From Microbacterium sp. ABRD28 (GTDB lineage: Bacteria; Actinomycetota; Actinomycetes; Actinomycetales; Microbacteriaceae): a stretch of 64,000 nucleotides of DNA. Made by a program: the position numbers and the translations under genes. The stretch covers positions 372,001-436,000 of the forward strand of contig NZ_CP031015.1 in the NCBI RefSeq assembly GCF_003850245.1, in the 5' to 3' direction. Under the pieces are notes generated by a model that worked only from the letters and a program-made list of their open reading frames with translations, had not been told where the DNA came from and ran no database searches. This document shows positions 1 through 64,000 of this stretch, piece after piece. The stretch's first letter is position 1; every line of letters starts with the position of its first letter.

Positions 1-217
1 CCCCGACGCTGACGCCGGTGCCGCGCACCGTGTGCAACGGCGTGCGCCGCTCGTATCGGAAACGGGTCGGCGTCGTGGCATCCGATTCCGGACGCGGATC
101 CGGATCGATGCGCGAGAAGCGGATGTCCCAGCGAGCGTGTGAGACGGGGTCCTGGGTCAAGCGCCATACCGTCTCGACGTCCGCGGCGATCGCCGTCTCG
201 ACGTAGATCCGGTCCAT
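1..217 (-). CDS. SRPBCC-family protein, C-terminus beyond window
   Basis: The minus-strand frame opens at ATG 217 with MDRIYVETAIAADVETVW and runs off the left edge (about 72 residues visible). An N-terminal beta strand followed by 'A..V..VW.L..DP..H..WD' is typical of SRPBCC / polyketide-cyclase-like ligand-binding proteins. An in-frame ATG at 274 overlaps the stop of the upstream UbiA-family gene (ATGA), so translation could be coupled and 19 residues longer. I prefer 217 because the SRPBCC fold begins there, but neither start has a convincing ribosome binding site. The ligand is unknown. Confidence 0.6.
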   Translation of the reverse strand, partial: MDRIYVETAIAADVETVWRLTQDPVSHARWDIRFSRIDPDPRPESDATTPTRFRYERRTPLHTVRGTGVSVG

Positions 218-270
218 TCCGACAGGGTAGGGCGCGGCATCCGCTCCCCGGCGACCGCCGGCCGGGCGTG

Positions 271-1113
271 TCATCCTCTCAAGGCGCCGCCCGACAGGAT
301 GAGCTGGACCGCCAGGAGAAGCGCCGACAGCATCACCAGCCGGAAGAGCGTCCGCCCCGGCGCGCGGTTCACCGTCAGCACGACGGTCGCAACCGCCAGC
401 GCGACGACGGCTGCGAACAGCACCCACGACACCACAGCGATTCGTGCCGCGTCGCCGGCGACCGGTCCGAGCAGCACGGCCAGCGCCCCCGCGACGACGC
501 CGAGCGCTGCGAGCACCGTCGATGCGCGCGCCCCGATCCGGTGGGGAAGCCCCCGCACCCCGGTCTTGCGGTCGGCATCGAGGTCGGGCAGCACGTTCGT
601 CAGGTGCACCGAGGCACCGAGTGTCGCACCGGCGAGCGTCGCCCACGCGGGTGCGAGCGCCGGCGGCGAGGCTGCGAGGGTCGCCAGCGACGGGAGTGTT
701 CCGAAGGCGACGAGGAACGGCACGATCGACAGCGGGGTCGACTTCAAGGGTCGGTTGTAGATCCAGCCCGAGAGGATGATCACGCCGTTGCCGACGAGCA
801 CACCCCACCCGAGCGGTGCGGACAGCGTCAACGCCACGACGACGCAGACGATCGCACCGATCCACGCGACCCGGCCGCTGACGTCTCCGCGGGCGATCGG
901 CTTATCGGTGCGGCCGACCGCGCGGTCGCGGTCGGCGTCGATCGCGTCGTTGGAGATGCCGATCGACAGCTGGCCGAAGAACACGGCGGCAGCGAGCAGC
1001 GCGATGCGCCAGGCCTCCAGCCCCGCGGCGATGCCGAGACCCGTCGACAGCGCGGTGACGACGAGGGTCGGTCCGGGATGGGACGACCCCCACAGCGCCC
1101 GGACGATCCGCAT
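271..1113 (-). CDS. UbiA-family prenyltransferase
   Basis: A 280-residue, strongly hydrophobic protein with many membrane segments. The two Asp-rich motifs of the UbiA superfamily are visible: NDAIDADRDR near residue 55, followed by GRTDKPI, and DLDADRKTGVRG near residue 176. Family members transfer an isoprenoid chain from a diphosphate donor to an acceptor inside the membrane. No quinone, heme or carotenoid partner genes are adjacent, so the acceptor cannot be assigned. The start ATG follows CAGGGA. Five 21-bp tandem repeats lie immediately upstream, between this gene and clpB. Confidence 0.8.
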   Translation of the reverse strand: MRIVRALWGSSHPGPTLVVTALSTGLGIAAGLEAWRIALLAAAVFFGQLSIGISNDAIDADRDRAVGRTDKPIARGDVSGRVAWIGAIVCVVVALTLSAPLGWGVLVGNGVIILSGWIYNRPLKSTPLSIVPFLVAFGTLPSLATLAASPPALAPAWATLAGATLGASVHLTNVLPDLDADRKTGVRGLPHRIGARASTVLAALGVVAGALAVLLGPVAGDAARIAVVSWVLFAAVVALAVATVVLTVNRAPGRTLFRLVMLSALLLAVQLILSGGALRG

Positions 1114-1133
1114 TCCCTGAAGCTATCGGACGA

Positions 1134-1231
1134 GTGCACCCTCGCGGGGAGGGGGCGCACCCTCGCGGGCAGGGAGTGCACTCTCGCGGGCAGGGGGCGC
1201 ACTCTCGCGCAGACGAGTGCACCCTCGCGGG
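1134..1231. repeat. Five-unit 21-bp tandem repeat
   Basis: The core GYGCACYCTCGCGGG starts at 1134, 1155, 1176, 1197 and 1217, so the period is 21 bp (20 for the last step). The second base of the unit alternates T, C, T, C, T. The array fills the gap between the end of clpB and the start of the UbiA-family gene. It is not a CRISPR, because the units are nearly contiguous and there are no unique spacers. Confidence 0.85.
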
Positions 1232-1241
1232 GAGGGAGGGG

Positions 1242-3452
<2,211 letters not shown>

Positions 3453-3490
3453 CGGTTCTCCTGAAAGTCTGGGTGCCCAGGTGGTGAAAA

Positions 3491-3511
3491 CCTGAGTCGT
3501 TATGACTCAAC
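3491..3511. promoter_or_regulatory. HAIR box (HspR operator) upstream of clpB
   Basis: CCTGAGT, seven bases, then ACTCAAC. This matches the HspR-associated inverted repeat CTTGAGT-N7-ACTCAAG apart from one mismatch in the left arm and one at the end of the right arm. It lies about 40 bp upstream of the clpB ATG. Confidence 0.8.
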
Positions 3512-3657
3512 TTTACCAGCGCGCCGGTCGCGCGGCAACGGTCTCCGCGGATGAGACCCCTCTCATCTGCGAAGATTCCCCTTCCCCGGCCGCCCCCGCG
3601 TCACTACGGTCGGGATGGTCGGCGTCGACGAGGTCGCCGACATCCGAAGGGAGAGCC

Positions 3658-5277
3658 ATGCCGCTCACGAAGCGCAGGATCGCAGCGGTCACCGCCGCCA
3701 CAGCCGTGATCGCCACCATGGGATTGGCCGCACCGGCCTTTGCCGTACCGGTTGCCGACACGCCCGAGAAGATCGTCAAGGCCGTCAAGATCAGCCAGGT
3801 GATGAATCACCTCCGGCAGTTCCAGAAGATCGCCGACGCCAACGACGGCAACCGCGCGTCGGGTCTGCCCGGTTACGACGCATCCGTCGACTACATCGTC
3901 AAGGAGCTCACCCGAGCGGGCTACGAGCCCGTCGTCCAGGAGTTCCCCTTCACCTACACCGAGGAGAACAGCGCGCTCAGCCGCCAGGATCCGGCCACGA
4001 CGTGGGTCGACGGGCAGGACTTCCTCCGCAACGGCTTCGACCCCGCTGCGCCGGAAGGAACGGCCACCGGCGCTCTCGTGCCCGTCGATCTGGTGACACC
4101 CTTCCCGGCAGACGGCACGAGCACGAGCGGGTGCGAGGCCGACGACTTCACCGGCTTCCCCGCCGGTGGCGTGGCGCTCGTCCAGCGCGGCACGTGCGAC
4201 TTCGTCGTGAAGGCACTCAACGCCCAGGCCGCCGGAGCCTCCGCGGTGATCGTGACGAACGACGGCCGTGCCGGGCTCGTCCAGATGAGCGGGGATGCCA
4301 CGGGCCTGACCATCCCGGCCGTGTTCACGTCGTCTGCGGTCGGCGAGGATCTCGCCGCGACCCCCGGCGCGACCGTCACCGTGACGGTGGACTACTTCTC
4401 CGAGGAGCGCATCACCTCCAACGTCTTCGCCGAGACCAACACCGGCGACGACGGGAACGTCGTGATGGCGGGAGCGCACCTCGACAGCGTCCAGGCGGGC
4501 GCCGGCATCAACGACAACGGATCGGGCAGCGCTGCGTTGCTCGAGACGGCGATCCAGATGCAGCGCGTGGATCCCACGAACACCGTGCGCTTCGCCTGGT
4601 GGGGCGCGGAGGAGGAAGGCCTTCTCGGGGCCGACTACTACGTGTCGAACCTCACGCCGGAGCAGATCGACGACATCGCCCTCTACCTGAACTTCGACAT
4701 GATCGGCTCGCCGAACCACGTCTACGGCGTGTACGACGGCGACAACTCCAGCGGCACCGCCCCGGAGGGCTTCATCCCCGCCGGTTCGGCGGAGATCGAG
4801 GACGTCTTCGAGCAGTTCTACGCCTCGCAGGGCGTGCCGTTCCAGGACACCGAGTTCTCCGGGCGCTCCGACTACGGGCCCTTCATCGCCGTCGGCATCC
4901 CGGCGGGCGGCCTGTTCACGGGCGCCGAGGGGATCAAGACCGAAGAGGAGGCGGCTCGCTTCGGGGGCCTCGCCGGCGTGGCGTACGACCCGTGCTACCA
5001 CCAGCTGTGCGACAACCTCACCGGCGAGGGCCAGGACGAGGTGCTCTACAAAGACCTCGCCCGCTCGGTGAAGAATCGCCTGACGGGCAACGTCAACCGC
5101 ACTGCGCTGGATGTGAACTCCGACGCGCTGGCATCCGCGATCGTCACGTTCGCGTTCGACACCTCGATCCTCACCGGCGGCGGCGACGGGTCTCAGGGGA
5201 CCACGGGCGGTCCGTCGACGCCGGGAGGCGGATTCCTCCACGACCACGGCCACCACACCGAGGCGGCAGCGCGCTGA
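3658..5277 (+). CDS. Secreted M28-family zinc aminopeptidase with PA domain
   Basis: 539 residues. A Sec signal peptide is clear: basic MPLTKRR, a hydrophobic Ala-rich stretch, then cleavage near AFA-VPV. A PA insert with paired cysteines follows at about 130-245, then the M28 catalytic core with the zinc-ligand motifs GAHLDSV, NDNGSGSA, WGAEEEG, NFDMIGS and a distal GRSDYGPF. It resembles the Streptomyces aminopeptidases that release N-terminal residues outside the cell. The tail is Gly/Pro/His-rich with no anchor motif. The start at 3658 follows GGGAGAG; a longer upstream in-frame extension was rejected because it would precede the signal peptide. Confidence 0.9.
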   Translation: MPLTKRRIAAVTAATAVIATMGLAAPAFAVPVADTPEKIVKAVKISQVMNHLRQFQKIADANDGNRASGLPGYDASVDYIVKELTRAGYEPVVQEFPFTYTEENSALSRQDPATTWVDGQDFLRNGFDPAAPEGTATGALVPVDLVTPFPADGTSTSGCEADDFTGFPAGGVALVQRGTCDFVVKALNAQAAGASAVIVTNDGRAGLVQMSGDATGLTIPAVFTSSAVGEDLAATPGATVTVTVDYFSEERITSNVFAETNTGDDGNVVMAGAHLDSVQAGAGINDNGSGSAALLETAIQMQRVDPTNTVRFAWWGAEEEGLLGADYYVSNLTPEQIDDIALYLNFDMIGSPNHVYGVYDGDNSSGTAPEGFIPAGSAEIEDVFEQFYASQGVPFQDTEFSGRSDYGPFIAVGIPAGGLFTGAEGIKTEEEAARFGGLAGVAYDPCYHQLCDNLTGEGQDEVLYKDLARSVKNRLTGNVNRTALDVNSDALASAIVTFAFDTSILTGGGDGSQGTTGGPSTPGGGFLHDHGHHTEAAAR

Positions 5278-5281
5278 CGCC

Positions 5282-6310
5282 TCAGCCCACGGGCTGAAGG
5301 ACGGATGCCGCGGCGACGACGTGCGCCGCGGCATCCGTCTCTTTCGTGGTCGAGCTCTCTCCAATGCAGCAGAACCGATCACGGTAGGCGGTCGGGGTGA
5401 TCCCCAGGGTGCGGGCGAAGTTCTGTCGCAGGACGGCGGCCGATCCGAAGCCGCTCTCCCAGGCGATGCGGTCCAGGCCGAGGTCGGTGGTCTCCAGCAG
5501 CCGCTGGGCGTGGATGAGGCGCTGCCGGGCGAGCCACGCCGCCGGGGTGGCGCCGTGGTCGGCCTTGAAGCGCCGCGCGAACGTACGCGGTGACATGTGG
5601 GCCTTCGCGGCGAGCTGCTCGACGGTGAGGTCACTGCGGAGGTTGTCGAGCATCCAGTCGGTCACGGGCGCGAGCGACTGCGACGTCGAGATCGGCAGCG
5701 GCTTGTCGATGAACTGGGCCTGACCGCCGTCGCGCTGCGGCGGAACGACCATGCGCCGGGCGATCTTGTTGGTCAGCTCCGCGCCGAGCTCCTGCCGGAG
5801 GAGGTGCAGGCACGCGTCGATACCGGCGGCTGTGCCGGCGCTGGTGATGATGCGGCCGTCCTGCACGTACAGCACGTCGGGGTCGACCTCGACGGCGGGG
5901 AACATCTCGGCCATCGTCGCTGCGTACATCCAATGCGTCGTCGCCCGTCGTCCATCGAGCACGCCGGCGGCGCCGAGCACGAACGAGCCGCTGCAGACGC
6001 TCAGGACCCACGCGCCGCGATCGACCGCGCGGCGTATGACCTCGATCACGCGCGGGTCGGGGTCACCCCAGTACTCGCGCGGCGTGGGCGAGACCACCAC
6101 GAGATCGGCCTCGTCGGCGAAACCCAGGTCGGCGTCGACATTGATCGAGAAGCCGAGCTTCGACGGGACGGGGCCCGGTTCGGGCGTCACGACGCGGAAG
6201 TCGAAGTTCGGCACGCCGTCCGCCGAGCGATCCAGCCCGAAGGCCTCGCAGGCGACGCCGAACTCGAACGGGGCGAACCCGTCGGTGACGATGCAGGCAA
6301 CGGTCTTCAT
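5282..6310 (-). CDS. GlxA-type AraC-family regulator with DJ-1/PfpI domain
   Basis: 342 residues. Residues 1-190 form a DJ-1/PfpI class I amidotransferase-like sensor domain (KTVACIVTDGFAPFEFG at the start; SVCSGSFVLGAAG with the nucleophile-elbow Cys). The C-terminal third carries two AraC helix-turn-helix motifs (MSPRTFARRFKADHGATPA and GFGSAAVLRQNFARTLG). The start at ATG 6310 follows GGGAGG. The gene is divergent from a small membrane peptide, and the intergenic region holds four TGGCAG/CTGCCA half-sites, probably its own operators. The ligand is unknown. The C-terminal codons overlap the terminator hairpin of the convergent peptidase gene. Confidence 0.88.
   Translation of the reverse strand: MKTVACIVTDGFAPFEFGVACEAFGLDRSADGVPNFDFRVVTPEPGPVPSKLGFSINVDADLGFADEADLVVVSPTPREYWGDPDPRVIEVIRRAVDRGAWVLSVCSGSFVLGAAGVLDGRRATTHWMYAATMAEMFPAVEVDPDVLYVQDGRIITSAGTAAGIDACLHLLRQELGAELTNKIARRMVVPPQRDGGQAQFIDKPLPISTSQSLAPVTDWMLDNLRSDLTVEQLAAKAHMSPRTFARRFKADHGATPAAWLARQRLIHAQRLLETTDLGLDRIAWESGFGSAAVLRQNFARTLGITPTAYRDRFCCIGESSTTKETDAAAHVVAAASVLQPVG
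5301..5338. terminator. Terminator hairpin after the M28 peptidase gene
   Basis: A perfect 13-bp stem (ACGGATGCCGCGG with CCGCGGCATCCGT) and a 12-base loop, followed by CTCTTTC. It lies 24 bases after the peptidase stop. It also forms part of the last codons of the convergent glxA-type gene, so the two genes share this DNA. Confidence 0.65.
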
Positions 6311-6341
6311 TGCAGGTCCCTCCCGTACCACCCTCACGGTA

Positions 6342-6414
6342 TGGCAGAAATCATTCGGATGGTGTCCATTCTGCCACTATTGGCAGGATCACACCAAGCG
6401 TAGCTTTTCTGCCA
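6342..6414. promoter_or_regulatory. Divergent operator region with repeated TGGCAG half-sites
   Basis: TGGCAGAA (6342-6349) and its complement TTCTGCCA (6369-6376) form one inverted pair. TGGCAG (6381-6386) and TTCTGCCA (6407-6414) form a second, and the last base is the A of the small-peptide ATG. Both pairs have similar spacing. The arrangement suggests binding of the adjacent AraC-type regulator at both promoters. Confidence 0.55.
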
Positions 6415-6530
6415 TGACACTCCTGATCCTTCTCGCCGCCGCCTCGGTGTGGGGCATCGTCGCCTCCGCGATCGCCGTGCACCGCGACGGCTACCGCCGC
6501 GTGCCGACCGACGGCTCCCGACTGCCCTGA
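6414..6530 (+). CDS. Small single-pass membrane peptide (38 aa)
   Basis: The frame from ATG 6414 gives one hydrophobic helix (MTLLILLAAASVWGIVASAI) and then a short basic cytoplasmic tail ending in RLP. The hydrophobic-then-basic layout, the tight position in the divergent promoter of the GlxA-type regulator, and the terminal position before the next gene support a real peptide. The start codon lies inside the last operator half-site, so the regulator could control it directly. The function is unknown; I know no named family for it. Confidence 0.55.
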   Translation: MTLLILLAAASVWGIVASAIAVHRDGYRRVPTDGSRLP

Positions 6531-6565
6531 CCCTAGACTCGGTACCTCGATGAGATGAGGTCGCC

Positions 6566-7009
6566 GTGTCCTACCCCACTCCCTCCGAGCCCACACCTGC
6601 GCCGAGCACCTCACCCGCGGCGTCTGCCGGCGCCTTCGCCCCACCGCCCGGCTACGCACCCGCCGGCGCGGCCCCGGCACCCGGCGGCACTCGCGGCGGC
6701 AGGAATCCGTGGGGGCTTGCCGCGATCATCTCCGCCGCCGTCCTGGTGCTGCTCCTCGTGCTGCAGTTGTTCGTGCAGGTGGGCATCCTGCTGTCGCAGA
6801 CCTACGACCTGTTCGGCCCGATCACGGGCATCCTCGGAATCGTCGAGGGGCTTGTGGCCCTCGTCACCGTCGTCCTGGGTCTGGTCGGCCTCTTCCGGCG
6901 CGACCGATCGCCCGTGCTCGCGGCGATCGCCCTCGGCGCCGGCGGCTTCGCCCTGCTGAGCGCGGTGCTGTGGAACGTGCTCTACCCGCTCATCCTCAGC
7001 GCCGCCTGA
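6566..7009 (+). CDS. Pro/Ala-rich membrane protein, DUF4190-like
   Basis: 147 residues starting with GTG after GATGAGG. Residues 1-45 are a Pro/Ala/Gly/Ser-rich cytoplasmic leader, followed by three or four hydrophobic helices (about 48-70, 78-110, 117-145). This pattern, a proline-rich leader before a small four-helix membrane domain, is common among actinobacterial DUF4190-type proteins of unknown role. The 3' end overlaps the convergent glycosyltransferase gene by 14 bp. No catalytic motif is seen. Confidence 0.7.
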   Translation: MSYPTPSEPTPAPSTSPAASAGAFAPPPGYAPAGAAPAPGGTRGGRNPWGLAAIISAAVLVLLLVLQLFVQVGILLSQTYDLFGPITGILGIVEGLVALVTVVLGLVGLFRRDRSPVLAAIALGAGGFALLSAVLWNVLYPLILSAA

Positions 7010-8198
7010 CCCGGTCGTACACCGCCACCATCGCCGCGGTCCGAGACGATTGCCGGAACGTCTCGGCGATCTCGGGCTGCGGGCGCGGCGCGCGCCCGGC
7101 GGCGATGTCGGAGACGGCATCGCGAAGGGTCAGCGCGAACGCGTTCGGCTCGGCGCCGACGCGCCACACCCCCTCGCCGAGCTCGTCGGCGATGTCGGGG
7201 TCTGCCACGATCGCCGGGGTGCCCAGCGACGCGGCTTCGAACACCGTCATCCCCTGCGTCTCGAAGCCGATCGAGCTCTGCACCACCGCGTCGGCGGCGG
7301 CGAGGCGACGGAGGGTCTCGGCGTAGGGCAGCCGCCCGGCGAAGGTCACACGTGCCGCCGGCCGGCGCCGCGACACGAGTCGTCGCGCCGCGCGGGCCTG
7401 ACCGCCGCCGCCGATCACGGTCACGTCGGCGGCGACGCCGGAGTCGGCGAGCGCGTCGAGGAAGGGCAGCAGGCGTTTCTCCGGACTCATCCGACCGACC
7501 CACACCAGGCGGGGTCGCGGATGCGCCGGGCGAGGCGGGCCGGCGGCGCGCGCGGCATCCAGCATCTCGTCATCGATGCCGTTCCACACGACGTCGACGT
7601 GGCGCTCGGGTGCACCACCGGGACGGACGTGATGGGCCATGAGGCGATGGGCGAAGTGCGACGACGGAGCGGTCACCGCCGCGGCGCGTGCGGCGAACCG
7701 GCGGAGATAGGCCCACCCGTCCGTTCCGGGCTCCCTCGGCTCGCGCGGGAGAATCGCCCCGCTGGCCCACACGTTGAGCGCACGCAGCGCCAGGCGGGGG
7801 AACGGCGTCGTCGCCGCGATCCCGACGTCGACCCGGTTGTGCATGGTGTGCACGAGCGGCAGCGCGTGACGGGCGGCGAACCGGTGGCCGAGGATCGCAC
7901 CCCAGAAGTCGCCCTGCACGTGCACGACGTCGACCGGCGGGCGTGCGGCCATCCCGGCATCGACGGCGTGGTCGGCGGCCCGTGTGGGAAGTGTCATGCC
8001 GTACTCGCGATCGAGGGTGACCGGCACCGACGGCAGGTCGAGGAAGGCGGGGTCGTCGACCCTGCGGGCATGCAGGCGCGGCTGCACGATGGTCACCGTG
8101 TGCCCGGCGCGCTCGAGGAATCGTCGCTGCAGCCTCATCGACACCTGCGCACCCCCGGAGGACTCGACGTGCTGGTCGCCGAACATCACGATGTGCAC
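6996..8198 (-). CDS. GT4-family glycosyltransferase
   Basis: 400 residues with a two-Rossmann GT-B layout. N-terminal HIVMFGDQHVESSGGAQ is the usual GT4 acceptor-side loop; the donor side shows LVWVGRMSPEKRLLPFL and, near the C-terminus, SSIGFETQGMTVFEAASLG, which contains the E-x7-E nucleotide-sugar motif. Start: GTG 8198, preceded by GAGG at a proper distance and ten bases after the stop of the upstream glycosyltransferase gene, so the two form an operon. It probably transfers a sugar from a nucleotide donor to a cell-envelope glycolipid or polysaccharide. Donor and acceptor cannot be read from the sequence. Confidence 0.85.
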   Translation of the reverse strand: MHIVMFGDQHVESSGGAQVSMRLQRRFLERAGHTVTIVQPRLHARRVDDPAFLDLPSVPVTLDREYGMTLPTRAADHAVDAGMAARPPVDVVHVQGDFWGAILGHRFAARHALPLVHTMHNRVDVGIAATTPFPRLALRALNVWASGAILPREPREPGTDGWAYLRRFAARAAAVTAPSSHFAHRLMAHHVRPGGAPERHVDVVWNGIDDEMLDAARAAGPPRPAHPRPRLVWVGRMSPEKRLLPFLDALADSGVAADVTVIGGGGQARAARRLVSRRRPAARVTFAGRLPYAETLRRLAAADAVVQSSIGFETQGMTVFEAASLGTPAIVADPDIADELGEGVWRVGAEPNAFALTLRDAVSDIAAGRAPRPQPEIAETFRQSSRTAAMVAVYDRVRRR

Positions 8199-8208
8199 GC
8201 GGGGCGCC

Positions 8209-9426
8209 TCACTGGGGGATGGGCTCGCCGCGGTACAGGGCCTCGAAGGTGTCGAGGGTGCGGCCGATGTCGTGGACGACCACCCCGTCGAGCGAGGCCT
8301 GCTGCATGCGCTGCCGCTCCTCGGGGGTGGCGGTGAGGACGGCCGTGAGCCGGTCGGCCATCTCGGCGACGTTCCCCGGCTCGAACAGGTAGCCGTTCTC
8401 GCCGTCGTGCACGAGGTGAGGGAGCGCGACGGCGTTGGCCGCGACGATCGGCAGGCCCGAGGCCATCGCCTCCATCGTGGCGATCGATTGCAGCTCGGCG
8501 ATCGAGGCGATCGCGAAGACGCTCGCCCGCGAGTAGATGGCCCGAAGATCCTCCTCCGACGCATGACCGTGGAAGGTGACGCGATCGGCCAGCCCCAGCT
8601 GGGCGGTGAGGTTCTCGAGGTTCTTGCGCTGATCGCCGCCGCCGACGATGTCGACCGAGACGTCGAGGGCCGGATCCAGCGTCGCGACCGCGTTCAACAG
8701 CACGTCGATGTGCTTCTCGCTCGTGAGGCGACCGACGAAGAGCACACGATTGCGGTCGCGCGGCGTGAGGTCGGGGGCGTAATTCGACCGGTCGATGCCG
8801 CAGCTGATGGGGATGACGTTCTGGATCTCGATCGTCGACTCGAGGAAATCGGCGGCGCGGCGGGTGGGTGTCGTGACCGCACGGGTCATCTGGAACGTGC
8901 GCCGCGCGTCGGCCCACGCGAGCTTCAGCACCACCTTGTTCATGGCGTCGGGGAGCGTGGTGAAGTCGAGGATGTTCTCGGCCATCACATGGTTGGTGGC
9001 GATGATCGGGATGCCGCGCTTGCGCGCCTCGCGCGACAGTCCGCGACCGATCACGATGTGCGACTGGATGTGCACCACGTCGGGCTTGACCTCGTCGAGC
9101 ACCTGTCGGGCGTAGTGCTTCGACCGCCAGGGCCAGACGAAGCGCAGCCAGTCGTGCGGAGGCCAGCGCACCGAGGGCAGGCGATGCATCGTCATCGGCT
9201 CGCCCTCGATCACCTCGGTGTGGGCGGGGCTCTTGCGGTAGGCGCTGTTGGGGGCGATCACGTGCACGTCGTGGCCGCGGGCCACGAGGCCGGCGGCCAG
9301 GCGCTCGGCGAACCGGGCGGCACCGTTGATGTCGGGAGCGAAGGTGTCGCAGCCGATGAGGACCCGGAGCGGTCGCTTCTCGGCGTCGGAGCGTGTGGGG
9401 TCATCGGGCGTCGCGGGGGTGGTCAC
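8209..9426 (-). CDS. GT4-family glycosyltransferase (mannosyltransferase-like)
   Basis: 405 residues from a GTG start; the domain begins at LRVLIGCDTFAPDINGAA. The donor half shows VLFVGRLTSEKHIDVLLNA and IASIAELQSIATMEAMASG with the E-x7-E motif. The N-terminal signature resembles actinobacterial MgtA/PimB-like enzymes that use GDP-mannose or UDP-sugars on membrane glycolipids. It is the first gene of a two-gene operon with the downstream GT4 gene. The start is uncertain: no good ribosome binding site precedes GTG 9426, and a GTG at 9489 would add 21 non-conserved residues. Confidence 0.85.
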   Translation of the reverse strand: MTTPATPDDPTRSDAEKRPLRVLIGCDTFAPDINGAARFAERLAAGLVARGHDVHVIAPNSAYRKSPAHTEVIEGEPMTMHRLPSVRWPPHDWLRFVWPWRSKHYARQVLDEVKPDVVHIQSHIVIGRGLSREARKRGIPIIATNHVMAENILDFTTLPDAMNKVVLKLAWADARRTFQMTRAVTTPTRRAADFLESTIEIQNVIPISCGIDRSNYAPDLTPRDRNRVLFVGRLTSEKHIDVLLNAVATLDPALDVSVDIVGGGDQRKNLENLTAQLGLADRVTFHGHASEEDLRAIYSRASVFAIASIAELQSIATMEAMASGLPIVAANAVALPHLVHDGENGYLFEPGNVAEMADRLTAVLTATPEERQRMQQASLDGVVVHDIGRTLDTFEALYRGEPIPQ

Positions 9427-9580
9427 GGGAGGTGTGCCTGTTCTCTGCGGCGGAAGATGGCGCCGCGCAGGGTCGCGCGGCGGTCCCACTCTAATCGAGG
9501 CGGGGCATTCCCCCGAGGAGTGGGGCTCGGGCGGTGCGTGCGTCGAGGATTTGCGCAGGCCGCGCGCCTACCCTGGGGGC

Positions 9581-10177
9581 ATGCCTCGACTCCAGGCCGA
9601 TGCCTCCCCCGACCGCTGGGTTCCCGTCACCGGTTCGCTCGGATTCCGCGGGCGTCGCCATCGCAAGGCGGCGATCCGGATGCTGCTGGGCCAGGCCAAT
9701 CGGGCGATGGGCGCCGAGGAGCGCCCCGGAAGCCGCGGGATGGCCTGGATGATGAGTCAGGCGGCACCGCTGCTGATGCGTCGCGCAGACGGCCGGCTTC
9801 TGATCTGGGTGTGGAAGGCCGATCCCGAGCTCGTCGTCCTCATGGCTCAGCTGCAGGAGCTCACCCCGCAGCTGCGCACCGCGCGGGCGATGATGCCGAT
9901 CGAGTACGACGACACCGAATCGTTCTCCAACCCCCATCTGGGTGTCGGCGAGCGCCTGGTGATGGCGCTTCCGCCCGAGCCTCGCACTCCCCCGTTCGCC
10001 ACCTACACGTGGGACACCGGCACCCACCTCGTCACGCTGACGGCGGTGTGCTCCGACCGGGAGCGCGTGGGGACGGTGATCCCCTTCGTGGATGAGGTGG
10101 CCCGCAGCATCCGTGTCATCGATGACCTGACGATCGACGGCTCTCCCGAGGTCCTGCGCATCGAGCCGCGCGCCTGA
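9581..10177 (+). CDS. Conserved protein of unknown function (198 aa)
   Basis: The reading frame starts at ATG 9581. The protein is soluble, with no signal peptide or membrane helix. Its ends carry conserved-looking blocks (basic residues GFRGRRHRKAAIRMLL near 24; PFVDEVARSIRVIDDLTID near 165). I recognise no domain. It faces away from the glycosyltransferase operon. Its stop codon abuts a lone copy of the GACGGGTCG arm found in the nearby 57-bp elements. Confidence 0.65.
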   Translation: MPRLQADASPDRWVPVTGSLGFRGRRHRKAAIRMLLGQANRAMGAEERPGSRGMAWMMSQAAPLLMRRADGRLLIWVWKADPELVVLMAQLQELTPQLRTARAMMPIEYDDTESFSNPHLGVGERLVMALPPEPRTPPFATYTWDTGTHLVTLTAVCSDRERVGTVIPFVDEVARSIRVIDDLTIDGSPEVLRIEPRA

Positions 10178-10211
10178 CGGGTCGCGCTCCGGCGCCCGCC
10201 CCACGCACGCG

Positions 10212-10268
10212 CGACCCGTCGATTCCTGCGGCCCACGCGCGCGCGAGCCCACGATTCTTGACGGGTCG
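10212..10268 (+). repeat. 57-bp palindromic element, copy 1
   Basis: It begins CGACCCGTCGATTCCTGCGG, identical in all four copies, and ends TTCTTGACGGGTCG. The outer nine bases (CGACCCGTC and GACGGGTCG) are perfectly complementary. It has the same orientation as copy 2, starting 95 bp before it. Confidence 0.85.
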
Positions 10269-10306
10269 TGTCTACCAGTCTCCGCGCCCACCTACCCCCG
10301 CGCTCG

Positions 10307-10363
10307 CGACCCGTCGATTCCTGCGGGCCACCCCCCGCCGGACCGACGACTCCTGACCGGTCG
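10307..10363 (+). repeat. 57-bp palindromic element, copy 2
   Basis: It shares the first 20 bases with copy 1 and ends GACCGGTCG, giving one mismatch in the outer nine-base stem. It ends nine bases before the stop codon of the DUF559 gene. Confidence 0.85.
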
Positions 10364-10372
10364 CGCAGCTGG

Positions 10373-11284
10373 TCATCCGGGCCGCCATCCGCGATCCCGG
10401 AGAGCGTCGGACACTCGGCTCAGCACGAGGCTCAGCCGGATGCCACGGTGCTCTCTCGTCACGCGGATGTGACGCCAACCGAGCCGCGCGAGGGCGTCGA
10501 GTCGCTCGATGTCGCGGTAGTACTGCCCGTCATCGGTGCGGTGGTGGTCGCCGTCGTACTCCAGCCCGACGCGGTACTCCGGGTAAGCCAGATCGAGGAT
10601 CGCGACGAGCCGGCCGGTTTCGTCGTAGACGGGGTGGTTCACCACCGGTTCCGGCAGTCCGTGCCCCGCGGCGTCGAGGCGCAGCCGGGTCTCGCGCGGA
10701 GAGTCGGTGCCCTGGCGCACCAGCGCCTCCGCCTCCCTCAGCCGCTTCGCACCGCGGCGGCCGCTCCACTGCGCAGTGGCACGCCGAAGTTCCTCCCGAT
10801 CAGCGACCGGGTTCTGGCGTCGGACCAGCGCATCGCCGACGATGACGAGCTCTCTGACGGAGTGGTCCGAGGCGAGCTGACACCAGGCGTCGACGGGGTG
10901 CACCGCGGGCACGCCGGCCACGGCGCCGACGCGGACGGAACGATCGGTGATCTGATGTCCGCGCACGCCACGGGCCCGCATACGGGCGAGGGGTGCACGA
11001 GAGCAGACGTCCACCATCGCGGACGGGCCGCCGATCGCGTCGGCTCCGACGAGTGCGAGCGCAGCGAGGTGGCTCACCGCGTCACCGTCGCGAAGCCTCG
11101 GCGCCACCGCGCGCACGCGCTCGACGAACGACGATGCTCCGCGCGTGAAGGTACGCACGCCCTGGAACGGCGCGTCGAGGTCGCGCGCACGAAGTCGACC
11201 CGGCGACGCTCCCTCACGAAGCGCCTCGGCCACCGAGAACGGTTTGCCGACAAGGGCTGAGGGCAGAGGTTTCGGATGCGGCAT
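10373..11284 (-). CDS. DUF559 (Vsr-like fold) nuclease-related protein flanked by inverted 57-bp elements
   Basis: 303 residues. The N-terminal part (FSVAEALREGASPGRLRARD) resembles the helical start of AbiEi-like proteins. The C-terminal 110 residues form a DUF559 domain with the PD-(D/E)XK-type pattern: DSPRETRLRL, then LDLAYPEYRVGLEYDGDHH, then DIERLDALARLGWRHIRV. DUF559 is related to the Vsr mismatch endonuclease fold. The chosen start, ATG 11284, begins MPHPKPLPSALVG; an upstream in-frame extension to 11428 is basic, low in similarity and would run into a repeat element. Two 57-bp palindromes lie on each side, pointing in opposite directions. Whether this protein cuts DNA or acts on the elements is inference. 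Confidence 0.75.
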   Translation of the reverse strand: MPHPKPLPSALVGKPFSVAEALREGASPGRLRARDLDAPFQGVRTFTRGASSFVERVRAVAPRLRDGDAVSHLAALALVGADAIGGPSAMVDVCSRAPLARMRARGVRGHQITDRSVRVGAVAGVPAVHPVDAWCQLASDHSVRELVIVGDALVRRQNPVADREELRRATAQWSGRRGAKRLREAEALVRQGTDSPRETRLRLDAAGHGLPEPVVNHPVYDETGRLVAILDLAYPEYRVGLEYDGDHHRTDDGQYYRDIERLDALARLGWRHIRVTREHRGIRLSLVLSRVSDALRDRGWRPG

Positions 11285-11396
11285 CGCCCCAGCATCCCGC
11301 TGCCGGGAAGCCGGATGACGCGTCGCACCGTGCCGGTGGACAGCCCGCCGATTCGCGTCACTGTGCAGGAGTCGACGAGCACCTGGCGGCCCTGCG

Positions 11397-11453
11397 TGAC
11401 CCGTCACCTTCTGCGGCTGATCCACCAAGCAGGCCGCAGGAATCGACGGGTCG
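11397..11453 (-). repeat. 57-bp palindromic element, copy 3 (inverted)
   Basis: On the minus strand it begins with the same 20 bases as copies 1 and 2. The other end reads TGACCCGTC on the plus strand, one mismatch from the consensus arm. The arms pair over about 21 bases with four mismatches. It lies 112 bp upstream of the chosen DUF559 start. Confidence 0.85.
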
Positions 11454-11490
11454 CCCGCGCGGGGTGCTCAGGGGGGATGTGCGGGCGCGC

Positions 11491-11535
11491 GGGCATCGGC
11501 CGCGCGGGCATCGGCCGCGAGGGCATCGGCCGCGC
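11491..11535 (+). repeat. Three 15-bp tandem repeats
   Basis: The unit GGGCATCGGCCGCGC is repeated three times without gaps; the second copy ends in A. The array lies between the third and fourth 57-bp elements. Confidence 0.85.
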
Positions 11536-11545
11536 GGTGCGAACG

Positions 11546-11602
11546 CGACCCGTCAAGAAGTGCGGCCCGATGAGCCCAGCACCCGCAGGAATCGACGGGT
11601 CG
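11546..11602 (-). repeat. 57-bp palindromic element, copy 4 (inverted)
   Basis: The minus strand starts with the same 20 bases as the other copies and ends CTTCTTGACGGGTCG; the outer nine-base arms are perfectly complementary. The orientation matches copy 3 and is opposite to copies 1 and 2. Confidence 0.85.
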
Positions 11603-11645
11603 CGAGGAGGGGGAGGTGTGGGCGGGGTCGCGAGATGCGGGTGTG

Positions 11646-11780
11646 GCGCGGACGCGGGGCCGCGGAGCGGGGACGCGCGGACGCGGGGCCGCGGAGCGGG
11701 GACGCGCGGACGCGGGGGCGCGGACGCGGGGGCGCGGAGCGGGGACGCGGGGGCGGGGGCGCGGACGCGGGGGCGCGGAC
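11646..11780 (+). repeat. GC-rich tandem repeats, 29-bp unit
   Basis: Two adjacent 29-bp units (11646-11674 and 11675-11703), built of GCGGACGCGGGG and CCGCGGAGCGGGGAC, are followed by degenerate copies of the same blocks. Together with the 57-bp and 15-bp repeats this fills the 506-bp gap between the DUF559 gene and the isochorismatase gene. I see no gene in that gap. Confidence 0.8.
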
Positions 11781-11790
11781 GCCCGGGCGG

Positions 11791-12363
11791 TCAGGCGGGG
11801 GCGCGAAGCGCCGCGACCACTTCGGCGACCGGCGCGACCCGCGCGTACGCGCTCGCGAGCGCGGCGAGGAACGCCGCGTGCACGTCGGCTCCGCCGACGG
11901 CGACTCCGCCGAAGGCCAGGTCGGGCGCGGCGCAGGCATCGGCGGCGACCGTCACCTTCCAGCCGAGATCGGATGCCGCGCGCACACTGGCGTCCACGCA
12001 CATGCTCGTCATCATCCCGGCGATGACGAGCGATGCGCCGACGTGGGCGGCGAGCGCCTCGCCGAGCGGGCCCCCGTGGGAGGACGCGCCGTGGAACGCG
12101 TTCGGGTGATGCTTGACGACGACCGTCTCGTCGCCCTCGGGGGCGACCCGCGGGTCGATCTCGGCTCCCGGAGTCCCGGCCTCGAGGAAGCTCCCCGAAC
12201 CGGATGACTCGTGGCGCACGTGCACGATCGGAAGCCCGGCCTCGCGGAAGGCCGCCAGAAGCTCCGCGGCACGCTCGGCTGCGGCATCCGGATCCACCAG
12301 GGGGAAGCGTCCGCCGGGGAAGTAGTCGCGCTGGATGTCGATGAGGACGAGGACCGGGGCCAT
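11791..12363 (-). CDS. Isochorismatase-family cysteine hydrolase
   Basis: 190 residues. The catalytic triad of the family is visible: Asp in LVLIDIQRDYF (residue 9), Lys in VVVKHHPNAF (about 85) and Cys in MTSMCVDASVR (about 118). Members hydrolyse isochorismate, nicotinamide, N-carbamoyl compounds and similar substrates. No neighbouring pathway gene narrows this one down. It lies 23 bp downstream of the ion-channel gene on the same strand, so co-transcription is possible. GC-rich tandem repeats start immediately after its stop. Confidence 0.88.
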   Translation of the reverse strand: MAPVLVLIDIQRDYFPGGRFPLVDPDAAAERAAELLAAFREAGLPIVHVRHESSGSGSFLEAGTPGAEIDPRVAPEGDETVVVKHHPNAFHGASSHGGPLGEALAAHVGASLVIAGMMTSMCVDASVRAASDLGWKVTVAADACAAPDLAFGGVAVGGADVHAAFLAALASAYARVAPVAEVVAALRAPA

Positions 12364-12386
12364 CGACCCAGCCTAGGCGCGCGGGG

Positions 12387-13142
12387 TCATCGCGCGGGCG
12401 GGTCGCCGAGCTTGGCGCTCACCGCGGCCAACTGCTGGGCGAGCTCGCGCACCTGCCCACGCGTGGCCGGCTCGGTGTCGTCGCCGACAGTCGCCGCCGC
12501 GCGCTCGATCACCCACGACGACACCGTCGCCGTCACGACGCCGACCACCGCGATCCCGCCGCACATCAGCAGCACCGCCACGACGCGGCCCCACCAGGTG
12601 ACGGGATAGAAGTCGCCGTAGCCGACGGTGGTGATGGTGACGAAGGCCCACCAGACCGCGTCGCCGAAGTTCTCGATGTTGGCGCCGGGGGCTCCGCGCT
12701 CGGCCTCCAGGACGGCGAGCGCGGCGATCCAGATGAGGATCGCGGCCGCTCCGGCGCCGTAGATCGCCACACGGTTGCGGATGGCGGATCCCGCCGTGCG
12801 CTGGAGCGCCTTGACGACGGTCAGCGCGCGAAGGAGCCGCAGCGGCCGAAGCGCCGGGATCACGACGACCGCGAGGTCGAACAGGTGACCTCGGAACCAC
12901 TTCCCGCGCGGATCCGCCAGGGCCAACCGGACGATGTAGTCGACCGCGAAGACGACCCATGTGACCCCGATGACGACCCGTGCGACGGCGTAGGCCGGCC
13001 CCTGCAAGTCGGCGATCACCTGCCACGAGTACACGACGATGAAGACCAGCGACGTGATGATCAGCGGCCAATAGGTGAGTCTCTGCCATTGATCGGCGGT
13101 CAACGCCCGGGTCGCGGGTCCGCCGGTCGATGTGACGCTCAC
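12387..13142 (-). CDS. Voltage-gated-type potassium channel
   Basis: 251 residues from GTG 13142. Hydrophobic segments are consistent with six helices. An S4-like region carries spaced arginines (LRPLRLLRALTVVKALQR, about 98-115) and the pore loop has the canonical filter TITTVGYGD near 175. The C-terminus is short and hydrophilic (RGQVRELAQQLAAVSAKLG), probably a coiled coil, with no RCK domain. It passively conducts K+ across the membrane. It is divergent from the DUF2252 gene. Confidence 0.87.
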   Translation of the reverse strand: MSVTSTGGPATRALTADQWQRLTYWPLIITSLVFIVVYSWQVIADLQGPAYAVARVVIGVTWVVFAVDYIVRLALADPRGKWFRGHLFDLAVVVIPALRPLRLLRALTVVKALQRTAGSAIRNRVAIYGAGAAAILIWIAALAVLEAERGAPGANIENFGDAVWWAFVTITTVGYGDFYPVTWWGRVVAVLLMCGGIAVVGVVTATVSSWVIERAAATVGDDTEPATRGQVRELAQQLAAVSAKLGDPPAR

Positions 13143-13262
13143 GGCACGACAGTAACGGCGGCGATCGGCCTCGGCCGGGAGCGCACGCCGGTGCTGGCGG
13201 CGTGCGCTCCCATCCCGTACCGTCTGATCAGGCGGTGATGCCGCCGGGTGAGAGGAGGCGCC

Positions 13263-14633
13263 GTGCCTCGAGATCCGTGGATGCCACCCCCGGGCCTGTC
13301 CGCCCACACGGCGGAGGGCAAGATCGAGCGGGGTCGGACGCCCCGTGGCGCGCTCTCCCAGCTCGTGGCCACCGGCCGAGACCCGATGGCCGTCCTCGAT
13401 GCCCAAGACGTCGATCGCGTGCCGGAGCTCGTGCCGCTGCGCACCGCCCGCATGGGGGCGAGTCCTTTCGCGTTCTACCGGGGAAGCGCAGCGATCATGG
13501 CCGACGACCTGTCGCGCTGCCCGAGCACGAGCATCCTCGTCGCCTCCTGCGGCGACGCGCACCTGTCGAACTTCGGCCTCTACGGGTCGCCCCAGCGCAC
13601 GCTCGTGTTCGATCTGAACGATTTCGACGAGTCGGCCTGGGCTCCCTTCGAGTGGGATCTCAAGCGCCTCGCCACCAGCGTCGTCATCGCCGGCCGCGCG
13701 ACCTCGCGCGACGACGCCGTCGTCGAGGATGCGGCGCGGCAGGCCGTCCGCACGTATCAGCGGGGGCTCCGCACCGCCGCCAAGCGGTCTCCGCTCGAGC
13801 GGTACTTCGACCGCTTCGACGCGCTCGGTGCTCGCCTTTCGACCGATCCGGAGACGGCGGCGGTCGTCGAGCGCGCGGTGCGATCGGCGCAGAAACGCAC
13901 CGGTTCCCGTGCCGCGCGCAAGCTGACGACGACCGATGAACACGGCCGCGTGACGCTCCTCGACGATCCCCCGGTGATGACCCATCTCACCGCCGGCGAC
14001 GAGGAACGGGCATGGCGGGTCCTCGACGAGTACCGGCTGTCGGTCAATGTCGACATCCGGCTCCTGCTGCAGAAGTACGCGATGGCCGACGTGTCGGCTC
14101 GGGTGGTCGGCGTCGGCAGCGTCGGCACGCGCTGTCTGCTGATCGCGCTCCAAGACGGCGACGGCGATGTGCTCCTCCTTCAGGGGAAGGAGGCCGGCGA
14201 GAGCGTGCTCGTGCAGTACGGGCGCGTGACGCAGCCCGAGGCGGTCACGACCTTCATCGACACCTATGGCAACGGAGGGCGGGTGGTCGCGCTCCAGCGC
14301 ATCCTGCAGGCGGTGTCCGATCCTTTCCTCGGTCATATCCGCCGATCGCCGTCCGGCGCGCGGCGCGACTTCTACGTGCGGCAGTTCCACGACATGAAGG
14401 GCGGCTTCGACGCCGAGGCGATGGAGGACAAGCCGTTCCGCTGGTACGCCATGGCGTGCGCGGCGACACTGGCGCGCGCCCACGGGCAATCACCGACGGG
14501 GGCCACCGCCGCCGGCTACGTCGGGGGCGGGCGGCGGTTCGAGGACGCCGTGGTGGAGTGGGCGTACGCCTACGCCGATCTGTCGTACGAGGACTGGGAG
14601 GAGTTCCGCCGCCACCGCGGCACCGAGGAGTGA
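13263..14633 (+). CDS. DUF2252 family protein
   Basis: 456 residues. Start GTG 13263 has AGGAGG five bases upstream. DUF2252 hallmarks are visible: RMGASPFAFYRG near 63, a CGDAHLSNFG block near 97, DLNDFDES and FEWDLKRLA, and the C-terminal RDFYVRQFHDMKG. The family resembles aminoglycoside-phosphotransferase/kinase-like folds, with GDAHLSNFG and DLNDFD placed like a catalytic loop and a metal-binding motif, but I know of no established reaction. It stands alone between divergent and convergent genes. Confidence 0.85.
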   Translation: MPRDPWMPPPGLSAHTAEGKIERGRTPRGALSQLVATGRDPMAVLDAQDVDRVPELVPLRTARMGASPFAFYRGSAAIMADDLSRCPSTSILVASCGDAHLSNFGLYGSPQRTLVFDLNDFDESAWAPFEWDLKRLATSVVIAGRATSRDDAVVEDAARQAVRTYQRGLRTAAKRSPLERYFDRFDALGARLSTDPETAAVVERAVRSAQKRTGSRAARKLTTTDEHGRVTLLDDPPVMTHLTAGDEERAWRVLDEYRLSVNVDIRLLLQKYAMADVSARVVGVGSVGTRCLLIALQDGDGDVLLLQGKEAGESVLVQYGRVTQPEAVTTFIDTYGNGGRVVALQRILQAVSDPFLGHIRRSPSGARRDFYVRQFHDMKGGFDAEAMEDKPFRWYAMACAATLARAHGQSPTGATAAGYVGGGRRFEDAVVEWAYAYADLSYEDWEEFRRHRGTEE

Positions 14634-14652
14634 GTGGGCGCGGCCCGCGCGA

Positions 14653-15153
14653 TCAGCGCGCGGTGCCCTCGGCCGATCCCTCGGTCGGACCCGACGGGTC
14701 GGACAGGATGCAGATGATCTCGCGATCGCCGTCTCCCCACGACTGCTCGGACGGGTCGATCGAGTCTGCGATGAACACCGATTCCTCGTAGGAGATCCCG
14801 ACGAACGGCTCGAAAGCAGACAGACACCCTTCCTCCGCAGCCGCGTCGACGGCCTCGGCGCCCGGCCACTCTCCGTCGGGCATATCGAAGAGATGGAAGA
14901 CCTCGTAGTCGTGCGACTCGCCGCAGGGGACCACCGGCAGCTGATTGATCTCGGTCTCGGTCACCTCGGTGAAGCAGTCCCCCACCGCGATGGCGAACAC
15001 GTCGGCGTTCCCGCCCTCGACGACCTCCTGCGACTCCTCGTCCCGCTCCACGGTGGAGGGAGCGGTGAAGCTCACGCATCCGGAGAGAGCGACGGCGAGG
15101 GTGCCGACGGCACCCGCGGCGAGAAGACGGTGGATGAGGCGTGAGGTATCCAT
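14653..15153 (-). CDS. Septum_form-domain lipoprotein
   Basis: 166 residues. Start ATG 15153; a lipoprotein signal peptide ends at the lipobox LSGC (Cys about 25). The exported part begins with an acidic linker and then shows the Septum_form pattern: VGDCFTE, VVPCGESHDYEVFHLFD, EGCLSAFEPFVGISYEES and CILSDPSG, with four conserved cysteines probably making two disulfides. The domain name comes from a mycobacterial septum-formation protein; its biochemical role is not established. It is co-directional with, but separate from, the hspR operon. Confidence 0.8.
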   Translation of the reverse strand: MDTSRLIHRLLAAGAVGTLAVALSGCVSFTAPSTVERDEESQEVVEGGNADVFAIAVGDCFTEVTETEINQLPVVPCGESHDYEVFHLFDMPDGEWPGAEAVDAAAEEGCLSAFEPFVGISYEESVFIADSIDPSEQSWGDGDREIICILSDPSGPTEGSAEGTAR

Positions 15154-15270
15154 GGAACTTTCGGGGATGTGTGAGGACAGGACGAACGCCGAGATCGATC
15201 CCGGCGCGGGCCTCAGCCTAGAAGGCGATCGCTCCCGCCCGCGAGTCGGCGGCACCCCCGCGCGTGTCGG

Positions 15271-15732
15271 CTAGGCCGATTCGTCTCGAGCGCCCGGAGA
15301 GAGCGGATGACGCGGGCGCCAGACCACCAGCTCGGTGGCGCGGCGCACGCGCGTGCCATGGCGCAGGGTGACGACAGAGCCGGTCGCGCCCGCCGCGAAG
15401 ACCCGCGCCCCCGGGCGTGACTGGCGCTCCATCTCGAGTTGCTGTTCGAGGTCCCGCACACGACGGGTGAGGTCGTGCACGCGCTGTTCGAGGGAGATGA
15501 GCCGCGCGATCGCGGGGAGGCTCATACCGTCGGCGGACAGCCGCGCAACCTCGCGCAGCTGCTCGACGTGGCGGAGCGAGTAGCGGCGGGAACCGCCCTG
15601 AGTGCGAGCGGGGACGACGAGACCGAGCCGGTCGTACTGGCGCAGCGTCTGCGGGTGCATGCCCGACAGCTCCGCCGCCGCGGCGATGGCGAAGATCGGC
15701 GCGTCACCGTCGATGTCGACGTGGTCCGTCAT
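15271..15732 (-). CDS. hspR: HspR, MerR-family repressor of the heat-shock regulon
   Basis: 153 residues. A MerR helix-turn-helix (IAAAAELSGMHPQTLRQYDRLGL, written here only in part: SGMHPQTLRQYDR) is followed by QGGSRRYSLRHVEQL and a coiled coil with ISLEQRV. This matches HspR, which binds HAIR palindromes and represses dnaK and clpB, typically with DnaK as co-repressor. It is the last gene of dnaK-grpE-dnaJ-hspR, 14 bp after dnaJ, giving autoregulation through the two HAIR boxes before dnaK. The basic C-terminal tail beyond residue 115 is longer than in some homologues. Confidence 0.93.
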   Translation of the reverse strand: MTDHVDIDGDAPIFAIAAAAELSGMHPQTLRQYDRLGLVVPARTQGGSRRYSLRHVEQLREVARLSADGMSLPAIARLISLEQRVHDLTRRVRDLEQQLEMERQSRPGARVFAAGATGSVVTLRHGTRVRRATELVVWRPRHPLSPGARDESA

Positions 15733-15746
15733 CCGTCCCTCCCGTG

Positions 15747-16739
15747 TCAGCCGCGCGCCTTGGCCATGAGGTCCGCCCGCGGGTTCTCCTTCGGCTCCAC
15801 CTCGTGGAAGCGTTCGAGCGCTTCGCGCGCGGCGCCCTCGAGGTGGGAGGGCACGACCACCTGCACCTCGGCGAGCAGGTCGCCGGTGCCCTTCTGAGTC
15901 GAGACACCGCGTCCCTTGACGCGCAGCACGCGTCCCGAGGGGGTGCCCGGCGCGACACGCAGCTTCACCGGGTCGCCACCGAGCGTCGGGACCTCGATCG
16001 TGGCGCCCAGAGCCGCCTCGGTGAAGGTCACCGGAACCACCACGCGCAGGTTCAGTCCCTCACGGGTGAACACCGGGTGGGGGCGCACCGTCACCTGCAC
16101 GACGATGTCGCCGCTTTCGCCGCCGTCGGGAGAGGGACGTCCGCGACCGCGGAGGCGGATGCGCTGCCCGTCGGCGACGCCGGCGGGGATCTTCACCTTG
16201 AACGGCTTGCCGTCCTCGCCCTGGAGGGTGATGGTCTCGCCCTTCGTGGCGGTGACGAAGTCGATGGTCGTGCGCGCCGTGACATCCGACCCGCGGGTCG
16301 GGCCGCCGAAGCCGCGGAAGCCGCCGGTGGGCTGCCCGAACCGACCCGAGCCGAAGCTGCCTCCCTGCTGCTGGTTGAACATCGCGAAGATGTCGTCGAA
16401 GTCGGCCGACTCGTAGCGCCCACCCCCGCGGCTCTGACCGAACGCGCTGAAGACGTCTTCGAACCCGCCGGCGCCCGGGCCGCCCGCAGTGAAGCGCGCG
16501 CCCGAGCCCATGGCACGGATCTGGTCGTACTCGGCACGCTGCTCGGGGTCGGAGAGCACCGCGTACGCTTCGCTGATCTCTTTGAACTTCGCCTCGGCCG
16601 CAGCATCCCCCGGCTTGGAGTCGGGGTGATACTGCCGCGCGAGCTTGCGATAGGTCTTCTTCAGATCGGCGTCGGAGACCTCCTTGGAGACCCCCAGTAC
16701 CTTGTAGAAGTCCTTCTCGAACCAGTCCTGGCTGGCCAT
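15747..16739 (-). CDS. dnaJ: DnaJ co-chaperone, type II (no zinc finger)
   Basis: 330 residues. A J-domain at 9-75 carries HPD at 38-40. A Gly/Phe-rich linker (about 80-150) and two beta-sandwich C-terminal substrate-binding domains follow. The CxxCxGxG zinc-finger repeats of classical DnaJ are absent, so this is the DnaJ1/CbpA-like partner usually found in actinobacterial dnaK operons. It stimulates DnaK ATPase activity and delivers clients. It lies 12 bp after grpE and 14 bp before hspR. Confidence 0.92.
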   Translation of the reverse strand: MASQDWFEKDFYKVLGVSKEVSDADLKKTYRKLARQYHPDSKPGDAAAEAKFKEISEAYAVLSDPEQRAEYDQIRAMGSGARFTAGGPGAGGFEDVFSAFGQSRGGGRYESADFDDIFAMFNQQQGGSFGSGRFGQPTGGFRGFGGPTRGSDVTARTTIDFVTATKGETITLQGEDGKPFKVKIPAGVADGQRIRLRGRGRPSPDGGESGDIVVQVTVRPHPVFTREGLNLRVVVPVTFTEAALGATIEVPTLGGDPVKLRVAPGTPSGRVLRVKGRGVSTQKGTGDLLAEVQVVVPSHLEGAAREALERFHEVEPKENPRADLMAKARG

Positions 16740-16751
16740 GGCGTCTCCGGC

Positions 16752-17381
16752 CTACTCTGCCGGCACCGCGACGACGACCTTCGCCGGACGCAGCTCGGTC
16801 GAGCCCAGCCGGTAACCCGTCTCGACCACCTCGAGGATGGTCGCCTCGGTCGCGCCGGGGGTCGGCTGCTGGAAGATCGCCTCGTGGTGCTGGGGGTCGA
16901 AGGCCTCGCCGGCGGCGCCGTACGCCTCCACGCCCATGCGCTCGACGACAGCCCGCACCTTGTCGGCGATGGCGGCGAAGGGCGTGCCCTCGACGAGATC
17001 GCCGTGCTTGGCGGCACGGTCGAGGTCGTCGAGCACGGGGATCAGGCCTTTGGCGGCGGCCCCCTTGGCACGCTCGATCTCGATCTCGCGCTGTTCCTCG
17101 GTGCGGCGGCGGTAGTTGGCGTACTCCGCCTGCAGGCGCTTCAGGTCGGTGAGAAGCTGCGACTCCAGAGCCTCGACGCGGTCGGCGACGGCGTCGGTGT
17201 CATCCGCTGCCGCCGCGTCGGCGGACTGGGCGGCGCTGAGGATGTCGTCGACGGTGAAGTCGCCCTCCTCTGCGCTCGCTGCGTCCGCCGACGCGTTCGG
17301 TGAGGCGTCTGCCGACTCGGGCGCCGAACCGTCCTCGGGGTCAGGCCCGGGAACCGTGGGGTCGTCCTTGTCTTTCGCCAT
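16752..17381 (-). CDS. grpE: GrpE nucleotide exchange factor
   Basis: 209 residues. A long acidic disordered N-terminus (1-65), a dimerising helix (ALESQLLTDLKRLQAEYANY RRR, about 70-95) and the C-terminal beta domain (MGVEAYGAAGEAFDPQHHEA, then YRLGSTELRPAKVVVA) are in the expected order. It releases ADP from DnaK. Its ATG follows the dnaK stop after two bases, indicating translational coupling in the chaperone operon. Confidence 0.94.
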   Translation of the reverse strand: MAKDKDDPTVPGPDPEDGSAPESADASPNASADAASAEEGDFTVDDILSAAQSADAAAADDTDAVADRVEALESQLLTDLKRLQAEYANYRRRTEEQREIEIERAKGAAAKGLIPVLDDLDRAAKHGDLVEGTPFAAIADKVRAVVERMGVEAYGAAGEAFDPQHHEAIFQQPTPGATEATILEVVETGYRLGSTELRPAKVVVAVPAE

Positions 17382-17383
17382 GG

Positions 17384-19270
<1,887 letters not shown>

Positions 19271-19336
19271 TCACGGGGCCGAGAGCCTCGACCCGGGGCG
19301 TTGTCCGAAAGTCCACACGCGACCGGGTCACGGAGG

Positions 19337-19357
19337 GTTGAGTCGCGTTGGCTCAAC
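19337..19357. promoter_or_regulatory. HAIR box 1 upstream of dnaK
   Basis: GTTGAGT, seven bases, GCTCAAC: one mismatch from perfect complementarity and close to the CTTGAGT-N7-ACTCAAG consensus bound by HspR. Confidence 0.85.
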
Positions 19358-19390
19358 ACTACGCCACCCCCGCGCCATCGGTCAACTGAA

Positions 19391-19411
19391 CTTGATATGA
19401 ATTGACTCAAG
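19391..19411. promoter_or_regulatory. HAIR box 2 upstream of dnaK
   Basis: CTTGATA, seven bases, ACTCAAG. The right arm is a perfect HAIR half-site and the left arm has two mismatches. It is centred 54 bp upstream of box 1 and ends 27 bp before the convergent isomerase gene's stop codon. Confidence 0.8.
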
Positions 19412-19437
19412 TTCGATCCGCCCTCCGAGGCGGGGAG

Positions 19438-21069
19438 TCACATGGTGACGTCCCCGACGAGGTTGACCTTCACGCCGATGCGCTCGAACATCGCGGCTTT
19501 CGCCATGAGCGCCCGGTCGGCGGTCGCGGCGTCGGGGGAGTAGACGACCTGCGCGTGATTCGCCTTGTGCCGCGCCATGAACTGATCGCGCGTGACGCCG
19601 TGGAGGACGACGTGGGCGATCGGCCACTCGGGGTTGGTGGCCTCCTTCCGGCGCCGGGTCTCGTCGTCGGGCAGCTCGATCGCCGAGGCGCGGAAGATGT
19701 CGACCTGCACGATGCCGTCGGCGATGAAGACGCGACTGACGACGAGTTCCCCGGGCCGCGAGACGCCGTTGACGGTAGCGCCACCGGCGGGGAAGAAGAC
19801 GTGGCCTTGGCGCCATCCTTCGGCCTTGTCCCACCCGCCGAGGTGCGAGGCGGGGACAGACCCCGAGATCTCGTAGACCCAGACGAAGCGTCCGTCGTAC
19901 TCCTCTCCCCAGCGCACATCGTGGAGCGTGTTGTCGGGGATCAGGCCCATGGCGGTCCACACCCGGTCGGTGACGAGCGCGTCGACGGCCACGCCCTCGT
20001 CCGCCTCGTTGAAATGCGGAAAGGCGCGACCGGCGAAAAGCTCGCGCCTCCCGTCGCGAGAGAACACCGGCGGGCGTTCGGTGGAGTTCAGGATGCCCTC
20101 GGCGAGATCCGATGCCGGGACGAGATCCTTCAGTCCCTGCTGATACTGGATGCCGACGGCGTCGAGTCCGAAGTCGTCGGAGATGCGCAGCGCGGCGATG
20201 TACATTTTCAGCTGCCACTGCACTTGATCGCGCGTCAGCTCTGTGATGGGATCCTCGCCGTAGCGGAAGGTCATGCCGCGATCGACGAGCCACTCGTAGG
20301 CCGCATCGGCCTCTTTGTCCGTCACGCTCAGCATCTCGGCGTAGAGCGCGGACTGCGACAGTCGCTCCTTATAGATGCCGAGCGGATTGAGGAGCTCGTC
20401 GTCGAAGATGGCGTTGTACATCCCCATGCAGCCTTCGTCGAAGACGCCGATGATGGCCTTCTCCGCGAGGAGCTGATCGCCCAGCGCCCGGCCGAGCGCG
20501 ACTTCGGCGGTGTCGGGGAGAGCAGGCAGGTCGCGCACGTGCGAGGCGTCGTGGGTGATGCGGCCGGTTTCGACCCATTCCCGCAATCCCTCTCGAAACC
20601 ATTCGTCGGTGAAGTCGACCGACCAGATCGTGGCATAGTCCCGGCCCATCTTTGTCAGGCCCGCATTTAGGCCGAGAAGGCCGACGAGCCCGGGCCAGTC
20701 CCCCGCGAAGTTCGCCACCGTGAGAATGGGGCCGCGGTGCGTCCGCAATCCGGCGAGGACGTGGTGGGAGTACTGCCACACGGCCTCCGCGACGATGAGG
20801 GGGGCGTCCTCGGGGATCCGCGTGAAGACGTCCAGGCCCATGCGCTGGCTCGAGATGAAGCCATGACCCGTGTCGGGGTCGACCTCGTTGGCGCGGATGA
20901 CCGTCCAGCCCAGCTCATTGAAGGCGCGGACGACCTCAGTCTCCATGGCCGCCTGCGTCGGCCACCCGGCGATGTTCGCCGACTCGCGCAAGTCGCCGGA
21001 GGCGATCAGGTAGGCCGTGCGGGGCGCCGCTGTCCGCGCCACCTGGGGCTGCGGGAATGTGTAGGTCAT
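19438..21069 (-). CDS. L-fucose/L-arabinose isomerase-fold protein
   Basis: 543 residues, slightly shorter than FucI (about 590). The N-terminal half has the FucI/AraI nucleotide-fold pattern (RTAYLIASGDLRESANIAGW, then IVAEAVWQYSHHVL and LTVANFAGDWPGLVGLLGL). The C-terminal half contains a Phe-Asn/Glu-rich block and KANHAQVVYSPD, matching the conserved NH-Q around the active-site His of the family. It would convert an aldose to a ketose. It overlaps the FGGY kinase stop by ATGA, so the two act in sequence. The substrate (L-fucose, D-arabinose or another sugar) is not certain; the fucose-pathway neighbours make L-fucose or a close relative plausible. Confidence 0.78.
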   Translation of the reverse strand: MTYTFPQPQVARTAAPRTAYLIASGDLRESANIAGWPTQAAMETEVVRAFNELGWTVIRANEVDPDTGHGFISSQRMGLDVFTRIPEDAPLIVAEAVWQYSHHVLAGLRTHRGPILTVANFAGDWPGLVGLLGLNAGLTKMGRDYATIWSVDFTDEWFREGLREWVETGRITHDASHVRDLPALPDTAEVALGRALGDQLLAEKAIIGVFDEGCMGMYNAIFDDELLNPLGIYKERLSQSALYAEMLSVTDKEADAAYEWLVDRGMTFRYGEDPITELTRDQVQWQLKMYIAALRISDDFGLDAVGIQYQQGLKDLVPASDLAEGILNSTERPPVFSRDGRRELFAGRAFPHFNEADEGVAVDALVTDRVWTAMGLIPDNTLHDVRWGEEYDGRFVWVYEISGSVPASHLGGWDKAEGWRQGHVFFPAGGATVNGVSRPGELVVSRVFIADGIVQVDIFRASAIELPDDETRRRKEATNPEWPIAHVVLHGVTRDQFMARHKANHAQVVYSPDAATADRALMAKAAMFERIGVKVNLVGDVTM

Positions 21070-22574
21070 GAGGGGATTCCTTCCGTGCGCTGCAGGGCGG
21101 CGAGGGCGTGCGCGACGTCCCTCCCGCCCTGATAAAGATTCAGATACAGGTCGAAGAGCCGGTCGTAATGCGGGCCACGCGACGCATCCGGCGTGATGGT
21201 GTCCACGACAGGGTTCCAGTCATCGATGCGGGGCGGATCGGAGGACACCGCGCCCGCGGCGAGGAAGGCGGCGCCGTAGCTCGCACCGATGGTGATGCGC
21301 GGCACCTCCTGCGTAAGCCCCGTGACGTCCGAGACGGTCTGCAGCCACAGCCGGCCCTGAGTGCCGCCGCCCACCGCGACGATGCGGCGGACATCGGCGC
21401 CGGCGGCCCGCATCGTCTCGACGTTGTGGCGAACCCCGAAGGCGGTCGCCTCGAGTGCGGCGCGGTACAGGTCGCCGCGGGTGTGTCCGAGGGTGAGCCC
21501 CGCGATGACGCCGCGCGCATCCGCGTCGAGGATAGGAGTTCGCTCGCCGGCGAAGTACGGCAGCATCAGAAGCCCGCGGGCGCCGGGACCGGACACCTCC
21601 GCCTCAACGAGCAGCTGGGGGAAATCGGCGCCGGTGAGGTCCCGCAGCCACGCGGTGAGGGCACCGGAGGTCGCGAGGCCCCCGGCCAGATTGGTTGTCC
21701 CCGGGAAAGCGCCGACGGTCGTCCACATCGACGGCGTGCGCAGGACGTGGTTCCCTGTCGCCACCAGGAACATCGTCGTGCCGTACATCAGCATGAGGTC
21801 GCCGACGCCGTGGGCGCCCGCACTGACGGCTTCGGTCCAGGCGTCGATCGTTCCGGCGATGACAGGGGTGCCGGCGGCGATCCCCGTCTGCGCCGCGGCG
21901 TCGGGTGTCACCTCCCCGACGATGTCACCCGCCCACGCCAGACGGGGCGGCTCGATCCCCGGTGCGATGCGATCCCACCCGGAGGCGTGCCACGCGTGCG
22001 CCTCGATGTCGTACAGCGGCGTGCACTGGCTCGCCGACTGGTGATCCAGCACGTAGGCGCCGGTGAGCCGTCGCGCGAGCCAGGACGCGGGCATGAAGAG
22101 GCGCCGCGCCCGCGCGTAGGCATCGGGCTCCTCCTCGGCGATCCATGCGATCTTCGGACCCGCGGCCTGCGTCGTGAGCGCGGACCCGCCGACGCGGACG
22201 ATGTGCTCAGCGCCGAGCTCCGCGGTCAACCGCTCGATCTGGGAGACGGCGCGGGTGTCTACGCCGTACAAGATCGTAGGCCGGACGGGCCGGTCGTCGG
22301 CGTCCGCGAGGAGTACGCACGGACCCATGCCGCTCACGCCCACCGCGATCACCTCGGCTCCGGATGCCGCGGGGTCCTCGTTCAGCTGCGTGCTCAGGTG
22401 GCAGAACTCGGCCCACCAGATGTTCGCATCCATCTCGACGTGGCCCGGGCGGGGCCGATGCACGTCGTGGGCGGCGGTCGCGGTGGCGAGTACCTCGCCG
22501 GTTGCGGCGTCGACGAGGACACCCTTCGTGCTGGACGTGCCGATATCGACCCCTAGGACGCAGCGTCGCGTCAT
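21066..22574 (-). CDS. FGGY-family carbohydrate kinase (with isomerase)
   Basis: 502 residues, standard FGGY length. Start ATG 22574 follows GGGAGGTACGG. The N-terminal phosphate-binding loop is VLGVDIGTSSTKGVLVDA; the C-terminal ATP motif is IVAVGGGTQGRLWLQ. FGGY kinases phosphorylate ketoses or polyols such as xylulose, fuculose or ribulose. Translational coupling to the downstream isomerase suggests it phosphorylates that enzyme's ketose. The promoter region carries the perfect palindrome TGAAATCGATTTCA 34 bp upstream of the ATG, a LacI-type operator. Confidence 0.87.
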   Translation of the reverse strand: MTRRCVLGVDIGTSSTKGVLVDAATGEVLATATAAHDVHRPRPGHVEMDANIWWAEFCHLSTQLNEDPAASGAEVIAVGVSGMGPCVLLADADDRPVRPTILYGVDTRAVSQIERLTAELGAEHIVRVGGSALTTQAAGPKIAWIAEEEPDAYARARRLFMPASWLARRLTGAYVLDHQSASQCTPLYDIEAHAWHASGWDRIAPGIEPPRLAWAGDIVGEVTPDAAAQTGIAAGTPVIAGTIDAWTEAVSAGAHGVGDLMLMYGTTMFLVATGNHVLRTPSMWTTVGAFPGTTNLAGGLATSGALTAWLRDLTGADFPQLLVEAEVSGPGARGLLMLPYFAGERTPILDADARGVIAGLTLGHTRGDLYRAALEATAFGVRHNVETMRAAGADVRRIVAVGGGTQGRLWLQTVSDVTGLTQEVPRITIGASYGAAFLAAGAVSSDPPRIDDWNPVVDTITPDASRGPHYDRLFDLYLNLYQGGRDVAHALAALQRTEGIPS

Positions 22575-22607
22575 CCGTACCTCCCGTGCTCGCCCGTCAG
22601 TGTAACG

Positions 22608-22621
22608 TGAAATCGATTTCA
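22608..22621. promoter_or_regulatory. LacI-type operator before the kinase-isomerase operon
   Basis: The 14-bp perfect palindrome TGAAATCGATTTCA has the central CG of LacI/GalR operators. The same 14 bases recur at 32660-32673 before the ABC transporter genes. The adjacent LacI-family gene is the likely binder. Confidence 0.8.
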
Positions 22622-22671
22622 GTTCCACCGTGACCACGACGCAACGAGGTCGTCGCCGACGGGCGGGCTCG

Positions 22672-23649
22672 TCACCGGCCGGCGGGACGGACCTCACCGC
22701 GGAGGGTCACGAGGCGTGGCGGCTCATCATCGCCCCCGATGCGCTCCAGCAGCATGCGCGCCGCAGTCATCCCCATCTCGCGAGCGGGGAGTCGCACGAC
22801 CGTGGCGAAGTCCGCCGGCGTCGTGGCGAATGGGAGCGAGCCGATCACTGCCACCCCGGTCCGCGGCGGAGCAAGATCGAGCTCGGCCAGGCGCTGGAGG
22901 ACGCCCACGCCGAGAAGGTTGTTGCCCGCGACGACCGCGTCGGGTCGGTCGACCCCCGAGAACAGGGCGTCTACGCACTCCCGTCCACCCTCCACTCGGA
23001 ACGTCGAGTGCTGCAGCAGCGCGGGTTCGGGCTCGACACCCCGCGCTCGAAGGGCGTCGGCCCAGCCGAGGGCGCGCTCGCGCGCGGTTTCGATGTCGGC
23101 GGGCCCCGACACGCACGCGATCCGCCGGAACCCTGCGTCCCACAGCCGCGCCGTGGCCTCGGCTCCGGCCTCGCGATTGGCCATCACGACGGCGTCGACG
23201 TCGCCGGCCCGACGGTCCACCGCGACGACAGGCCGCCCGCCTGCGGCGAACGGCGCGAGATCGGACGTCGGGCTCGCCGCCGCGATGAGCACCCCCGCCA
23301 TGTGGGTGGATGCCGCGATGCGCAGGTACGACGCCTCCTTATCCGGATCCCCATCCGAGTTGCACAATACGACGGAGTATCCCGCCTCCGAAGCGATGTC
23401 CTCGATCCCGCGGGCCATCTCGGTGTAGTAGGGGTTCTCGATGTCGGGGATCACCAGCGCCACCGCCTGCGCATGCTGCGTTCGAAGAGTCCTCGCGGTC
23501 CGGTTAGGGACGAAGCCGAGCGCGTCGACGGCGCGGCGCACCGCCTCGGCTTTCTCCGGGGACACAGAGATGCCATTGAACACCCGGGACACGGTCGCGG
23601 GGGATACCCCGGCTTCGCGTGCGACGTCGTAGATGGTGGTCACGGCCAT
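22672..23649 (-). CDS. LacI-family transcriptional regulator
   Basis: 325 residues. The N-terminal helix-turn-helix and hinge read TIYDVAREAGVSPATVSRVF, followed by PNRTARTLRTQ. The periplasmic-binding-like sensor domain begins VALVIPDIENPYYTEMARGI. It is the last gene of rbsK-rbsD-gntR-lacI, two bases after the GntR gene, and faces away from the kinase-isomerase operon whose promoter bears a LacI-type palindrome. It probably represses that operon and the ABC transporter in the absence of a sugar or sugar-phosphate inducer. Confidence 0.9.
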   Translation of the reverse strand: MAVTTIYDVAREAGVSPATVSRVFNGISVSPEKAEAVRRAVDALGFVPNRTARTLRTQHAQAVALVIPDIENPYYTEMARGIEDIASEAGYSVVLCNSDGDPDKEASYLRIAASTHMAGVLIAAASPTSDLAPFAAGGRPVVAVDRRAGDVDAVVMANREAGAEATARLWDAGFRRIACVSGPADIETARERALGWADALRARGVEPEPALLQHSTFRVEGGRECVDALFSGVDRPDAVVAGNNLLGVGVLQRLAELDLAPPRTGVAVIGSLPFATTPADFATVVRLPAREMGMTAARMLLERIGGDDEPPRLVTLRGEVRPAGR

Positions 23650-23651
23650 AC

Positions 23652-24464
23652 TCAGTCGGATCCGCCCGCACCGACAGGCACGAGACTCGCGCCGGCGGCG
23701 TCGGCGCGCAGTTCGAACTCGAACCGGCTGCGGTCGCCGCGGTGGTACGCGATGAAGAATTCGAGGGGAACGCCTGCCGCGTCGCGGCTGACGCTGCGCA
23801 ACCGCAGCAGGGCGGATCCGGGCGAGATCGCCAGCAGCTGCGCCTGCTCTGGTGAGGCCACCGTCGCCTCGGCCGAGCGGACGCCCGCGACCGCGCGCAA
23901 GCCATGCTCGGCGAGGACCCGGTACAGGGAACCCTCGCGCAGATCGGCACCGAACGTCACCGCGCCGACCGCCTCGGGCATCCAGGTCGTGGACAGCGAC
24001 CAAGGGTCGTCGTCGACGTAACGAAGCCGTTCGAGAAGGATGACGGGGGCGTCGACCACGACGGCCAACGCCTCCGCGACTTCGGGCGTCGCGGGCACCG
24101 TCTCGTGGCGAAGCACGTCGCTTCGGACGTGACCGCCGCGGCGCTCGACGTCGTCGTACAGCCCGATCAGGGTGTGCATCAGCGCTTCACTGGTCTTGGG
24201 GCGGGCGACGAACGTGCCCTTTCCCTTCACCCGCTCGATGATCCCCTCGTGCTCGAGCTGCCCGAGGGCCTGGCGGACGACCGTCCGCGAAATCCCGTAG
24301 AGTTCGCAGAGCCGGTGCTCGCCCGGCAGCAGATCGCCCGGACGAAGGCTCTGCGAGGCGATCCCATCGATGATGAGTCGCCGCAGCTGGTCGTACATCG
24401 GCGCGGCGGAGCGCCGGTCAATGGCGGGCGACGACGGCGCGTCTGAGGTCGAAGCGAGGGTCAT
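23652..24464 (-). CDS. GntR/HutC-family regulator (UTRA sensor)
   Basis: 270 residues. A winged helix (PMYDQLRRLIIDGI; LLPGEHRLCELYGISRTVVR; GKGTFVARPK) is followed by a UTRA/chorismate-lyase-like ligand domain (VILLERLRYVDDDPWSLSTT; AGVPLEFFIAYHRGDR). It is the third gene of rbsK-rbsD-gntR-lacI, three bases after rbsD. Palindromes matching ACCTGTAATKACAGGT occur at the rbsK/transaldolase divergent promoter, before the ABC transporter, and before the 36.6-42.2 kb operon. This protein is the best candidate binder, by proximity. Confidence 0.9.
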   Translation of the reverse strand: MTLASTSDAPSSPAIDRRSAAPMYDQLRRLIIDGIASQSLRPGDLLPGEHRLCELYGISRTVVRQALGQLEHEGIIERVKGKGTFVARPKTSEALMHTLIGLYDDVERRGGHVRSDVLRHETVPATPEVAEALAVVVDAPVILLERLRYVDDDPWSLSTTWMPEAVGAVTFGADLREGSLYRVLAEHGLRAVAGVRSAEATVASPEQAQLLAISPGSALLRLRSVSRDAAGVPLEFFIAYHRGDRSRFEFELRADAAGASLVPVGAGGSD

Positions 24465-24467
24465 GGC

Positions 24468-24872
24468 TCAGTAGACCACGCCGGCGTGCAGGATCACATT
24501 GGCATAGGGAGTGAATTCGCCCGACCGCACGAAAGCCCGGGCCGCTGTTGACAGCCGCTTGAACTCGTCGTGCGGGATGAGCGCGATCTCCACTCCGAGG
24601 GGCTCGAGGCGCTCGCGGAGCGCCGCCAGGACGTGCGGGCTGCGCTCGGCGACCTCCGCCGACGCCGTCGCGCCCTCCACCGCGAGCTCAGCGAGCACCG
24701 TGTCGAGGACGTCGAGGAACGCAGGCGCTCCCGGGCGGTAGGCGAGGTCGATCCGTTCGCTCCCCGGCGGGATCGGAAGTCCCGCGTCGGTCACGACGAC
24801 GAGATCCGTGTGGCCCGTTTCGCTGATGAGGCGGGACAGAGCGGGGTTGATTGTCGTGGCGGTGCGTCTCAC
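24468..24872 (-). CDS. rbsD: D-ribose pyranase / RbsD-family mutarotase
   Basis: 134 residues, the normal RbsD length. The family signature is clear: ALSRLISETGHTDLVVVTDAG with the catalytic His at 21, an IALIPHDEFK segment and the C-terminal FTPYANVILHAGVVY. RbsD interconverts pyranose and furanose forms so that the sugar fits the kinase. It overlaps the ribokinase stop by ATGA, confirming joint use with RbsK. Confidence 0.92.
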   Translation of the reverse strand: MRRTATTINPALSRLISETGHTDLVVVTDAGLPIPPGSERIDLAYRPGAPAFLDVLDTVLAELAVEGATASAEVAERSPHVLAALRERLEPLGVEIALIPHDEFKRLSTAARAFVRSGEFTPYANVILHAGVVY

Positions 24873-25831
24873 GATCGGACTCCTGGTGCTGCATGGGCGG
24901 CGAGGAGAGCATCCACGCGGTCCGCGTGGGGAAGGCTGGGTGAAGCGCCGCGCACGGTGACGGTGAGCGCGCCGGCAGCGGCCGCGCGGCGCGCGGCGGC
25001 AACGAGCGGCTCTCCCGCGGCCAGGGCCGCACCGAGGTAGCCGGAGAAGGCGTCACCGGCCGCCGTGGTGTCGACGGGCGTGACCGGGAACGGCGGGATC
25101 AGTTCGACTTCGGAGTCGGTGACGAGCAGAGCGCCCGCTCCCGCGAGCGTCACGACAGCGGCGCGTGCGCCCCGGGCGAGGAACCAGCGTCCGGCGGCCT
25201 TGGCCGAGGCAGCATCGACGACGGGGATGCCGGTGAGCAGACTCGCCTCACTCTCGTTGGGAGTGACGACGTCGACGCACGCCCAGACGTCCTCCGGAAG
25301 CTCAGCCGCGGGCGCCGGATCCAGGACGACCGTCATGCCGCGATCGCGTCCGGCGCGCAGAGCATGACAGGCGAGCTCTGCGGGGATCTCCAGCTGCGTC
25401 AGGAGCACGGCGGCGCTTCCGTCGAGGGCGCCGAGGGCGGCATCGATCTGCGCGACGCTGAGCGCCGCGTTGGCGAGCGGCACCATCACGATGTCATTCT
25501 GTGCGGAGGCGTCCACCCGGATATGCGCGATGCCGGTCGGACCGGGGACGGTGCGCAGATGCGCGATGTCGACCCCGGCCTCGGTCAGGCCGTCGACGAT
25601 CAGGTCGTGGAAGAGGTCGGATCCGACGCACGCGATGAAACTGGCCTCGGCGCCCGCACGTCCGGCCGCGACGGCCTGATTGGCGCCCTTGCCGCCTAGG
25701 ACGAGGGTGAAGTCCTCGCCGAGAATCGTCTCACCGGGCACGGGCAGGCGCCCCGAGAACGTGGTGAGGTCGGCAGTGACGCTGCCAACCACCGCTACGC
25801 CGCGCGGCGCGGCGCGATCGGAGTCAGGCAT
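24869..25831 (-). CDS. rbsK: Ribokinase (PfkB family)
   Basis: 320 residues. Start ATG 25831 follows GGGAGG. PfkB motifs: GSVTADLTTFSGRLPVPGET with FTLVLGGKGANQAVAAGRAG near 40-60, and the C-terminal TPVDTTAAGDAFSGYLGAAL with the catalytic Asp. It phosphorylates D-ribose or a related pentose at O5. It leads rbsK-rbsD-gntR-lacI and is divergent from a transaldolase-like gene, with two palindromic operators between them. Confidence 0.9.
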   Translation of the reverse strand: MPDSDRAAPRGVAVVGSVTADLTTFSGRLPVPGETILGEDFTLVLGGKGANQAVAAGRAGAEASFIACVGSDLFHDLIVDGLTEAGVDIAHLRTVPGPTGIAHIRVDASAQNDIVMVPLANAALSVAQIDAALGALDGSAAVLLTQLEIPAELACHALRAGRDRGMTVVLDPAPAAELPEDVWACVDVVTPNESEASLLTGIPVVDAASAKAAGRWFLARGARAAVVTLAGAGALLVTDSEVELIPPFPVTPVDTTAAGDAFSGYLGAALAAGEPLVAAARRAAAAGALTVTVRGASPSLPHADRVDALLAAHAAPGVRS

Positions 25832-25865
25832 CGGTGCCTCCCAGGGGATCTTTGACTTCACCGTC

Positions 25866-25908
25866 GGCTGTCATTACATTAGCCGAGTCGTCACCTGTAA
25901 CGACAGGT
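25866..25908. promoter_or_regulatory. Paired operators between rbsK and the transaldolase-like gene
   Basis: The perfect palindrome arms ACCTGT and ACAGGT, separated by AACG, lie at 25893-25908. A second partial copy with core CTGTCATTACA lies at 25868-25878. The centres are 27 bp apart. The same motif recurs at 32732-32747 and twice at 42200-42237. Confidence 0.75.
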
Positions 25909-25925
25909 TGGAGCCGAGAAGTCCG

Positions 25926-26582
25926 ATGATCGCCGCCCCCGTGCTCTACGTCGACAGCGCTGACACCGTGGCGCTGAGCCCGCTTCTGCGGGACGGCCTC
26001 GTCCGCGGCGTCACGACCAACCCGACGATTCTCGAGCGCAGCGGCCGCCGCCTGGTCGAGCTCGCCGATCTCTACGCCCGATGGATCGAGGAGGGCGCCG
26101 AAGAGGTGTTCTTCCAGGCCTGGGGGACGGATGCAGCGCAGCTGCGCCGCGCCGGAGAAGATCTGCGAGAACTCGGCGACCGGGTCGGCGTGAAAGTCCC
26201 CGCAACGCGCGCCGGATTCGCCGCCGCCAAGATCCTCGTTCGAAGCGGCGCGACCGTCCTCGTCACGGCGGTGTACAGCGTTCCGCAGGCGCTTGTCGCG
26301 GCGTCGATCGGAGCCCGCTTCATCGCCCCTTATCTCGGCCGACTGACCGACGCGGGCGTTGACGGACACGCGCTCATCGGCCGGATGCAGGCTGTCTGCG
26401 CGGGCTCCGGGACGGACGTCCTCGCGGCGAGCCTGCGGTCCCCGGAGGACCTCGTCGCGTTGCGTGAGGCCGGGGTCGGTTACTTCACCGCCGCCCCTGC
26501 CGTCCTAGAGGCGACGCTGCTCGATCCGACCAGCGAACGCTCCGCCGCCGAGTTCGAGGATGCGATCGCGCGGCTGTCCTGA
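25926..26582 (+). CDS. Fructose-6-phosphate aldolase / transaldolase-like enzyme
   Basis: 218 residues, the length of the short FSA/TalC group. Class I aldolase signatures: YVDSADTVAL (catalytic-region Asp), RGVTTNPTIL, and VGVKVPAT with the Schiff-base Lys near 90, then ILVRSGATVLVTAVYS and FIAPYLGRLTDAG. It would cleave or form a ketose phosphate, or transfer a three-carbon unit. It shares a divergent promoter with rbsK and so should be co-induced. The exact substrate is not evident. Confidence 0.87.
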   Translation: MIAAPVLYVDSADTVALSPLLRDGLVRGVTTNPTILERSGRRLVELADLYARWIEEGAEEVFFQAWGTDAAQLRRAGEDLRELGDRVGVKVPATRAGFAAAKILVRSGATVLVTAVYSVPQALVAASIGARFIAPYLGRLTDAGVDGHALIGRMQAVCAGSGTDVLAASLRSPEDLVALREAGVGYFTAAPAVLEATLLDPTSERSAAEFEDAIARLS

Positions 26583-26591
26583 CGGCCGCGC

Positions 26592-27269
26592 TCAGGGCCG
26601 CGCCGCCCGGCGGAGCCAGCGTTCGACTCCCGCGACGTGCGCCGACGTGAGCGCGGCCGCCAGGTCCGCGTCACCCTCCGCGATTGCGTCGAGGATGGCG
26701 CGGTGCTCCGCGAGCGTTCGCCTCACGGCGCCTTCCTCGGTCATCCCGCGCCATATCCGAGCGCGGACGGTCCGGCTGCTGAGCGAGTCGATGAGGCTGC
26801 TGAGGTAGGAGTTCCCGGCGATCTGGGAGATCCGGCCGTGGAATCGCAGGTCGTGCTCGACGAGCTCCGGGACGTCCGCCGATGCGGCCGCGCCGGCGAT
26901 CTCGGCCTCCAGCTCCGCGACGTCCTCATCGGTCCGGCGCTGCGCCGCCTGTCCCGCGGCGTGGGATTCCAGGACGCGCCGCACCTGGAAGACCTCCAGC
27001 AGCGAGGCGTCGTCGTGCATGTCCACGACGAAGGAGATCGCTTCCAGGAGCAGGCTCGGTTCCAGGCTCGTGACGTACGTGCCGTCGCCACGGCGCACGC
27101 TGAGGACCCTGATGACCTCGAGCGCCTTGACAGCCTCGCGCAGCGAGCTACGCGACAGACCCAGCCGCTCGGACAGTTCCTTCTCCGGCGGCAGCCGGTC
27201 GCCCGGGCGCAGCTCGCCGCGCACGATCATGTCCTTGATCCGGTCGATCGCCTGGTCTGTGAGCGCCAT
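26592..27269 (-). CDS. FadR-type GntR regulator (FCD domain)
   Basis: 225 residues. The winged helix reads LTDQAIDRIKDMIVRGEL, DRLPPEKELSERLGLSRSSL and REAVKALEVI. The FCD domain has the metal/ligand pattern D..FH near 143 (EHDLRFHGRISQIAGN) and a later EH (AEHRAILDAIAEGD). FCD regulators usually sense organic or sugar acids. It is divergent from the fuconolactonase gene, so control of the fucose-oxidation genes, perhaps through the ACATCNGATGT palindromes near 29.9 kb, is plausible but inferred. Confidence 0.9.
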   Translation of the reverse strand: MALTDQAIDRIKDMIVRGELRPGDRLPPEKELSERLGLSRSSLREAVKALEVIRVLSVRRGDGTYVTSLEPSLLLEAISFVVDMHDDASLLEVFQVRRVLESHAAGQAAQRRTDEDVAELEAEIAGAAASADVPELVEHDLRFHGRISQIAGNSYLSSLIDSLSSRTVRARIWRGMTEEGAVRRTLAEHRAILDAIAEGDADLAAALTSAHVAGVERWLRRAARP

Positions 27270-27332
27270 GCCCTGATACTAAAGGTCGGATCTCTGCTGG
27301 CGGGGTTGCGTCGTCGCGGGAAGAATGGGCGC

Positions 27333-28160
27333 ATGCGCGTCCTCGACTCCCACCTGCATCTGTGGGATCCGGCGGTCCTCGAGTATGCCTGGCTCAGCGA
27401 CGACCTGCGCGCCCGCTTCGACACTCCGGAACTCGCGGCCGCGGTCGACGACGCTCCCCCGGCGGCCGCCCGCGCGTTCGTCTTCGTGCAGGCGGAGTGC
27501 GCGCACGCGCAGGCGCTCGCCGAGGTGGACTGGGTGCTCGCCCGGGCGGAGGCCGCGGGCATCGTCGGCATCGTGGCGCGCGCAGCCGTCGAGCGGGGGG
27601 AGGACGTCGTCGGGGAACTCGAGGCGTTGCGCACTCGTCCCCGCGTCGTAGGGGTGCGGCGGGTCCTGCAGGACGAAGCGCCCGGATTCGCGACGTCGCC
27701 CGCCGTGCGCGACGGGCTGCGGGCGGTCGCTGCGGCGGGCCTGGTCTTCGACGCGTGCGTGCGCGCCGGGGGATTGCGGGAGGTGATCGCTCTGGCAGAC
27801 GCCGTGCCGGAGCTGCCCCTCATCCTGGACCACTTGGGCAAGCCGCCGGGCGCGCGGGCTGATCCGAAGTGGACGGAAGACCTGCGGGAGCTCGCGCGGC
27901 GACCGCACGTGATCGCGAAGGTGTCCGGGCTCCCGGCCGAGGCGAGGCCGCAGTGGACGGCGGACGACGTCCGTGCCGCACTCGACGTCGCGCGGGACGC
28001 GTTCGGGCCCGAGCGGCTGATGTTCGGCAGCGACTGGCCGGTGTCCGTCCCTTACTCTCGCTGGCTCCGGGCCGTTCTCGCCTGGACGGCCGACTGGTCG
28101 GGGGCCGAGCGCGACGACCTGCTGTGGGGGAACGCCGCACGAGCGTACGGCATGGCTTGA
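27333..28160 (+). CDS. L-fuconolactonase-like amidohydrolase
   Basis: 275 residues, Amidohydrolase_2 (COG3618) type. MRVLDSHLHLWDP carries the HxH metal motif at residues 7-9. LILDHLGKPP supplies the next His, and the C-terminal MFGSDWPVSVPYS supplies the Asp. Enzymes of this group hydrolyse sugar lactones such as L-fucono-1,4-lactone. Divergent from the FadR-type regulator and convergent with the SDR gene, it completes the lactone step of the fucose-oxidation route encoded nearby. Start ATG 27333 has only a weak GGAAGAA upstream. Confidence 0.82.
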   Translation: MRVLDSHLHLWDPAVLEYAWLSDDLRARFDTPELAAAVDDAPPAAARAFVFVQAECAHAQALAEVDWVLARAEAAGIVGIVARAAVERGEDVVGELEALRTRPRVVGVRRVLQDEAPGFATSPAVRDGLRAVAAAGLVFDACVRAGGLREVIALADAVPELPLILDHLGKPPGARADPKWTEDLRELARRPHVIAKVSGLPAEARPQWTADDVRAALDVARDAFGPERLMFGSDWPVSVPYSRWLRAVLAWTADWSGAERDDLLWGNAARAYGMA

Positions 28161-28245
28161 AGCGCACTGCAGGCCTGGAAGATACGCCGAGCACCTGCCC
28201 CGGGTGACATCGCGTGTCCACGAGAGAGGGGCGGGTGGGGGCGGT

Positions 28246-29001
28246 TCACGGGTGGGGGCGAAGGCGGAGGGATGCCATGCCGCCGTCGACCTCGATGACG
28301 GCGCCGGTCGTCGAGCCCGCGGCGGGGCTCACGAGATACACCACGGCGGCGGCGACTTCGTCGGGGTCTACCAGCCGGCCGTGCGGTTGGCGGGCCTCGA
28401 GCGCCGCGCGCTCAGCGGCGGGATCGTCGGCCGACGCGAGCAGCCGACCGACCCAGGGCGTGTCGGCGGTGCCGGGGTTGACCGCATTGACGCGAACCCC
28501 CTCACGAAGGTGGTCGGCCGCCATCGCCCGCGTGAGCGCGGACACCGCACCCTTCGACGCGCTGTACAGCGCGCGCTGCGGCAGCCCCGCCGTCGCGGCG
28601 ATCGATGACACGGTGCACACGGCAGCGGCGGGCGAGCGTCGCAGCCACGGGAGGGCCGCCGCCACGGTGCGAGCCACTCCGGTGACATTGACCGACAGAA
28701 CTCGCGCCCATTCGTCGTCGTCGTTGGCGGCGATGTCTCCCTGGGCGCCGATCCCGGCGCTGGTGACGACGATGTCGAGGCCGCCGAACCGCTCGGCCGC
28801 CGCGCGCACGGCGGCCTCGACGTCCGCACGGTCGGCGACGTCGGCGCGCAAAACCGCGGCTTCGGGCGTCGCGGTGCTCGGATCAAGGTCCAGCACCGCG
28901 ACCCGTGCGCCCTCGCCCAGGAGGCGGCGCGTGATCGCCGCGCCGATTCCGGACGCCCCGCCCGAGACGATCGCGGCGAGCCCGTCGAGCGCGCCGGTCA
29001 C
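28246..29001 (-). CDS. SDR dehydrogenase, probable 2-keto-3-deoxy-L-fuconate dehydrogenase
   Basis: 251 residues, classical short-chain dehydrogenase. The cofactor loop is SGGASGIGAA near 14; Asp in VLDLDPS suggests NAD preference. The active site includes VSSIAAT (Ser) and YSASKGA (Tyr, Lys), with the C-terminal GAVIEVDGGMA. It overlaps the FAH-family hydrolase by ATGA. Among fucose-oxidising bacteria an SDR oxidises 2-keto-3-deoxy-L-fuconate to the 2,4-diketo acid; the tight coupling to the diketo-acid hydrolase supports that role. Confidence 0.82.
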   Translation of the reverse strand: MTGALDGLAAIVSGGASGIGAAITRRLLGEGARVAVLDLDPSTATPEAAVLRADVADRADVEAAVRAAAERFGGLDIVVTSAGIGAQGDIAANDDDEWARVLSVNVTGVARTVAAALPWLRRSPAAAVCTVSSIAATAGLPQRALYSASKGAVSALTRAMAADHLREGVRVNAVNPGTADTPWVGRLLASADDPAAERAALEARQPHGRLVDPDEVAAAVVYLVSPAAGSTTGAVIEVDGGMASLRLRPHP

Positions 29002-29858
29002 GACCGGGCCTCCCAGGCCCGGAAGGTCTGACGTTGACGGCCGAGCCCCTCGATCTCGATCTCCACGACGTCCCCGGGTCGGAGATAAGGGAATCGGCCC
29101 GACAGTGCGACACCCTCGGGCGTCCCGGTGAGGATGAGGTCACCCGGCTCCAGGGTCAGAAACTGCGACAGGTGCCAGACCAGATGATCAACCGGGAAGA
29201 TGAGGTCCGCGGTCGACGAGTCCTGCCGGGGCTCGCCGTTGACGAAGCTTCGCAGCCGCAGCTCTGTTGGGTCGACCTCGTCGGCCGTGACGAGCCAGGG
29301 CCCGAGCGGACTGAAGCCGGGTGCACACTTCCCCTTCGACCACTGCCCGCCCGACACCTCGAGCTGGAACGTGCGCTCCGACAGGTCGTTCGCGGTCACG
29401 TAGCCGGCGATGTGGTCGCGCGCCTGCTCGGGTCCATCCAGGTAGGCGCCGCGACGGCCGATGACGACGCCCAGCTCGACCTCCCAGTCGGTCTTGTCGC
29501 TGCCCCGAGGGATCGTGACGTCGTCGTCCGGTCCGGCAACGGTGTTCGGCGTCTTGAGGAAGATGATCGGCACCTCGGGTGGGGCGGATCCGGACTCAGC
29601 TGCGTGCGCGGCATAGTTCATGCCGACGCAGACGATGGCGGACGGCCGCGCGATCGGTGCGCCCACGCGCAGCCCCGACGCTCCTTCGAGCGGCGCGAGC
29701 CGGCGTTCGGCGCGCGCCGCGCGCACGACCCCGACGGGGTCGGCGGCGAGGAAGTCCCCCGTGACATCTGATGTCACCGGGCGAAGATCGTAGGTGTCCT
29801 CCCCGTCGAGCAGAACGGGGATCTCATGGCCCATGGGGCCGAGTCGCGCAAATCTCAT
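28998..29858 (-). CDS. FAH-family hydrolase, probable 2,4-diketo-3-deoxy-L-fuconate hydrolase
   Basis: 286 residues. Start ATG 29858 follows CGGGAGA. The fumarylacetoacetase fold is shown by [15 protein letters not shown], the metal-binding [43 protein letters not shown] and [12 protein letters not shown]. In the Xanthomonas-type L-fucose pathway this family cleaves the diketo acid to pyruvate and L-lactate. It is translationally coupled to the SDR gene and divergent from fuconate dehydratase across a short regulatory region. Confidence 0.85.
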
Positions 29859-29917
29859 GATTCTCCCGAGGACCCCGGGGTCATCGCCCGACGCTATTTC
29901 ACGTAGGGGTGGGTCCG

Positions 29918-29948
29918 TTGACAGTATAGACATCCGATGTTTACACTT
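29918..29948 (+). promoter_or_regulatory. Divergent promoter and ACATCNGATGT operator before fuconate dehydratase
   Basis: TTGACA (29918-29923) resembles a -35 element. ACATCCGATGT (29930-29940) is an odd palindrome extendable to TAGACATC/GATGTTTA with one mismatch. TACACT (29943-29948) could be a -10, at a long 19-bp spacing. A related palindrome, GTGACATC-T-GATGTCAC, lies at 29761-29777 inside the divergent hydrolase gene. The size fits a FadR-type GntR site. Confidence 0.5.
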
Positions 29949-29982
29949 CGAGCGGCGCAACCGGCGCCGCAAGGGGGAGACT

Positions 29983-31272
29983 GTGAGCAAGATCGTCGCA
30001 GTGGAGACCACCGACGTGCGGTTTCCCACGTCGGTGAGCCTGGACGGCTCGGACGCGATGAACCCCGACCCGGACTACAGTGCCGCCTACGTCCGGATCG
30101 TGCTCGACACCGGCGAGAGCGGCTACGGCTTCGTCTTCACGATCGGCCGAGGCAACGACGTCCAGGTCGCGGCCGTCGACGCCCTCGCCCCGCACCTGGT
30201 CGGACAGGACGCCGAGGCCCTGCTGGCCGACATGGGCGCCACGTGGAGCTCCCTCGTCAACGACTCGCAGCTGCGCTGGCTCGGCCCCGAGAAGGGCGTC
30301 ATGCACATGGCGATCGGCGCGGTGGTCAATGCCCTGTGGGACCTCAAGGCCAAGCGCGCGGAACTCCCCCTCTGGCTCCTGCTGGCGCGGATGACCCCGG
30401 AGGAGCTGGTCTCCCTCGTGGACTTCCGCTACCTCGGCAACGCGCTCACCGAGGCCGAGGCCCTCGACGTCCTGCGCGCCGCCGAGCCGGGGCGCGCCGA
30501 TCGGGAAGCGGCGCTCCGCGCAACCGGCTACCCCGCGTACACCACTACGCCCGGCTGGCTCGGCTACTCCGACGACAAGCTCGCGCGCCTGTGCCGCGAG
30601 GCTGTCGAAGACGGATTCCCCCAGATCAAATTGAAGGTCGGCGCCGATGTCGAAGACGACATCCGGCGCCTGCGGATCGCACGCGAGGTGTGCGGCCCGG
30701 AGTACCCGATTGCGATCGACGCCAACCAGCGCTGGGAGGTGCCGCAGGCGATCGCGTGGATCACCGCCCTCGCACCGTACGGCCCCGCCTGGGTGGAGGA
30801 GCCGACGAGCCCCGACGACATCCTGGGACACGCCGAGATCGCCGCCGCCGTCGCTCCCATCCCCATCGCGGGCGGCGAGCACGCGCACAGCCGCGTGATG
30901 TTCAAGCAGCTTCTGCAGGCGCGGGGTATCGAGGTCGTGCAGATCGACGCTGTTCGCGTCGCAGGTGTGAATGAGAACATCGCCACGCTTCTGCTCGCGG
31001 CGAAGTTCGGCGCGCGCGTCTGCCCGCATGCCGGGGGGGTGGGGCTGTGCGAGGCCGTGCAGCACCTGTCGATGTTCGATTTCGTGGCGGTCAGCGGCAC
31101 GCGCGAGGGGCGGATGATCGAGTACGTCGACCACCTCCACGAGCACTTCGTCGCGCCCGCCGACGTGCGAGGCGGCACCTACCGCGCACCGATGACGCCG
31201 GGGAACGGGATGGAGATGCGACCGGGGAGCATCGAGACCTACCGGTGGCGGGGAGCGCATGTCTACGCGTGA
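29983..31272 (+). CDS. L-fuconate dehydratase (enolase superfamily)
   Basis: 429 residues, matching FucD/ENOSF1-type fuconate dehydratases in length and signature: [19 protein letters not shown] at the start, [35 protein letters not shown]. The active-site set is present: KLK near 215, metal ligands Asp ([10 protein letters not shown], about 245), Glu ([10 protein letters not shown], about 272) and Glu (AGGEHAHSR, about 298), and His in CPHAGGVG (about 348). It removes water from L-fuconate to give 2-keto-3-deoxy-L-fuconate. GTG start follows AAGGGGGAG; its 3' end overlaps the aldo-keto reductase gene by 14 bp. Confidence 0.9.
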
Positions 31273-32248
31273 GTCCCGCACTCCCACGCTGACCGCCCTC
31301 GGCTACGGCGCGGCTAATCTCGGCAACCTTTTCCGACCCCTCGCCGACGATGAGGCGCGCCGGATCCTGGAGACCGCGTGGGACAGCGGAGTGCGGTACT
31401 TCGACACCGCCCCGCACTACGGCCTCGGCCTGTCGGAGCGACGCCTCGGCGCGTTCCTACGCGATAAGCCGCGCGACGAGTACGTGCTCTCGACGAAGGT
31501 CGGACGACTCCTCCGACCGAACCCGGACCACACCGGCGGGCTCGACCTCGCAGCTGACTTCCACGTGCCCGACACGCTCCGGCGGGTGTGGGACTTGAGC
31601 GCCGACGGGATCCGCCGGAGCCTCGACGAGTCGCGCGAGCGGCTCGGCATCGAGCGCATCGACATCGTCTACGTGCACGATCCGGAGCGGCACGACCTCG
31701 AGCAGGCCCTCGCGGAGGCGCTTCCTGCACTCGAGGCCGAGCGCGCCGCCGGGACGGTCGCAGCGGTGGGCATCGGCTCGATGTCGTCGGAGAGCATCGC
31801 GGCCTGTGTCCGGGGCGCCGACCTGGACGTCGTGATGATCGCCGGCCGTTACACGCTCCTCGAGCAGCCCGCCGCGGCAGATGCGCTACCGGCGTGCCGC
31901 GAGCGCGGCACCGCCGTGGTGGCGGCGTCCGTGTTCAACTCCGGCCTGCTGGCGGCCGAGCGCCCGACGCGGGCCGGACGCTACGAGTACGGTGCGGTGC
32001 CGGACGCCGTCTGGGAGCGGGTGCAGCGGATCGCGGACGTCTGCGAGGCCTGGAGCGTCGCCCTCCCAGCGGCCGCTGTTCAGTATCCGCTGCGCGATCC
32101 CCTCGTCCGGTCTGTCGTCGTGGGCGGCAGCCGGCCGGGCCACCTGACGGCGAACGCCGCCCATCTCGTCGCGCCCGTCCCGGAGGGGTTCTGGCGCGAC
32201 CTCGACGACGCGGGCCTCGCGCCCGACGGGAAGGACCAGCGATGCTGA
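31259..32248 (+). CDS. Aldo-keto reductase, probable L-fucose dehydrogenase
   Basis: 329 residues. The AKR tetrad is complete: Asp49 and Tyr54 ([11 protein letters not shown]), Lys80 (LSTKVGRLL) and His140 (DIVYVHDPE). The sequence type ([18 protein letters not shown]) fits the D-threo-aldose/L-fucose 1-dehydrogenase group, which oxidises fucose to its lactone. The gene overlaps the dehydratase upstream and the mutarotase downstream, so the three are one translational unit. It supplies the first step of the oxidative route. Confidence 0.85.
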
Positions 32249-32679
32249 CGGGGATCCATCCGCTGCTGACCGGGGAGCTGCTGCGCCACCTGGATGACAT
32301 GGGGCACTCCGACGCGGTCGTCGTCGCCGACGCGCACTTCCCCGCGCATGCGCTCGGACGGCGCGTGCTCTCCATGCCGGGCACGACGACCCCAGCCGTC
32401 CTCGCCGCCGTCCGCTCGGTGCTCCCCCTCGATGACACCCCCGCGCTGGAGCTCATGCGCTCGGCGGACGGGGAGGTGCTCGAGGTGCAGCGCGAGCTCC
32501 TCGCCGCGGCGGGCGTGGATGCGGCCGGGGCGCGGTTCGCCGACCGCTTCGGCTTCTACGACCTGGCCGCCGCCGCCTTTCTGGTGATCCGCACCAGCGA
32601 GACCCGCGTGTACGGCAACGCCCTGCTGCGGAAGGGCGTCGTGAATCAACAACTAGATGTGAAATCGATTTCAGATTAG
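32242..32679 (+). CDS. fucU: L-fucose mutarotase (FucU/RbsD family)
   Basis: 145 residues. Signature [30 protein letters not shown], given here in part (LLRHLDDMGHSDAVVVADAH), with the catalytic His of GHSD at 22, and the C-terminal YGNALLRKGVV match FucU rather than RbsD. It interconverts fucose anomers for the dehydrogenase. Its ATG lies inside the end of the aldo-keto reductase gene. Its last codons (VKSISD) are the LacI-type operator TGAAATCGATTTCA, an overlap of coding and regulatory DNA. Confidence 0.88.
   Translation: MLTGIHPLLTGELLRHLDDMGHSDAVVVADAHFPAHALGRRVLSMPGTTTPAVLAAVRSVLPLDDTPALELMRSADGEVLEVQRELLAAAGVDAAGARFADRFGFYDLAAAAFLVIRTSETRVYGNALLRKGVVNQQLDVKSISD
32660..32673. promoter_or_regulatory. 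LacI-type operator inside the 3' end of fucU
   Basis: TGAAATCGATTTCA is identical to the palindrome at 22608-22621. It overlaps codons for VKSIS at the fucU end and lies about 160 bp before the ABC-transporter start, so it probably controls the transporter promoter. Confidence 0.75.
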
Positions 32680-32731
32680 CCTTGAGCTCGTTACTCGCGC
32701 GACGGTCTACAGCGTCGGCGCGATGTGATCA

Positions 32732-32747
32732 AGTTGTTATTACAGGT
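32732..32747. promoter_or_regulatory. GntR-type operator before the ABC transporter
   Basis: AGTTGTTATTACAGGT matches the reverse complement of the 42222-42237 operator (ACCTGTCATTACAGGT) at 13 of 16 bases. The right half is exact. It lies 86 bp upstream of the GTG start of the ATPase gene. Confidence 0.55.
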
Positions 32748-32832
32748 CTTCCGTTCCGGTGACTCAGTAGATACATTTAGATACAACCTGGCGCCGCGAG
32801 CGACGCCGACTCTCGATGAAGCGGGTGAAGAA

Positions 32833-34338
32833 GTGAGCGAACCGATCCTCAAAGTCGAGGGCATCAGCAAGGGGTTCCCGGGTGTCCAGGCACTGAAGGA
32901 CGTCCACCTCGAGGTGCGCCCCGGCGAAGTCCTGGTGCTCGTGGGCGAGAACGGCGCGGGCAAGTCGACGCTGATGAAGATCCTGTCCGGGATCTACCAG
33001 AAGGACGCCGGACGCATCGTCTTCGATGGCCGGGAGGTCGAGCTCACCGGCCCGCTGCAGGCGCAGCATCTCGGCGTGACGATCATCCACCAGGAGATGA
33101 ACCTCATGCCCGACCTCACGGTCGCGCAGAACATCTATATCGGGCGTGAGCCCAGGACCGGCCCCTTCGTCTCCGAGCGCCGGCTCAACCGCCGGGCCGC
33201 GGAGCTGCTGGAGCGACTGGGGATCCACATCGACGCCCGCCAGCGCGTCGGCGAACTGACGGTGGCCAAGCAGCAGATGGTCGAGATCGCCAAGGCGCTC
33301 TCGTTCGATGCGAAGGTCCTCATTATGGACGAGCCCACCTCGGCGCTTACTGACACCGAGGTCGAGACGCTGTTCTCCCTTATCGAGCAGCTGAAAGCGC
33401 GCGGCACCGGTATCGTCTACATCTCGCACCGCATGGACGAGTTGCGCCGCCTCGCCGACCGCGTGACCGTGCTCCGCGACGGCGCCTACATCGGCTCGCT
33501 TGAGAAGTCGGAGATCTCAGTCCCCCGCATCATCGAGATGATGGTGGGCCGCGCCATCGACGAGGGACGCCGTCCGGAGGCTCGCGAGCACGAAGGCGAT
33601 CCGGTGGTCCTGGAGGTCGAGGGGCTCTCGACCAAAGCGCTGCTCGACGACGTCTCCTTCCAACTGCACCGGGGCGAGATCCTGGGCTTCGCCGGACTGA
33701 TGGGGGCGGGACGCACCGAGACGGCGCGCGCGATCATCGGCGCCGATCCGCGCGACGCCGGCGTCATCCGTATCGCGGGGCGCGAGCAACGCATCCGCCA
33801 ACCCGCGGACGCCGTCCGCCACGGCGTCGGTTATCTCAGCGAGGATCGCAAGCTCCTCGGGCTCATGCTCGAGCAGGATGTCACCTTCAACACCGTCCTG
33901 GCCTCGATCGGTCGGTACGCCAACGCGATCGGCTGGATGTCCGATGGGAAGGCTAAGACAACGACGAAGGATTACGTCCAGAGGCTTCGCGTGAAGACGC
34001 CGTCGGTCAATCAGGTCGTGAAGCTGCTTTCCGGCGGAAACCAGCAGAAGGTCGTCATCGCGCGGTGGCTCCTGCGCGACTGCGACGTCCTCATCTTCGA
34101 CGAGCCGACCCGCGGCATCGACGTCGGCGCCAAGGAAGAGATCTACCGCGTCATGCGAGAGCTCGCCGACAGCGGAAAGTCGATCATCGTCATCTCCTCA
34201 GAGCTCCCGGAGGTCCTGCGCGTGGCGAACCGGATCGTCGTCATGGCGAACGGTCGCGTGACAGGGACGCTGCGCAACGAGGACGCGAGCCAGGAAAAGA
34301 TCATGCAGTTGGCCGCCCACGCGGAGGAGGAAGAATGA
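32833..34338 (+). CDS. Sugar ABC transporter ATP-binding protein (RbsA-type)
   Basis: 501 residues with two ATPase modules, the hallmark of CUT2 importers. Module 1: Walker A GENGAGKST near 39, VAKQQMVEIAKAL and Walker B VLIMDEPTSAL. Module 2 has a degenerate Walker A (GLMGAGRTE) as in RbsA, then LLSGGNQQKVVIARWL and LIFDEPTRGIDVG. It powers uptake of a monosaccharide. The GTG start is preceded by GAAGAA, a weak site. An upstream in-frame extension to 32725 would run across the operators and lacks family similarity. Confidence 0.93.
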   Translation: MSEPILKVEGISKGFPGVQALKDVHLEVRPGEVLVLVGENGAGKSTLMKILSGIYQKDAGRIVFDGREVELTGPLQAQHLGVTIIHQEMNLMPDLTVAQNIYIGREPRTGPFVSERRLNRRAAELLERLGIHIDARQRVGELTVAKQQMVEIAKALSFDAKVLIMDEPTSALTDTEVETLFSLIEQLKARGTGIVYISHRMDELRRLADRVTVLRDGAYIGSLEKSEISVPRIIEMMVGRAIDEGRRPEAREHEGDPVVLEVEGLSTKALLDDVSFQLHRGEILGFAGLMGAGRTETARAIIGADPRDAGVIRIAGREQRIRQPADAVRHGVGYLSEDRKLLGLMLEQDVTFNTVLASIGRYANAIGWMSDGKAKTTTKDYVQRLRVKTPSVNQVVKLLSGGNQQKVVIARWLLRDCDVLIFDEPTRGIDVGAKEEIYRVMRELADSGKSIIVISSELPEVLRVANRIVVMANGRVTGTLRNEDASQEKIMQLAAHAEEEE

Positions 34339-35369
34339 CCACGCAGCACAATCCGGGGCCGTCGACGACGACGGTCATCCAGACGGCAGTCGCGGAGCCG
34401 AATGCATCTGGCGGTGTGGGGGCATTCCTTCGCCGTCAGTTGCAGCAGTCGCTCGCGTTCGGCACGCTCATCGTCCTGGTGGTGTTCTTCTCGATCTTCG
34501 GGAACAACTTCCTCACCTGGAGCAACATCTCCGGCATCCTGCTGGCGACCGCGGTTATCGGGATCCTGGCACTCGGTACGACCTTTGTGATCATCACCGG
34601 CGGCATCGACCTCTCGATCGGCACCGGGATGACGCTCTGCGCCGTCATGACGGGCGTGTTCATCGCGAACATGGGTCTGCCGGTGTGGGTCGGAGTCGTC
34701 GGCGGCGTCGCGACGGGCGTCCTCATGGGCGCGATCAACGGCGTCAACATCACGTTCTTCCGGCTGCCGCCGTTCATCGCCACCCTCGCGATGATGATGA
34801 TCGCGCAGGGCCTGGCGCTCGTCATCTCCGGAGTGCGCCCGATCTACTTCTCCGGGCCCGCGCCGGACTTCAAGCAGATCGCCCTCGGCACCCTTGTCCC
34901 CGGCCTGCCCAACGCGGTCCTCATCACGATCGTGCTCGCGGTCGTGGCCTATCTCGCGCTGAACAAATCGATCCTCGGGCGCTACACGTTCGCGATCGGC
35001 TCCAACGAGGAGGCGACCCGGCTGTCCGGCGTCAACACGCGACGCTGGAAGATCATGGTCTACATGTTCGCCGGGGCTTTCACCGGCATCGCCGGTGTCG
35101 TCCTGGCCTCCCGGCTGGACTCAGCCCAGCCGCAGCTGGGCGTCGGTTACGAGCTTCAGGCGATCGCCGCGGTGATCATCGGCGGCACGTCGCTGCTCGG
35201 CGGTCGTGGGTCGATCCTCGGCACCGTCATCGGCGCTCTGATCATGAGCGTCCTTATCAACGGCCTGCGGATCATGGCGATCCAGACCGAATGGCAGAAC
35301 GTCGTCGTCGGCGTCGTCATCCTCATCGCTGTGTTCTTCGACTCACTCCGCAACCGCACCTCCACCTGA
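34335..35369 (+). CDS. Sugar ABC transporter permease (RbsC-type)
   Basis: 344 residues, about eight to ten membrane helices. Typical RbsC blocks: LALGTTFVIITGGIDLSIGT, RLPPFIATLAMMMIAQGLAL, YTFAIGSNEEATRLSGVN and IIGGTSLLGGRGSILGTVIG. It forms the membrane channel for the RbsA-type ATPase. The ATG overlaps the ATPase stop (ATGA). The next gene encodes the binding protein. Confidence 0.93.
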   Translation: MTTQHNPGPSTTTVIQTAVAEPNASGGVGAFLRRQLQQSLAFGTLIVLVVFFSIFGNNFLTWSNISGILLATAVIGILALGTTFVIITGGIDLSIGTGMTLCAVMTGVFIANMGLPVWVGVVGGVATGVLMGAINGVNITFFRLPPFIATLAMMMIAQGLALVISGVRPIYFSGPAPDFKQIALGTLVPGLPNAVLITIVLAVVAYLALNKSILGRYTFAIGSNEEATRLSGVNTRRWKIMVYMFAGAFTGIAGVVLASRLDSAQPQLGVGYELQAIAAVIIGGTSLLGGRGSILGTVIGALIMSVLINGLRIMAIQTEWQNVVVGVVILIAVFFDSLRNRTST

Positions 35370-35494
35370 TCCCGGTCTGCGGCGACCCGTGCCCGCCGCA
35401 GACCGGAGGCCGTCCGCGGCCCCACCCGCAGGCACGACACCACGAACAAGTCCGCACGACCGACACCCGGTCATCACCGAACAATGGAGTTTTC

Positions 35495-36490
35495 ATGAAG
35501 TACGGCAGAACGGCCGCGTTCGCGGCCACCGTTGCCATCTCGGCGCTCGCCCTGGCGGGATGCTCGAGCTCCGGAACCGGTACCGACGCAGGCGCCGGCA
35601 ACCCGGGCGACGGCGACTCGATGTACATCGCGCTCGTCTCGAAAGGCTTCCAGCATCAGTTCTGGCAGGCCGTCAAGCAGGGCGCGGAGGAGAAAGCCGA
35701 GGAGCTCGGCATCGAGATCACCTTCGACGGGCCCGCCGCCGAGACTGAGGTCGACGCGCAGCTGCAGATGCTGCAGACGGCGATCGACCGGGGCCCTGAC
35801 GCGATCGCCTACGCCGCGCTCGATCCCGAAGCCTGCATCCCGCTGTACGAGACCGCCGAGGCAGCGGGCATCCCGATCGTCGAGTTCGACGCACCGTGCG
35901 ACAGCGACTACTCGCAGAGCCTGGCGGCGACCGACAGCCTGGCCGCGGGTGCGCTCGCCGCGCAGAACATGGCGGAGATCATCGGCGGCGAGGGCAAGGT
36001 CGCCATCGTCGGCCACAGCCAGATCAACTCGACGGGTGTCGAGCGCCGGGACGGCTTCGTCGAGGAGATCGAGGCCAACTACCCCGACATCGAGATCGTC
36101 GACATCCAATACGGCGATGGCGACCACCTGAAGTCCGCCGACATCGCCAAGGCGATGATCGCAGCGCATCCCGACCTCAAGGGGATCTACGGAACCAACG
36201 AGGGCTCTGCGATCGGCGTGGTCAACGCTGTCAACGAGCTCGGCCTCGATAAGGGCGAACTGACGATCGTCGGTTTCGACTCCGGCGCGGCCCAGGTCAA
36301 CGCCATCAAGGATGGCACGATGGCCGGCGCCATCACCCAGGATCCCATCGGCATCGGCAAGACCGTGGTCCAGGCCGCGTACGACGCCGCGATGGGCGAA
36401 ACGGTCGAGGAGTTCTACGACACCGGCTCCTACTGGTACAACGCCGACAACATCGAGGACCCGCAGATCGCGGCCGTTCTCTACGAGTGA
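35495..36490 (+). CDS. Sugar ABC transporter substrate-binding lipoprotein
   Basis: 331 residues. A lipoprotein signal peptide ends at LAGC (Cys 23), followed by a Ser/Gly/Thr linker. The periplasmic-binding-protein type 1 domain begins YIALVSKGFQHQFWQAVKQG and includes AIAYAALDPEACIPLYE and LTIVGFDSGAAQVNAIKDG. It captures the sugar outside the membrane for the RbsA/RbsC-type pair. It sits 125 bp after the permease gene and is followed by a strong hairpin terminator. The ligand is not certain; the flanking pathway points to L-fucose or a related sugar. Confidence 0.92.
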   Translation: MKYGRTAAFAATVAISALALAGCSSSGTGTDAGAGNPGDGDSMYIALVSKGFQHQFWQAVKQGAEEKAEELGIEITFDGPAAETEVDAQLQMLQTAIDRGPDAIAYAALDPEACIPLYETAEAAGIPIVEFDAPCDSDYSQSLAATDSLAAGALAAQNMAEIIGGEGKVAIVGHSQINSTGVERRDGFVEEIEANYPDIEIVDIQYGDGDHLKSADIAKAMIAAHPDLKGIYGTNEGSAIGVVNAVNELGLDKGELTIVGFDSGAAQVNAIKDGTMAGAITQDPIGIGKTVVQAAYDAAMGETVEEFYDTGSYWYNADNIEDPQIAAVLYE

Positions 36491-36532
36491 CTTCGCACTG
36501 ACAACGAAGGCCGTCGCCGCACGCGGGTTCAG

Positions 36533-36574
36533 CGATCCCCGCAGCACCCTGGTCACAGGGGGTTGCGGGGATCG
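36533..36574 (+). terminator. Terminator hairpin after the ABC transporter operon
   Basis: CGATCCCCGCA pairs with TGCGGGGATCG over 11 bp, with more pairing inside (ACCCT with AGGGG), followed by TGCTTTC. It lies between convergent genes and may serve both. Confidence 0.75.
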
Positions 36575-36624
36575 TGCTTTCGATGAAGCGGACGGGGTCG
36601 TCAACCCGTCCGCGTGATTCCAGC

Positions 36625-37575
36625 TCAGCGGGAGAGCGGAAGCAGACGCGCCGGATTGTCGATGAGCATCCGATCGACCGCGTCCGCGCCGATCCGGTCT
36701 CGTAGGCGCGGCACGTAGCGTTCGCCGAGGTAGCGGAGGCCGGGCATCCCGCCATAAGCGAGGTAGCGGGTGCGGCGGGCGACGTCCCCGCCGAGGAGGA
36801 GGCGCGCACCCCCGCCGCCCGCGACGACGCGCTCAGTGAGATCGAGCAGTTCGGCGTCGCTCCGGGTCCGCGGCCGCGCCATGCCGTCGTAGCCGAGGTA
36901 CGCGCCGCGCGCGGCGAGGGACAGGTGCAGCCCGGGATCCGGATCGCGGTCAGCGTGCGCGAGGACCACTCGGTGCGCGGCCACGCCGCCGTCGGCGAGG
37001 AGGTCGAGCACCTCGTGAGCAGCGCTGCCGAACTCAAGGTGCACCATGACGGGCGCGCCGGTCGCCCGGTGCGCCGCCGCGACGGCGTCGAGCGTGGTCC
37101 GCTCGAACGCCGAGATCCGCCAGTAGTCGATCCCGGCCTTGAGCATGCCCGCTCGTGCCGGCTCACCGTCGGGACCGAGGGCGCGGGTACCGTCGGGATC
37201 GCCCTCGTCCGCGGTCATCCCGTCCGACACTTCCGCGGTCAGCCGGGCGGCGAGCGCGTCGGCGGACCACGACCGCAGCGGATGACCCGACGGGTAGTGC
37301 GCCTCCCTGTGGCGCCCCGTGGTCGCCACGACGTGGATTCCGGTGTTCGCGGCGATGCGCGCGATGCCCGCGGGGTCGCGGCCGAGGCCCAGCGGGGTCG
37401 CGTCCACCATCGCGGCGAAGCCGCTGTCGCGCAACGACGCCGCCTCCGCGCGGGAGGCGTCTTCGTCGTTCAGCTCGTCGCCCGGCAGGACCGGGGAGAC
37501 CTGGAACAGGTGCTCGTGGTAGTCCGTCGCCCCGAGTTCGGCGGGGTCGAGATCGCCGAGCACGGCGCGGATCAT
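36625..37575 (-). CDS. Phosphotriesterase-family metal-dependent hydrolase
   Basis: 316 residues, amidohydrolase superfamily. Metal and active-site motifs: TDYHEHLF (HxH at 20 and 22), ATTGRHREAHY, ISAFERT, VMVHLEFGSAA, VLAHADRDPD and the C-terminal GGDVARRTR. Bacterial relatives are often sugar lactonases rather than phosphotriesterases. It overlaps the shikimate-dehydrogenase-like gene by ATGA and is the last gene of a six-gene operon, so a lactonase step on a sugar acid is the likeliest role. The substrate is unknown. Confidence 0.82.
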   Translation of the reverse strand: MIRAVLGDLDPAELGATDYHEHLFQVSPVLPGDELNDEDASRAEAASLRDSGFAAMVDATPLGLGRDPAGIARIAANTGIHVVATTGRHREAHYPSGHPLRSWSADALAARLTAEVSDGMTADEGDPDGTRALGPDGEPARAGMLKAGIDYWRISAFERTTLDAVAAAHRATGAPVMVHLEFGSAAHEVLDLLADGGVAAHRVVLAHADRDPDPGLHLSLAARGAYLGYDGMARPRTRSDAELLDLTERVVAGGGGARLLLGGDVARRTRYLAYGGMPGLRYLGERYVPRLRDRIGADAVDRMLIDNPARLLPLSR

Positions 37576-38495
37576 CGCGTGGTCTCCGCCGCCCGGGCCA
37601 GCTCCTCCACCACCGCCGGGGTGAGCCGCAGGTCGAACACATCGGCCACGACCTGCGACCAGCCGTGGATGAAGTACCTCCAGCCGTCCACGACGTGGAG
37701 CCCGCGGTCGGCCTCCTGTGCCCGCGCCTGGTGCAGGAACTCCAGGCTACCGCGGTAGTTGAACTCCCACGCCCAGCCGTCCCGGGGGAAGCAGACGCCG
37801 TCGGGGAGCGGCGAGCCCGGCCGATCCTTGCCGAGACCCGTGGCGTTCACCACGAGCGAGGAGTCCGGCAGCGCCGCGACGAGCGCCGCGGACTCGGCGT
37901 CCTCGTCCACGCGGCGGTAGACGATGAGGTCCGCGGGGGTCCCGCGGCCGTCGTGAACCGCGCGGAGCTCGTCCAGAGCGCGATCGGTGCGCGCGGTCAC
38001 GGTGATCCGCGTGGGACGATCAGCGGGATCGCGCTCGGCGAGCGCCCAAGAAAGGGCCGTCCCGGATCCACCCGCGCCCAGGATGAGCACTTCACCGCCG
38101 GTTCGGGCGAAGTGTTCGCGGGGTAGGGCGTCGTCGAGCGCGAGCGCAACCGTGACCGGATCCTTCGCCTGCCCCACGATGGTGTCACCGCGCTTGGAGA
38201 TGCTGGAGATCTCCCTGCACGACACAGCGAACGGGTCGAGGTCGTCGAACATGTCGGCAGCGGCGGCGTACACATTCATCTTGTGGGTCGTCACGAGTGC
38301 GCCGCGGTGGTGAGGGTCGTCCCGGATCCGTGCGACGAGCTCACGGTACTGCGCTCTGGTGGCATCCAACGGCAGGTCGTGGCCGATCAGTCGATCCGTC
38401 GGCAGGTCCAGAATCTCGGCCCACAGCGGAAACACGACGTTGATCGACGAGGCCGCGGTGCTTACCCCGACGAACCCCATGTGGTCGCGGGTCAT
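37572..38495 (-). CDS. Shikimate-dehydrogenase-fold oxidoreductase of unknown substrate
   Basis: 307 residues. The N-terminal substrate domain has VTTHKMNVY, positioned like the catalytic Lys of AroE. The NAD(P) domain has VLILGAGGSGTALSWAL and a later VVNATGLGKD. No other shikimate-pathway gene is near. Instead it is ATGA-coupled on both sides to a KDPG-aldolase-family gene and a PTE-like hydrolase, so oxidation or reduction of a sugar-derived acid is more likely than aromatic biosynthesis. The substrate cannot be named from sequence. Confidence 0.78.
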   Translation of the reverse strand: MTRDHMGFVGVSTAASSINVVFPLWAEILDLPTDRLIGHDLPLDATRAQYRELVARIRDDPHHRGALVTTHKMNVYAAAADMFDDLDPFAVSCREISSISKRGDTIVGQAKDPVTVALALDDALPREHFARTGGEVLILGAGGSGTALSWALAERDPADRPTRITVTARTDRALDELRAVHDGRGTPADLIVYRRVDEDAESAALVAALPDSSLVVNATGLGKDRPGSPLPDGVCFPRDGWAWEFNYRGSLEFLHQARAQEADRGLHVVDGWRYFIHGWSQVVADVFDLRLTPAVVEELARAAETTR

Positions 38496-39145
38496 CGCGC
38501 CTCCTCCGCCGACCGGGCCGCGCGCAGCGCATCGGAGAACAGGTGCGCGCGCCGCTCGATCTCGGCGGTATCGCCCGCGGCGAGCGCTGCGCCGGGGACC
38601 AGGTCGCCGCCCGCGCCGACCGCGACCGCCCCCGCGGCGAACCACGCCGCGACGTTGTCGGGGGTGACGCCGCCCGTCGGCATCAGCGGAATGTGCGGGA
38701 GCGGAGCCCGGAGCGCCGCGAGGTAGCCGGGTCCGCTCAGCGACGCCGGGAACACCTTCACGATGTCGGCGCCGAGCGCGTGGGCGGTCATCACCTCGGT
38801 CGGGGTGAGCGCCCCGGTCATCGTCGTCGCCCCGGTCGCGGTCATCGCCGCGACGAGGGCGGGCACGGTGCCGGGGCTGACGAGGAACTGCGCGCCCGCG
38901 TCGATGGCGGTACGTGCGTGCTCTGCGGTGAGGACGGTGCCGGCGCCGACGAGCACGTCGTCGCCGTGGCGCTCCCGCACGGCGGCGATCACCGCCGGGG
39001 CGTCGGGCGTGCTGAAGGTCACTTCGATCCCTGAGACGCCTCCGCGGACGAGCGCGTCGACAGCCGCGAGGGCGGCGTCGGCGGAGGGTGCGCGCAGCAC
39101 GGCGAGGACGCCGGCGCGGCGGACGAGAGCGAGCGGATCGGACAT
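38492..39145 (-). CDS. KDPG/KHG-family aldolase (Eda-type)
   Basis: 217 residues, standard length. Class I aldolase residues: GIEVTFSTPDA (catalytic Glu), VGAGTVLT and the Schiff-base Lys in DIVKVFPASLSGPGYL, followed by PTGGVTPDNVAAWFAAGA. It cleaves a 2-keto-3-deoxy sugar acid (phosphate) to pyruvate and an aldehyde. It is coupled by ATGA to the shikimate-dehydrogenase-like gene and lies 11 bp downstream of the 2-hydroxyacid dehydrogenase. Confidence 0.9.
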   Translation of the reverse strand: MSDPLALVRRAGVLAVLRAPSADAALAAVDALVRGGVSGIEVTFSTPDAPAVIAAVRERHGDDVLVGAGTVLTAEHARTAIDAGAQFLVSPGTVPALVAAMTATGATTMTGALTPTEVMTAHALGADIVKVFPASLSGPGYLAALRAPLPHIPLMPTGGVTPDNVAAWFAAGAVAVGAGGDLVPGAALAAGDTAEIERRAHLFSDALRAARSAEEAR

Positions 39146-39156
39146 GGAGACCTCGT

Positions 39157-40110
39157 TCAGACGGCGTTGACGGGATGGGGCGGCGGATTGCCCGCGAGGA
39201 CTGCGAGCGCGCACTCGAGCGACATCGCGCCCATGTGGTCCACCGCCTGGGTGGTCTGAGCGCCCAGGTGGGGGGTCAGGGTGACGCGGTCGGCGAGGTC
39301 CGGTGCGAGCAGCGGGCTGTCCTGCCCCGCGGTGTCACCGGCGAGCATGTCGGCCGCGAAGGCCCCGAGCGTGCCGGCGCGGAGCGCCATGGCGACGGCG
39401 GCCTCGTCGACGAGATCCGCGCGTGCGGTGTTGACCACGACGGCGCCGCGCGGCAGGAGACCCAGCCGCCGCGGGTCCAGGAGCACCTGGCCGCCAGGGG
39501 CGTGCAGGCTTACGATGTCCGCGGCCGCGAAAAGCGCGTCGAGGTCCGCCGGCTCAGCCCCGGCGGCCCGCACATCGTCCGCCGGCAGGTACGGGTCGGC
39601 GGCGAGAACACGCGCCCCGAAGCCAGACAGTCGCCGGGCGACGCCGCGCCCGATCCGCCCGAAGCCGACCACGCCAACCGTCGAGGCACCGAGCTCACGG
39701 CCGCGGCGGGCCGACCAGTCGCCGGCGCGGACTCGGCGGTCGCCGTCCGCGACGTGCCGGAGCGCGGCGAGCATCAGCCCAACGGCGTGGTCGGCCACCG
39801 CGTCGGCGTTAGCGCCCGGCGTGTTCGTCACGACGATGCCGCGCCGGGTCGCCTCTGCCACGTCGACCGCCTCCACGCCGACGCCGTAACGTGCGATTAC
39901 TCGGAGCCCCAGCGACAGGTCGAAGTGCGCAGCGGTGATCGGACCGGTTCCGGCGATCCATGCGTCCACGCGTGGCAGAAGCGAGGCGAGGTCGGTCAGG
40001 TCGTGGTGAGAGGGTCCCCGCAGCAGCTCGTGCCCGGCGGCGAAGACGCGGCCGGCCAAATCGAGGTCGCCGCCGCCGAAAGAGCGACTGGTGGCGAGGA
40101 TGACGGCCAT
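39157..40110 (-). CDS. D-2-hydroxyacid dehydrogenase family protein
   Basis: 317 residues. The Rossmann cofactor loop is VGVVGFGRIGRGVARRL near 147; GVGVEAVDVAEATRRG and NTPGANADAVADHAVGLML are typical of SerA-like enzymes; catalytic Arg (VNTARADLVDE), a later Glu/Asp and His (TLTPHLGAQT) follow. The ATG overlaps the upstream kinase stop. It should interconvert a 2-hydroxy acid and a 2-keto acid, or oxidise a sugar phosphate or acid, within this operon. Confidence 0.87.
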   Translation of the reverse strand: MAVILATSRSFGGGDLDLAGRVFAAGHELLRGPSHHDLTDLASLLPRVDAWIAGTGPITAAHFDLSLGLRVIARYGVGVEAVDVAEATRRGIVVTNTPGANADAVADHAVGLMLAALRHVADGDRRVRAGDWSARRGRELGASTVGVVGFGRIGRGVARRLSGFGARVLAADPYLPADDVRAAGAEPADLDALFAAADIVSLHAPGGQVLLDPRRLGLLPRGAVVVNTARADLVDEAAVAMALRAGTLGAFAADMLAGDTAGQDSPLLAPDLADRVTLTPHLGAQTTQAVDHMGAMSLECALAVLAGNPPPHPVNAV

Positions 40111-41600
40111 CAGGAGCCTTTCCGGGCGAACCACGGCTCGAGCGCCGTGTAGGCGTCGACGAAGGCGCGGTGACGGGCGCTGTAGACCGCATGGCGGTCG
40201 GGATCGGGCACGAACTCCGCGGTCACCCGGCTGAGGGCGCGCGCGGCGGAGAAGTCCGCGAGGCCCAGCCCTACTGCCGCGGTGATGGCCGCACCGAGGC
40301 TGTTCGCTTCCTCCACCACCGAGCGGCGTCGGACCGGGATCCCCCAGATGTCGGCGAGCATCGCGAGCCACACATCGCTCTGGGCGCCGCCGCCGACGGC
40401 GTCGATGCGGTCGATGCGCGCTCCGGCGTCGCGGAGAGCGTGCAGGCACGACAGGAGGTTGAAGCCGACGCCCTCTAGGACAGCACGGACGAGCGCGTCC
40501 CGGCCGTGGTGCCGGGAGAGGCCAACGAACGCCGCGCGCGCGTCGGGGTTCCACCACGGCGAGCGCTCTCCCAGCAGGTAGGGCAGGAAGTACAGTCCGG
40601 CGGTGTCGACGTCAACCCCGGCGGCTGCGACGCGGGCACCGGTTTCCGGTCGGGCGGGGTCCGCGGCGAGGGCCTCACTGATCCACTGGACCGAGGCACC
40701 GCCAGCCTGCATGGTCGCGGTGGGGCTGAACAGCCCCGGGACGACATGGTCGAAGGTGAACGTCCGCAGCGCCGGGTCAAGGAGCGGCGCATCGGTGGCG
40801 AGGGCCATCCACGACGACGTGCCGAGACTGACGTACGCCCCGTCTTCAGGTGCCACGACACCCGACCCGACGGCGGCCATCGGACCATCCCCGCCGCCCA
40901 TGACGACCTGGACGCGGACGGGGAGGCCGAGCTCCGCGGCGACGGCGGGCCGCAACGTTCCTACGACGGCGGTGGAATCGAGGATCTCCGGAAAGAGTGC
41001 GGCGTCGAGCCCGGCAGCCTCGATCACAGCGGTGGACCACGTCCCGCGGGCCTGGTCGTAAGCGTTCGTGCCGCTGGCATCCGAGCGATCGGTCGCCAGG
41101 CGACCGGTCAGGCGCTGCACGATGTAGTCCTTCGCCACGCCGAACCGCGCGACGCGCCTCCAGGTCTCCGGCTCGTGGTCGCGGACCCACATGACCTTCT
41201 CGATCGAGTAGGTGGGGTTCAGCCGGTGCCCGAGGATGCGGTAGGCGGCGTCGTCCCCGAGCGCGTCCGACAGCCGTCGCTGCTGCGCGGCAGCCCGGGT
41301 GTCCGCCCAGATGATCGCCGGACGGACGGGCGCGCCGGTGTCGTCGAGGAGGACGGCCCCCATCATCTGCCCGCTGATCACGAGCCCCTCGACGGCCGTC
41401 GCGGCGCTGTCCGCGCGCGCCAGGAGCGCGCGCGTGGCCTCGACCACCGCCTGCCACCAGTCTTCGGGGTCCTGCTCGGCGACCCCGCCCGCCGCGTAGC
41501 GGGTGGGGTAGGCCACGGTGACCGCGGCGACGAGGGTGCCATCGTCGCGGTGCAACGACGCCTTGTTGCCGGTTGTGCCGAGATCGTGGGCGAGGATCAT
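40110..41600 (-). CDS. FGGY-family carbohydrate kinase (XylB-like)
   Basis: 496 residues. N-terminal MILAHDLGTTGNKASLHRD, IIWADTRAAAQQ and NPTYSIEKVMWV, and C-terminal IDAVGGGAQSDVWLAMLADI, establish the FGGY fold. It overlaps both neighbours by ATGA. Presence of a kinase next to an aldolase and a sugar-phosphate-isomerase-like cupin suggests the pathway uses phosphorylated intermediates. Xylulose is only one of several possible substrates. Confidence 0.87.
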   Translation of the reverse strand: MILAHDLGTTGNKASLHRDDGTLVAAVTVAYPTRYAAGGVAEQDPEDWWQAVVEATRALLARADSAATAVEGLVISGQMMGAVLLDDTGAPVRPAIIWADTRAAAQQRRLSDALGDDAAYRILGHRLNPTYSIEKVMWVRDHEPETWRRVARFGVAKDYIVQRLTGRLATDRSDASGTNAYDQARGTWSTAVIEAAGLDAALFPEILDSTAVVGTLRPAVAAELGLPVRVQVVMGGGDGPMAAVGSGVVAPEDGAYVSLGTSSWMALATDAPLLDPALRTFTFDHVVPGLFSPTATMQAGGASVQWISEALAADPARPETGARVAAAGVDVDTAGLYFLPYLLGERSPWWNPDARAAFVGLSRHHGRDALVRAVLEGVGFNLLSCLHALRDAGARIDRIDAVGGGAQSDVWLAMLADIWGIPVRRRSVVEEANSLGAAITAAVGLGLADFSAARALSRVTAEFVPDPDRHAVYSARHRAFVDAYTALEPWFARKGS

Positions 41601-42181
41601 CGCGCGACCGAGAAGTCCCGCAGCTCAATCGAGCCATCGGCTTTGCGATAGACCCGGCGCCCCATGCCGTGCGCGAGGACCCAGCTGTAGTCGTGCCCCG
41701 CGCCGCCTGGGTACACGGCAAGGAAGGAGTAAGGTTCGTCGCCCGTGTTGACCGAACGGTGCGCCCAGCCGGGCGGGATGTACCCGATCGTGCCTGGGCG
41801 CATGTCGACCCACTCGACGCGCTCGCCGTCGAACATCAGCAGTCCGCCGGTGCCTGCGAGGCCCAGGTAGATCTCCCCCTGGTGGTCGGGGTGTTGGTGT
41901 CCTTTCGTCATCCAGCACTCCCCGCCGGTCCTGCCGGGGTGGATGGTGGTGATCGACTGCGGCAGCTCCCGCTCGATCTCAGGGACCGGGGTCGATACGA
42001 CGGTGTAGACGACCGGGTCATCGTCGGCGACGGCGTTCTCCCAGGCTGCGCGGTCGGCGAACAGGCCGTCGAGATCGCTCATCCGACGCGTGAGAGTGGG
42101 CCCGGGCGGGTCGAAGGTCAGCGCTTCCGCGTCGAACGTGATCGCGAAGGGAGCGATCGGCGGGATGCGGAAATCTGGCAT
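41597..42181 (-). CDS. Cupin-type phosphoglucose-isomerase-like protein
   Basis: 194 residues. Start ATG 42181 follows GAGGAGG. The cupin metal site of archaeal-type PGI is complete: TKGHQHPDHQGEIY (His95, His97, Glu103) and PPGWAHRSVN (His141). Such cupins isomerise glucose-6-phosphate or related sugar phosphates. It leads the six-gene operon and overlaps the FGGY kinase start. Two operator palindromes lie directly upstream. Action on a sugar phosphate other than glucose-6-phosphate is quite possible here. Confidence 0.83.
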   Translation of the reverse strand: MPDFRIPPIAPFAITFDAEALTFDPPGPTLTRRMSDLDGLFADRAAWENAVADDDPVVYTVVSTPVPEIERELPQSITTIHPGRTGGECWMTKGHQHPDHQGEIYLGLAGTGGLLMFDGERVEWVDMRPGTIGYIPPGWAHRSVNTGDEPYSFLAVYPGGAGHDYSWVLAHGMGRRVYRKADGSIELRDFSVAR

Positions 42182-42199
42182 GAGTCCTCCTCGACGGCA

Positions 42200-42237
42200 A
42201 CCTGTAATTACATGTGAGTGTACCTGTAATGACAGGT
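42200..42237. promoter_or_regulatory. Two GntR-type operators before the cupin-led operon
   Basis: ACCTGTAATTACATGT (42200-42215) and ACCTGTAATGACAGGT (42222-42237), centres 22 bp apart, about two helical turns. They match the operators at 25866-25908 and 32732-32747. Confidence 0.78.
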
Positions 42238-42318
42238 CTCGTCCAGCATTACCACTCACGTCATATCGCGGTGGTTCGCTTCTTCCCGTGTTCACCGAAG
42301 ACCCCTAGCGTGACGGAC

Positions 42319-43713
42319 ATGACCGCACCCGCCGAGGGCGTGCCGCCCGCCACCGCCGACAGTGCCGCCATCCCTGTGATGGGGCTCGATCTGCGGGAGG
42401 ACACCTCCGCGCCGCGGCGTCAGATCTACGCGTGGGCGCTGTGGGACTGGGCGACACAGCCGTTCAACACGGTCATCCTCACCTTCATCTTCACCGCCCT
42501 GTATCTCACGACCGACGCGTTCCTGCCGGCCGACGTCGCCGCCCTCCCTGACGATGCGCCGGCCAAGGAGGCCGCCCTCGCCGACCTGGCGGTGGGCCTG
42601 GGGTGGGGCGGGACGATCGCGGGTCTGCTCATCCTCGCGATCGCACCGATCCTCGGGCAGCAGGCCGATGCCCGCGGGCGACAGAAGTTGTGGCTCGGAA
42701 TCGGCACCGGTGCGCTCATCCTCTGCATGTTCGGGCTGTGGTTCGTCGAACCTGCGCCGGCGTACTTCTGGCTGGGTGTCGCGCTCATCTCTGCCGGCAC
42801 CGTGTTCGGCGAGATCGCGGCGGTGAACTCCAACGCGATGCTCATCGGCATCGCCAGCCGCAAGACGATCGGCCGGGTGTCGGGACTCGGATGGGGCTTC
42901 GGCTACCTCGGCGGCATCATCGCCCTGGTGCTGGTGGTCGTGTTCTACAGCGCCGACTGGTTCGGCATCTCCGACGCCGACGGCCTGCCGTTCCGGATCA
43001 TCGCCGTGGGGTGCGCGATCTGGGCGATCGTCTTCTCGATCCCGATCTTCCTCGCCGTCCCCGAGCCCTCCGCGGGGCGTCCCGAGCGGAAGGTGGGGTT
43101 CTTCGCCGCCTACGGTCTGCTGATCCGAGACGTCATCGGCCTGTACCGGAACCCGGGAACACGCCAGACGTTCTGGTTCCTCCTCGCCAGCGCCGTCTTC
43201 CGCGACGGCCTGGGCGGCGTCTTCGCATTCGGGGCCGTCATCGCCGCCCAGGTGTTCGGGTTCGAGTTCCTCGACCTCGTCATCTTCGGCGTCGCCGCGA
43301 ACCTCATCGCAGGGGTGTCGACCATCATCGCCGGGCGGTTCGACGACCGATTCGGGCCCAAGTCGGTGATCGTCTTCTCGCTGAGCGGCATGGTGGTCGC
43401 GGGGCTCGCCGTCTTCTTCCTCGTCGACGCCGGAACCACGGTGTTCTGGATCGGCGGACTCGTGCTCTGCGCATTCGTCGGCCCCGCGCAGGCGGCCGCG
43501 CGGTCCTTCCTCTCGCGCGTCACTCCGGCGGGCCGAGAGGGCGAGATCTTCGGGCTCTACGCCACGACCGGACGCGCGGCGAGCTGGATGGCGTCGGCGA
43601 TGTGGTCGGTGTTCATCATCATCGGAGGCGTGACCGCGTTCGGCATCCTCGGAATCGTGCTCGTCCTGCTCGTCGGGCTCCTGCTGCTCCTTCCCGTGCG
43701 CGCCCCGCGCTGA
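42319..43713 (+). CDS. MFS transporter, UMF1 (Atg22-like) family
   Basis: 464 residues with about twelve membrane helices. Signatures of the UMF1/Atg22 group: IYAWALWDWATQPFNTVILT in helix 1, IAPILGQQADARGRQK, AAVNSNAMLIGIASRKTIGR and SGLGWGFGYLGGI, and GPAQAAARSFLSRVTPAGRE with GLYATTGRAAS. It probably exports small molecules such as amino acids. A GTG at 42310 is an alternative start with no better ribosome binding site. It diverges from the sugar operon. Confidence 0.87.
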   Translation: MTAPAEGVPPATADSAAIPVMGLDLREDTSAPRRQIYAWALWDWATQPFNTVILTFIFTALYLTTDAFLPADVAALPDDAPAKEAALADLAVGLGWGGTIAGLLILAIAPILGQQADARGRQKLWLGIGTGALILCMFGLWFVEPAPAYFWLGVALISAGTVFGEIAAVNSNAMLIGIASRKTIGRVSGLGWGFGYLGGIIALVLVVVFYSADWFGISDADGLPFRIIAVGCAIWAIVFSIPIFLAVPEPSAGRPERKVGFFAAYGLLIRDVIGLYRNPGTRQTFWFLLASAVFRDGLGGVFAFGAVIAAQVFGFEFLDLVIFGVAANLIAGVSTIIAGRFDDRFGPKSVIVFSLSGMVVAGLAVFFLVDAGTTVFWIGGLVLCAFVGPAQAAARSFLSRVTPAGREGEIFGLYATTGRAASWMASAMWSVFIIIGGVTAFGILGIVLVLLVGLLLLLPVRAPR

Positions 43714-43727
43714 CAGGCGGGCGGGAC

Positions 43728-44306
43728 TCAGCCGTTGAGGTTGTCAGCGAGTTTCGCGAGAAGGCGCGCAAGCTCGGTGCGCTCGGCCTCGGTGAAGCTC
43801 TCGAGGGCCTGGGCGATCGCCTCGCGCCGCTCGCCGCGGAATCCCCGCACGACCCGTCGCCCGGCATCGGTCACGGCGACGCGGGTGCGCCGGGCGTCGT
43901 CGGGGTCGGCCTCGCGTCGCACCAGATCGAGCTGCACGCACTGCTGCACCAGGCGCGACGCGCGGGGCTGGTCGACGTCGATCGCCTCGCCGATCTCTCC
44001 GACGCTCAGCGGATGCGTCGCCGCGACGAGCGCCTCGAGCAGGCGCAGGCGCGCAGGTCCGCCGAAGTGCGGGGAGGCGCCCTCGGGGCCGGGCGCCGCC
44101 GGGCGCCGGTGGCCGTGCGGTCCCCGCTCCGACCAGGGATGCCGCGGGCCGGCGCCTTCGGTGTCGCCGCGCCCTGCCCAGGGCGGTCCGCCACGCCGGG
44201 GGCGGAGCCGGGCGAGGGCTGCGGCGATCTGATCGGCGGCGGCGATCCGGTCCGCGGGGTCGGGCGACGTGTCGGGGGGCGGATCGCTCACCCGGTCAGA
44301 ATACAT
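43728..44306 (-). CDS. MarR-family transcriptional regulator
   Basis: About 192 residues. Residues 25-75 are Pro/Gly/His/Arg-rich and disordered. A winged helix follows: GPARLRLLEALVA, LSVGEIGEAIDVDQPRASRLV, LVRREADPDDARRTRVAVT. The C-terminal helices are leucine-rich for dimerisation. The start is uncertain: ATG 44306 (AAGAGG is too close) or GTG 44291. Two palindromes lie between this gene and the divergent wHTH protein. The ligand is unknown. Confidence 0.82.
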   Translation of the reverse strand: MYSDRVSDPPPDTSPDPADRIAAADQIAAALARLRPRRGGPPWAGRGDTEGAGPRHPWSERGPHGHRRPAAPGPEGASPHFGGPARLRLLEALVAATHPLSVGEIGEAIDVDQPRASRLVQQCVQLDLVRREADPDDARRTRVAVTDAGRRVVRGFRGERREAIAQALESFTEAERTELARLLAKLADNLNG

Positions 44307-44314
44307 GCCTCTTG

Positions 44315-44353
44315 ACATGTATTCGGGATACATGTCACACTGCATGTACATGC
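44315..44353. promoter_or_regulatory. Two palindromes between the divergent MarR-type genes
   Basis: ACATGTAT-TCGGG-ATACATGT (44315-44335) is a perfect 8-bp inverted repeat. GCATGTACATGC (44342-44353) is a perfect 12-bp palindrome sharing the ACATG half-site. The region is AT-rich compared with its surroundings. Autoregulation by one or both regulators is likely. Confidence 0.75.
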
Positions 44354-44406
44354 CAAATGACATACAAAATCGCGTCGCCGTCGGCGACGCTGTGAGAGGA
44401 CACCCC

Positions 44407-45000
44407 ATGAACACCGAATCACCCGACACCCCCGACACACCCGACCGGCCGCTCGGCTTCTGGCTGCGCGCGACCGATGCCCTGATCTCCCGAGAGGTCG
44501 ACGCCGCGCTCGCGGCCCATGACGCCGACCGGCGCGAATGGATGGTGCTGAACGTGCTCGCAGGAGAGATCGACGCACGCGGATTCCGCGACCGTCTCGC
44601 CCGCAAGCCGAAGATGCTCCGCCATCTCGCCGACCGCGGGCTCGTCGCGCGCGAGGGCGATGACTGGGCCTTGACGGCCGAGGGTCGCGCACGACGCGAC
44701 CTGCTGGCCGAGACCGTCGCCGGGATCCGGGCCCGCGTGGCCGGCGCCGTCTCCGCCGAGGACTACCGGACGACGATCGCCTCCCTCGAGGCGATCGCGC
44801 GCGAGCTCGGATTCTCCGAGGACGACCCTCGTCCGTGGCGCGGCACGCCGCGGCATCCGCGTCACCGCTTCGGCCTGCGCCCGTTCGTTCCCGGCGAACC
44901 GCGCCCCGGCGAGGGAGGCGGCCCCGGGCCGCGCTTCGGCGGCAATCCCCACCACGGCTTCCGCGGTGCCGGGCCCCGACCCGACGCAGACGCGGTCTGA
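44407..45000 (+). CDS. Winged-helix (MarR-like) protein with Gly/Pro/His-rich tail
   Basis: 197 residues. Start ATG 44407 follows GAGAGGA. The N-terminal part (residues 15-125) looks like a small winged-helix protein: PLGFWLRATDALISREVDAAL, REWMVLNVLAG, KMLRHLADRGLVAREGDDW and ALTAEGRARRDLL. The last 55 residues are low-complexity and rich in Pro, Gly, His and Arg. The divergent MarR has a similar disordered segment. It may be a regulator or an accessory to the divergent MarR; the target is unknown. Confidence 0.72.
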   Translation: MNTESPDTPDTPDRPLGFWLRATDALISREVDAALAAHDADRREWMVLNVLAGEIDARGFRDRLARKPKMLRHLADRGLVAREGDDWALTAEGRARRDLLAETVAGIRARVAGAVSAEDYRTTIASLEAIARELGFSEDDPRPWRGTPRHPRHRFGLRPFVPGEPRPGEGGGPGPRFGGNPHHGFRGAGPRPDADAV

Positions 45001-45011
45001 CCGACGCCGGA

Positions 45012-45170
45012 TCAGGTCTGTCGGCGGATGAAGCGCATCAGGTAGGCGATGACGGCCAGCACGAGCAGGACGATTCCGAGCCAGAGCAGGAACTTCACCG
45101 CCTCGACGAACACTCCGAGGAGCAGCAGGACGATTCCGACGATGAGGAGGATGAGTGCGAGTGCGGGCAT
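45012..45170 (-). CDS. Small hydrophobic membrane protein (52 aa)
   Basis: The minus-strand frame from ATG 45170 reads MPALALILLIVGIVLLLLGV, a short FVEAVKFLLWLG segment, another hydrophobic run and a basic end (MRFIRRQT). Two membrane helices with a positively charged C-terminus suggest a real small membrane protein, of a type widespread in actinobacteria. The ribosome binding site is weak. No function can be assigned. Confidence 0.65.
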   Translation of the reverse strand: MPALALILLIVGIVLLLLGVFVEAVKFLLWLGIVLLVLAVIAYLMRFIRRQT

Positions 45171-45231
45171 ACGTCCAGCGTGACCCGCCTGCCTCCCGGC
45201 GGCAAAGGGTTGACAGCGGGTCCCGTGGCGT

Positions 45232-45837
45232 TCAGGCGCCGCGGGCTCCGGCGTCGGTGGCGCCGACGTCGGTCACGTGGAAGTTCAGGTGCGAGCGCGA
45301 CGCCGTCGGGCCCCTCTGACCCTGATAGCGGTTGCCGTAGGGGCCCGAACCGTAGGGGGTCTCGGTGGGCGAGGAGAGCCGGAAGAAGCAGAGCTGCCCG
45401 ATCTTCATGCCCGGCCACAGCTTGATCGGCAGGGTCGCGACGTTCGACAGCTCGAGGGTCACATGCCCGGTGAATCCCGGGTCGATGAAGCCGGCGGTGG
45501 AATGCGTGAGCAGACCCAACCGCCCCAGCGACGACTTCCCCTCCAGGCGCGCGGCGATGTCGTCGGGCAGGCTCACCTGTTCGAAGGTCGCGCCGAGCGC
45601 GAACTCACCCGGGTGCAGGATGAACGGCTCAGCGGGGTCGACCTCGATGAGGTGCGTGAGATCGGGCTGGTCCAGTGCCGGGTCGATGAAGGGGTACTTG
45701 TGGTTGTCGAAGAGCCGGAAGTAACGGTCCAGCCGCACGTCGACGCTCGAGGGCTGCACCATCGCGGGATCCCACGGCGCCAGACCGATGCGTTCGGCGT
45801 CGATCTCGGAGCGGATGTCGCGGTCGCTCAGCAGCAC
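45232..45837 (-). CDS. dcd: dCTP deaminase
   Basis: 201 residues. Signature: [12 protein letters not shown] at the start, [38 protein letters not shown] with the catalytic Glu/Ser region, and [19 protein letters not shown]. The protein deaminates dCTP to dUTP. The long C-terminus with [15 protein letters not shown] resembles actinobacterial enzymes that also hydrolyse dUTP to dUMP (DCD-DUT), so bifunctionality is plausible. GTG start. The gene lies just upstream of, and divergent from, tRNA-Gly. Confidence 0.95.
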
Positions 45838-45898
45838 GCGGATCAGACTATCGCTGCCGCTGGTGTTATCCTTGCGAGGCGCTTCGGGCGCACCCTCC

Positions 45899-45972
45899 GG
45901 GGGTGTAGTTCAATGGCAGAACATCAGCTTCCCAAGCTGAGAGCGCGGGTTCGATTCCCGTCACCCCCTCCA
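45899..45972 (+). tRNA. tRNA-Gly (anticodon CCC)
   Basis: A full cloverleaf can be drawn. The acceptor arms GGGGGTG and CACCCCC pair, the D-arm is GTTC...GAAC, the anticodon stem is TCAGC/GCTGA around loop TTCCCAA (anticodon CCC), and the T-arm contains GGTTCGATTCC. The discriminator is T and CCA is encoded in the DNA. It decodes GGG. Confidence 0.96.
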
Positions 45973-45985
45973 CCGAAGGCTCGAC

Positions 45986-46930
45986 ATGTTCGACAGTGAC
46001 CTCCCGTACGAGGACTGGCTTGCGACCAAAGAGACCGTCCATCGGTTCGCCCAGATCGTGGGCAAGCTCCGCCTGTCGCTGAGCGTCCGACGCAATCACT
46101 GGTGGAACGTCCCCTTCCACCTCACGGCCTCAGGCATCACCACCCGCCCGATGGGCACGGAGCCCACCTTCGCCGTCGATCTCGACTTCCTCGACCACCG
46201 GGCCCTCGTCACGACCACCTCCGGAGATCGCGCCTCCTTCGGGCTCGCGGGCCGGAGCGTGGCGACGTTCCATGCCGAGTTCGTGCGAGTGCTCGACGGC
46301 TTCGGCATCGACACCTCGGCCATCCGCGAGGCCGCGCCCTTCGATCTCCCCGACGCCGACCGCCGCTTCGCCGATGACACGGAGCACGACGTCTACGACC
46401 CGGCAGCCGCAACCCGGTACTTCCGCACGCTGAGCGACGCCGGACTCACGCTGGAGGAGTTCGCGGCGCGGTTCTCGGGCAAGACCAGTCCGGTCCACCA
46501 CTTCTGGCACACCTTCGACATCGCCCTCACCCGCTTCGCCGATGCCTCGGTCGAGCACGGCGCCGAGACCGACCCCGTCACGCGGGAGGCGTACTCCCGT
46601 GAGGTGACCAGTTTCGGCTTCTGGTTCGGGGACGCGCAGGTGCCCTACCCCGCGTTCTACGCCTACACCTCGCCCGAACCCGAGGGCCTGGCCGCAACAC
46701 CGCTGCCGGCGGGCGCGGAGTGGGCGTCGCGAGGCTCCTCGCATCTTGCGATCTACCCGCTGCGCGCAGCCCGCGCGACAGGGGATCCCCGGGCGGCGGC
46801 CCTGGACTTCTTCGAGACGGCCTACCTCGCCGGCGCGAGGCTGGCGGGCTGGGACATCGAGCGCTACCGGTGCGTCGACGGCGTCACCGATCCCCATCTC
46901 TCGGCGTCGGCGGGCGCGCCTCGGCACTGA
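45986..46930 (+). CDS. DUF5996 family protein
   Basis: 314 residues. Start ATG 45986, 13 bp after tRNA-Gly. Recognisable blocks: VGKLRLSLSVRRNHWWNVPF, SPVHHFWHTFDIALTRFA, FGFWFGDAQVPYPAFYAYT and DFFETAYLAGARLAGWD. The family is widespread and uncharacterised; clusters of Trp/His residues hint at a binding pocket but I cannot name a ligand. The 3' end overlaps the convergent GntR gene by 47 bp. Confidence 0.82.
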   Translation: MFDSDLPYEDWLATKETVHRFAQIVGKLRLSLSVRRNHWWNVPFHLTASGITTRPMGTEPTFAVDLDFLDHRALVTTTSGDRASFGLAGRSVATFHAEFVRVLDGFGIDTSAIREAAPFDLPDADRRFADDTEHDVYDPAAATRYFRTLSDAGLTLEEFAARFSGKTSPVHHFWHTFDIALTRFADASVEHGAETDPVTREAYSREVTSFGFWFGDAQVPYPAFYAYTSPEPEGLAATPLPAGAEWASRGSSHLAIYPLRAARATGDPRAAALDFFETAYLAGARLAGWDIERYRCVDGVTDPHLSASAGAPRH

Positions 46931-47564
46931 CCGGCAGGGTATGCCAGGTCTCGTAGGCCATCGCGGCCGCGGCGGCGGCATCCTGCTTCTCGCACAGCGC
47001 GATGAAGCGCTCGTGGCGCTCCGCAGCCGCCGGCGCGTCACTGCCGAAGCGCAGGCGCTCGGCGCGGCGGACGATCGGACCGAACTGCTCGAGCACGGTC
47101 ACGACGGCGGCATTGCCGAGCACCTCGATGGGAACGGCGTGCAGCTCGTCGTCGGCGTCGAGGGCTGCCGAGACGTCGCCGCGCTCCGCCGCGGCGGTGA
47201 AACGGCGATTGGCGTCGCGCATGCGGGCGATGTCGGCCGGAGTGAGCCGCCCCACCGTCTCGCGGACCGCGAGTTCGTGCATGGCGGCGACGACGTCGCG
47301 CGCATCGCGGAGCGCGGACTGCTCGATGGGACTCACGGTGGTCGAGCGACCCGGCTGCGACACGACCAGTCCGCTGCCGCTGAGTCGCAGCAGCGCTTCG
47401 CGCACCGGGGTGCGGCTCACACCGAGCCACGCGGCGAGGTCGCCGTCCCTCAGCTGCTCGCCGGGTTCGAAGGTGCCGTCGACGATGGCGTCACGGAGGC
47501 GCCGGTAGACGTCATCGCGGAGCAGGCTGCGCGGAAGCGACGAGGAGGCGGCAGGGATCGGCAC
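46884..47564 (-). CDS. GntR-family regulator (FadR/VanR type)
   Basis: 226 residues. Winged helix: LLRDDVYRRLRDAIVDGTF, EPGEQLRDGDLAAWLGVSRTP and VREALLRLSGSGLV. The FCD-like helical domain contains MHELAVRETVGRLT, DELHAVPIEVLGN and ERHERFIALCEK. GTG start. An inverted repeat, GCACAC-A-GTGTGC, lies just upstream. The adjacent EamA exporter gene on the same strand is separated by that site and may be a target, along with autoregulation. Confidence 0.85.
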   Translation of the reverse strand: MPIPAASSSLPRSLLRDDVYRRLRDAIVDGTFEPGEQLRDGDLAAWLGVSRTPVREALLRLSGSGLVVSQPGRSTTVSPIEQSALRDARDVVAAMHELAVRETVGRLTPADIARMRDANRRFTAAAERGDVSAALDADDELHAVPIEVLGNAAVVTVLEQFGPIVRRAERLRFGSDAPAAAERHERFIALCEKQDAAAAAAMAYETWHTLPVSAEARPPTPRDGDR

Positions 47565-47574
47565 CTGACATATT

Positions 47575-47587
47575 GCACACAGTGTGC
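47575..47587. promoter_or_regulatory. Operator-like inverted repeat before the GntR gene
   Basis: GCACAC-A-GTGTGC, with an AT-rich left flank (ATATT). It lies 11 bp upstream of the GntR start codon and resembles TGTGCA-type sites of VanR-like GntR proteins. Confidence 0.5.
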
Positions 47588-47629
47588 GGCCTGGCCGCAA
47601 CCGCGTCCCTCCCGTGCGTCGGCCTGCTG

Positions 47630-48502
47630 CTAGGGCAACGGCTCGGCTGTCTTGCGCGCAGCGCGTGCCGACGACCGCACCGCCCCGATGCTCGCCGCGA
47701 TCACGAGGGCGATGCCGACGAGCTCGAGCCAGGCGAGCTCCTGACCGAGCAGGAGGAAGCCTGCCAGGGCGGCGGTGGCCGGGGCCAGGCTCATGAGGAT
47801 GGCGAAGGCCGCCGCCGGGAGCCGGCGGAGGGCGATGAGCTCGAGCGCGTAGGGGATCGTCGACGACAGCACCGCCACCGCCGCTCCGAGCGCCAGGAGA
47901 TCCCACCGGAGGAGCGCCGACCCGGCATCCCAGACCCCGAGCGGCAGCATCACGATGGCGCCGACGGCCATGGCGATCGCCAGCCCGTCGAGCCCTCGGA
48001 ACTCGCGCCCGACGCGTGCCGACGCGAGGATGTAGAACGCCCAGCTCGCTGCGGCGCCCAGCGCGTAGAGCACCCCGATGGGATCGAGCCGGTCCCATCC
48101 CCCGCCGCCGAGCGCGACCACCCCCGCGAAGGCCAGCACCGCCCACAGCCATGCCGAGGCGCGCTTGGAGGCGACGATCGACAGGACCAGGGGGCCGAGC
48201 ACCTCGATCGTGACCGTCACCCCGAGGGCGAGGCGTTCGAGCGCGAGGTAGAACAGCCCGTTCATGAGGGCCAGTACCAGACCGAACAGGATGACGGCGC
48301 GCCACGCCGCGCGCGAATGCCCGCGGAGCGCGGGGCGGGCGATCGCCAGCAGCAGCACCGCCGAGAAGGCCAGTCGCAGCAGCACCATGCCGAGGGGCCC
48401 GACCTGCGGGAACAGCAGCACCGCGATCGAGGCACCCACCTCCTGGCAGGCCAGGCCCGCCACCACGAGGAGGACGGCGGGGCTCGGAGCCCGGGTGCTC
48501 AC
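47630..48502 (-). CDS. EamA/DMT-family exporter (RhtA-like)
   Basis: 290 residues with ten predicted membrane helices arranged as two EamA repeats. Typical blocks: GLACQEVGASIAVLLFPQVG, LMNGLFYLALERLALGVTVTI, GPLVLSIVASKR, and in repeat 2 LSSTIPYALELIALRRLPAA with LMSLAPATAALAGFLLLGQ. This group includes RhtA, which exports threonine and homoserine. Export of an amino acid or metabolite is likely. It is 13 bp downstream of the beta-lactamase-fold gene on the same strand. Confidence 0.87.
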   Translation of the reverse strand: MSTRAPSPAVLLVVAGLACQEVGASIAVLLFPQVGPLGMVLLRLAFSAVLLLAIARPALRGHSRAAWRAVILFGLVLALMNGLFYLALERLALGVTVTIEVLGPLVLSIVASKRASAWLWAVLAFAGVVALGGGGWDRLDPIGVLYALGAAASWAFYILASARVGREFRGLDGLAIAMAVGAIVMLPLGVWDAGSALLRWDLLALGAAVAVLSSTIPYALELIALRRLPAAAFAILMSLAPATAALAGFLLLGQELAWLELVGIALVIAASIGAVRSSARAARKTAEPLP

Positions 48503-48515
48503 GAGACCGGCGCGG

Positions 48516-49799
48516 TCACGGGAGGGGGCAGATCGCGTTCTGGGCGATGGCGTCGCGCTGCTGCTCGGGAGTCCAGGGCAGACCCGCCTCGGGTGCAGTC
48601 TGCCCCGACGCGGCGGGCGCCTTCGACGCGATCGCCGCGAGCTGCCAGGCCAGGAACGCCCCGATCCCGTCGGCGGCGCGCGAGTTGTTCAGCGAGACGG
48701 CGACGGTGAGTCCGGTCTGCGGGTCGGCGAAGGTGGCGGTGATGTACCCGGGGGTCGAGCCGTACTGGCCGATCATCGACCCCGCCTGGACGACGCCGCC
48801 GGCGGTGGTCTGCCACGACGGTGCCCCGTCGTACGGCGGCAGCGGGGTGTCATAGCGCTCATCGGTGTCTATTCCGAGGGCGTTGGCGGCCAGTCCCTGG
48901 GCGTAACGACCGAGATCGTCGATGGTCGTGACGACGCCGGCGTCGGTCCAGCCGAAACTCGCCGAGGCCTCGGTGATGTTCAGCGGCTCCGCGCAGTTGA
49001 CGCCGCCTTCGACATCGGGCGACCAGAGCCCGTCGAGCACGGGACCCTCGGCTGCGGGTGCAGAGGCCGACGCGCCCGGCAGGCGGGTGCCGGCCAGGTC
49101 GAGCGGATCGAAGACCTCGTCCTGCAGCACCTCGGCCGCGGAGCGACCGGTCACCCGTTCGAGAACGAGCCCGGCGAGCAGGTACCCCGAGTCGGAATCG
49201 CGGAACGCGGCGCCGGGCGTCACGTCGGCGGTCGTGCCGACACCGTATCCGGCGAGCTCCCGCGGGTTCCAGACGCGGTCGGGCGTGGTGAGGAAACTGC
49301 TCTGCAGGCGCGGTGCGTAATCTCCCAGGCCCGAGGTGCCGTCGCACAGCTGCTCGACGGTGATGTCGGCGAGGCCGGCGAAGCCCGAGACGTAGTCGGT
49401 GATGGGCGCGTCGAGGTCGATCAGTCCCCGCTCGGCGACGAGGTAGACCGCGTCGCAGGTCATGGCACGGGTCACCTGTCCGGCACGGAAGACGCTGTCG
49501 GCGGAGGTCTCCGCGCCCCCGGGTGCGGTGGTTCCGACCCCTGACACCCACGATCCGCTCCAGGGCGCCCAGACGCCCACGACGGCGCCGGATGACCCGG
49601 TGGCGGCCATCGCGAAGGTCACCGCGTCCTGCAGCTGGGTGACCATCTCGTCAGGAAGGGAGCCTTCGACCTGGGCGGGCACGTCGATCGGCACCGTGTC
49701 GTCGGGGGAGCAGGCCGTCACGCCGATGGCGACCGTACCTGCCACAACCGTCGCGAGGGCGCCACGAAGAGCGCGCGATCGATCCGAACGCAGCCGCAT
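48516..49799 (-). CDS. Lipoprotein with degenerate class C beta-lactamase fold (likely inactive)
   Basis: 427 residues. Start ATG 49799 follows GGGGGG. A lipoprotein signal ends at VTAC (Cys30). The serine beta-lactamase/DD-peptidase fold is clear, for example GYLLAGLVLERVTGRSAAEVL, but the active site is eroded. The SxxK motif is replaced by QVTR (Gln108, Arg111), and the YSN motif reads DSD (201-203). A non-catalytic, possibly peptidoglycan-binding or regulatory, envelope protein is the best inference. Confidence 0.82.
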   Translation of the reverse strand: MRLRSDRSRALRGALATVVAGTVAIGVTACSPDDTVPIDVPAQVEGSLPDEMVTQLQDAVTFAMAATGSSGAVVGVWAPWSGSWVSGVGTTAPGGAETSADSVFRAGQVTRAMTCDAVYLVAERGLIDLDAPITDYVSGFAGLADITVEQLCDGTSGLGDYAPRLQSSFLTTPDRVWNPRELAGYGVGTTADVTPGAAFRDSDSGYLLAGLVLERVTGRSAAEVLQDEVFDPLDLAGTRLPGASASAPAAEGPVLDGLWSPDVEGGVNCAEPLNITEASASFGWTDAGVVTTIDDLGRYAQGLAANALGIDTDERYDTPLPPYDGAPSWQTTAGGVVQAGSMIGQYGSTPGYITATFADPQTGLTVAVSLNNSRAADGIGAFLAWQLAAIASKAPAASGQTAPEAGLPWTPEQQRDAIAQNAICPLP

Positions 49800-49883
49800 G
49801 TCACCCCCCAGGAGCATCGTCGTCCTCGAGAATCTAAGCACACGAGGGCTGTGTGATCGCCCCGCGTCGTAGGGTGGTCAGCT

Positions 49884-50192
49884 GTGACCCACCGGTTCGA
49901 CGACGCCACCGTCGCGGCGATCCTCCGCCACATGAACGACGACCACCGTGACGACAATCTGCTGATCGTGAGCGCGTTCGGCCCGTCGGGCGCGTACCGG
50001 ACGGCACGGATGACCGGTCTCGACGGTGCGGGAGGCGAGTGGATGGCGCAGACCGACGCGGGCGACGAGGTCGCGGTGCGTGTGGACTGGCCCGGGGGCG
50101 CGATCACCGAGCGCCCCGAGGTGCGGCGCGAGATCGTGGCGCTGTACGACGAGGCGTGCCGTCGCCTCGGCGTCACGCCTCGACCGCACTGA
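49884..50192 (+). CDS. DUF2470-domain protein
   Basis: 102 residues from GTG 49884. The pattern ILRHMNDDHRDDNLLIVSAFG near 13, then RMTGLDGAGGEWMAQ and a C-terminal V.R..IVALYDEACRRLG, matches the DUF2470 domain found at the C-terminus of HugZ-type heme-utilisation proteins; the HMNDDH block is the most conserved part. Here it is a free-standing protein 68 bp upstream of heme oxygenase on the same strand. Involvement in heme or iron metabolism is inferred from this context. Confidence 0.78.
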   Translation: MTHRFDDATVAAILRHMNDDHRDDNLLIVSAFGPSGAYRTARMTGLDGAGGEWMAQTDAGDEVAVRVDWPGGAITERPEVRREIVALYDEACRRLGVTPRPH

Positions 50193-50226
50193 GCGAGGAG
50201 CGTCGCAAAGCGCCGATCGGCGCTGG

Positions 50227-50240
50227 TTAGGTGACCCTAA
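50227..50240 (+). promoter_or_regulatory. DtxR/IdeR-type iron box before heme oxygenase
   Basis: TTAGG-TGAC-CCTAA is a palindromic core that matches the central part of the DtxR box TTAGGTTAGCCTAACCTAA. It ends about 20 bp before the heme-oxygenase start codon, so iron-bound DtxR would block transcription or initiation. Confidence 0.75.
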
Positions 50241-50259
50241 GTCGCCTATGATGAGGCGC

Positions 50260-50913
50260 ATGGCCGACCCCATCCCGTTCTCGGCGGCGCTGCGCGAGCG
50301 CTCCAGCAGCGCGCACTCCTCGAGCGAGCGCTCCGGTTTCATGGCCGACCTCATCGAGGGCGCCGGAACCCGCGAGGACTACGTCGCACTGGTGGCCCAG
50401 CACTGGTTCATCTACGAAGCGCTGGAATCGGCCGCCGAGCGGATGCGCCGCGACCCCGTGGCATCCGTCTTCATCTCCGACAAACTGACCAGGCTCCCCG
50501 CCCTCGAAGCCGACCTCGCCTTCCTGCTCGGCGCCGACTGGCGAGACCGCATCAGCCCGCTGCCGACGACGCGGGCCTACGTGGAGCGCATCCGGCAGGT
50601 CGGGGCCACCTGGCCGGGCGGTTTCGTGGCGCATCACTACACCCGCTACCTCGGCGACCTGTCGGGCGGGCTGTTCATCGGGCGTCTCATGGCGCGGCGC
50701 TTCGGCTTCGAGACCAACGGCATCGGCTTCTACCTCTTCGACGAGATCGCCGACCCCCGCGGGTTCAAGGAGGTCTACCGCGAGCAGCTCGATGCCGCCC
50801 CCTGGGACGCCGACGAGCAGGAGCGCGTCATCGACGAGGTGCTGCGCGCGTATCGCTACAACACCGAGCTGTTCGACGACCTCGCCGTCGCGAAGGCGGA
50901 AGCCGTCGCCTGA
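50260..50913 (+). CDS. Biliverdin-forming heme oxygenase
   Basis: 217 residues. It has MADPIPFSAALRERSSSAHS with the proximal heme His near 20, QHWFIYEALE and the distal-helix Gly motif YLGDLSGGLFIGRLMARRFG. It opens heme to biliverdin, CO and Fe2+, a route to iron. A DtxR-type box lies in its leader and a DUF2470 protein lies upstream. In-frame ATGs at 50248 and 50251 are alternative starts; 50260 is chosen because GATGAGG precedes it, though the spacing is short. Confidence 0.92.
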   Translation: MADPIPFSAALRERSSSAHSSSERSGFMADLIEGAGTREDYVALVAQHWFIYEALESAAERMRRDPVASVFISDKLTRLPALEADLAFLLGADWRDRISPLPTTRAYVERIRQVGATWPGGFVAHHYTRYLGDLSGGLFIGRLMARRFGFETNGIGFYLFDEIADPRGFKEVYREQLDAAPWDADEQERVIDEVLRAYRYNTELFDDLAVAKAEAVA

Positions 50914-50916
50914 GGG

Positions 50917-52281
50917 TCAGGATACCGCGGGGCGGCGGACATGCTCGTGCATCCACCGGGCGACATCCGGGTCCACGCGGATGTCGCTCGGCCGGAGAGG
51001 TCGCGACAGGTAGAGCCCGTCGAGAGAGGTGAGTCTCGACAGGGCAACGTAGGTCTGGCCGGGTGCGAACGCGCCCGAGCCGAGATCGATCACCGCGCGG
51101 TCGTAGGTCTTGCCCTGCGACTTGTGGATCGTCACCGCCCACGCCAGCCGCAGCGGGAACTGCGTGAACTCGGCGACCACCTCGCGGGTGAGCGTACGGG
51201 ACCCGGCGTTGTAGGCGTAGCGGAACCTCTCCCACACCGCGGGTTCGACATCGAACTCCTGACCGTCGACCTCGACGCGCACGGTGCCGCCGGCGATGCG
51301 GGTGACCGTGCCGATCGTGCCGTTGACCCAGCGCGGCGGGTCGCCGTAGCCCTGGGTGTCGTTGCGCAGGAACATCACCTGCGCCCCCACCTTGAGCTTC
51401 AGCTCGGTGTCGGCGGGGTAGTTCGCCTCGCCCCGCCCGAAGTCGCCGTTGATCTCGGCGACCGCGGTCTGCTCGCGGCCGACGAGCTCGGTGAGGTGCC
51501 GGCGGTTGATGTTGTTGACGATGTCGTTCCGTGTGGCGAGCGTGATGATGGGGTGCTCGCCGTCGTCGGGGTGCGGGGGCGTTCGGGCACCGGTGTCGTT
51601 GAGCACCTGGGCGATGTCGGCGGTGACACGTCCGTGACGGACGGCGTTCAGCATCGCCTTGAACGCGGGGTCGGCCTGCCGGTGGATCTCGGCGAGCTCG
51701 CGCACATGCAGAGAGGCGCCGTACGCGCCGAGCTCCATGAGTCCGTCGCCGGCGACCTCGCCGGTCCACACCTTGGCGTCGAAGAACCAGAACGAGCGGT
51801 AATGGTCGCGGATGTAGCGCATCTCGTCGCCGCGGGGCGGCACGGGAGCGAGCTGATACGGGTCGCCGAACATGACGATCTGCACGCCCCCGAAGGGCTC
51901 GGCGCGTCGACCCCGCGCCTGACGGAGGGCGCGATCGATGCCGTCCATGAGGTCGGCGTTGACCATCGAGATCTCGTCGATGACCAGGGTGTCGATGGCG
52001 TTGAGGATGCGCCTGGTCGCATCGGACTGGTCGAGGTCGGTGTTCGCGATGAGCCCGATCGGAAGCCGGAACAGCGAGTGGATCGTCTGACCCTCGACGT
52101 TCAGCGCGGCGACTCCGGTCGGCGCGCAGACCGCGATCTGCTTGGCGGTGTTCCACGCCAGGTGCTGCAGCAGCGTGGACTTGCCCGTGCCGGCGCGGCC
52201 GGTGACGAAGACGTGGTCGCGGGAGTCCTCGATGAGCCGGAACAGCGCCTCCTGCTCGGCGGAGAGCGCGGGCGTGGTCAC
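50917..52281 (-). CDS. Pif1/RecD-like superfamily 1 DNA helicase
   Basis: 454 residues. Walker A VFVTGRAGTGKSTLLQHLAW near 24, then APTGVAALNVEGQTIHSLFR, Walker B VIDEISMVNADLMD, motif III VMFGDPYQLAPVPP, and C-terminal RLAWAVTIHKSQGKTYD and YVALSRLTSLDGLYL. These are the Pif1/RecD SF1B motifs, giving a 5'-3' DNA helicase. GTG start overlaps the upstream MerR gene stop (GTGA), so both are co-translated. Why a helicase is paired with a redox-type MerR is unclear. Confidence 0.87.
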   Translation of the reverse strand: MTTPALSAEQEALFRLIEDSRDHVFVTGRAGTGKSTLLQHLAWNTAKQIAVCAPTGVAALNVEGQTIHSLFRLPIGLIANTDLDQSDATRRILNAIDTLVIDEISMVNADLMDGIDRALRQARGRRAEPFGGVQIVMFGDPYQLAPVPPRGDEMRYIRDHYRSFWFFDAKVWTGEVAGDGLMELGAYGASLHVRELAEIHRQADPAFKAMLNAVRHGRVTADIAQVLNDTGARTPPHPDDGEHPIITLATRNDIVNNINRRHLTELVGREQTAVAEINGDFGRGEANYPADTELKLKVGAQVMFLRNDTQGYGDPPRWVNGTIGTVTRIAGGTVRVEVDGQEFDVEPAVWERFRYAYNAGSRTLTREVVAEFTQFPLRLAWAVTIHKSQGKTYDRAVIDLGSGAFAPGQTYVALSRLTSLDGLYLSRPLRPSDIRVDPDVARWMHEHVRRPAVS

Positions 52282-52733
52282 CGGTTCATGGTAGACGGAT
52301 GCCGCGGCTCCATGACGTCGGCGACGCTCGGCCAGCGCTTCGTGCCGGCCACCACACCCGTGACGATCTCGCGGAAGCGCGGACACGTGGAGATGTCGTG
52401 CGCTTGACAGCGCAAGGCGTGCTCGGTCATGAGGCGCGACCGCTCCATCTCGGCCATCCGCGCGGCGAGATCGGCGAGGTGGGCCTCGAGGACGCGGTGG
52501 CGCTCGGGCGCCCGATCGTCCAGCAGCACCCGGATCTGCTCCAGCGACATCCCCGCCCACTTGCCGCGCAGGATCACGGCGATGCGCACCAGATCGTCGT
52601 CGCTGTAGCGACGGCGGCCGCCGCTGTCGCGTGCCGGTGCGAGGAGACCGGCGTCCTCCCAGTGCCGCAGGACGTGGGTGGGCAGCGAGAAGCGCGCCGC
52701 CGCGTCGCCGATGGCCAGACCGCTTGACTTCAT
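52278..52733 (-). CDS. MerR-family regulator with C-terminal cysteines
   Basis: 151 residues. Helix-turn-helix: LAIGDAAARFSLPTHVLRHW and EDAGLLAPARDSGGRRRYSD, followed by the usual coiled coil. The C-terminal effector region contains Cys residues in LRCQAHDISTCPRF, as in some metal- or redox-sensing MerR proteins, though not the SoxR 2Fe-2S spacing. The start codon lies within a perfect 24-bp palindrome shared with the divergent thioredoxin-reductase-like gene. Confidence 0.85.
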   Translation of the reverse strand: MKSSGLAIGDAAARFSLPTHVLRHWEDAGLLAPARDSGGRRRYSDDDLVRIAVILRGKWAGMSLEQIRVLLDDRAPERHRVLEAHLADLAARMAEMERSRLMTEHALRCQAHDISTCPRFREIVTGVVAGTKRWPSVADVMEPRHPSTMNR

Positions 52734-52748
52734 GTCGACATGAAGTCA
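52725..52748. promoter_or_regulatory. Perfect 24-bp palindrome between MerR and TrxR-like genes
   Basis: Arms TGACTTCATG and CATGAAGTCA separated by TCGA. It contains the ATG of the MerR gene (52731-52733) and lies 39 bp before the divergent oxidoreductase start. MerR sites of this symmetry usually span the -35/-10 gap. Confidence 0.85.
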
Positions 52749-52787
52749 CACGATGAGGTCTGACGCAACCCCATTTGAGGAGGAACC

Positions 52788-53654
52788 ATGATCGACGCGA
52801 TCGTGATCGGCGGCGGACCCGCCGGCCTGCAGGCAGCTTTGACGCTGGGTCGGATGCATCGTGAGGTGCTGCTGTTCGACTCGGGCGAGTACCGCAACGG
52901 CACGGTCGACCACGCACAAAACCTCATCACGCACGACGGCCAAGCGCCCGCGGAGATCCGCCGGCTCGCGCGTGAGGAGCTCGCGGGCTACGCGACGGTG
53001 CAGGTCGTCGAGGCGACGGTGCACGCGGTCGAGGCTCGGGATGACGGCGGATTCGCCGCGATGACCGAGGACGGCGTCTTCGTCGCATCCGTCCTGATCC
53101 TCGCGACCGGCCTGCGCGACGAGCTGCCGCCGATTCCGGGGCTCGCCGAGGCGTGGGGGCGCGAGGTCGCGCACTGCCCGTTCTGCCATGGACATGAGCT
53201 CAGCGGAAAGCGCATCGGCATCCTCGGATCGGGGGCCCACGCGGCCACGCACCGGGCGATGCTCTCGCCGATCGGGTCGGAGGTCGTCGTGATCGACCCG
53301 GGCGAGGTGGCCGGCGTCGAGCGGACCGCCGACGGGCTGGTGCTGCGGCGGCGCGAGGGCGACGCCGTCGACGTCGGCGGACTCTTCGTCGCGCCGACGT
53401 CGACCCAGCGGTCGCCGTTCGCGGCGCAGCTGGGGCTTGCGACGCTGCCCTCGGGGGGCGTCGAGGTCGATGCCCTGGGCGGCACGAGCGTGTCAGGGGT
53501 GTTCGCTGCGGGCGACATGGCGCATACCGCGGCGATGCCCGGCCCGATGGCCTCGCTCGCCGTGGCGATCGCCGCCGGCCAGCTGGCCGCCGCAGCGGCC
53601 GTTCACCAGCTCGTCGCCCGCGAGATCGACGCGGAGCGGGGAACGGTTTCCTAG
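52788..53654 (+). CDS. Thioredoxin-reductase-like FAD/NAD(P)H oxidoreductase
   Basis: 288 residues. FAD motif AIVIGGGPAGLQAALTLGR, ILATGLRDELP, redox CxxC in HCPFCHGHELSG near 130, NAD(P) motif GILGSGAHAATH and the C-terminal GVFAAGDMAHT. It is shorter than TrxB (about 310) and resembles the actinobacterial subgroup often paired with MerR or small redox partners. No thioredoxin lies next to it. It would reduce a protein or small-molecule disulfide. AGGAGG precedes the ATG. Confidence 0.88.
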   Translation: MIDAIVIGGGPAGLQAALTLGRMHREVLLFDSGEYRNGTVDHAQNLITHDGQAPAEIRRLAREELAGYATVQVVEATVHAVEARDDGGFAAMTEDGVFVASVLILATGLRDELPPIPGLAEAWGREVAHCPFCHGHELSGKRIGILGSGAHAATHRAMLSPIGSEVVVIDPGEVAGVERTADGLVLRRREGDAVDVGGLFVAPTSTQRSPFAAQLGLATLPSGGVEVDALGGTSVSGVFAAGDMAHTAAMPGPMASLAVAIAAGQLAAAAAVHQLVAREIDAERGTVS

Positions 53655-53663
53655 ACTGGGCCC

Positions 53664-54734
53664 ATGCAGCAGGGGGCGGCGGCGGGGGGCAGGCGTCGCT
53701 CGCGCTCGCGCCTGGCCACTGATCTGGCCGTGCTGGGGGTCATCGGCGCGCTCCTGATCGCCGCCTTCGTCGCGGCCGGCGCGACCCTGTACCGCGAGTT
53801 CTACAGCCCCGCCGCCTTCGTCGAGCGCTACCTGGGACTTCTCGCCGACGGGCATGCGGCCGAGGCCCTCGCCACCCCGGGGGTCTCGGTCGACATCGAG
53901 GCCCTCGAGGCGGCGGGACTGCCTCCCACTGCGTCGCAGGCGCTGCTGCGTCGCGACGCCCTCGCCGCCCTCGGCGGCGTGGAGATCGTCGGCGAGGAGA
54001 CCGACCGCAGTGTCACCCGCGTGACCGCCGCCTACCGCGCCGGTCAGTTCGAGGGGACGACGACCTTCGAGGTCGAACGCGATGGATCGGTGGGTCCGCT
54101 CCCCACCTGGCGATTCGCCACGAGTCCCCTCGCGGTGATGCAGGTGGCCGTTCAGGGGTCGATGACCTTCGACGTCAACGGATTCTCGCTGGACAAGCGA
54201 CAGGTCTCGCCCGACGGCGCGGAGGCCGACCCTTCGGCGCCGGTGTCGCTGCTGGTGTTCTCCCCCGGCATCTACTCCGTCTCGGTGGACACGGCGATCT
54301 CGAGCACGCCCGGGGTGGCCGTGGTGTCGGACAGCCCGTTCTCCTCGGTGCCGGTGTCGCTGCAGGCCCAGCCGACCGAGGAGTTCGTCTCGGTGGTGCA
54401 GGACCGTGTGGAGGAGTTCCTCACCGGGTGCGCCACCCAGGAGGTGCTCCAGCCGACCGGATGTCCTTTCGGCTACCGCGTGCAGGACCGCATCGTCTCG
54501 CCCCCGACCTGGTCGATCGCGCAGCAGCCCGCCATTCGTCTGGAGCCGGACGGGGCGAACTGGATCATTCCGCCGACCCCGGCCGTGGCGCGGATCGCCG
54601 TCGACATCCGCTCGCTCTTCGACGGACGCGTGGAGAGCACCGAGGAAGACGTGCCGTTCACGCTCGCGGGCAGCATCACGGTCGATCCCGAGGGGCGCGC
54701 CTCGATCTCGATCACGAGCTCGGAGACGCAGTGA
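53664..54734 (+). CDS. Membrane-anchored extracytoplasmic protein of unknown function
   Basis: 356 residues. A basic N-terminus, one signal-anchor helix (LAVLGVIGALLIAAFVAAGA, about 22-41), then an exported domain of mostly beta structure. Two cysteines (GCATQEVLQPTGCPFGYR near 252) suggest a disulfide. I recognise no named domain. It starts nine bases after the oxidoreductase stop, so it may share that transcript, though a functional link is not evident. Confidence 0.65.
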   Translation: MQQGAAAGGRRRSRSRLATDLAVLGVIGALLIAAFVAAGATLYREFYSPAAFVERYLGLLADGHAAEALATPGVSVDIEALEAAGLPPTASQALLRRDALAALGGVEIVGEETDRSVTRVTAAYRAGQFEGTTTFEVERDGSVGPLPTWRFATSPLAVMQVAVQGSMTFDVNGFSLDKRQVSPDGAEADPSAPVSLLVFSPGIYSVSVDTAISSTPGVAVVSDSPFSSVPVSLQAQPTEEFVSVVQDRVEEFLTGCATQEVLQPTGCPFGYRVQDRIVSPPTWSIAQQPAIRLEPDGANWIIPPTPAVARIAVDIRSLFDGRVESTEEDVPFTLAGSITVDPEGRASISITSSETQ

Positions 54735-54749
54735 TCCCCGGCGGGACGG

Positions 54750-56753
54750 TCAGCGACTGACGCGGGCTCCGCGTTCGGCGCGCTCGGCGTCGCGCTGGGC
54801 GAGGGCGGCGAGCTGGGCGTTGTAGGCGTCGAGTTCGGCATCGCCCGTGCGATCGGCGTGGCGGTCGCTGCGCTTCTGGTCGCGGGCGTCGCTGCGGCTC
54901 CACTGGATCGCGACCGTGATGGCGAGGATGAGTGTCGGGAGTTCGCCGACCGACCAGGCGAGTCCGCCGCCGATGTACTGGTCCTCCAGCGGTGTGGGCC
55001 CCCAGGTGCGACCCATCGAGCCGAACCACTCGGCGACCATGAGGCCCGACTGCATCATCATGGCCACCCCGAAGAACGCGTGCATCGCCATGACGCCGAT
55101 GAGCAGCAGCAGCCGGCCCGCGTACGGGAGGCGCCAGGGCACGGGGTCGATGCCGATGAGGGTGAGGGCGAAGAGGTATCCGGTGATGAGGAAGTGGGCG
55201 ATCATCCACTCGTGGCCGAGGTGGTCGTAGAGCGACCAGCGGAAGAGGTCGGTGTAGTAGAACGCCCAGAGCGACCCGATGAAGAGCCCGGCGGCCACGA
55301 ACGGATTCGTCAGCACGCGGGAGAACGGCGTGTGCACCGCCCAGAGGATCCACTCGCGGCCGCCGCGCGTACCGTCGTCGCGCTTGTGGATCGCCCGCGC
55401 CGCCAGGGTCACGGGGGCACCGGCGACGAGGAGGGCGGGAATGGCCATCGACAGCAGCATGTGGCCGAGCATGTGCACGCTGAACAGGTAGTCCTGGTAG
55501 GCGTTGATCGGACCGCTCGTCACCCAGAAGAGCAGCACGATCCCGAGCACCCACAGCACCGTGCGGTACACCGGCCACCGGTCACCGCGGCGGGTGAGGC
55601 GCCACACACCCGCGAGGTAGAAGAACAGTCCGAAGCCGGCCGCGGTCGCCCAGAGCAGGTCGAGGTCCCACGCGGTCAGCCATCGATCGAGGGTGAACTC
55701 GGGCGGCAGCGGAGCACCCGTGAGGACTTCCGCCGGGGTGCGCACGGTCGGGAGGGCGGTGTCGACCGGAGGGGGCGTTCGGGCGAGCGCGGCGGCGGCG
55801 CCGCTGGCGATGCCCATGAACGCCAGTTCGACGGCGATGATCCCCCAGAAGCGGCGGCCCGCGGCATCCGGAGTCCGATCCAGCCGTGAGATGGCGCCAC
55901 GGCGGTACCAGGCGCCGAAGACCCCGATGGCGATGAGGGCGATGACCTTCACCCCCAGGATCGCGCCGTAGGGGCTGAAGAGGGCTTCGGGGGTGACCAC
56001 GCCGATGGCCGCGCGGACGGTGCCCGAGAGGGCCACCACGAGGAACGCGGCCAGGGCGATGCTCGAGTAGCGGCTGAGGACGACGGTGAGGCGGGAGCGC
56101 TCGAGGACCGGTCGGAGGATGACGAGAAGCAGAAGGCCGCCGAGCCAGGCCGCCGCGGCGATGATGTGGAGCGCGAGGGCGACGACGGCGGAGTTGTGGT
56201 TCGCCTCTTCGCCGGAGTGCCCCTGCGTGGCCATCGGAATGAGCGCCGCGATCGCCGCGACGGCGACGAGCATCGTGGCGAGCCAGGAGCGCACCGCGAA
56301 GGTCAGGACCGTCAGAGCGGCGCCGGCGATGGTGGTGATCAGCCACGCCCGGCCGGGTTCGGTGTCGATGAGGAAGCGACCGAGCTGCGCGCCGAACTCG
56401 GCGCCGGCGTTGATGGCCGGGTTGAACGCGTCGACGAACGTGAGGAAGCCGGTGGCGGCGGCCGAGACGGTGAAGATCGCCGCCGAGACCGATGCGGTGT
56501 CGAGGGCGACATCGAACTCGCGTTCACCCGCGCGCAGGGCGAAGAGCGCCAGGACGAGGGCGCCGACCATGCCGGCGGCGGAGAGGTTGACGAGGAGCTT
56601 GGCGATGGGGAGGCCCCAGCGCGCGACGGGGCCGGGATCGCCGATCAGCAGCGGGGCCGCTCCCCCGCCGAGGGCGAGTCCCGCGACCAGGGTGACGAGC
56701 GCCGCGGCGACCAGGATCACGGGCCCGGTGGCCCGCAGCGCGCGGGAGTTCAC
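54750..56753 (-). CDS. CopD-CtaG fusion membrane protein
   Basis: 667 residues with about 13-15 membrane helices. The N-terminal half is CopD-like (HIIAAAAWLGGLLLLVILRPV, with the His/Trp copper-resistance pattern, and RYSSIALAAFLVVALSGTVRA). The C-terminal half is a CtaG/caa3 assembly domain (SVHMLGHMLLSMAIPALLVAGA; HEWMIAHFLITGYLFALTLI). Such fusions take part in copper supply to cytochrome oxidase or copper tolerance. It is followed upstream by HU across a terminator. The C-terminal tail is Asp/Arg/Glu-rich and cytoplasmic. Confidence 0.88.
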   Translation of the reverse strand: MNSRALRATGPVILVAAALVTLVAGLALGGGAAPLLIGDPGPVARWGLPIAKLLVNLSAAGMVGALVLALFALRAGEREFDVALDTASVSAAIFTVSAAATGFLTFVDAFNPAINAGAEFGAQLGRFLIDTEPGRAWLITTIAGAALTVLTFAVRSWLATMLVAVAAIAALIPMATQGHSGEEANHNSAVVALALHIIAAAAWLGGLLLLVILRPVLERSRLTVVLSRYSSIALAAFLVVALSGTVRAAIGVVTPEALFSPYGAILGVKVIALIAIGVFGAWYRRGAISRLDRTPDAAGRRFWGIIAVELAFMGIASGAAAALARTPPPVDTALPTVRTPAEVLTGAPLPPEFTLDRWLTAWDLDLLWATAAGFGLFFYLAGVWRLTRRGDRWPVYRTVLWVLGIVLLFWVTSGPINAYQDYLFSVHMLGHMLLSMAIPALLVAGAPVTLAARAIHKRDDGTRGGREWILWAVHTPFSRVLTNPFVAAGLFIGSLWAFYYTDLFRWSLYDHLGHEWMIAHFLITGYLFALTLIGIDPVPWRLPYAGRLLLLIGVMAMHAFFGVAMMMQSGLMVAEWFGSMGRTWGPTPLEDQYIGGGLAWSVGELPTLILAITVAIQWSRSDARDQKRSDRHADRTGDAELDAYNAQLAALAQRDAERAERGARVSR

Positions 56754-56802
56754 CCCACCAGCCTACGGGCGGGCGGTGGGCGCGGGCTGGGTGCGGGAAT
56801 GC

Positions 56803-56839
56803 GGAAGGGGGATGCCGCGGTGTGCGACATCCCCCTTCC
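56803..56839 (-). terminator. Terminator hairpin after HU gene
   Basis: GGAAGGGGGATG pairs perfectly with CATCCCCCTTCC (12 bp, 13-base loop). It lies 20 bp downstream of the HU stop codon and 50 bp before the CopD-CtaG start. Confidence 0.75.
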
Positions 56840-56858
56840 GATCAGCGTGCGACCTTGA

Positions 56859-57146
56859 TTACTTGACCGCAGCCTTGAGCTTGGAGCCGGCGGTCACCTT
56901 GACGCGCTTGCCGGCGGGGATCTTGATCTCTTCACCCGTCTGGGGGTTGCGGCCGGTGCGAGCCGAGGTCTCGACCTGCTCGAAGGAGATCCATCCGGGG
57001 ATGGAGACCTTGCTGCCCTTGGCCACCGCCTCCGACACCGTGGAGAAGAGCGAGTCAAGCACGCCGGACACGGCGGACTGGCTCTGACCCGTGGCGCTCG
57101 CGATGCTCGCGACGAGTTCGGTCTTGGTGATGGACTTGTCAGCCAT
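56859..57146 (-). CDS. hup: HU-family DNA-binding protein
   Basis: 95 residues. Start ATG 57146 follows a GGAGGACA site. It contains ITKTELVASIASATGQSQSA, the dimer region, and the DNA-arm ARTGRNPQTGEEIKIPAGKR ending at LKAAVK. It bends and compacts DNA. The Lys-rich C-terminal tail of mycobacterial HupB is absent. Sequence between 57147 and 57382 (236 bp) holds no other gene that I can see. Confidence 0.95.
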   Translation of the reverse strand: MADKSITKTELVASIASATGQSQSAVSGVLDSLFSTVSEAVAKGSKVSIPGWISFEQVETSARTGRNPQTGEEIKIPAGKRVKVTAGSKLKAAVK

Positions 57147-57382
57147 GTGGATTGTCCTCCAGGGCGACCACAGGTCGCCTTCTGCTACGTGGACCGGGGC
57201 GGGGTTCGCCGCCGGCTGGTCGGACCGACCGGGGTCGAATATACCCACGGAACCGCGGAATTTCGCGGATTTCGGCTCCTGGCGGACGGAATGGGCGGCG
57301 TGTCGTCGGAACTGTGGTGCTGTTGTGACGCCTGAGGCGGCCTTCGGGGGCCTTTCGCGGGCACGGCGGGCGCCCGCCACGG

Positions 57383-58465
57383 TCACTGCCCGTGGAGTCG
57401 GCGGAGGGCCGCCACCACGTCGCCGTGCCATCGCCGAGCGGCGGGAAGCACGCCGGTGAAGATGGGGGTGTCGTGGGTGACGCCGAGATACTGCACCGCG
57501 CTGGCATCGACGCCGGACTCGCGGAGCGCTGCGGCGTAGGCGGCACCATCACCCCGGAGCGGATCGAATTCGGCGGTGAGGATGACCGCGGGCGGGAGTC
57601 CTGCATGCGAGGCGGCGAGAAGGGGCGAGGCGAGGGGCTCGCGCGCCGTCCGCCGGTGGGGGAGGTAGGTGCGCGCGACCGACCGGAGCTCGCGCAGGGC
57701 GATGACGGTCGGAACACCCAGCGCCCGCGTCGCCCGGAGGTCGAGGTGCCGGCCCGTGAGGTCGAGGACCGGGACCTCAAGCACCTGGAGTCGGAGGGGC
57801 AGCGGATCGTCGCCGTCGCGGTTGATGAGGGTGACGGCTGCAGCGAGGTTCGCTCCCGCGGATGTGCCGAGGATACCGACGCGGTCCTCGTCGACGCCGA
57901 GCGCGGCCGCGTGGGCGAACAGCCAGCGCAGCACCGCGGCGCCCTGCTCGACGGCGACCGGATAGCGGTGCTCGGGGGCGAGGGCGTAGTCGACGGCGAC
58001 GATGACGACGTCGGCGTCGGCGGCGCGGCGGCGGAACCCGGCGTCGGTGGTCGGGTAGTCGACGCCGCCGATGCGGAAGGCACCGCCGAAGAACGCCAGC
58101 ACTGCGGGGAGCGGCGCCACGGCGGCATCCGCGTCGGATGAGCGCGGGTCGTAGACACGCACGCGCACGGCGGGCCGGCCCGGAACCTCGACGGTGTGCT
58201 CGACGGTGCGGATGTCGGGGCCCGGGGTTCCGACGGTCTCGAGCTCGGTGCGGTCCCATTTCAGGGCCGCGCGACGGTGCTTCGCCCGCGCGCGGGCGCG
58301 CGGGCCGGGCGACGCCTCGGCGCGCTTCCGAGGCGCGGGCGCGCTGGAGGGCGGCCCGAAGCGCCAGATCGCGGCCAGGCGCGTCTTCAGCCGAGAGACG
58401 GCCTGCCCGAAAAGGTACTTCCGGTGGACGCGAAGGCGGTCGGCGAAGACCGGGTCGAGTGGCAC
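57383..58465 (-). CDS. Alpha/beta hydrolase of the HSL-like esterase family
   Basis: 360 residues. Start GTG 58465 follows GGGAAAGGA. An unusual 95-residue basic N-terminal region (many Lys/Arg/Ala) precedes the hydrolase core. Core motifs: AFFGGAFRIGG, the oxyanion region (usually HGGG; here FGGA), ILGTSAGANLA with the nucleophile Ser near 225, a late FDPLRGDG (Asp) and GVTHDTPIF (His). It likely hydrolyses an ester or lipid. The substrate is unknown, and the altered oxyanion motif may lower or shift activity. Confidence 0.83.
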   Translation of the reverse strand: MPLDPVFADRLRVHRKYLFGQAVSRLKTRLAAIWRFGPPSSAPAPRKRAEASPGPRARARAKHRRAALKWDRTELETVGTPGPDIRTVEHTVEVPGRPAVRVRVYDPRSSDADAAVAPLPAVLAFFGGAFRIGGVDYPTTDAGFRRRAADADVVIVAVDYALAPEHRYPVAVEQGAAVLRWLFAHAAALGVDEDRVGILGTSAGANLAAAVTLINRDGDDPLPLRLQVLEVPVLDLTGRHLDLRATRALGVPTVIALRELRSVARTYLPHRRTAREPLASPLLAASHAGLPPAVILTAEFDPLRGDGAAYAAALRESGVDASAVQYLGVTHDTPIFTGVLPAARRWHGDVVAALRRLHGQ

Positions 58466-58562
58466 GGCGTTCCTTTCCCAGGGACACCTGAGTCTACGAG
58501 CGACGGATCCGGTGGGACCTCGGTCGGTGTCGGATCGGCGGGCATCGCCTACCGTGACCCGC

Positions 58563-59435
58563 ATGACCTTCCCCGGTATCGTCGCCACCCTCGTCGGGAT
58601 CATCCTGATCGTCACCGCGCTCTACGACGTCTTCCAGACGCTGCTTCGGCCGAGCGAGACCGGCCGCCTGACGCACCTCATCTTCCGACTGTCGTGGGCG
58701 ATCGTGCCGAGTCGCCGTTTCCCGGCATCCGCGCCGCTGACCATCCTCGTCGTCATCGGGGTCTGGGTCGTGCTCATCACCCTCGGCTGGGCGCTGGTCT
58801 ACCTGCCGCATATGCCGCACGGATTCGCCTACCAGAGTCTGGAACCGGCGGAGTTCGACCCGTTCGCCGAGTCGGTGACGATGTCGCTCGTCGCGCTCAC
58901 CACCCTCGGGCTGGGTGACGTCGTGCCCGCTCAGCCGGTGTTGCGGCTGGTGTCTCCCCTGGAGGCGCTGATGGGATTCGCGCTGCTGTCGGCATCGGTC
59001 TCGTGGTTCATGCAGCTCTACCCGGCGCTTGCGCGCAGGCGCGCCTTCGGGCTGCAGATCGAGAGCCTTCGTCGTTCGCGGACCGCCGAGGACCTGGTGA
59101 CCTTCAGCGATGAGCGCGCGGCGTCGATCGTCGATCGGGTGACCGAGTCGCTTGCGGTGCTCACGGCCGATCTGGTGCAGAACTCCGAGATCTTCTACTT
59201 CGCCGACGAGTCGCGCCGGCTGTCGGCCCCGCAGGCGATGGAGTACGTGCTCGAGCTGCGTGACGTGGCGCTGGCGTCTCCGCGCGCGGCCGTCCGCAGT
59301 GCGGGACGCGCCCTCGCCGTGATCGTGGACGAGCTCGCCGATCTGCTGAAGGCGCAGTATCCGCACGTGCGCGGGGAGTCGACCGACGAGGTGGTGACCG
59401 ATGTCGCGGTGGCGCACCGGCGGATCTCGCGCTGA
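58563..59435 (+). CDS. Two-helix ion channel with variant filter TLGLGD
   Basis: 290 residues. Hydrophobic helices lie at 1-20, 52-80 and 122-145. The pore loop reads ALTTLGLGDVVP, where K+ channels normally have TVGYGD, so the filter is altered (Leu for Tyr). The C-terminal 140 residues are soluble and helical. It is probably a membrane ion channel whose selectivity may differ from ordinary K+ channels. Start ATG 58563. Divergent from the esterase gene and convergent with rpsN. Confidence 0.75.
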   Translation: MTFPGIVATLVGIILIVTALYDVFQTLLRPSETGRLTHLIFRLSWAIVPSRRFPASAPLTILVVIGVWVVLITLGWALVYLPHMPHGFAYQSLEPAEFDPFAESVTMSLVALTTLGLGDVVPAQPVLRLVSPLEALMGFALLSASVSWFMQLYPALARRRAFGLQIESLRRSRTAEDLVTFSDERAASIVDRVTESLAVLTADLVQNSEIFYFADESRRLSAPQAMEYVLELRDVALASPRAAVRSAGRALAVIVDELADLLKAQYPHVRGESTDEVVTDVAVAHRRISR

Positions 59436-59443
59436 GGAACGGC

Positions 59444-59477
59444 GAAGGGCGGGAGCTCCGGAGAACTCCCGCCCTTC
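59444..59477. terminator. Bidirectional terminator between channel gene and rpsN
   Basis: GAAGGGCGGGAG pairs perfectly with CTCCCGCCCTTC (12 bp, 10-base loop) between two convergent genes. Confidence 0.75.
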
Positions 59478-59492
59478 AGCGGCTGGCGCGTG

Positions 59493-59798
59493 TTACCAGG
59501 ACGACTTCGTCACACCGGGCAGCTCGCCACGGTGAGCCATGTCGCGGAAGCGCACACGCGAGATGCCGAACTTGCGGAGGTTTCCGCGGGGACGGCCGTC
59601 GATCGCGTCGCGCTGACGCAGGCGGACCGGCGACGCGTTGCGGGGCAGCTTCTGCAGGCCCAGGCGGGCGGCTTCGCGCTCTTCGTCGGTGCTGGTGGGG
59701 CTGACGAGGGCCTTCTTCAGCTCGGCCCGCTTGGCCGCGTAGCGCTCGACGATCTCCTTGCGCTGGTTGTTGCGCGCGATCTTGCTCTTCTTGGCCAT
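59493..59798 (-). CDS. rpsN: 30S ribosomal protein S14 (long, zinc-free form)
   Basis: 101 residues. [20 protein letters not shown] and the C-terminal [21 protein letters not shown] mark S14. No Cys-x2-Cys pair is present, so this is the zinc-independent form. It is the last gene of rpmB-rpmG-rpsN, four bases after rpmG. It belongs to the small-subunit head. Confidence 0.96.
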
Positions 59799-59802
59799 GA
59801 GA

Positions 59803-59973
59803 TCAGCGCTCCTCTCGGAATTCGACGTGCTTGCGGATGACCGGGTCGTACTTCTTCAGCACGATGCGGTCGGGGTTGTTGCGGCGGTTCTTGCGCGTCA
59901 CGTAGGTGTACCCCGTGCCGGCGGTCGAGCGCAGCTTGATGATCGGACGAACGTCCTGAGCCTTCTTCGCCAT
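59803..59973 (-). CDS. rpmG: 50S ribosomal protein L33 (zinc-free form)
   Basis: 56 residues: [20 protein letters not shown], then [20 protein letters not shown] and [10 protein letters not shown]. There are no cysteines, so this is a zinc-independent L33. The ATG shares a base with the L28 stop (overlap) and S14 follows, so all three are translated together. Confidence 0.96.
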
Positions 59974-60209
59974 TAGAGCTTCACACCCTTCGCGATGAGG
60001 TCCTTCACGACCGACTCGATGCCGCGGACGTCAATGACCTTGATGCCCTTGGCCGACACGTTCAGCGTGATCTTCCGACCGAGCGAGGGAACGTAGTAGG
60101 TCTTCTTCTGCACGTTCGGGTCGAAGCGGCGCTTCGTCCGGCGGTGCGAGTGCGAGATGTTGTGACCGAAGCCGGGAACCGCTCCAGTCACCTGGCACAC
60201 TGCTGCCAT
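59973..60209 (-). CDS. rpmB: 50S ribosomal protein L28
   Basis: 78 residues: [40 protein letters not shown] and [20 protein letters not shown]. Only one Cys is present, so the CxxC zinc motif is missing. Start ATG 60209 follows GAAGGAGA. It leads rpmB-rpmG-rpsN. The 187 bp between this gene and the HNH gene hold nothing I recognise. Confidence 0.96.
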
Positions 60210-60396
60210 GGTGATGTCTCCTTCTGTACCGTGACACCGGACGGTGCCACCCAAGATCCCTTGTCTGCACCCCGTTTCGGGCGCGACCGTGGGCCGGCAT
60301 CGAAGGAGGGGTACGAACTGCACGCTGGAGTGCGCGCAGACAAACCTCGATGCTACCGGATGCCGCGGGCCCGGCCTAATCAGCGTACTTGAGGGT

Positions 60397-61728
60397 TCAG
60401 GCGGTCAGGCGGTAGCGGGCTCGCCCGGCCAGTCTCGGCCTTCGCTGTGGATCGATCCAGGGTGGGGGCACGAGGTGCACGCGACCATCGACCCCCGCAC
60501 CGTCGACGGTGATCTCCCACCCGTCGGAGTGCAGCCGATGGTGACAGCCGGTGCACAGGAGGGCCCCGTTGGCCAGATCCGTCCTGCCCCCGTCCCTGTC
60601 CCACCAGGAGATGTGGTGCACATGGCACCACATCGGCGGGGCACCGCAGTCGATGCATCCTCCATCGCGCTCGGCGATGGCGAGCTTCTGGGCCGTGGTG
60701 AACAGTCGGCGGGCGCGACCCCAGTCGAGTATCTCGCTTTCACCGCCGAGCACGCAGGGGATGACCTGCTGATCAGCGGCCAGTCGGCGGATCATCCCTG
60801 CGGGCACGGGCTGCGCGATGCCGTCGATCGTCGCCGTGCCGAGGCGGTTTTCGAGCGCCTCGAGATCCATGCGGATCACGACGGTCGCCGACGGAGCGGT
60901 CGGAACCCGATCGCATCCGATGGCGTGCCGGCAGATGTCAGCGAGGGCATCGGCGTTCATCTGTTTCACCGACCGGGTGTCGCGGTCATCGTCGGGGGAG
61001 TGCTCGTTCCGCCGGAGACTCGCGCCCACGAGCGACTCGATCGCTGCCTTCACCGGCGCTCCGGTCTCGACGTCGAGCTTCGCCGAGATGACCAGCATCC
61101 CGTCGCGCTCCTGGATCACGAGCGTCCGTGCGCCCCGCAGCTCCTCATGACGCGGGGCGACACCGTCGGGATCGAGGTGCGCCTCCACGCGCGCGAGCAG
61201 CTTGACCAGCTCGTCGGGGCGCAGCCCCGGCGCCAGGTCGCAGAGCTGCCGCTCGGCGTCCTCGAGCCGTGCGGAGTCGACCCGCAGCGCCAGCTTCGTC
61301 AACAGGGTCACGATCGACGCGGCGGCCGTCATCCCCATCCGTCCGGCGGATACCGCAGCTGCCACGTGCGGATGCCTGGCCGGGCGCTGCTCACCGCTCA
61401 GGGTGGCACGGGGCGCCGTCGCCTCGCCGACCTGGATCATCCGCAGGGACTCACCGACGCTCGTGCCGGTCGTCGTCGAGATGAGGACCGCGGGTGACGA
61501 GAATCCCTGCCTCTTCGCCAGCGAGTCTTTCCCGAGCTCGGCGCGCGATTGCCGAGCGACCTCCGCCGCGACGCCGGCGTATGCCGCGTCGACGTGCCTC
61601 TTCAACGATCCGAAAGCGTCGGTCACCGCGATCAACTCCGACGGAGTGAGCGCCGATGGCATGCGATCGCCACCCGCGAGCGCCAGTGCCTCGAGCGCCT
61701 GGGCGATCCTCGCAAGTGGTGACGTCAT
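60397..61728 (-). CDS. DUF222-HNH endonuclease-like protein
   Basis: 443 residues. The N-terminal DUF222 region (about 25-330) is mostly helical. The C-terminal HNH domain has [19 protein letters not shown], then [20 protein letters not shown], giving two Cys pairs and the HH catalytic core. Such proteins are highly copied in actinobacterial genomes and are often near mobile or repetitive DNA; their biological role is not established. Start ATG 61728, divergent from a DUF4287 gene. Confidence 0.85.
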
Positions 61729-61766
61729 GTCCCGATGTTAGTACGGATGTACGAGTGTTGCAAGAC

Positions 61767-61794
61767 TTGATTGCGAAGTTTTCTTCGATATGCT
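61767..61794 (+). promoter_or_regulatory. Promoter candidate for the DUF4287 gene
   Basis: TTGATT and TATGCT are separated by 16 bp and resemble -35/-10 boxes. Between them is a short palindrome, CGAAG-TTTT-CTTCG. The region is clearly AT-richer than its surroundings. Confidence 0.55.
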
Positions 61795-61847
61795 GATGTT
61801 GTCGCACACGGCGGCGCATCGACAGAATGAACGGCAAGGAGAGCAGA

Positions 61848-62144
61848 ATGTCCTTCCAGGCCTATCTCGACACCATCGAACGCAAGACGGGTCTCACCCC
61901 TCGACAACTCGTCGACATCGCCCGCGAGCGAGGACTCGATGCACCCGGCGTGAAGGCGACCGAGATCATCGAGTGGCTGAAGTCCGATTACGACCTGGGG
62001 CGCGGTCATGCCATGGCGATGGTCCACGTCATCACCAAGGGCGATCGAATCGACCCGAAGCACGTCGGTTCGGGTGGCACGCACGCCGACGCGGGCGACC
62101 GTCTCTGGCTCGACGGCATCGCGACCAAGCCCGAAGGGTTCTGA
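61848..62144 (+). CDS. DUF4287-domain protein
   Basis: 98 residues. Start ATG 61848 follows AAGGAGAGC. SFQAYLDTIERKTGLTPRQL near the start, VDIARERGLDAPGVKATEII and LGRGHAMAMVHVITKG match the DUF4287 domain, a small helical domain of unknown role. It stands alone with a good promoter. Confidence 0.82.
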   Translation: MSFQAYLDTIERKTGLTPRQLVDIARERGLDAPGVKATEIIEWLKSDYDLGRGHAMAMVHVITKGDRIDPKHVGSGGTHADAGDRLWLDGIATKPEGF

Positions 62145-62163
62145 GGTCGCGTTCGGCTTCGGA

Positions 62164-62232
62164 GGTCGCTCCAGGTCTGAGTTCGAGGTCTGAGGTCGAG
62201 GTCGAGGCCGAGGTCTGAGGTCGCGGTCGAGG
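62164..62232 (+). repeat. Low-complexity GAGGTC-type repeats
   Basis: Six-base blocks (GAGGTC, TGAGGT, CGAGGC) are repeated about ten times imperfectly, between the DUF4287 gene and the convergent glycosylase gene. I see no gene here. Confidence 0.7.
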
Positions 62233-62286
62233 ATGAACACCGCGACCGCCGAGCGCACGGGATACCACCGTCGGTCGTCGTGCCGC

Positions 62287-63036
62287 TCAGATGTCGCGGC
62301 TGCCGGCCTCGCGGGCACCCCGTCCCCACCGGAAGGCCGACACCGTCGGGTCGCCGTCGATCCGGAAACGCCACGGGAACACGGCGGTTCCCGCGACTCC
62401 TGCGACACCGACCCGCGGCCCCGCGACCGTCTCCGGAAAAGGTTCATCAGAGAGGAGGAGTCTCGCCACCGCTCCCGCGCGCGGCTCGGAGGTGATCGCG
62501 TCGATTCCATCGTGAATCGGATGGCGCAGGCCGACCGCCTGCCCCAATCGGCCGGGCCCGCGAGCGAGGTCACGATCCGGGAGGGTGAGACGAGGAGAAT
62601 CACCGCCGGTGGGAAGCGGCACGCGGGTGGCGGTGCGACGGCGGGCCGCGGCATCCTTCCCGCTCACGACCTCTCCCGCGCGGAGGAGGATTCCACCGGC
62701 GATGCCCTCGGGGCCGCACACGACGTTCACGCACGAATGGATCCCGTGACTGAGGTAGACGTAGAGGTGGCCGGGCTCGCCCCACATGGTGGCGTTGCGC
62801 GCGGTCGGCCCCATCCGGGCGTGCGACCCGGGATCGGGCACCGGGCCCGTGCCCCGACCGTGGTAGGCCTCGACCTCGGTGAGGCGGACGGCGACGGTCT
62901 CTCCGTCGACGCTCACCTCGAGGATTCCTCCGAGCAGCCGCGGCGCGACGTCGACGGGCAGACCCGTCACGTCGGCGCGGGAGGCCGGGCGGAGCCCCGA
63001 GCCGGCCCCGACAGGCTGATCGGGGATCGAACTCAC
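62287..63036 (-). CDS. DNA-3-methyladenine glycosylase (AAG/MPG family)
   Basis: 249 residues. The AAG signature is strong: LTEVEAYHG with the catalytic Glu near 55, DPGSHARMGPTARNATMWGE, and LYVYLSHGIHSCVNVVCGPE. It removes alkylated or deaminated purines. The preferred GTG at 63036 overlaps the upstream gene's stop (GTGA); a GTG at 63057 is also in frame. The C-terminus is Pro/Gly/Arg-rich after FPWRFRIDGDP. Confidence 0.9.
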   Translation of the reverse strand: MSSIPDQPVGAGSGLRPASRADVTGLPVDVAPRLLGGILEVSVDGETVAVRLTEVEAYHGRGTGPVPDPGSHARMGPTARNATMWGEPGHLYVYLSHGIHSCVNVVCGPEGIAGGILLRAGEVVSGKDAAARRRTATRVPLPTGGDSPRLTLPDRDLARGPGRLGQAVGLRHPIHDGIDAITSEPRAGAVARLLLSDEPFPETVAGPRVGVAGVAGTAVFPWRFRIDGDPTVSAFRWGRGAREAGSRDI

Positions 63037-64000
63037 CGCGGGGGCACCTGACACCACGAGATGTCGAAGCCCTGCAGCGAGACGACCTGCGTACCGTCGT
63101 CGATCTCGATGATGCGGGTCTGCAGCCGTTCGGGAAGCGGCAAGCGGTAGTCGTCGTACGCGTTCTGCGCCGCGGCCGGTGCGACGAGCACCGCCAGGTA
63201 GCGCGCGCTCGGCGATACGCAGGTCTGCACGACGGCGTCCTCCGCGCCGATCTCGGTCAGGGCGCTGGTGGCCCCGTCAGCTCCGACCCGCACGACGGCG
63301 GTCGATCCGGTCGGGCTGCCGTCGCTGCCGAACACCGCGGCGGAGCGGATCGTCCCGCCATCCGGCATGGGCGTGATCGTGGTGACCGTCCCGAGATCGG
63401 TATCGGGAACACCGAGCGGCTCTTCCGAGGCATCCGTCAGATCGATCACCGCCGGCCCGTCCGCGCGCTCGACAACCGCTTCCGACGAGCCGCGCGCGAT
63501 CCCGCTGATCGACAACGCCGTCCCGAGCGCCGTCGAATCCGCACCGTCGGCGCCCGTCAGGAGAAGCTGCCCATCGAAGGAGAGGAGCAGGATGCTGTCG
63601 GTGTCGGGCACGAATCGCCACTCCGCGATGCGGGGGTCGGCGCCCTCGATCGCGATCTCGGTGGGTTCGACCTCGGCGGCGCCCCGGGCGAGCGATGCCG
63701 TGTACAGGCGGCTCTCCTGGGCGCCTTCGGCGCTGACATCCTCATCGGTGTACAGGTAACCGACCACTTCGCCGCGGTCGGCGCTCTGCAGATTCGTGAC
63801 GAACCCGTCGCCGGGCAGCGGAAGGCTGCGTTCGTCGCCGCCGTCCAGATCCGTCACGATCAGCTCGGCCGATCCGTCGTCGTCGAGCACCGACATCACC
63901 AGGTGCCGCGAGGTCGCGCGGAAGTCCTCGATGTGCGGGTGGGTGAACACCGCCTCGGCATCGTCGCCGGTGAGATCGGTGCGGAACACCGTGTCGCCGC
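63033..64000 (-). CDS. Beta-propeller (TolB-like) protein, N-terminus beyond window
   Basis: At least 322 residues, open at the right edge, so the start is outside the window. Repeated blocks resembling propeller blades are visible: ELIVTDLDGGDERSLPLPGD, LLLSFDGQLLLTGADG, DGGTIRSAAVFGSDGSPTGS, LTEIGAEDAVVQTCVSPSAR and RIIEIDDGTQVVSLQGFD. A cysteine near the C-terminus (ISWCQVPPR) recurs with QTCVSPS, perhaps forming a disulfide in an exported protein. Identity beyond the fold is unknown. Its stop overlaps the glycosylase start. Confidence 0.7.
   Translation of the reverse strand, partial: GDTVFRTDLTGDDAEAVFTHPHIEDFRATSRHLVMSVLDDDGSAELIVTDLDGGDERSLPLPGDGFVTNLQSADRGEVVGYLYTDEDVSAEGAQESRLYTASLARGAAEVEPTEIAIEGADPRIAEWRFVPDTDSILLLSFDGQLLLTGADGADSTALGTALSISGIARGSSEAVVERADGPAVIDLTDASEEPLGVPDTDLGTVTTITPMPDGGTIRSAAVFGSDGSPTGSTAVVRVGADGATSALTEIGAEDAVVQTCVSPSARYLAVLVAPAAAQNAYDDYRLPLPERLQTRIIEIDDGTQVVSLQGFDISWCQVPPR

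What the first reader, a model, noticed from the sequence alone, without database searches (positions are those of the whole stretch)
10212..11602. DUF559 nuclease-like gene bracketed by two inverted pairs of a 57-bp palindromic element
Seen: four elements, all exactly 57 bp, at 10212-10268, 10307-10363, 11397-11453 and 11546-11602. All share the same 20-base end CGACCCGTCGATTCCTGCGG and end with a near-complement of the first nine bases. The two before the gene point one way and the two after it point the other way. The first pair ends nine bases from the DUF559 stop codon. Known: REP/BIME sequences are hairpin repeats often paired with RAYT transposase-like proteins. Inference: a DUF559 (Vsr-like) protein may play the matching role here, giving a REP-like system with a different enzyme fold. 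I recognise no described system of this kind.
Basis: partly seen in the sequence, partly recalled or inferred. Interest (0 to 1): 0.82.

Follow-up and report, generated by a model that had tools for sequence, protein, structure and literature searches.

The report
Nuclease genes paired with dispersed palindromes
In Microbacterium and related bacteria, many genes of one family of predicted DNA-cutting enzymes are bracketed by short hairpin-like DNA palindromes that are also scattered through the chromosome, with the palindrome sequence following the enzyme lineage; this looks like a REP-type repeat system paired with an enzyme unrelated to the one known for such repeats.

Summary
In detail: four exact 57-bp palindromes, two on each side and inverted, bracket a gene for an AbiEi-like domain fused to a Vsr/homing-endonuclease-fold nuclease. 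It is not a local oddity. The 57-bp element occurs at 44 (E<=0.01) to 51 (E<=1) places in the genome, mostly far from such genes. Among homologous genes of Microbacterium, Curtobacterium, Agromyces and others, 92 of 163 carry a matched pair of 44-68-bp palindromes on both flanks, against 0 of 212 control ORFs. The palindrome follows the protein: relatives over 50% identical in different genomes often share it, same-genome paralogs never do (0 of 14 pairs). All three classes searched are dispersed genome-wide, and in 149 genomes copies of one class go with its cognate protein (15 of 16 versus 10 of 133). The RAYT-type transposase is essentially absent (1 of 149). That the nuclease cuts or moves the elements is inference. 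The gene sits at a conserved site in the relatives compared; elements turn over slowly. I found no description of it in the papers searched.

The parts
10212..10268 (+). 57-bp palindromic element 1
   Evidence: model R1 68.3 bits (this copy is in the model)
10307..10363 (+). 57-bp palindromic element 2, nine bases from the stop codon of the nuclease gene
   Evidence: R1 61 bits (in the model)
10373..11284 (-). gene of an AbiEi-like domain fused to a Vsr/EDxHD-type nuclease domain, 303 aa (open frame to 11428; start codon uncertain)
11397..11453 (-). 57-bp palindromic element 3
   Evidence: R1 59.7 bits (in the model)
11546..11602 (-). 57-bp palindromic element 4
   Evidence: R1 63.9 bits (in the model)

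Best explanation
The gene and the palindromes form one cognate system that works like a RAYT/REPIN pair but with an unrelated enzyme. The protein recognises its own class of about 50-60-bp palindrome through the AbiEi-like half, and the Vsr/homing-endonuclease-type half nicks or cuts DNA at or near it; repair or copying then spreads, multiplies or homogenises the small element, while the gene itself stays at one chromosomal site. Shown: the bracketing, the genome-wide dispersal of three classes, the match of protein relatedness and element, the predicted fold and the conserved catalytic residues, the near absence of RAYT-type genes. Inferred: recognition by the AbiEi-like part, cleavage, and any role in spread.
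For: 92 of 163 homologous loci have a matched palindrome pair on both flanks (at least 20 of 24 arm bases); 0 of 212 control ORFs of the same loci; 2.3% of 3,248 pairs with swapped flanks (at 18 of 24 it is 100 of 163, 1 of 212 and 5.5%). A cruder test, inverted match score 15 or more, gave 80 of 127 against 0 of 141 (direct 68 against 1). Dispersal: own class 44 places at E<=0.01, 51 at E<=1; TGTCCCACTT class up to 87 copies per genome, reversed-pattern control 0-2; GTCGCACGA class up to 42 copies, control 0-3. Specificity: arms shared by 0-2% of pairs under 45% protein identity, 17% at 45-50%, 44% at 50-55%, 62% at 55-60%, 72% at 60-70%, 95% at 70-80%; 0 of 14 same-genome pairs. 20 label changes on the protein tree against 55.2 in shuffles, 0 of 200 as low. 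Co-occurrence 15 of 16 against 10 of 133, p 3e-13. Fold; E198, R202, E242, G245, H248 and D258 invariant in 43 proteins, D231 in 90% or more. Hairpin arms: positions 11-22 of 94 TGTCCC-class elements pair 56% against 38.3% (sd 1.2) shuffled, with 2-4 pair types per position. RAYT-type genes: 0 in own genome, 1 of 149. Element similarity follows residues 50-190 (partial rank r 0.53 given the nuclease domain), hardly the nuclease domain (0.09 given 50-190).
Against: No biochemical or mobility evidence. 71 of 163 loci show no matched pair by my criterion. The own-class elements show no covariation of the inner stem beyond column composition (51.4% against 53.9% shuffled). Seven of 124 genomes without a close protein (E>1e-120) have 3 or more TGTCCC-class copies: G114 19 (best protein E 6e-52), G016 19 (only a partial match, profile positions 122-305), G145 17, G038 5, G011 4, G032 4, G024 3; and 7 of 25 genomes with a protein at E<=1e-120 have under 3 copies, six of which carry 50-bp palindromes of this motif at the gene, which the 51-bp pattern misses. 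For the own class, G086 has the fourth closest homolog but no element match, and G009 has 8 matches with only a distant homolog. In G051 the orthologous gene matches only in part (residues 129-307), yet 36 strand matches of the element remain. Most compared elements sit at the same places in G051, so turnover is slow. No clean insertion footprint was established. On the tree two small label groups are not clustered (GTCGCAC 4 rows 4 changes; ACCCGTC 2 rows 2 changes). The winged-helix part, the expected DNA reader, does not track the element (partial r 0.07).
Confidence: 0.62

Rival explanations
1. Regulatory reading: the protein is an AbiEi-like regulator that binds the palindromes as operators, at its own gene and at dispersed sites, for transcription control or chromosome organisation; the nuclease domain has another job, such as defence or mismatch repair.
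For: AbiEi antitoxins bind inverted repeats in their own promoter (abstract of PMC7319586); the N-terminal half resembles AbiEi; the upstream element lies at a fairly constant distance (median end 110.5 bp before the start, quartiles 136 and 90); 0 of 38 own elements examined lie in coding-like frames (a heuristic).
Against: A matched element also lies after the stop codon (median 16.5 bp), where an operator is not needed; copy numbers of 20-87 in some genomes, with tandem arrays, look like repeats rather than a regulon; inner arms of the TGTCCC class keep complementarity by changing both sides, beyond what a binding site at the ends needs.
Confidence: 0.2
2. Homing or gene-drive reading: the nuclease cuts dispersed elements and copies its own gene into them, using the flanking palindromes as homology.
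Against: The gene is at the same chromosomal site in G051 (90% nucleotide identity up to the element) and next to the same left neighbour in G056, G015 and G119, so in this clade it is inherited in place; same-genome genes never share the element class (0 of 14 pairs); at E<=1e-10 relatives are rare on plasmids (4 of 72,556 records, best-scoring one 33% identical) and phages (1 of 50,697).
Confidence: 0.07
3. Passenger reading: the palindromes are spread by unrelated machinery or recombination, and these nuclease genes merely lie in repeat-prone places.
For: Elements are numerous in some genomes without a close cognate protein (G114); local tandem arrays suggest recombination.
Against: 0 of 212 control ORFs in the same loci are bracketed, 2.3% of swapped flanks; the class follows the protein, not the genome.
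Confidence: 0.08
4. Ordinary bidirectional terminators or chance hairpins in a GC-rich genome.
For: They are GC-rich hairpins in non-coding-like DNA.
Against: No terminator-like site (stem plus T run) was found in window 9500-12500; shared 20-base ends, a set length per class and specificity by protein relatedness.
Confidence: 0.03

Closest known systems
REP/REPIN elements with RAYT (TnpA-REP), 'REPtrons'
   Same: Short palindromic or doublet elements dispersed between genes, also flanking the gene of a cognate enzyme; enzyme and element groups coevolve (abstract of PMC8266576). That RAYT genes are usually single resident copies is recalled.
   Different: The enzyme is an AbiEi-like plus Vsr/EDxHD-type nuclease, not a Y1 HuH transposase; elements are about 47-62 bp with a set length per class; no GTAG tag seen in the own-class copies printed.
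EDxHD/Vsr-fold homing endonucleases (I-Bth0305I)
   Same: Predicted catalytic-domain fold and conserved acidic and histidine residues.
   Different: AbiEi-like N-terminal half, conserved chromosomal site in the clade compared, cognate dispersed palindromes.
AbiE type IV toxin-antitoxin systems (AbiEi antitoxin, Rv2827c)
   Same: N-terminal half resembles AbiEi; known members bind inverted repeats.
   Different: Fused to a nuclease, no AbiEii-type neighbour recognised in the window, repeats are genome-wide.
Vsr / VsrA very-short-patch repair endonucleases
   Same: Fold of the nuclease domain.
   Different: The association seen is with palindromes; a methyltransferase partner was not looked for.

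Membership tests
RAYT/REPIN (REPtron) | Y1 HuH tyrosine transposase (PF01797) | tested here: not met
   0 in own genome, 1 of 149 genus genomes; the partner protein has a Vsr-like fold
RAYT/REPIN (REPtron) | cognate palindromes flank the enzyme gene | tested here: met
   92 of 163 against 0 of 212 controls
RAYT/REPIN (REPtron) | dispersed extragenic copies | tested here: met
   three classes dispersed; the extragenic part only by a heuristic on 38 own copies
RAYT/REPIN (REPtron) | enzyme and element groups coevolve | tested here: met
RAYT/REPIN (REPtron) | conserved GTAG tag at the foot of the hairpin | tested here: not met
   read by eye: no such tag at the ends or flanks of the own-class copies printed; other classes not examined for it
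RAYT/REPIN (REPtron) | enzyme cleaves single-stranded element and transfers strands | not testable with these tools
   needs biochemistry
EDxHD/Vsr-type nucleases | fold of the catalytic domain | tested here: met
EDxHD/Vsr-type nucleases | conserved catalytic residues | tested here: met
   E198, E242, H248, D258 invariant in 43 and D231 in 90% or more; assignment to the named motif is recalled
homing endonuclease | gene copies itself into its target site | tested here: inconclusive
   conserved chromosomal site in one clade
AbiE type IV toxin-antitoxin | AbiEi-like fold | tested here: met
AbiE type IV toxin-antitoxin | adjacent AbiEii nucleotidyltransferase toxin | tested here: not met
   window neighbours: one without a Pfam hit, one isochorismatase; other loci not tested

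The most novel reading that the evidence does not exclude
A whole class of REP-like elements in Actinobacteria is generated and maintained by AbiEi-Vsr fusion nucleases, a transposase-free way of multiplying palindromes: the AbiEi-derived part reads the arms, an endonuclease rather than a HuH transposase cuts, and host repair copies the hairpin. Many protein-element specificities have evolved, several of them side by side in one genome.
Probability: 0.5. Interest if true: 0.92.

Novelty: new variant of a known kind. Interest (0 to 1): 0.82.

Why it matters
How palindromic repeats without a known enzyme arise is open; [quoted passage not shown] This finding names a concrete enzyme family, of a quite different fold, for a large set of such repeats in Actinobacteria. 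It gives many natural enzyme-element pairs in which specificity, cleavage and spread can be tested, and a possible job for a large family of unannotated nucleases.

Full report
1. What was seen. The window holds four 57-bp palindromes, two before and two after a minus-strand gene. All begin with the same 20 bases; chance gives 0.07 such matches in the window. In consensus the arms are CGACCCGTC and GACGGGTCG, then a six-base internal loop, then a shorter and variable stem.

2. It is dispersed. With up to 3 mismatches the 20-mer occurs at 14 places of the 3.27-Mb genome, control 0; 13 of the 14 have the second arm at exactly the same distance. A covariance model of these 13 finds 44 distinct places at E<=0.01 and 51 at E<=1: 48 of 57 bp and three of 51 bp (strands merged by me). 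The copies form single sites and tandem groups, and 0 of 38 examined lie in coding-like frames (a base-composition heuristic, not a gene call; two at 1.26 Mb score between). Most are not beside the nuclease genes found. The three 51-bp relatives lie just upstream of a second nuclease gene at 0.79 Mb, and the third one, at 2.01 Mb, has palindromes of another class on both sides.

4. Homologous genes are bracketed too. I collected homologs from 149 genomes of the genus (120 with a match at E<=1e-30) and 59 loci from the public genome collection, and fetched part of the listed places. Two loci that repeat others were left out. Of 171 loci, three (distant PF18741 proteins of the own genome) had no hit to the query, and 5 of 168 genes lacked 200 bp of flank, leaving 163. 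A palindrome of 44-68 bp with at most 2 mismatches in ten outer pairs on each side, same length within 1, and at least 20 of 24 arm bases alike, was present in 92 of 163 (66 of 106 of the genus set, 26 of 57 of the second set, which includes two Microbacterium records). The same test on other ORFs of these loci gave 0 of 212, and flanks swapped between loci 2.3% of 3,248; at 18 of 24 the figures are 100 of 163, 1 of 212 and 5.5%. Many control flanks are probably coding, so that control is not perfect; the swapped flanks are free of that defect and include some pairs of one class. One of the 92 (L171) has a much longer inverted repeat. Related species are not independent draws. Each class has a set length (for example 51, 49, 55, 62 and 57 bp, within one or two). 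The upstream element ends a median 110.5 bp before the start, the downstream one begins a median 16.5 bp after the stop. The strand of the flanking copies is not informative over the family (inverted better 25, direct better 13, tie 54).

5. Hairpin. Over 184 elements, positions 11-23, which the detection step did not require to pair, pair in 44-77% of cases against 25-32% for partners drawn from other elements; the choice among overlapping candidates gave a small weight to pairing over 22 positions, so this leans a little towards pairing. In 94 TGTCCC-class elements, found by their outer arms only, positions 11-22 pair in 56% against 38.3% (sd 1.2) when 3' letters are shuffled, with two to four pair types per position. 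In 46 distinct own-class elements (from 47 of 48 places) there is no such excess.

6. Cognate specificity. For all 4,186 pairs of the 92 loci I compared arms and proteins. Between genomes, at least 10 of 12 arm bases agree in 0-2% of pairs under 45% protein identity, 17% at 45-50%, 44% at 50-55%, 62% at 55-60%, 72% at 60-70%, 95% at 70-80%, 92% (of 13) at 80-90%, and 67% (of 6) above. The 14 same-genome pairs never agree (permutation test r 0.19, 0 of 999 as high). On a tree of the 92 proteins element labels need 20 changes against 55.2 in shuffles (0 of 200 as low). The labels come from motifs that I chose; 29 loci carry the label 'other', and two small groups are not clustered (GTCGCAC, ACCCGTC). 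In 862 pairs of at least 42% identity arm similarity follows residues 50-190 (rank r 0.65; partial 0.53 given the nuclease domain), hardly the nuclease (partial 0.09 given 50-190) or the winged helix (partial 0.07 given the nuclease).

7. Dispersal and co-occurrence elsewhere. TGTCCCACTT-N31-AAGTGGGACA (up to 3 mismatches) has up to 87 copies in a genome; 57 of 149 genomes have at least one, of which some single hits are one recurring sequence that looks coding (for example G090, G099, G117, G128); the reversed control has 0-2. A profile of 12 proteins of this class was searched in the same 149 genomes. Genomes with a protein at E<=1e-140 have 3 or more copies in 15 of 16 cases, the rest in 10 of 133 (p 3e-13); for 10 or more copies 12 of 16 against 3 of 133. 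At E<=1e-120 it is 18 of 25 against 7 of 124, and without the 12 profile genomes 6 of 13 against 7 of 124 (p 3e-4). I tried two protein and three copy thresholds, all significant; copies beside the gene are included and phylogeny is not corrected for. Exceptions are told under evidence against. In 19 genomes reached through loci, GTCGCACGA-N31-TCGTGCGAC has 5, 11, 23, 28 and 42 copies in the five whose nuclease gene is flanked by this motif and 0-23 (median 3) in the other 14; control 0-3. For the own class, the three other genomes with most matches among 149 (G051 36, G019 11, G011 10; strands counted apart and capped at 37) are those with the three closest homologs of the window protein, but G009 has 8 with a distant homolog and G086, with the fourth closest, has none.

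8. Inheritance. The gene has the same left neighbour in G051 (M. kunmingense by its matching record; 90% identity up to the element) and in G056, G015 and G119. In G051 only query residues 129-307 are matched, yet the elements remain. 16 of 21 own queries have a G051 counterpart; three own sites have no element in G051. So in this clade the gene is a resident and the elements turn over slowly.

9. Known systems. The closest is REPIN/RAYT (PMC3116915, start of abstract and passages; PMC8266576, abstract; PMC3733652, start of abstract and passages). Its defining enzyme is missing here. The AbiEi link is from the abstract of PMC7319586. A 'novel Vsr-REase' domain was named after the large M. testaceum protein MTES_1575 (PMC3710099, passages). 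A Vsr-like DUF559 protein of Caulobacter is tied to cytosine methylation (PMC12907096, passages). Searches for DUF559 with 'palindromic' (2 papers), DUF559 alone (14), RAYT with REP sequences and actinobacteria (0), Vsr-like with repeats (20 of 1,806 listed), REP with RAYT or REPtron (8), REP with Actinobacteria and transposase (5), and MTES_1575 and like terms (4) showed no title or abstract start that describes this system. Only this open-licence library was searched.

10. Verdict. The pairing of a nuclease family with clade-specific, dispersed palindromes is well supported (I would put it at about 0.9). That the nuclease acts on the elements and drives their spread is the best reading, at 0.62, and rests on analogy and fold.

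Noticed in passing
window 10176-10184: A lone GACGGGTCG, the right arm of the element, directly at the stop codon of the upstream open frame; possibly the remnant of a fifth element.
   Followed up: no
window 11482-11537 and 11645-11805: GC-rich tandem repeats (15-bp unit; 14/29-bp units) on either side of element 4.
   Followed up: no
L086 3756-3812 against L332: The window's genome has about 630 bp that G051 lacks, and one breakpoint lies in the middle of a palindrome. It could fit breakage at the hairpin centre; one case only, direction of the change unknown.
   Followed up: partly
G114: Nineteen TGTCCC-class elements without a close cognate protein.
   Followed up: partly
L178, L180, L184, L185, L186, L188 (Mycobacterium and Mycobacteriaceae loci): These homologs have their own matched palindromes, so the association may reach beyond Microbacteriaceae.
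   Followed up: partly
L095 (own genome, 3.18 Mb): A more distant PF18741 protein has a borderline palindrome pair, CTTCGGAGC...CTCCGAAG, 19 of 24.
   Followed up: no
L171 (Bifidobacterium): The homolog is bracketed by a perfect inverted repeat of at least 127 bp, unlike the short elements.
   Followed up: no
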